Origin: Owenia fusiformis | Lineage: Eukaryota; Annelida; Polychaeta; Sabellida; Oweniidae | Reading direction: 5' to 3' | Length of the DNA stretch: 64,000 nt | NCBI GenBank assembly: GCA_903813345.2 | Contig: CAIIXF020000001.1 | Span: forward strand, 51,229,885-51,293,884 | Shown here: positions 1 through 64,000 of the stretch, one piece after another | How positions within the stretch are numbered: position 1 is the first letter of the stretch | Layout of the letters: the number at the start of each line of letters is the position of its first letter | Translations under genes and position numbers: made by a program | Notes under the pieces: generated by a model | Told to the model about the DNA's origin: nothing | Databases searched by the model: none | What the model saw: only the letters and a program-made list of their open reading frames with translations

Positions 1-79
1 TTGTAAGATAAAGTCTCAAATGAACATGCTAGATATAGAGGTGGCAGCCAGAAAAAATGTTTGATTAAATCAAGAGGAG

Positions 80-215
80 ATCGAGTTCAGTTTAAGTTTG
101 ATATTATCATTTGTCACTTCTGGGTTGAGAATATTCCAGTGTATGATGATGCTGTCTTCTGTATATTTGTAGGGGCTAAGAAATGAGTTATGAATAACCT
201 TGAATTATATTTTCT
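80..215. repeat. 135-bp direct repeat, copy 1
   Basis: This segment is nearly identical, in the same orientation, to 2620-2753. Both copies run from 'TTCAGTTTAAGTTTGATATT' to 'GAATTATATTTTC' with only scattered substitutions. One copy lies upstream of the first visible arylsulfatase exon and the other in a later intron, about 2.5 kb apart. No terminal inverted repeats were seen, so this may be a local segmental duplication or an unidentified dispersed repeat. Confidence 0.75.
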
Positions 216-923
216 GGGCTATTCCAGGTATTTTTGACAAAATGAATTATGTGCAAAGCATGCCATATCTATCAAATATGAGTGGCTCAGAATGTCTAAT
301 GTTGTCAGTTTTATGGGTAGTATTTTTCCAGGGTCTCCACCGAATGGGTAATGAAACTTTAATGTTCTTTGAAATATGTACTCTGCATGACTTATGCAGT
401 ATACTGTGAAGATTCAAGTGGAATCTTGAATGTTTATTTCTCCCTAAAAATTGCTATTATACCCTAGGGATAATATAGTATGTTAAAACTCTAATTAATT
501 TTTGAGAAGTTTTCTGTTCATGAAAAATAAGTTTTTGAGTGCTTTCAGAAATGAAATTAAAACCACAAACTTTTATTACTGTGAGAAAAAAAGCAATATC
601 TCAAATGTCATTAGAATAAAATTAAAAGTTGTAGCTGGGCTTCAAAATAAAATGTGTAGGTGGAGTATAACTTTCAAGGTTTTTGTAAAAGAAATCATTC
701 ATTATCAATAAAACCAGAGTTTTATTAACACAATAAGTGATTGAATGAAATAAAACACAATCTCATTGTTTTCAGAATTTTACAATGTACTTTATTTGTA
801 GTTAGAAAATGTATCCAAGAATTATCACAAATTTAATCAGGTTCATTAATGCACCTCTGGATCTTTATTCATATATCTGAGATTTGTCACTGCCCCAGAG
901 TTAGGCAAAACTCTGATAGTCAC

Positions 924-1117
924 CAGGACCGTCGAGCGAATCCCCCCCCCCCGGTCAAAAAATCTTTCAAAATCATGCAGTTTTTCACCATTCTGAGCAC
1001 TTTTTAAGTGATTTTGGCCATTTTTGGACCATAATTGTCTCAAGTGAAACCCCCCTGGAATTTTTCAAAAAGTGAACGGCTTCAACCCCCCCTTGGCAAA
1101 TCCTGGCTACAGACCTG
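924..1117. mobile_element. Degenerate MITE of the CAGGCCCGTAGCCAGG family
   Basis: A degraded inverted copy of the element at 8682-8890. It has a run of C, a block 'AAATCATGCAGTTTTTCACC' shared in reverse complement with the other copy, and a right end 'TCCTGGCTACAGACCTG'. The left end is 'CAGGACCGTCGAGCG'. Flanks GTCAC and GTCAG may be a mutated 5-bp target duplication. It is non-coding; the 65-residue ORF across it is accidental. Confidence 0.6.
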
Positions 1118-1228
1118 GTCAGAGTCACTATAGGCAGGGTACCCCCTTCTAGAAAAGTTTAGCTCTTGTGAAGGCTGCATGTAATATTTGTTGGCCAATT
1201 CTTTTCATGTAGAAACTCTATATTTCAG

Positions 1229-4200
1229 AGAGGCATAATTGGTGAAGAGAAACCATATGGTCTGCCATTGAAATATGAGTTAATGTCAGACAGACTAAAG
1301 AGACTTGGATACTCAACGCATATAGTTGGCAAGTAAGAGTACTGACAAATTAAAAAAACTAAAATGCCTTGATACATTTTGATAGAAAAGTGGCAATGAC
1401 TTGATAGTCAATATTTTAAAGATTTTGATTTGTGTATATTTAATATCAAAACTGTTAATTAAATAAATATACATAGTTTACCTCATATACACTTGTAGTC
1501 TAAAATTATATGCAATAAGAATTATTTTCCTATGTTCTTTATATAGATGGCACCTTGGTTACTGTAAATGGGAGTACACACCAACGTTTCGTGGATTTGA
1601 CTCATTTTATGGTTTCCTGAATGGGGCCCAGGATTACTACACTCATCTCAAAGGTAATTATTTCTATTTCTATTCCTAATCATGTACCAGGTCAGTAGAA
1701 AGATGGCAGCTTGTTTTTAGACAGACAGTATCTCCTCCACCTTGCTATCTTTCTTGCAACCCAGTAACTATGATAAGAATCTGAAATTTGAGGTAAAAAT
1801 GAATAAACTATCAACTGAACTCATCCACTAAAACTACTATTCTTTTTTATTTTCAATTCATTACATTATTTGTTTGTAGGAGCAGTACATTCTGAGGGGG
1901 TTGACTTTAGAAATAACAAACGAGTTGTCATAGACCAGTTTGGAGTATACTCAACAGTAAGACTTATAAATATTAAGGTTACATCCCTCCTATTTTAAAA
2001 TTCGAAACATCAAAAAACCTTTATTAATTGATTGTGCGGTGAAAAGTCAAGGTTGCCAAGCACTGCTAAATATTGCCCAATGTAGAATTGGTATGTAGAA
2101 TATATGTTTTCCATTTGGTCTGTTATATTATTGCAACTTACTTGTCTCTGATATACATGTATATCCAAAGGATTAAATGCACCATTACATGGTATATTAT
2201 GCTTTTGTTTTATAAAACATATGTTATAGGGTGTAGCACATTGTTTAGTGACTAATAGTTAGAGGCTTGGACATTACCTTTTCAATCGAAAGTTGTATAG
2301 GGCTCTAGATGTCATATACAGTCTTAAAAGTAATTTTTGATGAGGTCTGGACCCCTGTGAATCATCCTATGCAGTCCATAACTAGCACTGTTTATACTTC
2401 AAGCATTCCCACACCAAGCGGGCGGTGAAGGTTATAAAGCACCACAACAATGAGAAGCCTTTCTTTCTCTACCTACCATTCCAGGCAGTCCACACACCAC
2501 TACAGGTAACACAGTTGTGTTTTGAATGACATGTCAGTCCGCTGCACTGTACCTTTGTTTATGCAATCAAGGCAGAAGTTACCTTGGACAAAAATTTTGT
2601 TCTAAAGTTTTTTCCAAATGTATGTTCAGTTTAAGTTTGATATTATCATTTGTCACTTCTGGAGTGAGAATATTCCAGTGTTTGACGATGCTGTCTTCTG
2701 TACATTTGTAGGGGCTAAAAAATGAGTTACAAATAACATTGAATTATATTTTCAAAATTCTATATCTGTAATATGACAATGATGGCTATCTTTCATTTTA
2801 CATCTATAAAGCAAGAAAACATGTTTGACAGTAATTGCTATTTTAAAAATATGTCCTGGAAAACGGTTGATGCAGAAATATTATTAAAATGAAGGAATTC
2901 AAGAGTAAATTTCAAGTTTTAGAGATGTTGCCAAGGAGGATTGGCTCCCAGAGTGCACCACCGATATTCTGTCCCATATATGGGTATGTCGTAATACAAA
3001 ATTCGAATTCAAACAGCCGCCATTTTGTTCACTTCAACATTTAAATCGTGAATTTTGGTCTTATTTCCAAACGAAAAATTCCAAAACTCACAAGAAACGA
3101 TCGAGATATTGGTTCGAATCTTTTGAACTGTTTATTTTGAATTTATAGTCGGTTTTAATTTCAGAAAATAACGACATTTCGACGTTTTCATTGTTGGAAA
3201 ATATCGAGTTTCGATCCTGGGAGCCAATCCTCCTTGAGATGTTGCCATTTTTCTAGTTTCTCTGCTTTATATTTTCAAGAATTCTTACATTTCTGCATTT
3301 TATCAAAAGCTTCCTTATTTTTTAACACATCATAGATTTTTATTTTAATTAATATGCATATATTACTTTCTGTATTATATTTTAAATGCTTTTTTATGGC
3401 CAAAGGAATCCGAATTGTGCTATCTATTTTTTGCATGTACAATATTATTTACATATTTTTACATGTGACATGTGGTATAAAGCCTCTCTGTCAGTCTCCT
3501 CTTAGTTCCCTTCTCTTCATATTGGTGCCCTGTTTTCATAATTATACTTCGAAACAACTAAAATAGTTATATTTTACTGGATTATCAGAGTAATGGTATT
3601 TTATTCATAACTATGATATATTTATGTACCTGTTGAACCCAAATTCTGATACAAAATTCTTTGACAAAACTGCCCTTTGAAATACTACTAAAATCTCTTA
3701 TTTGTAAACACAATTTAGGTTAAAAAGTTCTAAAATCAATTAATATTGGATATTCATGAATGGTTTGAAAAGTCATTTTTACTAGAAATGTATTTTTACT
3801 GAGAAATGAAGGATTGAAATTGGTCATTTTTGGCCAGAAATCAATTTTTAAATTGTGTTAGAGAGTGGCAAGATCAACTTGACCTTGCTAATTTTGTACA
3901 TGCTGTCAATTTCACTTTCCAAATATGGAAGGTGTAAAAATAGAGCTGTCAATCAAATATGGAATTGAACAAGAGTAAAGAGAAAGTGAAGCTTGATATG
4001 CTGCTCTGCTTCAGCATTTCTGTCATATGTTTAAGGATATGAGGCTTGTGGAAAATATTTCCAATAAATTAAAATTATATGTGAATACAATTAATGAATT
4101 TATGAAGTTGACCAAGTTGGAAATATTAATTCTTGAATTCCAAGTTTGAATATTAGCGGAATCAATTGGTGAATGATCTTGCGTTTTCATACTAAAGTTT

Positions 4201-7200
4201 GTTTTTGAGTTTTTTCTTATAGTTTTATGTATTTAAAGATATTTAAGAGACAGGGCCCTTTTTCTAAAGCCCTTTTTAGAAAAATAATTGAGATTACAGA
4301 GGATACCTGTTATTTCTGCTTTTTAACACAATTTTAATAGAAAATTCCAATTCCAGACTCCTTATCTCACTATAATTCACCCATGGAGAATGGGAATTGA
4401 GCAACCAAACTTGGCACAAAGTTAGATCCTAGGATAAACTCTAATCTTTGGGCTTTGATTTTTTGTGATATCATATATTTGCCTAGCAACCACATAGCAA
4501 CCGCCTAAAATAACATATTTTACAATATCAATCCACTTAATATATGCTAGGATGCTATAAGACCATGACAAAAAAAGTATTCTTATCCTAAAATACAACA
4601 ATTTTAACATTTACAGGAGTGACATCACCATGTTGCATAGCAACAACATGGCAACAGGTTATAACGCCCATTTTGACATTTGCAGACCATATATGGCATA
4701 TATCTATTATATGTTCACTGCTTTTTGTTTGGATCTCTTCCACATTATTTCTTAACATATAGCAAATGTATTGATGCAGTTATGTCTGACCATTTTCCCT
4801 AGCAACGGCTTGAAATAAAGGTTAAATTTGCCTAGCAACGACCTAGCAATCTTAAACTAGCAATGTTTCTCATAAGAATTTCACTATATCCACTATATGT
4901 ACTTGAAGAAAATCAGTATATATGTATTTTGTAGTTTATAAAGCTTTATAGTTGCTCACTTAAAAATCTTTAGTCTCTTGTGTAAAGCTTGATGGTACAT
5001 TTCTTGTCTTTCTTGTCAAATTGCGATTCATGTTTCAGTTCTGAGATAAAGTAAACACGAAATATTCATCACATTGATACTTGATACATTTTCAGCATTG
5101 ATTCTCCCATAAGATAATACTTTATTTTGGTGAATTGCCTCAATTTCCTTTGCAGGTGCATAGTTCGATGCAGTAGAATGCACCACAGCATTTGCAGTTC
5201 CCTTTGTAGTCACATTTGGTGCATCCACATTTAATTATGACTTTACATGCTTTGGATATTATCCATCTGGGCACCCACAATCCTGATGCGCTCCTAAACC
5301 ATCCCCATAGGCTTGTTGAAGGAAGAACTGGATCCACTATTTACCATTACCACTGCCCCCATACATGTGCTTCTTGTCAAAAGGGCACTTGTAAGATCAT
5401 TACATAAGTTCCATTGCTGGGAGCAGGAACTATTATGGCACAATTAGCAGGATTACTGATGCACTCTCCTTCAATGGTTGAGACGAAGATTCTATCGTCT
5501 GCCATAATATGTCTTGTAACAGTTGCTAGTAGTGCAAAGAACTCTATCTTGTTGTCATTGTTTCTGAGAAATCCTATCCTAACACCAAACTACCAAGCAA
5601 GACTTTCTTGAAAGATAGAGCTCTTTGCACAATTCCTACATCCTTCAGCATCTCAAGTTATACATATCAAGGTTTAGTAAAACTTGAAACTTTGAAATTA
5701 ATGACTTGTATGTTTCAGCAAATCCCAGATAGGATTTTAAGCTTTTTACAAGTATAACCTTGACCTAACGATTTAATCAGTAGTGTCTTGATTTAAAATC
5801 TATATACTAAAGTATTTTGAACACGTCCTGCTGGGATACATAAACCCCATATGCTGGGTTCTGTAGAATATTACTATCCAAATGTGGAAAATTAACAATG
5901 TCATGAGGCAGATACATATATGTTTTTGCATGTGTCTCATGGTGTCGGAAAAGGTTGCAGGACATTTATGATAAGATCAGTGGAAAGTAATGTTATTGTG
6001 ATAGCCTTAGGCTGTGCCTCTGAGCTACAGATTGAGGTGTATGTAGCATTTTCAAAATGCAAAACGCATCGCTAGATTCCAGTTCATGATATTGCTAGAG
6101 CACTAGGACCACAAAGATCATGTGCGTTGCCAATGTTCCACGCCCATATTGGAACTGATACCATGTCTGGATTTTACCATCAGAGCAAGGTGACAGTTTT
6201 CAAGCAATGGGACTTATGTAATGATCTAGCAGGTGTCCTTTTGACTCTAGTAGATCGCCCATCAACCGTAACAACAACAGAAGTTATGGGCACAATTGAG
6301 AGGTTCATTATCCTGGTTTACCAGCCTACAAACAGTGAGACAAATCTCAATACCATGCGTAGGCACATGTTCACTCATGACAGATCGATCCCGATAGATT
6401 AACTCCAACAAGCGATGCAGCACTCTATAATGTCATGGTCCAAGGAGCACATGTATGGGGGCAATGGCACATAGTGGATCAAATTCTTCCTTCAACAAAC
6501 CTATGGGGATGGTTTAGGAGCGCATCAGGATTGTGTGTACCCAGATGGACAATACTGTCGCAAGCATCCGAGGCATGTAAAGTCATAATTAAATGTGGAT
6601 GCACCAAATGTGACTGCAAAGGGAACTGCAAATGCCATGGTGCATTCTACTGCACCAAAAACTATGCAATTGCAAAGGAAATTGTAGCAATTAACCCAAA
6701 TAGAGTATTATCTTAGGGGTATTAATGCTGAAAATGTAACAAGGATAAATATAATGAATATATTGTGTTTACTTTATCTCAGAACTGAAACATGAATTGC
6801 AGGACTTTTGCAGTTTGATAAACATAAGACAAGAAATGTCCCATCATGCTTTACACAAGAGACTACAGGTTTTTGAGTGTGCAGCAACAAAGCTTTATCA
6901 ATTAAAAGACATACATATTACATAATAGTGGATATAGTGAGATTTTTATGAGAAACATTGCTATTTTAAGCTGTTGCTAGGTCATTGCTAGGCAAATTTA
7001 AGCATTATTTTAAGCCGTTGTTAGGGAAAATGGTCAGGCATAACTGCATCATTTATGCTTAAATACAATTTCTGTATGTTAAGAAATAATGTGGAAGGGA
7101 TCCAAAAGCATACAAGTGAGCATATAATAGGAACATGGTGTGCAAATGTCAAAATGGGCATTGTAACCTGTTGCCATACTGTTGCTATGCAACATGGTGA

Positions 7201-10200
7201 TGTCACTTCTGTAAATATGTTTGAATTATTGTATTTTAGGATAAGAAGACTTTTTGTAATGGTCTTATAGCATCCTAGCATATATTAAGTGGATTTATAT
7301 TGCAAAATGTGTTATTTTAGATGGTTGCTATGTGGTTGCTAGGCAAATGTATGATTTCACAAAAGATCAAACCCCTCAGATTAGAGCTTATCTTAGGCTC
7401 CAACTTTGTGCCAAGTTTGGTTGCTCAACTTCCATTCTTCATTGGTGAATTATAGTGAGATAAAGAGTTTGAAATTTGAATTTTCTGTTCACATTGTGGT
7501 AAAAAGCAGTAATAATGGGTATCCTCTGTAATCTCAATTATTTTTCTAAAAAGGGCTTTAGAAAAAAGGCCCTGTCTCTAAAATGTCTTGAAATACATGG
7601 AACAATAAGAAAAAATTCCAAAACGAACTTTAGTATGAAAACGCAAGGTCCCTATGGGGGCCTTGCACCAATTGATTCCACTATATGTAAGAAAAGGGAT
7701 AAAAATGAAACAAAATCAGCAGGGATTGGGAGTCATTAAAATGGATTTTTGTGAATTTTGATAATTCAAAAAATGGCTTTGTTATATGGAAATCAAAGGT
7801 ATTGAATAGAATATCACAAAATCGTTCAAAAAGTGCCTTTGGAAGTTCGAAATGGTTGCTCAGATGTGGGACTTTGTGGAATATCTATCTATAAGAACTT
7901 AATGATCACAATTCAGTTTCCATAGCTATTTCATGGAAATGTGGTTGTTAAAGTATTTTGGGATTTTTTCCTGAATCCATATACTGAATGAATGTAATTT
8001 AGATCAAAGAAATATCTATAATTTAAAAAAGGATCCACTTTGTTTGCAGGTACCCAAGCAATATACAGATCAATATGGACACATCAAGGACAACAACAGA
8101 CGCATATTCTTGGGTAAGGTTAGTAGATATGGAACAACACATCATTCAGTGTCAAATGATCCTATTTCAGGTTTATTCTCAGTTTATATTACACGATATG
8201 GCATCTCTAATCCATGGACTCAGTGGAGTTGCTGTTCTGACTAGTTTATCTTTCCCGTGAAGGTTTCCTACATAGTTTTGTGTTTGAAAATCTTAATTTG
8301 ACCTTGACCTATATGGACTTCTCAACCTTTATTTCAGTGATATTGAGTCTATTTTTCGAAGCAACCATATGGTAACAGTATTGAAGTATATAATTGGGAG
8401 GTGAAATCAATGATTTTTTGCCCCAAGATGTAACATATAAAGTATTTTGTTTTGTAGTTTTTGGTCTCATACATTCAATTTTCTAATTTCCTCTCTTTAT
8501 TCTAGGTATGGTGAGTGCTTTGGATGAGGCTGTTGGAAACATAACCAAGGCACTTAGGAAGAACCGCATGCTAAGAGACACACTCATCGTATTTACCTCT
8601 GATGTAAGTTTTTCATCACTCACAAAGATGATTTGGATTTTGTAATTACATATGTACAGCCAATCTCTAACAGTACTGTATCAGGCCCGTAGCCAGGATT
8701 TGTCAAGGGGAGGGGGTTCGATTTTCAAAAATTTCCAGGGGGGCTCACATTTGACAATTTTGGCCCAAATATGGCTTAAATCACTTGAGAAATGCTCAAA
8801 ATGGTGAAAAACTGCATGATTTTGAAAGAATTTTTGGCCAGGGGGGGGGGCTTCGCCTGAACCCTGCGAACCCCCCTGGCTACGGGCCTGTGTATGGTAC
8901 CATTTTGCCCATGGTATTGTAAGGTACTCTACATGTGGTATTGAAGACAAAAACAGTATTGTGCAGTACTGTGAACACTGTACAGCACCGTACTCAAATG
9001 ATACCATGCAAGGGGTTGTATGTTCGGAGGATTTGTCAAAGGAGTTGATTTCTTTATGGAAGCAGTTATATACAGTAATTGACCTGTAATTGGTGATAAT
9101 CATTTGTCATTTAAAGAGCATATAATATATTTTACACTGGGACGCCATTTTTCCAGACATGGCTTATTTGTGGTTGTTACATTTCAGAATGGTGGAAATG
9201 TACATGGTGGGGGAAATAACTGGCCTTTACGTGGTGGAAAGACGACGTTGTTTGAGGGTGGAACTCGTGTGCCCACATTTGTCTGGGGAAAAATGATAAA
9301 GCGACGAAGAAGGACAACAAATGGGTGAGATTATTTTTATAATTTAGAAATAAATTACATTTTTTTTGCAAAAACAAATTCACTCAGAATCACAATCACT
9401 TCAGTCTTACTCAGTTAAATCTAAAAAACCATAGTTCTTGACCTTCAAAATGTTCTCAACTTTTATTTGTTCCTGGTATGGTGATTCCCTTATACATGTA
9501 ATAGGTCAAGTTGCAAAGTAGGTCAAATTGCAAAAGTAGGTCAAATTACAAATATATCATGGATAAGTATAACCCATACAATACAATTAGTATAATAGAA
9601 CATCACCGATAAAATTAGCTCATTATGCAAACAGTGTGAGTAACATCGCAAAAATCCTGGCTCAACATTTTACAAAATTTGTTGAATGCCCAGAGAAACC
9701 CATAGAACCTGGGAATCTGAAACTGACACCAATACTCTTTGGGACACTAGAAATGATACAGGATTGTACTTTTAGTTTTGAAAAATGTATAACACTAGCT
9801 AATATCACTAATTGATTTTATCTGCCTTCTTTTAGGCTCTTCCATGCTGTAGACTGGGTACCCACATTACTACATTTTGCAGGTGGTAAAACAGGTAAAA
9901 GACCTTTAGCAACTTCACGGATGGTGTCCCATATTGTCAAAAGTTGTGGAGGAATATTAAGTCAGTTTACTCAAGAGATGAGTAAATGAAGATTTTGTCA
10001 GTGAAAAATGTTTAAAACGAGATTTAAGTAAATGCAAATGAACATTTTCAAAAATTCATTTTGTGAAGGGAGGGGTTTAAATCATACCAAAATAAATTTC
10101 ATTTTTCCATAAATATCAGTATTTGTATTTATTATATCACTGTCATATTCCTCACTCTCCTATTGGTCCATGTCCTACACGTGACTAAAAAGTAACTAGC

Positions 10201-11805
10201 GATATTCAACGGAAGTCATGTGACTTCCGGTGAATATCAAATGATATTCAACGGTCATGAATGGACATTTGAAAAACATCCCCAACCCTGTTTCCCACAT
10301 GGCCAATACTATGAGTATGAACGCAATGGTTCCTTTTCATTGACCCATTGCAATGTTACAATTAATTATAATGTTAACATGACACCTTAAATTAAAATAC
10401 TACACTTAGGGAGTTGATATTTATTGACTATACAATTTGGTAGTTGATATTTATTGTATTTATTGTTATACTGTTAGAAGAAATATAAATGTATTTCAAT
10501 TTTAACATATGACTTATTTAATTATAGAAGATGGTATGACAGTGATATAATAAAACAAATATTTAATTCTCTTTTCGGTGAATACCTGTGACACTTTCAC
10601 AGGATGATATTCCACTAGCCCTTTGGGCTTCGTGGAATATCACTTGTGAAAGATGCACAGGTATTCACCTCAATAGAATTAAATATTTGTATAGTATCCC
10701 TTTAGAAATGTGAACATGCTGTAAATATTTTCCCAAGAATTCATGTTACCATCAGAAGTAGCAACATATTGTAAAAGTCTCCAACTTTTTTTGTGGCTGG
10801 TGTTTAGCGGTTGGTGTTCGGCATCTGTAACAGCATTTGGTGTTTGGTGTCTGTAACAAATGGCAAGTTGTGACATTTGCATATGCATATTCTAAGATGT
10901 GATGGCTTTTTTATTCATCATTTGATTTATCCATGAAACAGTTCTTGAACATTCCTATTGCAGAGAAAGAGCTTGATGGAGTGAATCAATGGAGCATGAT
11001 AAACCAAAACAAGGCGTCAAATCGTAAAGAAATGGTTTACACTATCAATGAGGTTACAAAGGTTGCAGCCATAAGGTAATGGACAATCTTTTTATTCAGG
11101 TCCCACTTTGAAAACATTGAATATGTAACAGGAACTGACTGTGACTTTTTTCTTGTCATCAATTTTTATCATGTATAACACCTCCTGAACTCCAAAATAC
11201 AAATGTTTAGGGAATCATGGATTATAAGATTTTCCTATTGATTTCCATGTTATGATAATGTATGTGATACTCTCCCCTCCAAATCCCCCTATTTAACCTA
11301 CCTTCTGTAAATATTATTATTCTAGGATTGGTAAATACAAGCTGATAGAGGGTTTCCCTGGACGTTACAGAAGCTGGTATCCTCCTCCTCACTCCCCCAT
11401 GAAATACTGGAAGAGTGTTTATTATAACCTGTTTTATGTTAGACACAACCATAGAAGAATATGGCTCTATAATGTTAAAGGTCAGTACAACTTATAATAT
11501 GTATTATCTTGTGCTTTCATATGTACATATTCGCATAGGAAATCCCTATTAATGTGGGCTAAATAGAACAATATATCATCACTTGGTGGAGACCTAAGCT
11601 AAAAAAAGTATATCAACGTTGATGTTTTCCAGATGATCCGCAGGAAACTACAGACTTATCAAGAAAACTTTATTGGGTGGTTAAACGACTACGTAAGAAG
11701 TTGCGGGACTACAAGAAAGGACTTGTTCCTGCAATAGTGGCCAAATCAAGCCCCAAATCTAACCCAATATTCTGGGGAGGAGCCTGGAGCCCAGGGTGGT
11801 GTTGA
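1229..11805 (+). CDS. Arylsulfatase (ARSB/ARSI/ARSJ-type 4-sulfatase), 3' eleven exons
   Basis: Secreted or lysosomal sulfatase that hydrolyses sulfate esters, probably on glycosaminoglycans (family knowledge). Exons: 1229-1332, 1547-1653, 1880-1956, 2404-2505, 8050-8113, 8506-8603, 9188-9324, 9836-9894, 10964-11075, 11326-11480, 11633-11805 (TGA 11803-11805). The phases join into 395 residues without a stop. Visible family motifs, in order: VGKWHLG (active-site Lys and His), FQAVHTPLQ (active-site His), MVSALDEAVGNIT, FTSDNGG (metal-binding Asp-Asn), GGNNWPLRGGKTTLFEGGTR (catalytic Lys), FHAVDWVPTLLHFAGG, and a Trp/Pro-rich end with GGAWSPGWC. All active-site residues expected after the first visible exon are present. 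About 130 N-terminal residues, including the Cys-x-Pro-x-Arg formylglycine site, must lie before position 1. FQAVHTPLQ resembles ARSI/ARSJ more than ARSB, but I do not assign the subfamily. The intron at 2506-8049 is swollen by transposons. Confidence 0.93.
2620..2753. repeat. 135-bp direct repeat, copy 2
   Basis: Second copy of the repeat at 80-215, in the same orientation, inside the 5.5 kb arylsulfatase intron just after the 2404-2505 exon. It is non-coding. Confidence 0.75.
2933..3235. mobile_element. MITE with 19-bp inverted ends and 11-bp target duplication (Mutator-like?)
   Basis: The 303-bp element begins AAGGAGGATTGGCTCCCAG and ends with its exact reverse complement. The 11-bp sequence GAGATGTTGCC sits directly on both sides (2922-2932 and 3236-3246), a clear target-site duplication. 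Duplications of 8-11 bp are typical of Mutator-like transposons, so that superfamily is the best guess. No coding capacity was seen. It lies in the long arylsulfatase intron. Confidence 0.88.
5140..5337 (-). pseudogene. Inverted duplicate of the transposon ORF's Cys-rich C-terminus
   Basis: Minus-strand reading gives a WGWFRSASG block followed by KCGCTKC and GNCKCCGAFYC. This is the same Cys-rich end found on the plus strand at 6470-6716. It is the left-arm copy of the foldback element, so the ORF's tail is present twice while its body exists once in the loop. It is not expected to be functional. Confidence 0.7.
5960..6716 (+). pseudogene. Degenerate repetitive invertebrate ORF (CxC-ended, unknown function)
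   Basis: Conceptual translation shows IPVHDIARALGP, then LPMFHAHIGTDTMSGF, then a block around ERFIILVYQPTN, then AHVWGQW, WGWFRSASG and a Cys-rich tail (KCGCTKCDCKGNCKC). From memory this matches the C-terminal part of a very common repetitive protein family in marine invertebrates, whose usual forms read like 'HALTGCDTVS' and 'GCKKGCKGRCKC'. An internal stop at about 6094 (after a 'KTHR' stretch) and a frameshift at about 6395 break it. It lies in the loop and right arm of the foldback element. Confidence 0.65.
8682..8890. mobile_element. MITE, CAGGCCCGTAGCCAGG ends, TGTAT target duplication
   Basis: The 209-bp element begins CAGGCCCGTAGCCAGG and ends CCTGGCTACGGGCCTG. It is flanked by TGTAT at 8677-8681 and 8891-8895. 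The interior has a G-run and a block shared with the degenerate copy at 924-1117. It is non-coding and sits in an arylsulfatase intron. The superfamily is not assigned. Confidence 0.85.
10122..10560. mobile_element. Palindromic MITE
   Basis: Inverted ends TTTGTATTTATTATATCACTG (10122 on) and CAGTGATATAATAAAACAAA (to about 10560) enclose further palindromes, for example ACGGAAGTCATGTGACTTCCGGTG near 10208. A second hairpin overlaps the right end, at 10552-10693. No ORF was seen. Confidence 0.65.
10552..10693. repeat. Long hairpin overlapping the MITE end
   Basis: Arms AAACAAATATTTAATTCT and AGAATTAAATATTTGTAT continue inward through GGTGAATACCTGTG and CACAGGTATTCACC to a loop near CCCTTTGGGCTTCG. 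It lies in the arylsulfatase intron before the 10964 exon. Confidence 0.65.
10780..10892 (-). repeat. Dispersed 110-bp repeat, copy 1 (minus)
   Basis: In reverse complement this matches 14757-14865 and 34629-34725. Shared blocks include AAATGTCACCACCTG-like sequence, CCAAACACCAAA-like sequence, and AAAAAGTTGG near the end. The family is unknown; no ends were defined. Confidence 0.6.
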
Positions 11806-12224
11806 TGAAGGGACAAATTTATTTATTAATCCAGTGATGTATAGTAATGTAATTCAGTGATTTAAAAGGGCTTGTATGTACAGAACAGTACCAATTTTGA
11901 ATTATATAAAATAACCAGTCTATCTCATCATCATTAAAGGACCAGGTAGAGTACTCTTCAGCGGCACACAATTTTTGACAGCAAATAATTTCTGTACAAA
12001 TGTTACACATTCTACTAGCAACTAGACTGAAATGATGGATCTGATTAATATATTTCTAATCCTAGAACCGTCCAACAGTTTTAAAGTTGTGGCCTATTAT
12101 TTTTGAAAACTCATATTCAATGCTACCACCTCCTTTTGTTTTATACGAATAATCCCTGAAAGAAGAAAACAACTTAAAATGCCAAAGGTATTTTGATTCT
12201 CATTTGGGATTTCTATATTAGTCA

Positions 12225-12230
12225 AATAAA
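12225..12230 (+). promoter_or_regulatory. Candidate poly(A) signal of the arylsulfatase gene
   Basis: AATAAA about 420 bp after the TGA, followed about 50 bp later by T-rich sequence. It is the first canonical hexamer I noticed after the stop, but AT-rich sequence makes chance matches common. Confidence 0.4.
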
Positions 12231-13182
12231 GGCTGTGTAGGCTATTAAATGCTACCTGGCCCTTTTATAAAATATAAAATTGTTACTTCAAATATCAATT
12301 ATATTCATACAAGTACATGCACATACTGTAAAAAAAGTATGCATTATACTATATTATCTATATATGAGCTTGATTATCCCAACGAATGAAGTTTGGAGGG
12401 GATATACTGTAGTGAAGGGTGCTGTCTTTTGAGAAAAGGATTGTACTGGATCCATAAATCTGAATTTTGCATTAATATTGAGAAATCTAGAAGATAAATC
12501 ATAATTGTCATTCATTATTATCAAATTGAAAGTATTTTTAGACTAAATTACAAATATTAATCAGTTCACAGGGGCTGTTCAAATGCAAGAAATTGGACTT
12601 ATACATTCCAATGAAAGGTGTTGAAGAGTATATTTACATTTCTGGAAAATCTTTGGGAAAACATTACGGTATGTAATATTACATATGTTCGTTGGGATTT
12701 GCTACTTCGTGGAGTTGCCATTTTCTAATTATACAAATATTTATCAATATTATATGACACAATGCAATGTAAATACATTTTATGGAGTACTGTATACCAG
12801 TGATTGAATTTTTATTTATAATATGTATTTAATATGCTGTATGGATTTATTATAAAAATTTACAAAAGTTATATATACAATTGCATTTACTTCTTCATAG
12901 CGAATTGTGCTTTACTTGTACCGTGTCACAATTAGCTGATTTCAAATAATGTACTAATATATTAGTGTTAGATGTACGAGTATAACTATAGTCAATTTTC
13001 ATTTATCAAAGACCCAGTTTACATTGGGAATATTGTTTAAAAATATGATATACTGCAGTTAGAACCATTAATATTTCCTCAATACAATGTTTTATTTTAT
13101 ATTTTCTTGAAACTTGCATGATCATCCTTTAAAAAAAAGTTTTCTTCATAATTTACAAAAATCAGGCTACTACAGCATGCAT

Positions 13183-13266
13183 GGCCTGTGAACCCATATA
13201 TGAGTGACCTGTGAACCCATATATGAGTGACCTGTGAACCCATATATGAGTGGCCTGTGAACCCAT
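13183..13266. repeat. 23-bp minisatellite, about 3.6 copies
   Basis: Tandem units of GGCCTGTGAACCCATATATG-AGT, with GGCC/GACC variants between copies. Confidence 0.85.
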
Positions 13267-14756
13267 AGCATATAAGTTAGTGATAGCTTTGTAAAACTTA
13301 TGTTAAAATTTTTTGTCAAATATTCAAATATTCTTACTAGAGTAATGATAGCTGGCTTAACAGAACCTAGAAAAACTTGGAAGAAAAATTTCAAAATTGC
13401 TCACGAATTTGCCAAAATTGTCATACATTGTACATTAGAGAATCTTGAAATTGCTAAATAAATCACAGAATATCAAGACAATTTCTGCCAAGTTAAAAGT
13501 ACTGGTTGTTGAAAATTGTAAATGTAGCTTACAGTTACTTCAGCATTTTGTAGTTACTTTGTTTAGATTCAACATATAGGTTTGTATATGCTCAACTAAT
13601 TGTCATAATTGTAGCAGTAAACTCCCATCATTCTGTTAATACATGCATGCACTTTGATAGATAGACCAACAAATAAATTATGCTTTGAGAGTATGTTCAG
13701 TATTTTGTCATTTTTAAGGAGACAGGAAGAAGCACTATTTCACCAAAACACATCTTAATTTTTTACTCCTGTCAGATTTCCAAAGTATTTTGATTTTCCT
13801 AAAAGTTTACTGAACTTTCATTTTGATGATTCTTTTTAGATTTCATGGTTATATAAGCATTCAATAGCTCGCAGAACTTCTAATTTAATGGTAAAGGATT
13901 TCTATAAAACAGAGAGGACATGGGAAATAGAGATGGGAAATAAACAATAGGGATAGACATAACATGATTGTGTATATGATGTTACATGTACATGAGTAGT
14001 AGTGACACAAAAGTTAATGGACACCTACCAGGCAATCAAAAAAGGCTTAATTAGACTATAATGTATAAAATCCATTTTGGGTAACATTTTTGAAGATGTA
14101 GATTGGAAATATGACAAATTGCATTTTTAGTATGACATCTATATATTGCCCTGGTCCCTTAGTGACTAATCTGAATAACTATATGTTTTTAATTTTATAT
14201 AAATAAGACATTTTTATTTACATTTCTCATTTTCTACATATTAGTACATTTAATAGCTAAGTAATCTTGGTGAATTCAATTTACAATTTTAATGGTCACA
14301 GAGAAAGACTGGTGTATGTGTTGACCCAATATTAAATATATGTAAAATCAATTAATATTAATAAATATACTGAAATAAAAATAAATACATGTAATATTAC
14401 AGAGTTATTCAATAAATAATTGAGATGTGTTCTCCATTATGTATAGACCTATATTATAGAATATCAGGCATCCAACCTATGAGTATGGACTTTTGAACTA
14501 TTTTTGCTCAAGTTTCTCACTAACAGGCCCATGGGCATTTATTTGAAAGAGGAATTTATCAAAATTCTAAAAACTTCTTAAATGTGCTTTCAACTAAATA
14601 CCAAATGAGCTAAATTGAATAATATGCTCCGAATCATATGGCTATTAGGGACCTTTTAATACACCGTTTTCATTTTCTTTTGAGAACATGATGGAGTTTC
14701 AACAATAATGAGATGAAAATGTACGATAAATGCAATAATGTGGTAAACAATAAAAG

Positions 14757-14865
14757 ACAAGGCATTAACATGCAAAATGTCACCACCTGCTATTTGTAAC
14801 CAACACTGACCGCCAAACACCAAATGCCAAACACTGTCAACAAGAAAGTTGGAGACTATAGCAAT
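14757..14865 (+). repeat. Dispersed 110-bp repeat, copy 2
   Basis: Runs from CAAGGCATTAACATGCAAAA to GAAAGTTGGAGA. It is close to 34629-34725 and to the complement of 10780-10892. Confidence 0.65.
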
Positions 14866-15181
14866 ATGTAACCACTTTGGGTGGTGACATAAACATGCTT
14901 TTAAAATGCAATACAATGGAATAAATGCAACTAAAAATCCAAAGGAATTTATAATATCAATATGTAAGTAGAGCTCAACTTGCAGTACTCCCTCATTATC
15001 TAACATGGATGTTAGATAAAATCAAATCTTATCATTGTCTAGGCCTAGAGAGTATCATTCACTGCCAGCCTTTGGACCCCATGGCCTCTTAACATTCTTG
15101 ATGCAAGAAAATTGATAACACAGCAATTCCACACAAATGTCCTCAGAATAATGGCATAAATACTAAAACAACATCCATTTG

Positions 15182-17131
15182 CTATCTTTCAATAGAAATG
15201 TTCTCTCCAATTATATGAAATGTTAATTTGTGGGATACTGTGAAGGTCTCTTTAAGTGTATTGTAAATCTGAAAATAGAATTCTACAATGAATATCTCCA
15301 GTAGTCAGTGGACTGTTTAAGCTATACAGAGAAAATCTATAATATTGCTACATTCACGTACCGAAATCTTTCATCGCTATGTTGGGGAGAACTTGAATTA
15401 TGAAGAGATAACCGTAATGTCTTTATACTGTGTTTTAATTTCTGAGCTATTACTTTGAAGATAAATTAGAGCATGGGCTTCAATTCTAGTTGAAAGGCCA
15501 TGATTAGAGGTAACATTTAGAGATAGCTCAATAAGTATTGGGAAAATGTTTTTTTCACGTCTAAATTAGTTGTTTTGTTTTTTTCATGTCTAAATTAGTT
15601 GCTTTATTTTGTGGGTCATACATACCTTTATTGCATTGTTACAGTCACAATACACCCAGATATCCTGGTTTTCCTGGAAGGAAAATAACACAATTTTATA
15701 AAGTTCATTATTCCTTAAAAAACATTTTTTAAGAACCTTGAAAGGTGTCCTTTGTTTGATGTTTTCATCTTTATGCTTCTAAAGGTGGCCTCTCAATATT
15801 TAGCTAGATCAAGATTCTATGGTGGTAGTTAAAAGGTGATTTTGTTAACTTGAATGTTAAGATTATTTATAGAGAATCTTTTTTTAATTAAAAAAAACTT
15901 AAAAACAGGTTTGTGTGAACAATGGGCAATGGGTATAGTAGAGACATATAAAATGTTTTATATGTCTCTGGGTATAGCTATGGGTCAGGCCTTGCCAAAA
16001 TTTTGCAGAATAGTTTTTGAACCATGAATATTCATGATATTACATGTAGGTGTACTCACTCTAAGGCAAGCATTACAGTGAGGGAGAAGCCCCTTAGTGA
16101 TCATTACACACACTTCACTCCATATATTGGCCCCTCTATCTGGATTACCTGAAGAAAACAGAGATATTATAACATGGATGAAAATATAAGGTAAAAACTT
16201 ACTGAACGTTATCATTTTATACATCATTTTTAAAATTCATGTCCTATAGAAGTATAATATCATATTAAGCCAAAATGTTGCTGCTTGAATCACATGTAAT
16301 TTCATGCACAGCCCATGGTGCTATGTAACCACAAAACCCTTTGAACATTCAAAACATCTCTGTAAAGGTCTCATATTACTGTACAGTACACTGTGGTACA
16401 TATCTTACCTATGTTGTCTAATGAGAAGATCCACTTGCCCCGCTGAAGTGGAGATATTTTCAGATGTGATATGTGTTGTGCTAAGTCTTGATGTGTCCAC
16501 TTGGTTAGGTCCCATGTATCACACACTGCTGGACATTGGCTCCATTGCACCTATGAAGAATGAGTAGAAGGGGGAAACAATACATAGTGATAAATACAAT
16601 TGTTTCTGAAACTCTGCTGAAGTTGGATTATTTAATTTGGCAACATTTCATCTATAGACTTTTCAAAGTTGGATAATTGAGGAATTATGGTCATGTGGTA
16701 CAATAAAAAATGAAGATTCTCACTTAAGTTATAATGTGGTGCTTGATCTTGAAGGCACTACTCTCTGCTCCGTGCTCTCCGAGATAAAAACTGAATTAGC
16801 TCTGTATTATTTTTACCTTTTTGGTCTTGTTTGTTGAGTTTGGTTCTTCTTTTATCATGTTTCGCTTCCTTTGACTAGTTGCAGCTAGTTTCATGAGCAA
16901 TGTTTCAGCAATGTTCTTGGACCTTGGTATACCTTTAGTCTTCCTCGGCACTAGAACACCTTTGGAAGGTGGAGTCCATGGCTTTTTAAAAACTGATTTT
17001 GCTGGGAGTCTGAAGTCCAGAGACGTGACATTGATTTTGGTTGGCTCATCAGGTTCTGAGACCTCAATGTCATCAACGAAATTTTCCTTGATTGTCGATG
17101 TGACAGATGTCACACTGAGACATTGAGTCAT
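15182..17131 (-). CDS. Unrecognised 226-residue Cys-containing protein, five exons
   Basis: Exons in transcription order: 17131-16817, 16550-16409, 16148-16060, 15673-15626, 15268-15182. Every boundary has GT/AG and the phases (0, 1, 0, 0) join into 226 codons plus stop. Residues 1-105 are hydrophilic and basic, probably disordered, with KKPWTPPSKG and a Lys/Arg stretch (QRKRNMIKEE) that could be nuclear targeting. Residues 106-226 look folded and rich in Trp, Cys and His: VQWSQCPAVC (111/115), a Trp/His stretch, then PHCNAC (177/180) and YCDC (191/193), which together could bind zinc. The C-terminus is ITFHIIGENISIER-like. The ATG follows a likely 5' UTR acceptor at about 17156, with an in-frame stop two codons upstream. 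I do not recognise the family; it is not a canonical CW or RPA zinc domain. Confidence 0.72.
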
Positions 17132-17645
17132 CGTTCAAGTTGTGTTACTGCATTGTCAAATACATTTAGAATTGAGCATTTTCAAGGATATCATGATATC
17201 ATCATGATGTCTTCATCGGTATTAAACAGCAGTAAACACTATGGAGTATACTTAGTCCCTCAGACACGGTGCTCCTACATCTGTAACATTGTCAGTAAAA
17301 CATTTGGTGTTTGATACTTTAACATGCTTGAATTTCTGGTAAATCTGCAACATAAAAATAAAATTCACTTAAGAGCACTTGAAAATTTGCCAAAACAAAA
17401 AGACAGGTACGTTATTGCAAGCTTTTTTAGACAGCTCTTACTTAGTTCTAATAATTAGTTGACCACAAAAACAAATGTGTTTGTTTGGCCAATATGTTAT
17501 ATTCAATAAGGGGCAATAGAATGAAAATAAAGTCGATTGGATTATCTCTGTCATTAATCCACCCATCATCACCAATTTTCACAAAAATGCAGCAATTTAT
17601 TCCAATTTTGACTAAATTGAAAAAAAATTCGAACCAAATGCGTGA

Positions 17646-17685
17646 CCATGGGCTTTCAACCAGTTGTCTAATTGAAAGCCCATGG
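17646..17685. repeat. 40-bp imperfect palindrome
   Basis: CCATGGGCTTTCAA at the left pairs with TTGAAAGCCCATGG at the right across a short loop. It shares its arms with the perfect palindrome at 32615-32648, so this is a small repeat family. Confidence 0.8.
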
Positions 17686-17699
17686 CTTGACATATAAGG

Positions 17700-17935
17700 A
17701 ATTCGCGTGAAAAGTCTGAATGCCTTCGCTTTTTTTTAGCATTCAATTTTTATGTATAGGCTATCATTTTTTGAAGTTCTTCTACACAAATATTTTAGCT
17801 TGACAATTATCAGGTAAAATGCATCACGCAAAAAAAAGCTGGCGTGACTTCAATTTCTTCAGTAAATGCGTGACAAATATGCAAATTGTTGGACAATTGG
17901 ACGGCCTGGAATATCTGTCTTAGTGAGAATTTCTG
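17700..17935 (-). mobile_element. Diverged CAGGCCTGTCAACT-family copy (partial)
   Basis: Shares with the 51517-51965 copy, in the same orientation, the blocks GACAATTATCAGGTAAAATG, GCTGGCGTGACTTCAA and AAATGCGTGACAAATATGC. The right end has decayed (GGACAATTGGACGGCCTGG). The left part carries an AATTCGCGTGAAAAGTC block. Confidence 0.6.
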
Positions 17936-18899
17936 AAAACCTGCATTTGTGTAGTAATTGACGTTTGAAACAAGTGATTTGATTGGTTTCTGCCAACCGC
18001 CTTTAGGTGACACTTTCAACTTGACCCTACGCCCCACAAATGTGTGCTCGGTTTGCGTTTTTCTAACTTTTGGCGGCAAACCACAGTCCGGCTTGTTAAC
18101 CTATCTTTTTAGATTCAGCTTGCCAGTACTTTTCCCAAGGCTTATGGTCAGTTCAATTGAGATTTTCAGACTTCAAAAATCTATTCCAAAAAATATTGAA
18201 AAAAAATATTTACTTGCCTAAAATCCGTATATATGGTGGCTTTATGACGTAAATAACACGATTTTTGTATGTTATAGGTTTTATTGATTATGAATAATCT
18301 CAAACAAGCGTAATATAGCTTTTCATAACGTCATTATTGTTTAAATTTGCTGCCGCCAAAATTTAAATTTTTTATTTTCGCCTATTATCGCCCATGTATT
18401 TATTACCTTCTTCACAGGAGAGTTTCACACAAAAATTTTAAAAACTTTGAAGGACTTTGTTCAATATCTACGGTAGTGACTTACTAAACCATTTTAAGGA
18501 CATGTAGCCTGAAAAATATGTAAGAGTTTTACTTATTCTATTATGGAATTTTCAGTTTTGTTTCATGTGGGCTAGATATACTTGGTTTTTAGCTTTAGAC
18601 TCACAGTCAGAGAGAATGTTCTGGCGAAAGGAGATTCTGGGATTCCAAATTCTTGTTATTGATATAATTCCAGTTCGAAGAACGTATTTGATGTCCGAGT
18701 TTAGACTACATTTTTCTCAAAATCGTTGAGAATGATTTATCTATAAACAAGTGCAAGTTTCAAAGTGATATCACTGAAATATCTGTAGCCTGAGATGTTT
18801 TGCATGATGCCTTTACAGAAAGCCAAAACTAAAAGCCAAGTCTATTTATCATCTCAGTTTACCATTCCCTGGCACACAAGGGCTTGCCCGATGCCTCGA
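17936..18899. other. Intergenic stretch without recognised features
   Basis: Mixed AT-rich sequence between two diverged transposon copies. The ORFs at 17958-18221 and 17810-18079 show no recognised domain and overlap each other. Nothing was identified. Confidence 0.4.
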
Positions 18900-19200
18900 G
18901 ACAACTGCCCTGTCAACCCTCACGCATAAGCCGTGATTGTCACGCATTTGCTGGAAAAATAGAAATCAAATATCACGCAAATCATGCATTTTGTTGAAAT
19001 TTTAAAAATCGTTTTTTGTGGAATGCCGACACGGTAAAATACCGAATGGCGAAAAAAAGCGAACGCATTCCGTTCGGTCTTTGCACGCGATTGCCGTTTA
19101 TGTCACGCATTTGTTACAAAATATGTGTATAAATCACGCATTTGTTTCGAAAATATTCACACCTACCCCCCCCCCCCCTGAGACAAGCCCCTGTGGCAGA
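18900..19200 (+). mobile_element. Diverged CAGGCCTGTCAACT-family copy with poly-C
   Basis: Shared motifs with 19701-20212 are TGTCACGCATTTGCTG, a GAACGCATTCCGTTCGG-like block and CACGCATTTGTT, followed by a 13-C run at about 19166-19178. The right part after the poly-C is missing. Confidence 0.6.
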
Positions 19201-19700
19201 TCCCTTATCTCAATTTTAGGGCTGTCATTTCGTTTGTACTCTGTATTTTCTAATCAGGTTCAGTATCAAGGGCTATCACTTCATTTAGTCAATCAAACTG
19301 CTAAATTTTTCAATTGACCAATCACAAATCCAGTAATTTGGCCCTCATGGCCCCTAAGCAACATGTCTCGACATATTTCATATGAGCATGGGCATTCAAT
19401 AGAAGGGTATGAAACTCTGTGTTAGATTATAACATGAGAACTTCAAAATGATTGGTGGCATGCTTTCTTTTTTTGGTAATATTTCGAAAAGAGATTTTGA
19501 TTAAAGTATATGTTATAGCATTATCTTGAAGAAAAAACAAGACAAGGCTTGAAATATGGGAAAAAAAGTGGGCCCAAATTGTTATACATATTCCCAGGGC
19601 CTAGGGAATGTAAGGTAGCTTTGAAGATATCAATACACCCATTTGTCACATCTCAAACTAGAATGATGGACTGTAATTGGTCAGATCATGTCACATAACC

Positions 19701-19975
19701 CAGGCCTGTCAACTGTCCCGCAATTTGCGTATTTGTCACGCATTTGCTGAAGAATTTGAAGTCACGCCAGTTATTTTTGCGTGACAGAAAATGTCACGCA
19801 AATACGCATTTTACCTGGTAATTGTCAAGCAAAAATATTTCTGTAGAAAAATTTCTAAAAAAGATCGTCTACACAGCAAAAATACGAACGCGGGAAAAAA
19901 ATGTACGCATTTCGTTCGGATTTTTCACGCGAATTACGTATATGTCACGCATTCCGTTCGAAATTTTTCGTACCT

Positions 19976-20008
<33 letters not shown>

Positions 20009-20212
20009 TTGACGGATGTTTGAAACGCGAGCGTAGCGATCGCGAAAAATTTGAGGTGTTCAAAATTTGGCAAGATGTAATAAAATTTAAACCAAGGTGT
20101 TCAAAATTTGGATCAAGGTGTCCAGATTTGGACCAAGGTGTCCACATTTTGAGGGGAGGTGTTCAACATTTCCAAGTCACTCATGTTAGGTGTTCCCAAG
20201 TTGACAGGCCTG
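19701..20212 (+). mobile_element. CAGGCCTGTCAACT transposon, best copy, 7-bp target duplication
   Basis: The 512-bp element begins CAGGCCTGTCAACT and ends AGTTGACAGGCCTG. CATAACC is duplicated at 19694-19700 and 20213-20219. The interior repeats TTGTCACGCATTTG-type blocks, has 31 consecutive C at 19977-20007, and ends with tandem 'AAGGTGTCCAAATTTGGA'-like 19-bp units. The overlapping 73- and 131-residue ORFs are open by chance; the same frame appears in the inverted copy at 51517-51965 only because the DNA is conserved. Seven- to eight-bp duplications would fit hAT- or P-like elements, but I do not assign it. Confidence 0.85.
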
Positions 20213-20219
20213 CATAACC

Positions 20220-21042
20220 ATTTAATAATTTAAAGTTCTGGATGTCCCATGTGATATTGTTGAAATACCCGGGTGAACCATGCGATAATGTCTAGGTGCC
20301 CGGATGAGTTATGTGATATTTTATAGATGATGCGTTCGTTTTCGTTATCGTGGCGTCATATAACAATCTTTCCACTGAATTTGTGTAATATGATGCGATC
20401 ATTTGTGACGTCACAAATGTATCACCCCAGTGACAACTAAACAAACAAATGCCTAGACCTCACTGAGTTCATGACATCACAGACACGTTTCTTTTGCAGC
20501 AAATAATCCTGCAAATAATCAAGCATGTGTTTTTCCGCTAGCTCTAACTTCGGCTATTTTTTTTATTTCCAGTAGATCAGAATTTATGAAACAATTTGAC
20601 CAATCAAAATCTAATGTAGGGCATGATAATAAGAGCCTGGACTTGGCTTTTTGAAAAAATAAATGTGTAGTTTACTGTATTGTTTTGTTGAATATGAATA
20701 GAAAAAGATGCATGTTGTTCAGAATTAAATTTTTTTTTTATATGTTTTAGTGTGATAAACGCATTATTACATGATGAGTGTGATATATCAATTGTTACAC
20801 CCCCTGGGGTGTCTTTATCATTATTATGTAAATATGTTAATATGATTTTAATAAATAAATAAAAAAAAATTATCACCACTCGGAAAAAATATCACACTCG
20901 GCTCTACTACCTTGTACGATATTTTATCCCTCGAGATGATATTTCGATATACCTGAATATCATACATGTTTGATTTATGAATGAAGATGGATACAATTAG
21001 CAGTTACATGTAGTCGAAGACCATCCATATCTCTTTTTTCAG
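20220..21042. other. Upstream flank of the CPLANE2 gene
   Basis: Contains fragments with GATATT and TATCACACTCGG-type palindromic words similar to the elements at 25237 and 41263. No exon was recognised. An acceptor (CTCTTTTTTCAG) ends at 21042, so a 5' UTR exon probably lies here or further upstream. Confidence 0.4.
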
Positions 21043-21047
21043 TGGAA

Positions 21048-23461
21048 ATGTTGATGCCAGGGACCTTCCTTGACGCCAGATGGGCAGAAACACAAGAGGG
21101 AAGAGAAGTTCTTGCAACACTGACAAATAAAACAACACAACAGAGAAAAACATTTGGTAATAATTGTTTTTTGTAAGGGTGCTATAGTAATGTCTAGATC
21201 ACTAGTATAAGGGGGCATAAGGTACCCAGGGCAAGAACAAAGGAAAGACGGTCCCATCCGATTCATCGCATGAATCCCATTTACACTGTAGTTCACTTAA
21301 ATTAATGATTGGTATCCAATGTCAAGCATGTTTTAAACCTAGAACACCTAAAAGTCTAGGTATGGGGTAGAATTCTGTAAATATAACTTTTGAATATGAC
21401 AAGGTCTCAGTTTTTCCGACTCATTTGTATATCTATTTTGCAGGACTTCTAGAACGTCCAAGTTTTCCTCCACAGGCAGCTCCTGACCTCTTCCAGTACA
21501 AGATATTTGTAGCAGGGAAATCAGGTGTTGGCAAGTCAAGTATGGTTGCAAATCTGACAGGGCATCCAGTGTCCCGATCCCATATAGAAACTGCTGGTGA
21601 GGAATTTTTTGATACATTGGTACTAATTTACTACTTGCAGTTATCTCTCTAGCAATGAAGCAAGGGGTGCTGCACCCATTTAAAATTTTGAAATTCTGCT
21701 TGCACCCACTTAAAAAATGATAAAAATCATTGGTCAAAATTGTGACAGTATATTGTACGGGTTGTACATGCATTTGTATTGTAGGTATCTGAGCCTACAC
21801 ATACCTACACTATATTATGTAGAAACTAGTTATATTGCAGGTATACAAGATTGTAATTCTTTGCAGGTATTCAGACCTACACAGTGTATTGGCCAGCAAA
21901 GCTTATAGAAATAGACAAAGTCATCATGTTTCAACTTCAGTTCTGGGATGCAGGAGAAAATGCAATCAAAAAGTTTGACCACATCTTACCTGTAAGTAAA
22001 AGGTCTATTTTATTACATTTTTATTTTTTTTTATTTATTTATTTAATTTTTTAAATTTTTTTATAACATTGTCAAACGGTGCTTTGGTTCTAATTCAAAG
22101 GCCTAGACTAAAACAAGGCCCATTTGGGTGTCATTGTCCCCAATTAGAATTAGACATTAACTCGTGTACTCTTAGATGTTTTCTTTTTCTTGCTGTCAGT
22201 ATCAAAATGTTATACTAAATACGGAAAGAATTGGTCTGGCAAGGAATATCATTTTAAGCCCTCAAAATATGGCATATATTATTCATTATGTAAGATACAG
22301 ATTACTAGCTGCCATACCCAATATTCATTTTTCAAGCTAAAACATGTAGGTCCCCAAAAAAGTAATAAAGTGTACAAGAGTTAAAAATAAGGTATTGGAA
22401 ACCTTGACACTGATGGACCTTCAACTGACTCTTTCCTCACCAGATGAAATACATGTAGAACCAGAGGCTGGATGTGTTAGACTCCACAGGTACTATCCAG
22501 ACCAAATCAAACTATGATACTGCACCAAGGTCACAGTATCATATCATACCTAATAAGAGTGGCTACACATGTGCAAGTGAAGTCCAGCTATGATCCATTG
22601 ATCCCACACAAGCTAATTCACAGTATTATGGGGTCTGGCTTTAAATAGCATCCATGGCCTTTTTACAGTAAAAAGTATAATGTTTTATGGTGTCTGTTTC
22701 AGGCATGTAAAGACCGCAATGATGCAGTTCTCTTGACATTCTCTTTCACAGACAAGTCCAGTTTTCAGGATCTCCCGCAGTTAATCAACAGGGTCACTGA
22801 TGGCCAGGAAAATGTTTGCAAGATAGCAGTTGGAACAAAGTATCCTTTAAATTATACACATTGCTGGTATTCATGAGGTGGGGCAAAATTGATGCATATT
22901 TAATTTTGGTTTGAGAATTATTCTAGGCAAAATAAAAATGCTTTTGTGCAGTTCTACTGCTAATGTTATTTGTCATTGTTGAATGTTTCTCAATGAGAAT
23001 TCATCTGTTTTATTCAGTCATCAGTGGTAAAAGGTGACATTTAAAAAGAATCATGTATAGTTTGAAATATGTACATTTGAACGTATGTATTTAAAGAAAT
23101 TAAAAAAATATCACAGAGATCAAAATTTCTAGAACTACTTTTCCAAATCTTTATCTTTTATATTCAGAAATTAATCTTAGGTTAAATCAGAGTGAAAAGC
23201 ATTTATAAAAAATCCTTAACTTGTGATATATTTGACCAATATGCTCAAGGAGAAATCTCACAACTGAATATCAGGGACTTTGAACAAAACTTTAAAATTC
23301 CCGTTCTAAGGACTCAAAACATTCCCCGCACAGAAAGCGGATATAATAACCTGAAAGAGGTGACACCTATATTGAACAGCATATGTGAACACTTATGGCA
23401 CAGAGACCAGATACTGGCTGGAAGGCTTGAACCAACTGATGCTAGGGCATCATATATATAA
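21048..23461 (+). CDS. CPLANE2: CPLANE2/RSG1, REM2- and Rab-like small GTPase
   Basis: Ciliogenesis and planar polarity effector; in vertebrates it works with the CPLANE complex at the basal body to recruit intraflagellar transport proteins (family knowledge). Exons: 21048-21156, 21444-21596, 21867-21991, 22703-22839, 23230-23461, giving 251 residues against about 258 in human. Motifs: N-terminal WAETQEGREVL and FGLLERP; P-loop GKSGVGKSS (61-69); IQTYTVYWPAKL (89-100); WDAGENAIKKFDH (114 on) in place of the usual DxxG; FSFTDKSSFQDLP; G4 TKFDQ (174-178); C-terminal ILNSICEHLWHRDQ. The ATG at 21048 directly follows an acceptor at 21042 and gives an N-terminus aligned with the human protein; ATG 21054 is an alternative. 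The last intron interrupts the G4 Lys codon and carries U12-type signals (see 22840-23229). Confidence 0.93.
22840..23229 (+). other. Candidate U12-type intron with GT-AT ends
   Basis: The intron starts GTATCCTTT, which fits the minor-spliceosome donor consensus RTATCCTT. TCCTTAAC at 23213-23220 fits the U12 branch site TTCCTTAAC. The only exon start that keeps the frame and the conserved KFDQ is 23230, so the intron would end GATAT, with terminal AT and a branch-to-acceptor distance of about 10-11 nt. AG at the end of the next possible acceptor (CTCAAG, 23250) and AC at 23236 both shift the frame into early stops. Confidence 0.8.
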
Positions 23462-25236
23462 AGGACCGGTGCATGGATGATGGAGCCAAGTCATACTTGA
23501 GCATTCTGTACAGTGTAATTTGGCGGACTTGCAATATTGAATTTGGCAAACTTGAGATGTACTTTGAGCCCAATTTTATCCTTGTTGCTATCTGTTGACT
23601 TTCGATTGACGTTCAAATTGTCATTGGTTCTTTTATAGTTGAAAATAGACATATTGTTGTTGCTTTTGTTCAAAAGTGATGAATTTGAACAAATTTTGAA
23701 AGATATTATTCAGCCAGAAAATGTGTTAAAGGACAAGTCTCGGTTTGGAGAACAGTCTCCTGGGCTAATAAATTTTTTCATGAAAAATATAGAAAAATCA
23801 CCTAAATTAGATTATGGATATTCAAAAGAGGATATTTAAATCTACAATATGTAAAAATATCAAAATTGTCCAAAGCAGGCGTAACGCACAGTAGACTGAT
23901 GAACTTCGTTCTCCAAACAGAGAGTCTTTTTGTACAATTCCCGGGAATTTAAGAATTGGACTTTGTGGCAACTTAATCTGGTTGACTTTACAAAACAGCC
24001 GCAAAATTAAGTAGAAGTACAGTAGATGATAGCAAATCTGTATCCTACCATATTAATTATGATATCTCAAATAAGAGCCATGGCATAATATACTTTGAAA
24101 TTAAAAATGTAAAATTATGAATCTGTTTATGTGACTTCTCCAAGATCAAGGCAACTGATATTATTCATTCTGATGTTCATAGCATCTCTCTTTGCATCGC
24201 AGATGGGCAGATATAGAGAGGGCGTGGCTTACCACGACGGATAATACTCCCTTTAATATAATGTAATATGAGTACAAACCCAATTACATAGCTCTCCTGA
24301 TTGGACATCAATAAATTGTTAATAGTTCATGTGAAGAGCATAAAACTTGCTATTTACTTTACATGCTCCATGTTTCAGTCTGTTTTATGATGGGATAGAC
24401 TATAATAAATCACAGATTGAGGCCATATAAGTCAAATTTACTTTATCATCCTAATGAATCCAATAAAAGACCATTTCTATGATGTACAACTTTTAAGGTC
24501 AGTTGTGACTCGTGTTATCATATAGATTGATTTTTTACTGGCAGTCTTTGTACTTTTGAAGAGTAAATTACTTATAAATTACTGATTTAATATTACCTCA
24601 TTTTTCAACCCAATTAAATAACCTATTTTTTGATCTGAAATGTGCACAATGAAAGCTAACATGCAAGATTAAGCTGTAGATTATATTGATATTGTGTTTG
24701 TTATTGTTTATAAAAAGATAGGAATGTAAAAGCCTAGTACAACTTGTACAGCATAACACTGAAATGTGGTTTTACAAGAAAAAATATGGGTATCTATACA
24801 TACCCTTGTTGTACATAGTTACCGATAATGGACTGGAAGGGTGCTAAAGTATAACCATGGGGGTACCAACAGTTAATTTTTAAACTTAAAAATTACCCAT
24901 ATCTTGATCAATATCGACTTTCTTGTGACAGATTTGAAATCTATAATATCTTGTATACCAATATTTGTGAATAGACTAGATGCGAGTAGAAATAATCTTT
25001 ATTTCAAAAATCAGTCAAAGTGATGTCATATTTGAAATCTACATGTAAAAGTACATCTAGAAATATGGTTTTGAAAATTGATTACCAACTTTGAAAATTT
25101 AATTTTTTTTGAAAATGTAACTTCTAGTTTGGGTTGATTCCCCATAGACCCCATGTTACAAAATCACAAAAAGTGAAATATCTTTTCTTGAATTGGACAG
25201 ATAACATTTTCTTTTACTGGACATATTTATAGGATG
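23462..25236. other. Intergenic stretch after CPLANE2
   Basis: AT-rich DNA without recognised genes. A weak inverted pair (GGTTTGGAGAACAGTCT near 23742 against TTCTCCAAACAGAG near 23910) may be an old palindromic element. The short ORFs at 23639 and 23822 fall on it and lack recognisable domains. Confidence 0.4.
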
Positions 25237-25628
25237 TCCTATGATTTTGAGGAATATCATTTTTATCTACGAGGTGATATTGATATGCGAACGAGTGCAT
25301 AAATCAGTATCACCGAGTAGATTAAAATGATATTCTGAAAAAAATCATAGGATGTTCTTATTATCCTACACTTACAAGGAGTGTACTAAATGTATAATAT
25401 CATTGCAAAATGAATTCCATGCCAAATAGAGTCAGTTTGGCGGGAAATCAACAAGCGGAGTATATCGTCACAATATCCTCCGCATATTGGGTTTTCCGGA
25501 GTATATCATCACGATATCCTCCGCCTGGAGTATATTGTTACGATATCCTCCGGATATTCATTTTGCCAATAAATATCAAATTTATTTTTTAATGTTATTA
25601 TACATTGAGTACACTAAGTGTAGGATAA
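25237..25628. mobile_element. Double-hairpin palindromic element, copy A
   Basis: Hairpin 1 (25237-25352) has TCCTATGATTTT / AAAATCATAGGA-type ends and an inner GGTGATATTGATAT / ATCAGTATCACC pair. Hairpin 2 (25361-25628) starts TTATCCTACACTTA and ends TAAGTGTAGGATAA. Inside hairpin 2 are three successive palindromes of the form GGAGTATATCGT-ACGATATCCTCC. The whole arrangement recurs at 41263-41671 with high identity, so the two hairpins move or were copied as one unit. The 60-69 residue ORFs within are incidental. Confidence 0.85.
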
Positions 25629-26646
25629 TTTAATTTACAATTAGATACATAAGATTTATATGAAAATTGAACCACTAGAACAGATGTAATTTAAGTTAGA
25701 GGGAACTTTCTACTATACCCGCCATGCTATCTGACCCGAATGAGCCACCTGGTGGTGAAACTGGTAACTACTTACTCGCATCTGCATTATTTTAATCATT
25801 TACATTAACTTAGGAGAAGTTATAATGAAAATGAGCAAGTCCTTCGAGTCTGTTATTGGTAGCTGCATATACGAAGAGTGATAAATGTATTACTGAATTC
25901 CTGGGCCATATGAGCAGGATGTGTATACTGCCTGTTTCACCTATTTGCTATTTGATACTTTATCATATACTAGCAGAAAACATTATTGAAACAGGTCATC
26001 GAACAATATTCTGTTTTCATGTTCTTATTTGATTTGTATTCAATGATAATAACATGATTAATTCAAATCACACAGTTATTGTGTCCTGCACTGGTTGATT
26101 ATTACGATATTAAACCACCAACTGGTACAAACATTATTTGCTGGCAATATTAGAGCTTTAAGATATTGCTCACATAATTTGTGAATTAAATGCATGACTG
26201 AAATTATAAAAGGTGCACACGCTCCATATATAATTTGCCTGATATGTCATGACTTTTTAGGTAAGAAATTCTTCCAGGCCTCCGATTTTCAGGAAATTAG
26301 CTTTCTATCAGTCTGTTAATGGTGAAAATTACAGACTATTACAATTTTATTTAGTTTTTAAATTTAAAAAATGAAAAAAAAAATCTGTTTATTCCAAATT
26401 CAGCCGCTATAGAAAATATATGGACTCTAACAAATACACTGTAGTTCAATGGTTCCAAACTTTTGTGTAGATTGATGCCCTATTGTCAAATTCATTGTAA
26501 AATTTACCAGTAAATGAAAATGTAAATCTATGTACAGCTTGTATATAATTGTGTAACAGAGTTATTTCTGTGAACAGTACAATATATTTTAAGTTGTTAT
26601 ATATATTGCAAGAGATTAATTGTTTTGTTCTGGTAAGAAATTAATG
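25629..26646. other. Intergenic, nothing recognised
   Basis: AT-rich non-coding sequence without a clear repeat or ORF of interest. Confidence 0.35.
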
Positions 26647-26648
26647 TA

Positions 26649-26751
26649 CAGTGAAACCTGTGAAGTGGAACACCTCTAGAAGTAGAACACCTCACAAGTG
26701 GAACACTTTTTTGGATGTACCAAAGGTGTTCCACTTAGACAAGTTTTACTG
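26649..26751. mobile_element. Small TA-flanked MITE (CAGTGAAACCTGT family), copy 1
   Basis: Ends CAGTGAAACCTGT and ACAAGTTTTACTG, flanked by TA on both sides. The interior is a hairpin of AAGTGGAACACCT-like words. A TA duplication suggests Tc1/mariner mobilisation. Related copies are at 37160-37305 and 53511-53698. Confidence 0.75.
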
Positions 26752-27734
26752 TATTTATCTCTGAATAAGTTGAAAGAAAAAATGGAAACCTTTTTACGAA
26801 TGTACTCTTATTTAAAAATGATGGATTTATATAAGTCATTGTCAATGTTCTCTGGTAGATAAGTGGGAGTGTTAGATTATTGAAGCAAGGTAGTTAGCAA
26901 CACCTTTGAGACTCCCTTTAATTAATTGAACCTGACGTGTTTTTTGCTTTACAGCCTGTAATTTGTATTGCATTTTCATTTCCTAGATCACAAAGAAGGT
27001 CATTTGCTAATGGATTTATATTATAGTGTATCATTTCCAATGTTCCATTCCAATAAATTCAAATCAAATTGTGAATTTAATATCCGACTTGAATAGGTAT
27101 ACTAAAATTAGACGTGTCTCATATATACAATAGAACTGTATGTTTATCACGGGTTCAACGATTATGTATCCTGCTTCTTGCAAATAAAAAAGATTATTAT
27201 AGCATTGCACAATGGACTTTTTTCTCAGATTGGATTTACGAGAACATTTGTTGACTCTGTATTTCTTTGTGTTAGCTAGGAAATGGCTAAAAAATGGAAC
27301 AATAAACATGCATGGTGTCACATTCCCCACATAAATCTCACATTTTCCTACATTTTGTCGAGTTTATTGTTTCCTTTTGGATTAGTAGAGTTATTTTTGT
27401 AATATATGTATATTTGATGGGTTTAGGCAAGGAAATGTTACAAAATAAACCTTAGAACTTTAGATTACACAAAAATATTTCAGATGTTTTTTCAAATGAA
27501 ACTGTGGAAATTATATCCCATAGTAGTATACCACCCTACATTTGTAAGTTCTACTTTGTATCAGTTGTACCAGAATTCCTGGATTTATGTTTGAGAAAAC
27601 TAGTCATTTTCTTCATCTTGTTGAAACAGTTTTTCACTGATCCATCTGTTCACTTTTAATTATTTACTCAAATCTCTGTACCCATGTATCTAATTCAATC
27701 CTTTTAATTAATAATATTCTGTTTGGATATTTAC

Positions 27735-28045
27735 ATCGAAACCCATCTTGAATCTATAGTATTCTATTTGAATATCAGCATGAACACCCTTCTTGAATTG
27801 GATATCTGCATTGAAATCCTTTTTGAATCAGATATCTGCATGAAAACCCTTCTTGAATTCATAACATTCTGTTTTCATATCTGGACGGAAACTTCTCTTA
27901 AATTCATAACATTCTGTTTTTATATCAACACTAAAACCTTTATTGAATTCATAATATTTTGTTTGGGTAACCTATCTACATGGAAACCTTTTTTGAATTC
28001 ATAACATTCTGTATGGCTATTTGCATGGAAACCCCGTCTCTAATT
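27735..28045. repeat. Imperfect 45-bp tandem repeat
   Basis: About six to seven units with the core TTGAATTCATAACATTCTG followed by a TATCTGCATGGAAACCC-like part. The 93-residue ORF across it is a by-product of the repeat. Confidence 0.75.
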
Positions 28046-28727
28046 CATTGTAATTTAAGTGAAGTCAATGCCCGAGTAAACATTAGAAAATCTATAAAAA
28101 TTCATTAGTAGCGATACAACTTTGATAAAAATTATCTCGGACATGAATGTTATTGGCTGCAGTGAATGAGCTCTTGTACTTACGGGTTTTATAATAAGGA
28201 CATCTCAAAAGTGTCAAATGAGTATGGATAATCAAATATTTGGTTATATCATTTTGGAATATCTTTCACAACACAAGCATGTAAATCTTATGCAACATAA
28301 AGCAAAATGAGATACGCAATAAATGAAATCAACAATAACAATATCACATGATCGTAACCTTTTCTATCTCCCTGAGAGGTCTTCAGTTATTTAATAATAC
28401 AGATTAGCACGGGATGACAATTGGATGTTAGTCTTATTACACCCCATAACTGCAAGTAATAGCAAGGTAGTACCTCATAGAGTGGCCAATACTAGCCATA
28501 GTGGATTGGAAAAATGGAAAATGTAACAAGGTGCTAGGAATAATGCAACTTTGTAAGTTTTATATTTTAAGTTTAGAATAATATTTTACGTAATATTTTA
28601 TAATTGATTCATTCGTATATAGAAATAATGTAGAGAGTATAACAATATGTCACAACTTCTGATTGTGACATGAAAACTTAATTGTTCTTATTCTTGATTG
28701 CTGTCTTTTTACAGTTAGTAAGTGAAA

Positions 28728-28925
28728 ATTAAATACATGAATATGAAAATTAAATACATGTATTTGAAAATTAAATACATGTATATGAAAATTAAATATA
28801 TGTTATGAAAAATTAAATATATGTTATGAAAACTAAATACATGTATGTGAAAATTAAATACATGTATATGAAAATTAAATACATGTTATGAAAATTAAAT
28901 ACATGTATGTGAAAATTGAATACAC
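28728..28925. repeat. 20-24-bp minisatellite
   Basis: About nine units of GAAAATTAAATACATGTATA with deletions of a few bases. No other signal. Confidence 0.85.
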
Positions 28926-29493
28926 AGTAATGCGCGCTTAATGTATAAAAAATCTGACTCTCATTTGAATATGAAGAAATTTAAAGGGAAAAATAACATC
29001 TTCTTTCAATAGTCAGTCTATTGTAGATTAGGAATTTATTTATTATTGAATGAAATGAAATATTAATCAAAATAATATCAGTAAACATGATATAAAAAAA
29101 AAATCTATTTACCAATACTACCAGAAGTATAAAAGGCTAGCCTTTTCTTTATCTTTATAGAGTTTTTACTCAAACCTGGTGGTGTTTTAAGATGTGTTGA
29201 GTGGTTTTCAGACATTTGTATGCATCAACATCTCAATATGTAATCTTGCTGTGTTAAATCCCCAGAATCAATGTATATTTCAAAGTACATTCACTCATAA
29301 TATTTGAAACCAAGTTTTGTTTAATGAATAATGAATCATTTTACAGGTTTAAAACTTATAGAAATTGTCTCATCTGCTCATTTATCATGCTTGTTGACTA
29401 AACCAAACTTCCCATACTTTTCTTCTAAAAATATATGAATGTTTAATTTGCAAGTGCACAACCTTCAATAAACATTGTGGTCAGCCTTATTTT

Positions 29494-29607
29494 TTCCTAT
29501 ATTTTAGCAAGGACGTCTGAAGACCTTGATTTTATTATGGCAATTGCCTTACTTTCCTCCTATATTTTAGAAGACGTCCTTGATTTTAGTATGGCATTTG
29601 AAAGTGG
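29494..29607. repeat. Tandem duplication of about 70 bp
   Basis: Two diverged units sharing TTTCCTATATTTTAG, GACGTC and CCTTGATTTTA-TATGGCA. Confidence 0.6.
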
Positions 29608-29906
29608 CAACACTAATTAAACTGTTTTATGTCCATTGTTTGCAGAATATGATGCTTCCTGTTAGTTTTCCAAGTACACTCAGTATACAGCTCAATAATT
29701 GATATTTTGTTTTTCCAGTCTCTGAGCCTATTAAGTAATGGAAATCTTCATTACATACTTGATTTGAGGATGTTATACCATACATTAAACATTTCTCTGA
29801 ATTGATTCAATGCAGATTCAGTTTTAATCAAAACACATTTGTGGCAAAACCAGGAACATTGGCACCCACGTTCATTCTGCTTACCATTACCTGGTAAATA
29901 CATCTA

Positions 29907-30530
29907 CAGGGTGGGCCAAAAAAAACACAACTTTTTTTCAAGACACTATAACTTTTTTCTTTTTTAAACTACATACCCCAAATTTTGCAGTTATATAATG
30001 CCAGGGGTTCTTAGTAATAATATCATGTAACAAATCCTTCAACTTGGATAATAATATTTGATCTAAAAGAGGATTTCAATTGGTCCGCCACCCTATTTGA
30101 TGATAGATTTTAGTTTTAGTTGTCTTGATGATATGGCAGTATCAATGGAATGTTAGCTAAAGTTTTTCAACATGTCTTAATTGCCAGCTTTAGTTGAGCA
30201 ATGGTTTTTGATTGGGTGCCTTCATACAATCTCCTGGGGACCTTCCCATACCCTATACTCACTGGGGTTTGCATCAGGACTATTAGCTTGGCGGTCATCA
30301 GGCCATATGAGTTCAGGAACATTTTGCAAATTATGCCTATTTCTCATGGCACACCACATGTTTAAGTGAGACGCTGGTGACATATCTTATTCAAGTAAAA
30401 GTGTACAATTCATGATCCATGGCTAGATAACAACTTTAAGTTTCATTTGGTATGCAAATTATGATTTTGAACCACAAATGAAAAGTTATAGCATTTTGAA
30501 AAAAAAGTGGCGTTTTTTTGGCCCACCCTG
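29907..30530. mobile_element. Tc1/mariner-type remnant with TA target duplication
   Basis: The 624-bp element begins CAGGGTGGGCCAAAAAAA, ends with TTTTTTTGGCCCACCCTG, and is flanked by TA at 29905-29906 and 30531-30532. The minus strand from about 30330 to 30230 reads LQNVPELIWPDDRQ followed by ANSPDANPSEYRVW, the conserved block around the last catalytic Asp of mariner-like transposases (usually NSPDLNP). Stop codons follow and the N-terminal half is missing, so it is a deletion derivative. Confidence 0.85.
30230..30335 (-). pseudogene. Mariner-like transposase fragment
   Basis: The minus-strand frame contains the SPDxNP signature and the VWEGPQEIV block. It is broken by an in-frame stop after that block and has no start. 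It belongs to the 29907-30530 element. Confidence 0.75.
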
Positions 30531-30532
30531 TA

Positions 30533-33500
30533 TATCGCTTAAATGTACTTAAAACATTTTTAGATCAGTGTGGGTTAAGCGGATAAGATTGATATGTATA
30601 ATGAAGAACATTGCACTGATACAAAACAACAATTGGATTAAAAAGATGAAAACTTACTGTAGATCTTTACCATTTACATTCCTTTGTAATATTATATGCA
30701 AATAGGTAGAAGATCATGTAACAATTTTTATGTAATGCAAAAAGTCCAACACTTGGAATGTAACTTTGACAAGTGTGAGCAATTGAAAAAGATTTTCTGT
30801 TCAGTTTGACATTTATACTAGAATTAATACAAGTATGTAAGTGATTGAGAAGCATCAGCTTATGTAATTAAACGTTACAATGACATACAACTTACAAGCG
30901 CTTGTGAATTTTTCTGTAGCTACATACTTGGTATACAGAGCTTACAATAATGACTGGTTGGGCTCAGTTAGAACTGGTAGGAAATGGAATCACAGTTAAG
31001 TTTGCATTTATATCATTCAAAATTCCCTTTTGATTTGATTCTTTGAACATTTCTAAATTTTTCAAGTTGTTATTAAGTTATTCCTTAATGTTATTTTCCC
31101 TGACAAAGAACACATTTTTAGTGTAACCTCTGATAGAGGTGCAGCAAACACAGATAAAAGACGAGGGTAATTATTTTCAAAAATTCACATTTTTACAATA
31201 TATAAAAACTCTAGAACATCAGCACTTACTCATCTTATCTGATTAATTTTCAGTTTTATTTCCTTTCAAAAACCTTAACCTCAGGACAACCTAAAATTAC
31301 CACATCAAGCATTTATATATATATCCTACGTTTGAGCCCCACCAGCCTATATTACAAGCTCTACATACCAAGGGTGAACTATATATTGATAACAATTCCA
31401 TATTTATCAATTTGCTGTAATTGAGAACATCAGAGACATTTATTGACTAGTATTATATTATCCAATCCAAGTCAACAAATGAAGTGGCATTCACCAGTTA
31501 GCTGACTTGAAATGATTAAAATGATATGGCATTCTGCTCTGTAATGAAAAATAAAAAAGATTATCCAATAATCTCTAATAATCCAATAATCTTTTTAATA
31601 ATCTATGAGAGTCACGAGTGTCAGGTTTTGAAACAGCCCAGACTGAAAAACTACAAATCCCATTCCTCCAAAATTCTTCACTTCTTTTAATAACTCCAAA
31701 TTCAATTATCTGATTCAATAATGATGTCATTTTGACATTCTTTTATGATTTATTATTAAATTATAAACCAAAATTGGATTACAAGCATCAAAAAGCATGT
31801 CGATAATAATATCTGTGTTAACTCTAACAGTGATTATGTCACTCTAATTATGTCACTCTCATTATTTTTCCAGGTGAAAGATTTGAATCTCTGTAGCCAT
31901 TGCCATATAAATTGAAGTAATTTAGAAAATTACAAAGGATTGGTATCGATATGGCGATATATTGTTTTTCTCTTAAACCAATTATTGAAAACATTCTGTA
32001 AAAACATGGTCCTTTATGCAATGGTCAGTGATTGACAACAATTTAACTTTTTGGGGATTTTTAGTGCAATTGTTTTTTGTTCTTTTCTACCAATTCTTGA
32101 GAATGAAATAAAATATCTTTCCAAACCTTGTTTGAACAAATAGCATATACAACATGTTCTAAGACCTCTCAATATTATAGTTATACAAAGGAAAATTTGG
32201 TTGATTTAACAAAACGTATTCAAAAAATTAAAACAAAAAACAAAAATAGATAAAATTTAAAGTAAACCTTTTATACAATTACAATATTGAGAAACCTGAT
32301 GTGTTTTTTAAAACAATATAGAGAAAAGTATATATATGTTTTTTTCAAATTAAACTGTTACCATTCAAAAGATGATCAAGATTGACGATGTGTAAAATTT
32401 TCAAACTTTTTGATGACTGGTTAAAGAAAAACATGTGTTCAATTCAGTTTGCCATATGGAAACCAATCCTTTCTAAAAAATTCCTAACCAAACAAAGAGT
32501 AAACATACCATTGTTCAAAAAACTGCAAGTGCAGAGAGAGATGGATTAATAAAACAATTGCTTTTTTAGCTCCAACAAATCTGATATATATGTGATATCA
32601 TTTATTTGTATTATCATGGGCTTTCAACTAGCTAGTTGAAAGCCCATGGTATTATGAACTAAATAAATGATGCTGATTAGCAATAAAACGAACATATCTC
32701 CTCAAAACAAAAAATTCTTTGATAAAGGCTATGTGTAATATTTCATCTTTGTTATTCACTCATACCTGCCTACCTAAAGTGATAAGAAATATGGTAGGCC
32801 TTTTTGTTTGAAAAATACAGTTGTTCTATGGTTGATTTATTCCAAAATGGTGTTTTTGAAAGATTTTTGTAAAACTAGATATTCCAGTGAATATTTAAAT
32901 AGAAAATAGTAGGATATTTTTTAAATGATAACTTTTTCAAAAACAACTTGTTTCTTCCCAAAGTCTTGTCTTTTATTATTACAACACATAATAAGAGCCA
33001 AGACATCTTGAGTAGGATAAATGTACCTAACTGACACTGAATTATACTAATATAAATAATATAAGAAGTATAAAATAAGAGCTAACATTGTTAAGCTGAC
33101 ATCAGCAAAACAGCGTGTGTATAAGAATTTCAACGAAGTAATTATTCCAATGTCTTAATTATAAATATGCTAGTTGACACTGTAACAATCGAACACAGCA
33201 GTATTCTTAAACCACTAATAAAAAACAATCATTCATTATAATTCTAATGGATTGGGACATTATCCTATGATTGAAAGGTTGCAGATGGTCTAATTGTATT
33301 CACATCAAAGAATGAAAATATGGAGTCACATCAATTATTCTTATAAATAGTTTCTTGACACTTCAAAAGGATACCAACTACCTATAATCCTATAATATAT
33401 CATAGTCATAAAAGCACAAACTCATCCAATCAAAATATTTTAACTTAACTTAATGAATTCATTGACTTACTTATTGTTCTAACATCTAATCATAATTATT

Positions 33501-34096
33501 ACTTAATTTTATGTCTCCTAATCTCCAAAATATACTTAGATGTTAGTTAGAATAGATGTTAATTAGATCAAATCATGTACCGGGTGTCCCCCGAAAATTG
33601 TACCCAAATGAAACGGGAATAACTCTTTTTGTATCTAACAAATATTTCCATAAGTTAATAACTGTTATTAATGGGTTTAGTGACTGGAAAAACAAAATAT
33701 CAATTATAAGTTTTATACTAAGATTTCTTTGAACCCAACAGGATATATCAGGTTTCTCAAACACTAGACATCTAATAAAGCAATTAATCAGCAGAATCTG
33801 ATATTCAGAAACAGAAATTATTGAAAATAGATCCTAATAAAATTGTTAAGATGGAATTTTAAATCCCAAACAGCAATTAAATCTTCAGATCAATGATCCC
33901 AATTTGACTACAGTATACTTAATGAAGAAATTATGGCTTGATATCTCAGATATTTAGATTTTTCTAAAATACATGTTCATACAGTATGTATAGAATCATT
34001 GTTGGCCATTGTTACAAAGAAGTAATTTGTATTTTATGTCTTTTACGAGCTAAACGTAAAGTTTTTCAATAGACCTAATAGGTTTATCTTTTTCAG
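30533..34096. other. Intergenic or 5' region before the kringle gene
   Basis: AT-rich DNA. The only distinct features are the palindrome at 32615-32648 and a possible transposon end ACCGGGTGTCCCCCGAAAA at about 33578, without a partner that I could find. The first, ATG-bearing exon of the kringle gene should lie here or in the preceding kilobases but was not identified. Confidence 0.4.
32615..32648. repeat. Perfect 34-bp palindrome
   Basis: CATGGGCTTTCAACTAG followed directly by its exact reverse complement, with no loop. Weaker pairing (ATCATTTATTT / AAATAAATGAT) extends it to about 32597-32672. Same arm sequence as 17646-17685. Confidence 0.9.
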
Positions 34097-37000
34097 ACGA
34101 GCTTGTGATCATCTACCTGCTCTTTGTTTATGTTGCTATGGAAACCACAGGTAAGACATTTATGAGATTATTATCAAATAGTGCAGATATCTGTGTGTGT
34201 TATAGTACAATACATTCCAATAATAGTATGATACTAAAAATTCACATATTGTTGGGAGATGTTTTCCATGTGTTCATCTAATATTTATTTGTATATCAAA
34301 CAATCATTTCTTTAGCGTATAAGTCTAGGGATGGTCTAAGTCTAAGTCTAGGCAACGAATAAACAGTGCAAAATGTTGAGACATCTGATCAAATAAGTAA
34401 TCAAAGCTTTAACAAGCAGATGAAATCATTACATTTGAAATGGATGCCCTTATTGCAAAAATGATCATTATGAAATATGTCAGAATCATGAACCTTTCCG
34501 AAAATAGTCATAACATAGGATGTGATTGGGCAGAACATTTTTTTTTAAATGTGACAATTTTTAGAAAGTTACTCTTAATTCATTTCAGTTGTTTAGTTTT
34601 TATCCTATCAGTGATATGCATTTCTATGGCAAGGCATTAACATGTGAAATGTCACCACCTGGCATTTGTTACAGATAGATGTCAAACACCAAACACAAAC
34701 CACTGCCACAAAAAAGTTGGCAATGACAGCGTAGAAAGCCTAGAATTGTAGGATAATACCACAGTACCATGGTCAAAGACACAAACAATCTCCTAAATGA
34801 GAAACCAAACTGTTTATATCAACTCAACTTGTTGAGAGAAATGAATGTTGCATACCAATCTATTACAGACAGTCTATCTGTAAGGTACAATACGGACAAA
34901 AAGGTTTTTACTTTCAACTGCGTTAAATAGCCTTATTTGATTAGGACAAAGAAAGAAATTGTCTTTATAATTCTACACAACACTTGAAAGTATTCTTCAT
35001 GATTAGAAAGTACAGTTGGTAAATGAGCAAATTGAACACTATGTTGTTCTGGTATTGCTTTCATTATAATGCAAATGGTCTTTCATTATTGTCTATCCAC
35101 AGCTAGGATAATTATTTAAAACATGCAATTCCATCAACTTTGGAGGAAGTTTAGTTGATGCTCTGAAATGCAACCTATACTTTAGATGCTTTTTCAAAAG
35201 TGCAAAAGAAATGGGAAAAGAAAGGAGTTACTATCTAAAAAATGTCACAATTTTACAATATTCTTCCTCTCATCATTCCACGTCATAGACCTACCTTTTC
35301 ACTCAATAAAACAGGAAAAATTATGCATACTTTTTAAAGATTTCTTCAGATATTTTAGACTTTATTTTTTGCTGCTACTTTAAGCATGTTGTCTCAAAAC
35401 AATCATGAAAGCAATTTATCTCATGTTCACACCGGAATAGCCTGACAACGGTAATGTATTTCAAATTCAGATTCCGTTGTCATTGACGATATAGAAGATG
35501 CTATATTGTTGCGATTCACGACCCAATTTGATAGAAATTGAAATTTCATATGATACATCATCCGAGAGCTTAATCCATGCACAGAATTATCGACGATAAA
35601 ATCCCATGAAATGAGGACCAAGTGATCAAAGAGTTGAAGCGACGGTTATATCTGCTATTCCAATGTGATGTCCGTTATTCCGGTGTGATGTTTATACCAT
35701 CGTTATGGAAACATACATGTGATATAATTATTTCAATAACTTATGGTCCTTTTTTATACAATGCACATAAAACATGTTAAAGGATCTACTACAGTTTGTC
35801 TTTACGTAAATGCATATTAAAAATAATATCCTGATCATATCTGCTGAACCATATACTACCTCATACTTGCTAGTTAAGCAAGACTTTTTCAAATGTTATT
35901 TGTTTTTCAGAAAATGTTCACAGATGAAACCTAAACTGCTAAATGATACAGTCTTTTACATGTATTAACCACTCTCTAAATTAATGCAATATTGCTTTTT
36001 TGTACATTAGTATAAGAATCAGTTTTGTACATTAGATTTAGAATATGATTATGTTCTATTCTGTAGATATAGGTTGCAAGACAAGTCATACAGGCTCAGA
36101 ATACGAAGGAGGACAATCAATTAGCAAAGAAGGCAACCCTTGTTATTCTTGGGCTGGCAGCTCCGTTGTGGACATGTTAAGTTATAGTGGAATGTCAATA
36201 GACAACAACGAATGTAGGAACCCTTACAACTATGAAGTTGCTCCATTCTGTAGGACATCTGATCCAGATGACCCTGATGAAATTTACCAGTTCTGCCAGG
36301 TTCCTTACTGTGGTAAGTTAACTAAATAGGTTTAAATATTCAGCGTGAATTAATCCAATGAGAATTTTTTAAATTAAAATTGAGACTTTACAATTTCTTA
36401 CAATCACTTTAAAATGGAGACATTTTTATTTTTACTACATATTATGGGTTCAATTAATTTTAGGAGTATGAAAGGAGGGGGGTAAATCTGAAATGTAACT
36501 AATTACAATTTTTACAACATCAAAATATTGACCTAATCCCTGACTGATGTAGGTCTTACAGACTATAACAATTGTACTAAATAACCTGCTATGACTATGA
36601 CCACATCAGCGCATGGCTATCTGATAACAGCTAATTTAGAAATATATTTATTATATGTATATTTATCCCATACTTGGACGTTACAGGTACATAAAGCCGG
36701 TTTGTAAAAACTTATATTTTCATCAGCGGGTAGATATAGCTTTACGTCCTGATAAACATATTATCCTATAGTCGGTTCAGGATATTGGGATTATCCCTTA
36801 GCCAATATAATATAATTTCCCTTGGGACCTGCCGCCCTCGAGCAGATATATTATATTAGCCTCGGGATAATCGCAATATCCTGAACCTCTATATATTATA
36901 TATATATTTATTAATTACAATGTAATATTAGCTTTATATTTGATTTTCAGCAAATGTTAAATTGGAGACAGAGAGTGGTGTTCCATGTGTGTTTCCATTC

Positions 37001-38812
37001 ACTGCAGGAGGTCTCCAGCACTCCTCTTGCATCAAGGACAACGACACAAAGTACTGGTGCTCTACTACCTCCAACTTTGACTTAGATGGACAACATGCTT
37101 ATTGTAATGGTAGGTTACTTACTAAAGTTAAACACCTCTACAAGTTAAAATACCTCTGTTAGTGAAACCTGTAAAGTGAAACACCTCTATAGAGTTAAAC
37201 ACCGGAACAGCCCAAGGAACAATGGACTTGATTAACCTCTACAGTGTACAAGTGGAACACCTTTCAGATGTTCCAAAGGTATTCCATTTAGACAGGTTTT
37301 GCTGTACTTCTGTATCTCCTCAGAATTTAAACAATTACATGGGCACATAAAATTGCAATATTCACATCCATTTTGAAAATGACTAGAATCAAACAAAGGT
37401 GGTATGATACAATAATGATTAATACATGGTACTTTTTCCATTTCCTTGATTTTTTATAATCCGATGAAAACCCTCAAAAACAACAACAATATTCAGACTA
37501 TATAACTTATACCAAATATAAGACATGTAACTGTAATTACTTTGTATTGATGCAAATCTACTTAATTGCTTGAGCCTAGTATGGGTGTATTGTTACCTTG
37601 CTAAATTAATAATTGTACCTTTTTTGTTTCATTTTCCACCCCAATTACTTCACTTGTTTGTATGGTATCATGAAGTAAATATCAGAGCACATATCAAAAT
37701 TAAAAATTGTGCATTGTGGACCCATTTTCTTCTAGTGGTAATTACCATTATATTTCTCATTTCAAGTAGGGCAATTTCAAATTTCAGCTCCAATAATACT
37801 GACAACAATTCCTACAACTTCAACTACAACAATAGTTGACACAACAATAACTACAGTTGATACGACAATAGCTGATACAACTACAGTTGATACGACAATA
37901 AGTGATGCAACAACAATAATTGACACAACAACATTTGATACAACAATAGCTGCTACAACTACAGATGATACAACTATAGCTGCTACAACTACAGATGATA
38001 CAACAATAGCTGCTACAACTACAGATGATACAACAATAGCTGCTACAACTACAGATGATACAACAATAGCTGCTACAACTACAGATGATACAACTATAGC
38101 TGCTACAACTACAGATGACACAACAATAGCTGCTACAATTACAGTTCATACAATAACTGATGCAAGTACAATAGAACATACAACAAGTACAACTAAAGCT
38201 GATGTAGTTGGCACAACTTCAGCAGTAGTTAACACAACAACTACAACTGATGCAAATAGTGTAACTAAGTTAACGTCATTGAAAGAATCAGATACTGAAT
38301 CTTTCCATACAAGCTCAAGTACTGTCCAAACATCTACTGTTGAAAACAATTCAATAAATCAAGAAATATCAACGAATAACACTGTTACCATTGTGTACAA
38401 CGGATCAGCAGTAAATATTACAATTAATTCAACAGATAACGTAACTACTACTTCAGGCCATGTTTATGATGCAAACAAGTACACTTCAACGACAACTGCA
38501 GTACCCATAATTCCCATACTGAATCTTACACACCATCAAGTCGCAGTTGGAATATTATTACCCATATTCGTTACTGTATATGGCAGTTGTTATGTTATTT
38601 ACGGATGTGACAAGCTTCACAAATGCTTAAAAGTCACTGGACCATATAGACGTATGAGGCGATATATACGACATAAATATCGACATCGAAGAAATATCAA
38701 GACAAATTCTAGAGTTAAATTATTTGAGCAACCTCCAGTGAGACTAAGCCATTCTAACTCTCAGCGTGCATCAGCTCCAACAGATATAAGCTGCATTATT
38801 ACAGAATTATAA
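34097..38812 (+). CDS. Membrane protein: kringle, FN2, Thr-rich mucin-like stalk, one TM
   Basis: Exons: 34097-34150, 36067-36312, 36951-37109, 37788-38812. All internal junctions are phase 1. The first visible exon gives a hydrophobic stretch (LVIIYLLFVYVAM) that is probably part of a signal peptide; the ATG exon is upstream and unidentified. Exon 2 is a kringle domain: six Cys in kringle spacing, GNPCYSW, NECRNP, FCQVPYC. Exon 3 is a fibronectin type II domain: PCVFPF, SSC, YWCSTT, HAYC. Exon 4 encodes a Thr/Ala/Asp-rich stalk with six perfect-length 10-residue repeats (AATTTDDTTI) and several N-x-T/S sites. A transmembrane helix (VAVGILLPIFVTVYGSCYVIYG) and a basic cytoplasmic tail ending ITEL, a class I PDZ-ligand pattern, follow. 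About 493 residues are visible. It is probably a cell-surface receptor or adhesion protein; the function is not known. Poly(A) signal at 38860-38865. Confidence 0.88.
34629..34725 (+). repeat. Dispersed 110-bp repeat, copy 3
   Basis: Starts CAAGGCATTAACATGTGAAA and matches 14757-14865. It lies in the first visible intron of the kringle gene. Confidence 0.65.
36774..36887. repeat. 114-bp palindromic element
   Basis: GGTTCAGGATATTGGGATTA pairs with TAATCGCAATATCCTGAACC. The interior has AATATAATATAAT / ATATATTATATTAG and CCCTCGAG-type words. It resembles the other nested-palindrome elements in the window (25237, 41263, 55725). It lies in the intron between the kringle and FN2 exons. Confidence 0.75.
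37160..37305. mobile_element. CAGTGAAACCTGT-family MITE, copy 2
   Basis: Ends TAGTGAAACCTGT and ACAGGTTTTGCTGTA, with AAGTGGAACACCTTT hairpin words inside. It is diverged from 26649-26751 and lies in a kringle-gene intron. Confidence 0.65.
37949..38128 (+). repeat. Coding 30-bp minisatellite in the mucin stalk
   Basis: Six in-frame 30-bp units (GCTGCTACAACTACAGATGA-TACAACAATA and near-identical variants) encode AATTTDDTTI. Flanking sequence carries older, diverged units. Unit length divisible by three keeps the frame. Confidence 0.93.
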
Positions 38813-38859
38813 CAACTCACTTATTCTTCACAAATAATTGGTTTCTTCAATTTTGTTGG

Positions 38860-38865
38860 AATAAA
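38860..38865 (+). promoter_or_regulatory. Poly(A) signal of the kringle gene
   Basis: AATAAA 48 bp after the stop codon. Confidence 0.65.
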
Positions 38866-38952
38866 CAATGTCACATTTTTTAGAAAGTTTTAATAACAGT
38901 TTTATCTTATAAAAATATAACATTTATTTGAAAAATTAATAATCAATGTACA

Positions 38953-39855
38953 ACTAGAAAAACAGCAACTCCACGGAGTAGCAAATCCCACCGAACAAAA
39001 CATGTTTTGATAAATATCCTAGCGGCCATATAAAATTTGAGCCAAATTCATCCACTGGTATTTGAATTATCAAAGATTATGTTTTTATGAAACATGGTTG
39101 CCATTTTGAAATTCAGCTGTCATCTTTAGATTTCTTCTTTAGCAGAGCTCATATGTCCTAATGATAGAGTTTAATCCAAATCCGTCAATTGGTATTTGAT
39201 TTATCTAAGATTACATGTTAAATGAAAAATGGCGGAGATTTCGATAAATAGCAGCCACCTTGGAAATTTCTTCTCAAGCAGAGCTCCTTTATCTCTAGGC
39301 ATCAGTATATAAAATTTTAAGTAAATCCGTCCAATGGTATTTGAGTTATCAAAAATTACCTTTTTTATGAAAAATGGCAGCCATTTTGAGTTCAGCTGAT
39401 GCCTTTGAAATTTCCTCTGAAGCAGATTTGCTTTTTCCCTAAACATCAGCATATAAAAATCCATCCACTGGTATTGAGTTATCTTATAACAACGTTTTTT
39501 TTATGAAAAATGGCGGCCATTTTAAAAGTCAGTGGCCATCTTGAAAATGTCTTATTGAGCAAGGCTCTTTTATACTCAGGCAAAAGCATATAAAATTTGA
39601 GCCAAATCCATCCACTTGTATTTGAGTTATCAAAGATTATATTTTTTCAGAAAAATGGCCGCCATTTAGAATTTAGTGGCCATATTGAAAATTCCTTCAC
39701 GAGCTGAGGTCCTACACCCATAAGGCATAAGCCTATAAAATTTGAATGAAATCCGTCAACCGGTATTTGAGTTATTGCCCGGACACACGAACGGACGGAC
39801 GGATGGACGAACGGCTTTTCTATATCCCCCTCGAACTTCGTAAGGTGGGATAATA
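38953..39855. repeat. Interspersed repeat with about 140-bp internal periodicity
   Basis: Begins near AACAGCAACTCCACGGAGTAG and ends with GGACGGACGGATGGACGAAC and a CCCTCGAACTTCGTAAGGTG block. In between, a unit of about 140 bp repeats five times, each with a palindromic AAAATGGCGGCCATTTT-like core and 'GTATTTGAGTTATC'. A related copy is at 57711-58618 and a shorter one at 63017-63470. It is non-coding; the ORF at 39201 falls inside it. Confidence 0.75.
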
Positions 39856-39992
39856 AATTTCAATGTAAAAGTTCAGAGGCTCCTAAAATATTTTTAGATT
39901 TAGGATGCATGTATTATATATTATTTGGAATGATTTGAAGTCCATTGGCACCATTGTATAAGCTTCAATAGTGAGCATTATAATGCAGAAGG

Positions 39993-42900
39993 TTACGTTG
40001 GATCATAGTTCTGGAGAGGTATCAGACGGGAAATCTGGAACTTTTCTCGACACATCGGGCACTCCGCCTGGAATATAATAATAATGAATTAATAATATAA
40101 TTGAATATTGATTGAGTGAATAATCCAGTGGAATGTAGGTGGAAGCTCAGTGTTATTATTTGTATCAAGATATCTTCAATGAGGTTACTACGGTTACGTT
40201 ACCCTAGTTTATTATGCCCTCAAGGCTATCTATTGCTTATTTCTTCTTTTGATCTTTAAAATAGTTTTACACGTCAACTATAATTTTAACTTTAGTTAAT
40301 TTACACATGTACTGTGCTAGTTTTATTATTTATGCAAGTATACTGTAATTTTAGCTCTCCCACTTGAAATATTTTATACATGTTCACAAATAATTTTAGG
40401 TTTTTACACTTTAACATAGTTTTATACATGTGTATTGTAATATGAGGTGTTAAACTTTAAAAACAGTTTCACACACAGTCCCATCCCCCTCTACAGCCAA
40501 AACCAAAATGCATGTTACCAAGTGTGATATATCATTGGAAAGATCATCAAAACTTATGTTGATTGGCATATATCTTTGAAAATAAGTACCATCTATTAAA
40601 GGTTTAGCTGTAGCAGAGGGGACAGGACTTATTTGACACCCTGTATATGTACACTTAATTTTAGCACTCTTTAAAATAGTTACATGGATGTGTTCAGTAA
40701 TTTGAGCCCTCATGTTTTAAAACAATTGTATACATGATTACTGTAATTTTAGCTTTCCAATTTCAAATTAGGAATTTAAAACAGTCTAAGATTTAAGCTC
40801 TAACATTCAAACACATGTACAGTAGTATGATTTAGCTCTCCAACTTAATAAAATTCTACCCAAGTAAAGAAATCAAACAGATCAACCACAAATAGATTGA
40901 ATAGTAAGGTTTTGCAGAAATAAGTCTCACTTGACAATTGAGGGGTTCAGATTTTTTCACCAATAGATGAATTCTATTGAACTAAAATTGTACAATGCCT
41001 GGGAAAATAAAGATAAGAGATTTTCATGTACTCCCAGTCCAATTTTATTGTCTTTCTTTATTGCTCTGTTTACATCTTAATATGGAATAAAATATGTAAA
41101 AAATAATTGAATTTCCATCTTCTATCACCAATACGCGACATGACATGAACTTCTATTGCTTAAATAGTAAACAGTGATTATATCCTGTGTACCATTACGC
41201 AAAAGAATACCTTTTGTTATGAAACATAATCAAGTCTAACGTTTTTTAATATTTATAGTATATCCTATGATTTTGAGGAATATCATTTTTATCTACGAGG
41301 TGATATTGATATCTGCACGAGAGAGCGAAGCGAACGAGTGCATATATCAATATCACCGAGTAGATTAAAATGATATTCTGAAAAAAATCATAGGATGTTC
41401 TTATTATCCTACACTTACAAGGTGTGTACTGAATGTATGATATCATTGTAAAATTAATTTCATGCCTAATAGAGTCAATTTGGCGGGAAATCAACAAGCG
41501 GAGTATATCGTCACAATATCCTCCGCATATTGGGTTTTCCGGAGTATATCGTCACGATATCCTCCGCCCGGAGTATATCGTAACGATATCCTCCGGATGT
41601 TCATTTTGCCAATAAATATCAAATTTATTTTTTCATGTTATTATACATTTAGTACACTAAGTGTAGGATAATTTTTGATATTATCTTTGAGCTCGAGGAT
41701 AATATATAATAAATTATTATTGATTATTTCAGTATAAAAGGTAGCTTACTGTATGATATTTAATTGAGATCATGGTAGATGCGATATTGTGCCTCATACC
41801 ATATAGCCATTAAATGGCAATTTCCGAGTGCCTATCAATTTTATTAACCTATACACAGTAAGATTATTTTCTGATTAGTACAGATGAAACATTACTTTAT
41901 TTCTCATAACTTGTATTCATCTATTATTTTGTTGTCATCTCACAAGATCAATAACACAGTCCAATATTATCTCGCTTTTCCAATGAATTTAGTTTTATCT
42001 TAAAGCTTGTTTGTAAAATGATGATGCAACAACCAACCTTTATTAGATTGAAAACACAAAGCTAAATCAAATACTAGTAATAAATAGATTCATTTTCATT
42101 CATTATTTTCCTCCTGATGACCTTATAAGATATATCTAATTTCCTTTTTATTGTTATGATAACATCTAAATACCTTGCATTAACCATATGATTTATGAGT
42201 TTCATAACTGTGGGTACATCATCTATTTGAGAAAGTATACCTACCACATCTCAATTTAAATCAAAAGACCTCTCGGTTTTGGGACATTTTTACTTTATGA
42301 TTCTTCATCTTTTTATTTCTTAATTTGTTATTTCTTTCAGTGGGGCACTTAAGGGTGGTTTGTTTTCTATACTATGAATTAGTATATTTCTCAATGAATA
42401 CAAAATACAGGTTATTTCATATCTGCACATCCTTTCTAAACTCATACACAGATTTTTCAAGTGAAAGTGATATACATGATTGTAAAGCTGATTGTTAATG
42501 GAATATTCCCAAGAGGTATTGTTCACCTTCATCGGTCTGTAGGTGGTAAACAATAAAAAATAGTGTATACCTTAGTTGTGCACCACTCTGTAATACAATT
42601 CCAGCAGTACATATGGCCACAGGGTGTGGCAGTAGAGTTGCGCCTTGCTTCTAAGCACAGAGAACACTTCAGCTCAGCTGCAATGGGACCTTCTGTCATA
42701 AAGTCACCTTCACTAAAATATGAGATATATTACTAAACAATAGATGTGTTTACAACATTAAAGTATTCGAAAAGTGAATGCCAGCCTGTGACATAAGCCA
42801 CATGTGGATCCAGGATTTTGTGCTAAAGGGGCTCTGATATATCCCAAAATACGCAAGAATGAATGTCAAGCATACGTTATGGAGGAGGGGGTGCACCTGA

Positions 42901-45900
42901 TGTTTGAATTCTGAAACTAGAGCGCAATTTGGGTCAATCTGAGCATTTTCCCACGATTAAAATGTGAATGACTTGATGAAGAAAGGCTTCTTTTTGAGAA
43001 AAGTTTTTATTTATTATCTGGATAAATTTTCTGAGAAATTCTAGCACTATAACATGTATTTTATCAGATTGTTTTGTACAGTATCCGTTCTGGGAATAAT
43101 CCCAGGTCCATGCCTTAAAAAAACTTTTTTTGAAAAATTTTAGTGACTGTATTTGACTCGACTACATAGGCCTGGGAACATGTATAATGTATATAGTTCA
43201 GTGGTCACTCGGCTTGATTTTTTATACATGTTCCCAGGCCTATGCCCAACTCAATCAATAGTATTTTCTAAATAGCTGAAAAGTGCTGAGATAATAGATG
43301 TCACCCTTGTTTGTCTTTGATTTTCTAGGGCCAGACCTCCACTCACTCCAATGCTAGAAACTTGCAACAGTCACTTAATTTCATGATTTATCAAAGAGTG
43401 TTGGTTGAATCTGTCTGAAACTTGAATGGGATACTATTGGATGACCCTGTCAATATACGTATTCGTGATTAACCATGAAAATATTGGCATATGAATACAC
43501 CAAGGTTTTGATGAATTTCAGCATTGCACCAATGGAGATTTGGCCCAAGTTTTTTAAAAATGTCATGGAAAATGATTTAAATGACATATAATTGGAGAAA
43601 ATTTGTCACTGAATCCAAATATGCTATCAAAAATAAAAAAAAGTAATTCATTAGAGGAAAAAAGTGCAAATCTCTTATAATCTCATGTAAAAACGAGAAT
43701 TAACGAGATTTCAAAGCTATTTAGAAACTCCTCTATTGCTTCTCATATGCAATAATTACACACTGAAGCTAGCATTGGCAAATAACTACATTTGTATCAG
43801 GGCTCAGTATACAATGGTAAAAGGTTACTCAAGTCTAGCTTGTACCTAGAAGTGTGCATACTGTAAATTCCAAGTAATATTAAGTTTATCTTTGCACTGT
43901 AAATCAATTTTAATATCATCTCTTTATCCTAATGAGTGTTTATATTTCATTAAATTGAGCCTGTATATGCTATTTGTGGACTTGATTTTGCTTGTGATAA
44001 TGTGAATTTGATATGCCATAATATAAATTGGATATGCCATAATGCAAGGGTTGATCAAGAAGTTTCTTACCGTTGGCTCTAGATTTTATAAGAGGAGTTG
44101 GATGCTCAAACTTTACCACGAGGCAGGGTAGTTAGTTTGCTTGAAACTGTATGAGTGTCCTATAAATTGGCTCATTGGTAGTGAGATAAAGTCAATACAT
44201 TTTTTGAATGATTAAGTTAGGTTGAGCAGCGTGATTTATAAAAAATGTGCTAAGCTGCGGTTCTGGAAATTTCTGAACACTAAGTCAAGTGACATCTGTC
44301 TACAGACTAGTTTAATCATGTTTTAGTAGTTTTTATGCTCATATTCAATCTCCTTCAAAATAATCAACCCCAGCTGCAATGCATTTCCTATATCTGTCCA
44401 CCCAGTCCAAGAACACTTGATTAAAGGCCTCCTTATGAGAGGTTGTAAATACTGTCAGTTAATTGCCAGAAGCACAACTCAGCAGATTTTTAAAAATCAC
44501 ACTGCTCCACCTAACTTAGTCATTGAAAATATGCATTGACTCTGTGTCACTGCCAATTGACCAATTTATTTGTAAATCACACAATTTTAAGCATTGACTA
44601 ACTAGTGTCTCATCTTAAAGTTTGAGGATCCAACTCCTCTTATTATAAAATATAAAGCCAATGGTAAGAAACCTTTTGATCGACCCTTGTATAAATTGGA
44701 TGTGCCATTATGTTTCCAGTTATCGCTAAAACCAAATGTGACTGAAAGATTTTCAAACAATTTCTTAAACAGTAGTTTACATTATTATCCAATGTACCTG
44801 ATTTTACTTTCTTCCATCATTTCAAGTTCAGGAGCGTTGTGTCGTGTAGTCCAGAGTGTGTAGCCACCCCTAGCTATAGCATATACTAGCTGAATAATGG
44901 AGAGATAACCCAGGATACGGAAACTTGGCCTCTCATCTTCATTCATTATGCCACTCCGTACCAATAACTGGAAGAATAAATAAACACCATCCTTTAGACA
45001 GCTTTATACAAAAAATGACAACTTCGCTGAGTTGCATATCCCAAAAACATTATTTTGAATATGTTGATGATTAAAACTGATATAATGTTTCTTCTCCATT
45101 AGAGAACTAGAAAATGTTTGAAGGGGTTAAAAAAGTACTGGCAAATTTGTTTGCACAATCCTGTACTGTTCAAATATGGACAAACATGGTTCACTGGTAT
45201 TTGAGTTGTTTCACAGGCCAAATGGACAAATGCATGCATAACTTTCAGACGGCACATTGACTGATTTACAGGCACATGGCATCCCATATCCCTACTATAT
45301 AGAACATTGTTTGTTTGGATAGAGAACCTGCTTTAATTACAATATTCAATATGGCATGCTTATCCAACACTTTTGGCAGTTGTGACATTCAGGTCTTGCA
45401 TAATATGCCTTTGGCATCAATTGTGAATATTGTCTAATAAAGCTAAGCCTGTAGGAAACACTTTCACACTCCTCTACCTCTGTTGATTAAACAATTAGGC
45501 CACACAAATTAAAACGAATGTTTCACTATTTCCAAAGATTAAATAAATCTGTTTTCTTCACTATAAAATCTTATTATGAAGTTTGAAAAATTAAGGGTTT
45601 GAGAGTCAAGGAGATGTATTGATGTTGTCATATTAAAAACAGCTAAACAAAGTGGGAATGCCAATCGCAAAACACATAATCAAAATCATAATCTTCATTG
45701 TAAAACTTCAATTCATTACCCGAATAAATTAACTAATTAATAACAAAATATGGTGACAAAATGGACCATCCTTTTTAAGAAGCATGGTATATAAGCTGGT
45801 GTTTTACATCCAGATTTTATCAGAGTTTGATCGTTCATAGCATCGACCAATCAAGAATCAACATGCTTAGTGCTGCCATCTTTGTAGCTGGACTGACTGC

Positions 45901-48900
45901 AGTTTTTGCCGAGGGATATGGATGTAAGTACACAGATAATATTTCTTGTATTCTTATTTAAATTATTAATCATTTATCAAAAGGTATATAAACACCTTTT
46001 TTATCAGTTTCTTTGTTGTACACATTCAATGATTGAAACAAACATTTGTTGTGCACATTCAGTAAAATGAAACATTTGTTATAGACATTTAGTTAAATCA
46101 AACAATCAAAGTGCAAAGTCAATCAAATCAAAAATCTGTTGTGCATATTAAGTCAAACATTTGTTGTACACATTCAGTCAAATAAAACATTTAATGTGTG
46201 CGTGTATTGTACAATATTTTACACATGTACCATATTTACTATTTTTTACATGTGTACAATATTTTACATGTGCAATGTACTATTTTTACATGTGTACAAT
46301 ATTTTACACATGTACCATATTTACTATTTTTTACATGTGTACAATATTTTATACATGTTCCATATTTACTATTTTTTACATGTGTACAATATTTTACATG
46401 TGCAAAGTACTATTTTTACATGTGCACAATATTTTACTCTATTCCATATTTCATTTCATTGAAACCATGAAAATTATAAAGTCATTTGTGTCATTACTTC
46501 TTGCAACATTTAATATTTCAGCCCGGTGCTTCGACTGCAACTATGCCCCATCAGGCTACAGCTACCACGTGAACTACTGGAAGCGTGTCTCCTCCAATGC
46601 TGGCTATGAGGGATGTGCTCTGACAGACAAAGATGATGCCGAGAGCCTTGACAAATGGCACTGCTCTTCAGGAACATGCTTCATCCGTAGAGACAAGAAT
46701 GGACGTAAGTAATCAATCACATTGCAGATTTAAAGAAGGATTTTTTTTCATATTATCAAATTGATGAAAGTTTGCCAAAGTTTTACATTAGCAACAATTT
46801 AAAGAAGGAATGGGTGGGAAGTTTGGGAACAAATTTAATATTATATATGTAGATGACCTAAGGAATACAAATGCAAAGTACATACTTTTATACCCATATG
46901 TTCACTTTCTGAAAATCTAGATACAGGCACATATATAATTTTGAAGAATTTGCACAATACTGTATTAATACATTCCCTTTGATAGATAACATGGGTCATT
47001 TTTGAGATATCATAATGGGGATGTAATAGATATTTCTTGCAATTTGTTCGACTCCTCTGTGAAAGAGTTTATGTGTGATAAGGTCAACATGAGACAGGTT
47101 TTTCATATCTCCTGATCAATACATTCTAATTGTACAGAGACATGTGACAGAGATTAAGTGTGACAGTTAATGTGTGACAGAGTCTATATTTAATCAACTC
47201 TTTTATTCCAGTTGTTTACCGTGGATGTGCCAACCCAGAGAACCTCCCCCTTGGTGTATCTGCCTACAGACAGTGTGCCTACCAGGGAGAGTCCTTCTAC
47301 TTCTTCTGCAAGGGAGATCTGTGCAATGCTGGACAACTGGGACAAGAAGGAGTCTGTGGCTACAAACCTGCATACTACGGACACTACAGTAAGTTGAGGA
47401 GACCAGTGACAAACTGAACAGCACAATACTTAAATAACAAAATACTTGAAGAGCCCTTAACTTGAATAACACAATACTTGTGAATAAAATGGTTGAATGC
47501 CACAATACTTCAACAATTTAGTTCACAGTTCAACTAAACAAAATAGTTCAATGACAAAATAGTTGAATAACACAATATTTAAAAATCTGCAATACTCCGA
47601 GGCTAATATGGCTACCCAATGGTGCTTGGATCTGAATCCATACATCTATTGGACAATAACAGATTATAATCTCTAACAATATTTATTCCAGACCCATGTG
47701 ACGGCAAGTGTGCCTACAACCCAAGTGGTCTATTTGCTGACCATTACAACCACAATGGCTTCATCCAGTGTGGATGTGACAACAAGAATGGAAAGACATG
47801 TAGCTGCTGCAAGCCTTTCTACATGAGATGCCCATACGGTAAGACATTTTAACCACTACCTCTTCGAAGCCATAGCTGGCTTCCATCAGTTGAAGGAGGG
47901 ACTGATAAGTACCAAATGAAAGTAGATTAAGAATGGACAAATTTGATTCAAAAGCATTTGCCAATTTTAAAATGCCTGGTGTGAATAATATTCCTGTCAA
48001 TTATGACTAAGGTGAATGTTATGCTGTTTTCCCTTTCAGGAACTGCCTTTGATGACTCTACCAAGGTCTGCAGTAAGGCTGCTTACAATCCTCACTACGT
48101 ACCAGCTCCCTATCACCCTGCTCCCCACCACCATGGCCACCACGCTCATGCCCACCGTGCCCATCACTACTAAAGTTGGATAATTGTATTTGATGGCTTA
48201 TAATGTATTTGTACACCAAAGAGAACAATAAAACTTCCACTAATTGATAAATTTACTTTTTAGTTTTTTCTGTTTTGAATTGTTTTAAAGAGATATCTGA
48301 AAGTCAGTGACATTAATTCACTACAATTAAATAATCAGTCTGCAAAATTATAAAATTGTAGCAAATTTTTTATTCCCAAAAACAAACAAGATAATCATTA
48401 TCTGTGTCAGTTTATATCCCTATTATTTTGGTGAGATAAAAATAGGTTCATGAATATGGTAAGGTCTTTCAAATTATTCCCAAAAAATATTGAGAAAGAA
48501 ACATATGGCATATTGATGATCTCTCCAGCATTAAAGCACATGGGCGTTGCACACACCTGAGATTTTAACGTTGCACTCATTGAATCAATGAAATAATGAA
48601 AAAAATAGGCATATCTTGACCATAATTGATCTAAATTAAAGAATTTTGCACTCATGTCAGAAAAAAACCTGGGGAGAAAACTGCATAAACTTCAATTTAC
48701 CATTCATGCACATCCCTAGTAGTGAAATGCTTCAGTGTGTGCAAAGTAACCAAATAACAGGGAAAGAGAGAAGTTACACTTACATACTGGACACCGGTGA
48801 GTCTCTTAGCAATATGATAGAAGACCTCCCTCATGTAGAACACACCCAGGTGACATCTATGTAGGAATGTGATGGTCTGTCTCACCATTGGAATCAGCTT

Positions 48901-50722
48901 CAATAGGCCTTCTTTGGCTTCACGTCTGAGCTTATATGTATTGTTCTTAAGTTGTTTTTCTAAATACTGCAATAACTTGTCCAGGAGGTATGGAGTCCCT
49001 ATGTGGAGTAACACTAAGCTAATTCTCCTCTGCAATGGAAAATATCACGATTTAGAGATCAAGATTTCTAGCATATAAAGCTCTTATTTGCTGTGATATT
49101 TATAAACAAGACACACTTTGACAAATGCATATTGCACTTTGTAATTTTCCCAGCATGCCAAAAACGCTGCTCTTGTTTCTTAAAAAAATCTTGAGTTGAA
49201 CAAGCGGTATTAATATTCTTCACCCGCCTACACTGCCAGACACACACACACACCCAGCAGCACAAGACAACAATCATCCTGCACTCTTTCAAAGTGTGAT
49301 GAATGTATTTTTAAGAAGAGAAACTTCAATACATATTTTCCTATGAGATATATTCTCCTGAACTTATACTTTTTCTGTTTTACATTCTAAGACATTGAGG
49401 ATATTGATCTGAATAATCCAATGCCAATATGGTAAAATTAGGATAATGATGGAAACACCTCCTTTTGATTGATATAACACACTTTACCAAAAATCAAACA
49501 AACAAGCACCTACCAAGGTTGATGGAATGGCTCGCTTTGTACTGTCTACTTGCACAATGTTAACATATTCTTCTCCCAGTGTTTGGAGACCTGCATATTG
49601 AAAAGTAATATATATGTTTATTTAATAAATAATTCAAAATTGTGGATGTATTGTATATATGATCCTGTTAAGGAGACACTAAAAATTCTCTGCACTTGTT
49701 ATTTATTTAGCCGAGTGAAAAGTTATAATTGTAAGAAATGTCAACTGATTGAAGCATGGTAAGGTTACCAGGGAGTGACTAAAGCCAATAACTCATTGCA
49801 AACCTGGCTTTAACATCAACAGTATTCCTTGATGTACAGTACCCTGTTTCAATAAGTTGTTTACTTTTAACATATGCAATAGAAATTTATCAGTTTTGAA
49901 TGTACTTTTAAATAAATACCTGTGACAGTTGTAAGACCAAAATATGTGAGATCTGCGATGACATCAAGTTCTTGGCGCCACTTGATCCACAAGCTTGAAC
50001 CTGAAATGGTTAATATCCAGTAGACATAATTCCATGAAAATAGCAGTCATTTTAGAAATAAAAGGTGGTGAAAAATTCGACCCTCCTTTCTGGAATATCT
50101 TTATTAATAATGAAATAATATTTTTATATCATTGTTTTGCATGCAGATGGAGTGCTCATTGTAAAAACAGTGCTGTACTCATATAACATAAACGACTATG
50201 ACTTTTAGATTTCAAGTTAAAGCATTCTACCTGTCTAAGCAAAATCAAAAAAAATCATTCATTGATCCACTTCATTCACGTTGAAGAGTTTAGCACATCA
50301 TGAATTAATCCCTGTCTGCCAAATAAAAGTCTTAAATAACCTGTTTAGGGCTCTCGCTAGGCTTTTATACTGTGGCACAGCGCAACAGTCTATTTAACTC
50401 TCACCAAAATCTATTGGCAAATCATGATTGTTTTCACAGTGTAAACTTGACAAAATACACAACAATAGCATGTCAAAAGGATAAAATATAACATAAATAT
50501 AATTTATCATGACTGAACTGTTATGCCAAAGATGTTTCCACCACACCTTGAATACATGTATTTCCTGTTGAGACCACAACAGTCAAATGACCTCTCAATT
50601 CACTTACCAAAAGCAGACTGAAATAAATCAGCAAGATTTGCTCTGAGATAGTGTGTGTAGTACTCATCCTTCTGATTGGATCGTATCACCTCTGGAGCAC
50701 CTGCCCTATGAAGCCTGGCCAT
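39993..50722 (-). CDS. PEX10: PEX10, peroxisomal RING E3 ubiquitin ligase
   Basis: Peroxisomal membrane protein that, with PEX2 and PEX12, ubiquitinates the import receptor PEX5 for recycling (family knowledge). Exons: 50722-50608, 50000-49920, 49590-49514, 49029-48784, 44967-44798, 42712-42571, 40067-39993. They join into 301 residues, against about 326 in human. Motifs: N-terminal [64 protein letters not shown], then hydrophobic segments, and a C3HC4 RING: Cys 246/249/261, His 263, Cys 266/269/280/283 ([20 protein letters not shown]). The ATG at 50722 gives an N-terminus aligned with human PEX10. The 3.8 kb intron between 44968 and 48783 contains another gene on the plus strand. Other introns hold transposons. 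Confidence 0.95.
41263..41671. mobile_element. Double-hairpin palindromic element, copy B
   Basis: Same layout as 25237-25628: hairpin 1 at 41263-41395 and hairpin 2 at 41404-41671. Hairpin 1 keeps a longer tip with GCACGAGAGAGCGAAGCGAA, which copy A has lost. Hairpin 2 has the three GGAGTATATCGT / ACGATATCCTCC palindromes. It lies in the last PEX10 intron. Confidence 0.85.
43165..43244. repeat. 80-bp hairpin
   Basis: CATAGGCCTGGGAACATGTA and TACATGTTCCCAGGCCTATG are exact complements around a loop of about 36 bp. PEX10 intron. Confidence 0.85.
44045..44689. mobile_element. Mariner-type remnant inserted in a 23-bp tandem repeat
   Basis: Ends CAAGGGTTGATCAAGAAGTT and its near complement CTTTTGATCGACCCTTG. 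The minus strand near 44415-44350 reads [16 protein letters not shown] followed by VDYFEGD, like the C-terminus of mariner transposases. The flanks are adjoining units of a TATAAATTGGATATGCCATA repeat, so the empty site can be read: the flanking dinucleotides are TG and TA, consistent with one mutated TA duplication. Intron of PEX10. Confidence 0.8.
45788..45795 (+). promoter_or_regulatory. TATA box of the nested Ly6-like gene
   Basis: TATATAAG lies 75 bp before the ATG, placing transcription start near 45818-45825 and leaving a 5' UTR of about 40 bp. A TATA box fits a highly and specifically expressed secreted protein. Confidence 0.65.
45863..48173 (+). CDS. Secreted Ly6-like, Cys-rich protein with His-rich tail
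   Basis: Exons: 45863-45923, 46522-46704, 47212-47388, 47692-47838, 48040-48173, giving 233 residues with every junction in phase 1. A signal peptide ([16 protein letters not shown]) is followed by a Ly6/uPAR-like three-finger region: CFDC, a spread of Cys, RGC, and FCKGDLCN, the usual closing motif. Next comes a Cys-dense module ([21 protein letters not shown]), then [15 protein letters not shown], which resembles the end of a peritrophin-type chitin-binding domain. The last 20 residues are mostly His with Pro, Ala and Tyr. No GPI signal or TM helix is seen, so it is probably secreted, perhaps to cuticle, mucus or mineral matrix; that role is inference. The whole gene lies in a PEX10 intron on the other strand. 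TATA box at 45788, poly(A) signal at 48227. Confidence 0.9.
46204..46437. repeat. Compound minisatellite in the first Ly6-gene intron
   Basis: Units of about 50 and 85 bp built from ACAATATTTTACATGTG and TACTATTTTTTACATGTGTA words. The 90-183 residue ORFs across it come from the repeat reading into the next exon. Confidence 0.8.
48227..48232 (+). promoter_or_regulatory. Poly(A) signal of the Ly6-like gene
   Basis: AATAAA 54 bp after the TAA stop, in a short 3' UTR. Confidence 0.8.
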
Positions 50723-51516
50723 CACAGTATACAAACTGTGAGGGTATAATCTAGAAGCATAGTATAGTTTGTATGTAAGGGTCAGAGAGTCTACTTCTAC
50801 TACGACGATTTACAAGATTTAGATGATACATAGAAATGTGTGGAATGTATTCTTGGTACTGAGATTCTGGGAACATAATGTGAAGAAATGTATATTGTAT
50901 TTAGGAAGTGAGATGGATATTTATGTATCTATAACCAACATTCGGGACATATAGCCGTATCAATTCCCAGCCTGTTCCACAAGATTAATATTAATGGATT
51001 TTTAATATTAATTTTAAAATGTTAAATATGAATTAATTTTTCGCAATGTTTTTGAAAGGTTAAAAGTTTTGAAGTTGAAGTAAGAACTTTTTGACTACAC
51101 TGTATTTCTAAAAAAGTTGCTTTTTGAAAGCTTCATCGTTTAAGTTTTGAAATCAATATTAAAAATCTGTTATTTAAAAAAAGTTGTAAAGAAATGTGTG
51201 TAGTCCTAAATCTAAATCACATTTTGCATCAATCAAGCCTAAAAACAGACAAATCACCTCAGAAATATCAAGGCTACTTATGATGGTCAAATGGGGCTAT
51301 TTTTTATCATTCCAGTTCAGAGTTACCACAATTTTTTGTAACAATGTTTCTAAAATTTACTAATAACCATTATGCAGTAAATTAACTAAAGTAATCAAAG
51401 GTATTCCATAAATTAAGTGATGATGATGGACCTGAAATCAGTGCGTCTCTAAAGACATACATTTAGGCAGACATACATACATACTCCTTTTGGGAAAAGT
51501 GGCTGAAGGACCACAG
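50723..51516. other. PEX10 upstream region
   Basis: Probably holds the PEX10 promoter on the minus strand; no TATA box stands out. AT-rich with TTAATATTAAT runs near 50985-51050. No gene was recognised. Confidence 0.4.
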
Positions 51517-51965
51517 CAGGCCTGTCAACTTGGGAACACCTAACATGAGTGACTTGGAAATGTTAAAAACACCTCCCCTCAAAATGTGGACACCTTGGTC
51601 CAAATCTGGACACCTTGATCCAAATTTTGAACACCTTGGTTTAAATTTTATTACATCTTGCCAAATTTTGTACACCTCAAATGGGGGGGTAGGTACGAAA
51701 AATTTCGAACGGAATGCGTGACATATACATAATTCGCGTGAAAAGTCCGAACGAAATGCGGACATTTTTTTCCAGCGTTCGTATTTTTGCTGTGTAGACG
51801 ATCTTTTTTAGAAATTTTTCTACAGAAATATTTTTGCTTGACAATTACCAGGTAAAATGCGTATTTGCGTGACATTTTCTGTCACGCAAAAATAACTGGC
51901 GTGACTTCAAATTCTTCAGCAAATGCGTGACAAATACGCAAATTGCGGGACAGTTGACAGGCCTG
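51517..51965 (-). mobile_element. CAGGCCTGTCAACT transposon, inverted copy
   Basis: The 449-bp element is in reverse orientation to 19701-20212 and closely similar. CCACAG flanks it at 51511-51516 and 51966-51971. The homopolymer that has 31 C in the other copy has only seven G here (about 51684). The 19-bp tandem end (CAAATCTGGACACCTTG) is present. Confidence 0.85.
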
Positions 51966-51971
51966 CCACAG

Positions 51972-54811
51972 TGCAATAACATGTACAGTGCAATATTATG
52001 TAGAAAAAATAAATTAGTTTGAGGTGCAGTAAAAACCTATGGCCACTTGTAATATAGGAAGTTCAAGTCGATTATTTTTTGTAAAGAGCATCTCAGAGAA
52101 GTATCACGAAAACAAAAGGTTACACATTTCATTAGCCATTAGTCAGACCACCAGCAAGCCTACAATACAAAGATTTTGTATCATTAAAACTGCACTTTGG
52201 TTCTTTGGTTTTGAATGCTTTTTTTGTGATTGACATGGCACATAAAACATGATCGGATAGTAGTTTAGTATCATCACATTGAAATTGAGTTTATGCCATT
52301 ATTGTATTTAGATGACAATGGATTTTTTATTCTTTATTGTGATATCGAGCTTATAACACTTCTTGAGATAAAATAATATTTATGCTTGGGCGATAATAGA
52401 GATATATATTTCTAAAACATTATCAACGACGTAATTCATGGCAATAACACATGAAAATAGTAGATCAAATGTATCAATTCGCTATTCATTATAATGATGT
52501 AAATTATCTATGAGTATTTGTCTGATATACGCGATATACTTACTTTTAATGAAGATTATTCTTTTTCAATTTTTTGGGAAAGTAAACTACGACGGCTTTT
52601 AAACAGTCACGAAATTAAAAAGCAGCGCTAGCTAAGTTGCACAGATGGTGGGGCGTTCTCCATAATACAACAGATACTTGAAATACCATTAGATATGGAG
52701 AACTTCCAGTGTACAGTTGATACCTCCAACGTTTGCTTCTAAGATAAACTATCAGAGAATCATTCTGCAATTCTATAAATACGAAACACAACTGAAACCA
52801 ACACTGACTGAGACAAAACTTTTGTAACTACTTTTAGAGGCATTTTCTAGTTTCTCCACATTCCCATAAAAATACCCTTTTGCTTAAAATTAATTGTTTA
52901 CTCTTCAATATTTTCAGAGCTTCATCTATACTTTGATTGCAGTTTTGTATGTTCAGAAATGATTAGAAACTTTGAGCAATTTAAAAATGGCCCCTTTTCC
53001 TAAAAGCACTCTCTCGAAAAAGGCTAATTTTAATGGCCTTTTTGACATTTGAAGATCTTTTCTCTACTATGGATTCCCATTAAAGAATAAATAACAGAAA
53101 AATGTTAGAACTAGAATATCCTCTTTGGCCTCTGAAGTTTTTCTTCTTTTCATTTTCTTCTTTTATTTTTGGATTCTGTGATGCCCCTGCATTGCACTTT
53201 TAGACTCTTCAATTTCTATGTCACATTTCTGATGTTTCCTGACGTCACATTTCTGATGTTTCTGACATGTAAGTCAATTTCTCACATATTGACATATTGA
53301 ATGTTTAAAATGAGTTATCAAAACAAAATATAAAAACAAATACATGGTATAATATTTTCAATATTTATTGCACTTTATTGACATTTTCATACATTTGTGC
53401 AAAATCTTAAAATGTGTGTCAAATTATGTTGATTTTAAAATTATGACAGATTCAACACTTTCTAGAATATTAGAAACTTATTGTATCTGATTGGTTGACC
53501 TTTCTCATCATACAGTAAAACATGTGCATGTAGAACACTTTTGGTAATTCAAAATAATATCCCACTTTAGACTGGAAGGTGTTCCACTTACAGAGGTTCA
53601 TTCTACATTAGGTTTATAAGTAACATGACTTTAAAAAGTGTTCGACTTATGGAGGTGTTCGACTTGCTGAGGTGTTCCATTTCACAGATTTCACTGTATT
53701 ACATTTGAGAAACTGTTTAGTCCATTGATTCATTTATCCAAAGGGACAGCAGTTGTAATTATGATTCTAAGTAACCCAAAATGTTTCTTATTCATAATGA
53801 TCTGTAAATTGCCCCATCAACAGACTTTGGTAGAGGTATCCACTTATAAGCAGCATGACAATCTCCAATTCTATTTTACTACTCAAACATTTTTCAATTC
53901 AAGAAAACGATTAATCCATTTTATACAAAAGTGATTTCTATAACCTTTCATATTTTAACAAAAATGATGTTTTAACCAAACTAAACTAATAAAAATAGGG
54001 AAAATTAAGGATCAGGATTACAGATAATGGCCTTTTAACATCTTAATGAATCAACAAGCTGTGTATGTTCATTTTTACTACTTGTGTTTTACACAACACA
54101 AGTGGAATACCAAGATAAACAAGATTTCTTTTTTAAAAGTTACTCAGTATGTAAAATACAATTACATTTCATGTAGGGTGAAATATGTGATTCAATACAT
54201 CTTAATACATGTACATTTACATTGAACATGGAAGCTGCCCTGAAAGCAGTTTTAATACATCATATATACCATATATCAGATCAGGAGTATGTTCACATTT
54301 ATATGAAATATAACATTTTCATTTTTTTGTAACATCCCATAAAACCCTTTATTGAACAAAGCAGTGTGTTAATTGAATATGTGACGTGTGAATTACAACA
54401 TAACGTCTGTCAAAGTTTCTCATGATCAATGCCTTTTAAAACTGACGTTATCCCAATATGTGACGAATATCCCAAGTACAAGGCGACACTAAAAACAGAA
54501 CCCACAAGCCTTTGAGTAAAGGGTTAGGTTCTGAATTTTTGGGTTACCCTGTATTTTATACTGACTGGCATTGATGTCAACAAGAAAGCATTTCTACAAA
54601 AATTCATCAAAATGTATTCAAGTCTCCAATTTTTGCATGTCCATTCAAACTGGCAAAAGTACTTGTACCAAACTACAAGTGATTCAACAACTTGACCTAA
54701 AACTATTGTTAATGCTTTTAGTATGTTAAAGCTAAAATGTCCATGTTTGAGCCTGCAGTTTCATACAATGTGAAGTTTTTGTAGTTACTATTGCTTCTGT
54801 TAATTGTCTAA
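51972..54811. other. Intergenic region between PEX10 and RICTOR
   Basis: AT-rich. Contains a tandem duplication of TCACATTTCTGATGTTTC (53219-53266), a CAGTGAAACCTGT-family MITE (53511-53698), and presumably the RICTOR 3' UTR below 54812. No other gene was recognised; the ORFs at 52039 and 53725 show no domain. Confidence 0.45.
53511..53698. mobile_element. CAGTGAAACCTGT-family MITE, copy 3
   Basis: Ends TACAGTAAAACATGTG and CAGATTTCACTGTA. Interior words AAGGTGTTCCACTTA and GAGGTGTTCGACTTG recall copies 1 and 2. Confidence 0.65.
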
Positions 54812-57800
54812 TTATGCTGTGGATGTTGAATTAGGGTTGTTTGTGTTGACTTTCTGTAACATAGTTGAAGCTTCCTCAAAAAGCTGAAATAAATGAGAAC
54901 AGAATTTAAGTTTGAATGCACCAACCATATGTCCATGGCCTAACAGGAGTTCATTAAAACATAAATTACCAAGTACTCTCTATCCAATCAAAAAGTACAT
55001 GTAAAAAGCATCAAAAGATGAATGGTAGGAACTAAAAAACTATATCGTTCATATATAAGAGCATAATAATGCCAATTAAGTCAAAATAACACTGTAACTA
55101 AAGGAAACACAAATAGGATCGAATGGTCTTTTAGAACAATACTCAAAATAATTGTGGCTGGAACAAAGTATGGGGTACCTTATCAAAACAAAATGGATAG
55201 CCCAGGATTTTCCTGGAATTTTAATTACAAGATTTATGTGCTGCCTACCCCCATGCCTACACACACGCACTGACGTATGTCCATCCACTCAAGACAACAA
55301 CAACATAGCACCATAAAGTGTCATAAAAAGAATCCATATGCAATATACAATGTACATATAACTTGGTTTAACTAACCTCATCCATTGGGATATCCTGAAA
55401 GAGTTCTTGAATGAATCTCCTTGCATTGAGCCTGTAGATGTAGTTGGCCAGTATGTAGCACACCTCAGAGTAGAGGCACACATCCTGGAATGACTTGGGG
55501 AATTTCTGCTTTAATCTAGTAAAATAGAGGACATCACATTTAGTTTCAAAAGAATTTATGTGAACATAGATGTAGAGGTATGATTTTGATGTCAATATTC
55601 AATGTGATTCACATTGCTTACATATTGCAATAAAATATTGCATGTATTATTTTTCACATTTAGTTTCACAAGAATCCATGTGAATATAGATGTACAGGTA
55701 TTATGTATTTAATGTAAACATCAGTATCTCATACTTGAGTGGGTTTGGGGTAGATATCACCTGGGAATATATATCGTATCTGAGGAGCGGGCAGGATATA
55801 TTGTATATGTCCCGCTCCAGGCCAAATGCGGGCAGATATAATATATCCATCCCGCTCCCGGGAATTTTTCAAAAGTTTAAAAAAGTTTAAATATCAAAAG
55901 TTTTAATTTTTTAATTTTAAAATTTAATTTTTTAAGTTTAAATGTTACAATTTCATTGTATTGAACAAAAAGAATATTACGAAAATGTTCAATATAAATG
56001 TCTTGTCATTTGAAAAAGGTGGAAAAGGTTATATCTACCCTAAACCCACTCAAGTATGAGATACACCAGTTATGCACGGTCGGTTTGGATACATGGAATA
56101 TCCCTTGGGATATACAATACATCTTCCCTCGGTCTCTTCGGTCCCTCGGGAAGATATATTGTATATCCCTCGGGATATTCCCTGTATCTAAAACCTCCCA
56201 GTGCATAACCCCTATATATCCAATGTGATTCACATTGCATACAAATTGCAATAAAATATTGCATGTATTATTTTTTTCACATCTAGTTTCACAAGAATCT
56301 ATGTGAATGTAGATATGCAGGTATTATGTATTTAATGTAAACATCAATATCCAATGTGTTTCACATTGCATACAAATTGCAAAAACATGATATTAAATCT
56401 ATTGCCTAACCCATTGTAGGGTCAAGGATTTCATAGAATTGTATTTTATATTTGAGATAGTAATTCAAAAGTGAAACTAGTAGAGGGAGAGGCCAAATAT
56501 ACATCATCAATATCATCTTTATTTAACCTTGATATGAGATAAAAACCAAAGTTTTGTATCAAAACATTGAGCATTGAGTTAGTTGGCAACAATATCACTT
56601 GGGTTTAAAATACAAGGAGTCTGAATCTTTATTGAATTAGTCTCATAAAACATTTATACTCTAACATGGCCTCTAAATATATTAATGAAATAATCTATTG
56701 ACTTACGATAATAGTCCCTGCTCAGAGCTCTTTGTCCCTACTGAGCTACTCAGAATGATAATGAGCCTGAGAATCTCTTTTCTGATCAGAACACGACCAC
56801 CAAAGCTATCCTCAGTCATCTGTTTGGTATCTTAAAGGTCAAAGAAGACAATGATTAATATCAAATTAATGTCATTTATATTTACCCAGCATGCCTAAAA
56901 CTTAATCAGATCTTGGTACTAGTCTGCTCTTGCATTTGTCACAAGTTGAACATGTGAGCAATTTTTGCGGAATTATGATAACATGTGGTGCCTGCCTGCC
57001 TGTTCAGATAGACAGACAGATGCACATAAACCCATCAGCACATGACAACTAAAAGTGCAATTAGTGGATGGATGGATGTTGTCATTTTCATTGAATTATA
57101 AAGCAATATTTGATCAATTTTGAGTTTAGACTTATAGACATATGGATGTTGTCAGTTTCATGGAATTATGAAGCAATATTTGATCAATTTTGAGTTTACA
57201 ATTATTATCTAATAAATCAATTCCATCATTATTTAAAATATGAGATCATGGTGATACTCACTAGAATCTATACTTGTGTTACTAGTGTAACTGCTGGTTA
57301 TATCACCGCTGTCAGACCTAGGTTTGCTGGTATATGGACTACCTCCTCTGCTACCTCCTCTGCTGCCTGCCCTACTGCCTGCTCTAGACCGCTGTCCTTC
57401 ATATTCCATACCGACTAAGAAAAAAAATAAAGTTTCAAGTATTAAAGTCAAATATGAACATGATGGAATATAAATGACTGCCAAAGATACACGTTCCAAC
57501 AGAGCTGTTCACTGTTCTCTTCTGGAGTTCTCTTTAATGTGCATTAGATTCTCCTTTCAGCCATCAAGATAAAGAAATGTCCAAAGCAGTAAAAACAGTT
57601 TCATTTTTCATGATTCAAAAAGTGCTCAATTTAAAAATCTTCCATTTTCAAATGGGACCGGGTATGAAAAATATCTAATTACTCGCTGGGTACAAAAAAA
57701 TCAACTAGACAACAGCAACACAAAAGCGTAGCAAATCCCATCGAACAGCCATGGCTGGCATTTTTACAAACAAAGTATATAGCAAAAAATGGCAGCCATT

Positions 57801-59424
57801 TTTCAAAATGGCCACCTTCTACCAAAACTGTCATTAGACAGTGTGCCATCCATGCTTATAGTATTCACAAACCAAATATGAACAAAAAAGCTCCACTACT
57901 TTTCGAATTACAGCAAAAATTGTGAAATAACGAGTAAAGGCCGCCATTTTTCAAGATGGCTGCAATGTGCTTCTTTAATATCTAAATTTCTTACAATAGT
58001 AGGATACACGATATATTCAAATTGTGTAAACTATTCAAACAATTTTGATAAATACAAAGAAACAAGTTTCTTTTCTCTGATTGTGTGTAAATTAACATTT
58101 TTTATTGAAAGTTTAAATATTTCAAAGAACAACAGAATATTAAGGTTAAAAGAAAGACTAAAATGTTTTACTGAAAAATTACAAAACCCAAATGTATAAG
58201 GATATGTGTACTTTATCTAAAATATTTTTGATTTACATACATCCATATATATAAATATTGTACATTGATATATCACATATTTTTGTAAATTGTAATCCAT
58301 GCCTTGTAAATATGTTTATGAAATAAAATCTACATTTCTAGCTTTATAAATGTCCTACATAATTTTTTTACATTTAAAACATATTGCTATTACAGTTTTA
58401 CATATTGCACCTAAATTACTGTAAAATCTGCACTAAAATGGCTGCCATTTTTAAATGAGTGGCCATTTTGAAAATCGGCTTTCAAGCAGAACTTCCACTA
58501 TGTGTACAAAATATGAACAATATCGGGCCAACGGTATTTGAGTTATTGCCTGGACGGACAGATGGACAGACGGACGGAGGCATTCCCTATATCCCTCCGA
58601 ATTTGTACGATGGGATAATTACTCAAATAGATGCAAGTCAATATCTAGTAATTACTCAGCTAAGTATTGCATGTATTTAATGTATTTTCAACTGGGTGAA
58701 AGGTAATATTCAATTTCTCAATCGAGTGCGTTAAGCTTCAATGCTGGAAAAATCACTGCACTTACTAAATGGCTCTTCCATGATTTCAACAAGGCTCACT
58801 GAGGTATCTGTGACTACCTTCTTGACACCTTTGGAACAGCCTATACATGTCTTATCATTGTGGTATTCAAGGCCATCATCCACCTGAGATGCACTACGTC
58901 TGAAGAACCCTACTCCTCCATCTGTAGCTGCAAGCATATAAAGAAGTTGTGAATGGTTTTAGATACAGGGTTTATCCCAAGAGAAATATGTGTTTTTATT
59001 TGCAATTTTGATTTTAAAAATGAAGGAGCAGGTTAGGGATGGACCCTAGGTCAAAGTGCCAGGGAAAAAGTACTAAGCTTAATAACAATAACAAAAAAAT
59101 TGAGCTTAATACTACTTTTCCCTTACCCTATGCCAAATGTATATTTTCTACCTTGAACCTCAGTAGTTATGGGATAAGTAGTACAGTAGTACTATAAAAC
59201 ATTACTTGTAAGCATAAACATTTTATTTTTGTCACTGTCTCAATACAATCAATATTTTCCAGTTAACTCCGTGTAATAATATAAAAATATAAAAGTTCAT
59301 GATTACTATCCTTTGCTGATAACATCAACTCACCTGATGCTGATTTTGGTGTGGTTGGGTCAACATTAGTTTCCTCTTTATCTACAGCTACTGCAGGACA
59401 CCTGGGGTCTTCACCTTCTGTTAC
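54812..59424 (-). CDS. RICTOR: RICTOR (mTORC2 subunit), C-terminal six exons
   Basis: Scaffold subunit of mTOR complex 2, which phosphorylates AKT, SGK and PKC (family knowledge). Exons: 59424-59334, 58927-58766, 57414-57262, 56830-56707, 55515-55377, 54883-54812. Phases agree and give 246 residues before TAA. The first three exons are low-complexity: Ser/Thr/Pro, then FFRRSAS, CIGCSKG, and a Ser/Gly/Arg stretch (SRAGSRAGSRGGSRGG) that in vertebrates is a regulatory phosphorylation region. The last three match the conserved RICTOR end: EILRLIIILSSSVGTKSSE, LKQKFPKSFQDVCLYSEVCY, and RRFIQELFQDIPMDELFEEA. The human end is similar, with SSSV-TK, CLYSEV and RRFIQELFQDV as I recall it. The many exons for the remaining 1,400-odd residues must lie beyond 59424, mostly outside the window. 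Confidence 0.85.
55725..56063. mobile_element. Palindromic MITE 1 in RICTOR intron
   Basis: TATCTCATACTTGAGTGGGT pairs exactly with ACCCACTCAAGTATGAGATA. Internal palindromes include GATATATTGTATATG and CCCGCTCC / GGAGCGGG. Non-coding. Confidence 0.85.
56067..56211. mobile_element. Palindromic MITE 2, adjacent to MITE 1
   Basis: GTTATGCACGGTCGGTTT pairs with AAACCTCCCAGTGCATAAC. Inner arms GGAATATCCCTTGGGATATA and TATATCCCTCGGGATATTCC continue the hairpin, with a CTCGGTCTCTTCGG loop. Only a few bases separate it from MITE 1. Confidence 0.8.
57069..57200. repeat. 73-bp tandem duplication
   Basis: Two units sharing GGATGTTGTCATTTTCATTG and AAGCAATATTTGATCAATTTTGAGTTTA-type sequence (split here: GCAATATTTGATCAATTT). 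RICTOR intron, just before the 57262-57414 exon. Confidence 0.85.
57711..58618. repeat. Interspersed repeat related to 38953-39855
   Basis: Opens with GCAACACAAAAGCGTAGCAA and closes with GGACGGACAGATGGACAGAC and CCTATATCCCTCCGAATTTG. Contains several AAAATGGCAGCCATTTTT-type palindromes. RICTOR intron. Confidence 0.7.
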
Positions 59425-60039
59425 CTATAGACAATAAACACAATTAATTGTTTTTCATTGTTATGAGTCTGGGTGCTGGATGACTAATAATAGAACCACT
59501 CTCTGGACTACTCTCCTTATAGAGAATTATGCCTACGCTGAAGTATACACTTTAGGATAGGTGTGGAACTTGATATATCTCCTAAATCATAGACTAGAAT
59601 ATGCCTACAATAGTATATGCCTACAATAGTAGGACTATAGGGACATAATATTTGTCTCTCTAATCTTTAATACAGTTACTGTTGACACTTTATGGACATT
59701 GAACCCCTCTCTTCAAATTCGAGTGGTAAAATAGATGGCAGTGGGGCTGGACCATGTATACATTTTTATACTTTTTTACAATGTAATGTTTTTATTACAG
59801 TTTAACAGTAATGACTTACAAAATGATTAAATGAAGAACCATATATTAAAAACTTTTGATTGAATTTTTCAATTTTAATCTGTTTTAATAGAGTGAAATA
59901 CAGAGTATGTCCCACATGGTCAAAAAATAAAGGTATGTCCCATTATTGCATCATTTAGACAAAGTGACACAGATTTTCAAACAATTGGCAAGTAATTTTC
60001 AATTTTTCAAAAGGATGCAGCCCCATTTGCTCTAATGCT

Positions 60040-61774
60040 GGGAGATCACTGGATTTACAATGGGAGATCACTGGATTTACAATGGAGAGATCACTGGATT
60101 TACAATGGGAGATCACTGGATTTACAATGGAGAGATCACTGGATTTACAATGGGAGATCACTGGATTTACAATGGAGAGATCACTGGATTTACAATGGGA
60201 GATCACTGGATTTACAATGGGAGATCACTGGATTTACAATGGAGAGATCACTGGATTTATAATGGGAGATCACTGGATTTACAATAGGAGATCACTGGAT
60301 TTACAATGGGAGATCACTGGATTTACAATGGGAGATCACTGGATTTACAATGGAGAGATCACTGGATTTACAATGGGAGATCACTGGATTTACAATGGAG
60401 AGATCACTGGATTTACAATGGGAGATCACTGGATTTACAATGGAGAGATCACTGGATTTACAATGGGAGATCACTGGATTTACAATGGGAGATCACTGGA
60501 TTTACAACTGGATTTACAATGGGAGATCACTGGATTTACAATGGAGAGATCACTGGATTTACATTGGAGAGATCACTGGATTTACAATGGGAGATCACTG
60601 GATTTACAATGGGAGATCACTGGATTTACAATGGAGAGATCACTGGATTTACAATGGGAGATCACTGGATTTACAATGGGAGATCACTGGATTTACAATG
60701 GGAGATCACTGGATTTACAATGGGAGATCACTGGATTTACAATGGAGAGATCACTGGATTTACAATGGGAGATCACTGGATTTACAATGGAGAGATCACT
60801 GGATTTACAATGGGAGATCACTGGATTTACAATGGTGAGATCACTGGATTTACAATGGGAGATCACTGGATTTACAATGGAGAGATCACTGGATTTACAA
60901 TGGGAGATCACTGGATTTACAATGGGAGATCACTGGATTTACAATGGAGAGATCACTGGATTTACAATGGGAGATCACTGGATTTACAATGGAGAGATCA
61001 CTGGATTTACAATGGGAGATCACTGGATTTACAATGGAGAGATCACTGGATTTACAATGGGAGATCACTGGATTTACAATGGGAGATCACTGGATTTACA
61101 ATGGGAGATCACTGGATTTACAATGGAGAGATCACTGGATTTACAATGGGAGATCACTGGATTTACAATGGAGAGATCACTGGATTTACAATGGGAGATC
61201 ACTGGATTTACAATGGGAGATCACTGGATTTACAATGGAGAGATCACTGGATTTACAATGGAAGATCACTGGATTTACAATGGAGAGATCACTGGATTTA
61301 CAATGGGAGATCACTGGATTTACAATGGAGAGATCACTGGATTTACAATGGGAGATCACTGGATTTACAATGGAGAGATCACTGGATTTACAATGGGAGA
61401 TCACTGGATTTACAATGGGAGATCACTGGATTTACAATGGGAGATCACTGGATTTACAATGGAGAGATCACTGGATTTACAATGGGAGATCACTGGATTT
61501 ACAATGGGAGATCACTGGATTTACAATGGAGAGATCACTGGATTTACAATGGGAGATCACTGGATTTACAATGGAGAGATCACTGGATTTACAATGGGAG
61601 ATCACTGGATTTACAATGGAGAGATCACTGGATTTACAATGGGAGATCACTGGATTTACAATGGGAGATCACTAGATTTACAATGGAGAGATCACTGGAT
61701 TTACAATGGGAGATCACTGGATTTACAATGGAGAGATCACTGGATTTACAATGGGAGATCACTGGATTTACAAT
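60040..61774. repeat. 1.7 kb minisatellite of 22/23-bp units
   Basis: About 77 head-to-tail copies of two variants: GGGAGATCACTGGATTTACAAT (22 bp, split as needed) and one with GGAGAGATCACTGG at the start (23 bp). They are interspersed in an irregular alternation. Single differences (for example 60261 TATAAT, 61261 GGAAGAT) and one 13-bp partial unit at about 60507 mark individual copies. The unit lacks stop codons in the plus frames, which creates overlapping spurious ORFs of up to 567 codons. It lies upstream of the first visible RICTOR exon, presumably in an intron. Confidence 0.97.
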
Positions 61775-61996
61775 GCATTGAGTGAGATTGCATCTAAGAC
61801 TGAGAGATATTTCAGGAACTTCCCATTGTGATACTCATCACATTTTTTTCCATGTCTCATAACAACAATCCAATCAAAGGTTCTTGAAGTTTTCTGGAAA
61901 AAGTTAGGTTCAATCCCCATTGATGCAATGTTAAAATTCTTTAAAAAGTTGATTTACTCTCAAAGATCATAATTAAATGGTAAAATCAAAATATGT

Positions 61997-62556
61997 CAGG
62001 GGGTTTCATATGTATGCACCCCCTCTAAACTCATACATGTAGCATTGCCACCCTATCATGTTATATACCACTCTGTTTATTGTGGAAAGTTACATAAGAT
62101 TGCAAAGTTTCGGAATCAAAGGGTGTCCCTGAAAAAAGATGTAAGTACAATGTGTCAAAGTATGTGGGAACGGGTTATTGAGAAAGCAATGTCTGGTCAT
62201 TTTGCACATTTCTAGCAGTTGTCATCGTGGCAGAGTTCAGTCCAAATGTCTGTGAAAGTTATGCACAAAGATATATTGCCAGGATTCATACAGTGGCTTA
62301 TAAGGAGGTCAGGAACCATGATACTGCCTTTATCACTAAAAATGGGCTGTGTACAAAGTATATATATTACTGGACTGGGTGCAAAAATGCTCATAGGGTG
62401 CTTATAAATGACTGTACCCGCATACTTTGATACATCTTTGTTCTTTTTTCAGTGACATTCCTTGATTCTAAAACTTGTGATAAGTAACAAAATGATATAT
62501 AATATGATAAGGTGGCAATGCTACATGTATGAGGTGCATACATATGAAACACCCTG
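61997..62556. mobile_element. Non-autonomous element, CAGGGNGTTTCATATGTATG ends
   Basis: The left end CAGGGGGTTTCATATGTATG pairs with CATACATATGAAACACCCTG at the right. Inner arms ACATGTAGCATTGCCACC and GGTGGCAATGCTACATGT extend the pairing. The interior reads partly open (for example around 62227) but matches no family I can name. The right flank is TA, the left is not. Confidence 0.75.
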
Positions 62557-63016
62557 TATATGTGAATAAGATCATCTAGTTGCACAATATTTGATTAATC
62601 AAAATATTAAAGTAACTTTTACTATATATTTATGTCAAAGTATTCTAGCCCAACCAAAGCTGCTCCTGCCATCTATTTATCAGACTACTTACCTATGTGG
62701 TCAATGAACAATCTGTATACTTCTTACTATTCACAATACATTATTGATATCAATATATGTTTTTAGTAACTGTCAACATTATTTTCACCGAAAAAAATTC
62801 AAATGGGATTGACAGATGCAGCATATTGAACACAATATTTTATTTATGCGTGCATTGAAACTAGAAATCATTGGTCTATTGATATATAGCAAATGAGAAT
62901 TTTGTTTTTAGAGAATCTATACTCATACTTATGAATAAACAATAGCCCAATAAAAAGTTATGACACATAGCAAATGAGTATTTGCTATACTTATGAATTA
63001 ATAATAGCCTAATAAA

Positions 63017-63470
63017 ACACTAGAAAATGGCAACTCAACAGAGTATGAAATCTCAGCGAACGAACTCTTATTCATTAATGTGGATATAACATATAATTGT
63101 GTAGCAAGCCAGTAAGTGGTCACACATAAAATTTCAACAAAATCACTCCACTACTCTTTAAGTTAAAGAAAAATGTAACATAAGAAACCCACATAAAAAT
63201 GGCAGCCAAAAATAAATAAAAATAACAAAAAACAAAAAAACTGGAATTGGATTGATGGAGGTTCTAAAACGTGCTACTATTGTTTTTTAAATCATTTTAT
63301 TTAGCCTAGGATTTACAGTTTACACTATTATATCCCCTAGGGGTCTACATATAAAATTTTGAGATGTCATGCAATAAGTAAGACAGTTTTATATGGTTAT
63401 AAAAATCTCCACTATTGTTGACAGACAGACGGACAAGTGAGGATTTGCAATAGCTCACCATGTGAGCTAA
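63017..63470. repeat. Short copy of the GGACGG-ended interspersed repeat
   Basis: Starts CTAGAAAATGGCAACTCAAC and ends with GACAGACAGACGGACAAG and GCTCACCATGTGAGCT. One AAAATGGCAGCC core is present. It lies just before the start of the 63554 gene. Confidence 0.55.
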
Positions 63471-63553
63471 AAAATATGAGAACCTAGCATAAAGAAAAAA
63501 GTAAAATTTAGAACTAAGTATAAAGCAAAGGTAAGGTTTATCAAGTGTCTACA

Positions 63554-64000
63554 ATGCTTAGAAAAAAGTATTTAATTGTTTTGGCAATTGTCGCAACAAT
63601 AATAATTGAAAAATTAATTTTAGATTGGAATAAGTATGGAACGATATCAAATATACAAGGAAGTGGAAATCTGGATAAGAGTGTACTTACTCAGTACAAG
63701 AATCAAACAATACAATGTACTTCTGCACAAAATCATTCACAGGACCCAAAACCTAGACGTAAGTTTCTGACATTATTTACAACATTTGCAGATGCAGAAC
63801 CTATTCGATATAAAGTGCAAAACAACACAATATGCAACTACTTGAACTTTCCAGAAGATTTAGTACATCTTGTTGCATTTGTTGACAAGGCTGCCTACCA
63901 ATATCAGTTCAATGAAAACATCAGCGTATGTGGTAACCACAGTAATTTTGATATAAAAAGATGGCACTTGGTGGTCCTTCCAAAATCAAGTACTTATCTA
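63554..64000 (+). CDS. Type II membrane protein, possibly glycosyltransferase-like (5' part)
   Basis: An open frame of 149 codons runs from the ATG to the window edge without a stop or evident intron. A short basic start (MLRKKY) precedes a hydrophobic helix (LIVLAIVATIII), the layout of a Golgi type II membrane protein. A Gln/Asn-rich stem with N-x-T sites follows (KNQTIQ), then a folded-looking part beginning FLTLFTTFADAEPIRYKVQN. The block TLFTT...NTICNYL...VAFVD resembles the start of nucleotide-sugar transferase-like domains I have seen in invertebrate proteins; this is tentative. A GTAAGT...TTTGCAG pair inside the frame is only 33 bp apart and encodes the conserved block, so it is not an intron. 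If RICTOR continues beyond the window, this gene may also be nested in an intron. Confidence 0.65.
   Translation, partial: MLRKKYLIVLAIVATIIIEKLILDWNKYGTISNIQGSGNLDKSVLTQYKNQTIQCTSAQNHSQDPKPRRKFLTLFTTFADAEPIRYKVQNNTICNYLNFPEDLVHLVAFVDKAAYQYQFNENISVCGNHSNFDIKRWHLVVLPKSSTYL

Follow-up and report, generated by a model that had tools for sequence, protein, structure and literature searches.

In silico analysis of the CPLANE2 gene of Owenia fusiformis, whose product is a GTPase involved in building cilia, revealed that its last intron, intron 4 (22840-23229, 390 nt, phase 2), is probably a U12-type intron with the non-canonical termini GT-AT. According to this reading, to which we assign a probability of about 0.8, the intron would be removed by the minor spliceosome, with exon nucleotide 22839 joined to 23230. 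The window, that is, the whole stretch of DNA analysed here, comprises 64,000 nt of contig CAIIXF020000001.1 (51,229,885-51,293,884) from a genome of 498 Mb. All coordinates refer to the window, and all features lie on its forward strand unless otherwise stated. A U12-type intron with a GT-AT boundary had been proposed in the original prediction, and it is supported here by the donor, the branch site, the distance from branch to intron end, the reading frame, protein homology and the snRNA genes of the same genome.

The coding exons of CPLANE2 span 21047-23461 and are five in number, encoding a protein of 251 residues. Coding exon 1 (21047-21156) contains the translation start and was placed by the genome match of residues 1-37. 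It is preceded by an acceptor-like TTTTTTCAG, and an upstream non-coding exon is therefore likely. Exon 2 (21444-21596), carrying the P-loop GKSGVGKS, exon 3 (21867-21991) and the last exon 5 (23230-23461), open through the stop codon TAA, were delimited by alignment to the PDB chain 7q3e_D together with genome matches. Exon 4 (22703-22839) ends in ...GGAACAAA. The identity of the gene, as originally predicted, was confirmed against PDB chains and Pfam: the best solved-structure match is 7q3e_D, “Ciliogenesis and planar polarity effector 2” (E 4.2e-69, 236 bits, residues 3-243); the second-ranking chain, a Rab-1A, reaches 48 bits. The Pfam families Ras (53.1 bits) and Roc (45.5 bits) also match the protein. 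All five reported genome matches of the protein fall inside the window. In the genome outside the stretches read as N, neither a second CPLANE2 copy nor, with a junction pattern allowing up to two mismatches, a spliced CPLANE2 retrocopy was found. The gene is intact and apparently single-copy. Upstream of it, a run of 31 C is present at 19977-20007, within a block at about 19700-20210 that looks repeat-like by eye.

The donor of intron 4, GTATCCTTT (22840-22848), agrees exactly with the U12-type consensus (A/G)TATCCTTT. The branch site TCCTTAAC (23213-23220) is likewise an exact 8-mer of the branch consensus of U12-type introns (TCCTTAAC-like), with its second A at 23219. The terminal dinucleotide AT (23228-23229), read from the sequence and from the enumeration of joins described below, gives the intron GT-AT ends instead of the GT-AG or AT-AC of the canonical subtypes. 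Canonical termini are not a precondition for U12-type status. From the second A of the branch site to the last intron base there are 10 nt, which is slightly short, because the published optimum between branch and 3' splice site is 11-13 nt (given in a passage of PMC6717393). As exon 4 ends in AA, the intron interrupts the Lys codon of GTKFDQY after its second base (phase 2). The close minor-spliceosome matches, at the coordinates first given for them, the spacing of 10-11 nt before the deduced exon and the interrupted Lys codon of the G4 motif TKFD had all been predicted, and all were found as described, the spacing being 10 nt by our count.

In shuffled windows, the exact donor occurred on average 0.56 times and the exact branch motif 2.0 times per 64 kb, both strands counted. 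Assuming independence, an exact donor at one exon end combined with an exact branch motif in about 13 allowed positions is expected by chance at a level of the order of 1e-9. Since both motifs occur together at a single homology-defined exon border, a chance origin is very unlikely. Another exact GTATCCTTT lies at 33366-33374 on the reverse strand, in surroundings where no gene is visible by eye. The pyrimidine fraction at the acceptor of intron 4 is 0.53. Intron 2, which was taken as U2-type, has the same value, and introns 1 and 3 both have 0.71; the acceptor of intron 4 is not distinguished by its pyrimidine content.

The end of the intron was located by enumerating joins from GT, GC and AT donors at 22760-22900 to acceptors up to 23340, with a minimum intron length of about 40 nt. 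Over these donors, 1112 joins were in frame and open, 58 of them with canonical termini, and not one of the 58 keeps the motif G[TS]KFDQY. The motif was obtained from two joins, written here as last exon base/last intron base: 22839/23229 (GT-AT) and 22841/23231 (AT-AT). The TA-TA join 22840/23230 likewise yields TKFD. Among the motif-restoring joins, GT-AT is the sole one in register with the RTATCCTTT donor. It restores GTKFDQY, and the alignment with 7q3e_D is gapless across the junction (KIAVGTKFDQY in the product, KIVIGSKFDQY in 7q3e_D). The claim that TKFD is regained by this AT end only thus holds with respect to the canonical joins, but has to be relaxed for the AT-AT and TA-TA joins.

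The nearby AG and AC dinucleotides had also been said to cause early stops. From the donor at 22839, this is true of AC 23236, AG 23249 and AG 23252, but not of AG 23190, 23199, 23274 and 23310 or AC 23220 and 23313, all of which keep the frame to the real stop codon (AG and AC were listed for 23100-23329). AC 23220 belongs to the branch site, and the four in-frame AG acceptors disrupt the G4 region. An AG resembling a U2-type acceptor, with a good pyrimidine tract (23150-23167), lies inside the intron at 23166-23167; its pyrimidine fraction of 0.82 is the highest among twelve acceptors scored. If used, it would give GTKN followed by a stop, and consequently a truncated protein.

Minor introns of the same genome served as controls, and their families were searched by means of the Pfam models LSM12 AD domain, DER1, E2F_TDP and Band_7. 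LSM12 and PHB2 were picked from a table in PMC2831892, and Derlin and E2F were added to them. Four complete minor introns (LSM12, the Derlins C12 and C3, and PHB2) have the donor GTATCCTTT and GT-AG ends; the donor identity is true by construction, because the controls were found via the donor. Their acceptors were placed in this small sample by frame and by homologous proteins (for Derlin C3 mostly by frame), with AG being sought. The distance from branch to end, counted alike in all cases, is 10 nt for LSM12, 11 nt for Derlin C12, 12 nt for Derlin C3 and PHB2, and 10 nt for CPLANE2. An acceptor half in E2F (C11) ends in AG at a distance of 9 nt; no convincing donor for it was found either within that locus or in the adjoining 7.9 kb. 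Ten further loci (L022, L024, L025, L027-L031, L033, L034), some with a donor-like 8-mer, showed no convincing donor or branch by eye and lie outside the count of four, while L011-L019, overlapping stretches of Derlin and LSM12, were covered by the donor scan alone. In both Derlins, an AG situated 3-4 nt downstream of the branch A is skipped, and joining to it in the same frame would lead to a stop; a distance rule therefore seems to be at work. The anatomy of CPLANE2 intron 4 is that of the controls, with the exception of its last base. Since all four controls and the E2F half end in AG, the AT is an exception among the few introns examined. The PHB2 minor intron (locus L032, reverse strand, 1932 onward) is GT-AG here and AT-AC in the fly, according to the PHB2 entry of PMC2831892; this is a comparison at the gene level, with no correspondence of position implied.

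The machinery for such splicing appears to be encoded in the genome. Above the Rfam cut-offs, genes were found for U12 (two), U6atac (two), U4atac (one) and U11 (two), so that all four minor-specific snRNAs have genes in the genome that carries CPLANE2. Both U12 copies contain GTAAGGA, U6atac contains AAAGGA and U11 contains AAAAGGG, these being the parts of the respective RNAs that read branch and donor. One of the U12 genes (locus L001, 1501-1650) is located on the opposite strand; on visual inspection, the sequence around it resembles an intron of a gene for a zinc-finger transcription factor.

Other explanations of the AT end have to be weighed against these data. Nucleotide 23229 may be an assembly error or a minor allele, so that the usual end would be AG and the intron an ordinary GT-AG minor intron. 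A single T/G change at this position would make the end canonical, all four complete controls end in AG, and the reading of 23229 rests on one assembly; on the other hand, the 781-nt region from exon 4 to exon 5 has one match in the genome outside its N stretches, at 100% and in its own place, so that no differing second copy is present there, and minor introns with GT-AT ends are already known. This explanation is considered unlikely. A shift of the join by one or two nucleotides, to TA-TA (22840/23230) or AT-AT (22841/23231), would regain TKFD just as well, but both shifted introns would begin within the RTATCCTTT donor, in a register different from that of the four control introns, which makes such a shift extremely improbable.

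It could also be supposed that 22839 is spliced to a nearby canonical AG, giving, either predominantly or as an alternative form, a CPLANE2 with an altered G4 region. The joins to AG 23190 (23189-23190), AG 23199 (23198-23199) and AG 23274 (23273-23274) indeed stay in frame to the stop. However, they change the G4 region by the addition of 13 and 10 residues and the loss of 15 (FDQY...), respectively, and the similarity to 7q3e_D falls from 236 bits for the GT-AT product to 217 bits for AG 23199 and 210 bits for AG 23274. Moreover, AG 23190 and 23199 are located 5' of the U12 branch site, the sequence upstream of AG 23199 is purine-rich (pyrimidine fraction 0.29), and GTATCC is a poor donor for U2-type splicing. 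Splicing to one of these AG acceptors is accordingly very doubtful.

The preferred GT-AT reading suggests the following order of events. U11 and U6atac would read the donor GTATCCTTT, and U12 would pair with the branch site TCCTTAAC. As the region in which the second step occurs is determined by the branch, cleavage would take place 10 nt downstream of the branch A, after AT, and the joining of 22839 to 23230 would restore TKFD. Actual use of the AT in splicing is thus suggested by signals, frame and homology. Ancestrally, intron 4 probably ended in AG, which differs from AT by a single T/G change, and the AT end may lower the efficiency of splicing. It is conceivable, though quite improbable, that AT has been fixed and conserved in the lineage as a deliberately weak acceptor that limits the amount of working CPLANE2, and hence ciliogenesis, with the in-frame AG joins providing a form that does not bind nucleotide.

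GT-AT introns of the minor type have been described before. Work on U12 introns by mutation and by database survey, as related in PMC4176328, shows that a 5' G can be joined to either G or T at the 3' end, G being preferred; PMC8280824 places GT-AT among the G-type minor introns, and PMC8199999 counts GU-AU among the rare ends. The rarity of GT-AT had been rightly predicted, and the subtype is documented in these three sources. Intron 4 would therefore add one more rare case to a class of introns already described in the literature. In an annotation table for the fly in PMC4528330, the introns marked as U12 have AT-AC, GT-AG or GC-AG ends, and 14 GT-AT introns bear no U12 mark, each of the 14 having a similar alternative splice. 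By analogy, these fly introns would weigh against a minor-spliceosome reading of GT-AT. According to PMC4528330, unstranded GT-AT splices had mostly been assigned in the fly annotation to the other strand, as AT-AC (8 of 10 cases).

Among the literature matches listed, no title or abstract opening mentions a minor intron in CPLANE2/RSG1, which is weak evidence. A skipped-exon change of CPLANE2 upon TSSC4 loss is reported in PMC11652373, and PMC12346831 uses CPLANE2 as an example of isoforms; the respective passages do not refer to a minor intron. CPLANE2 is named in PMC13341116 as well. The text of PMC13216214, which concerns minor splicing and cilia, contains neither “CPLANE” nor “RSG1”.

If the GT-AT reading is correct, intron 4 would offer a clean example from nature of a G-type minor intron that ends non-canonically, lies in a conserved gene and has its junction fixed by protein homology. 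It would fit the view that the minor 3' splice site is set by the branch site more than by the last base. There is also a practical side, as gene finders limited to GT-AG, GC-AG and AT-AC introns would truncate or distort CPLANE2 within its GTPase motif.

Compared with known systems, intron 4 shares with the published GT-AT U12-type subtype a G-type minor donor, a consensus branch site, a near-normal distance from branch to end and AT in place of AG. It differs from the published examples in lying in CPLANE2 and in being known here from genome sequence alone. In the canonical GT-AG minor introns of the same genome (LSM12, the two Derlins and PHB2), the donor GTATCCTTT is identical, the branch site is similar and the distance is 10-12 nt, whereas the end is AG. 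The last base is variable also in the CENATAC-dependent AT-AN minor introns described in PMC8280824; their donor, however, starts with A, while that of intron 4 starts with G.
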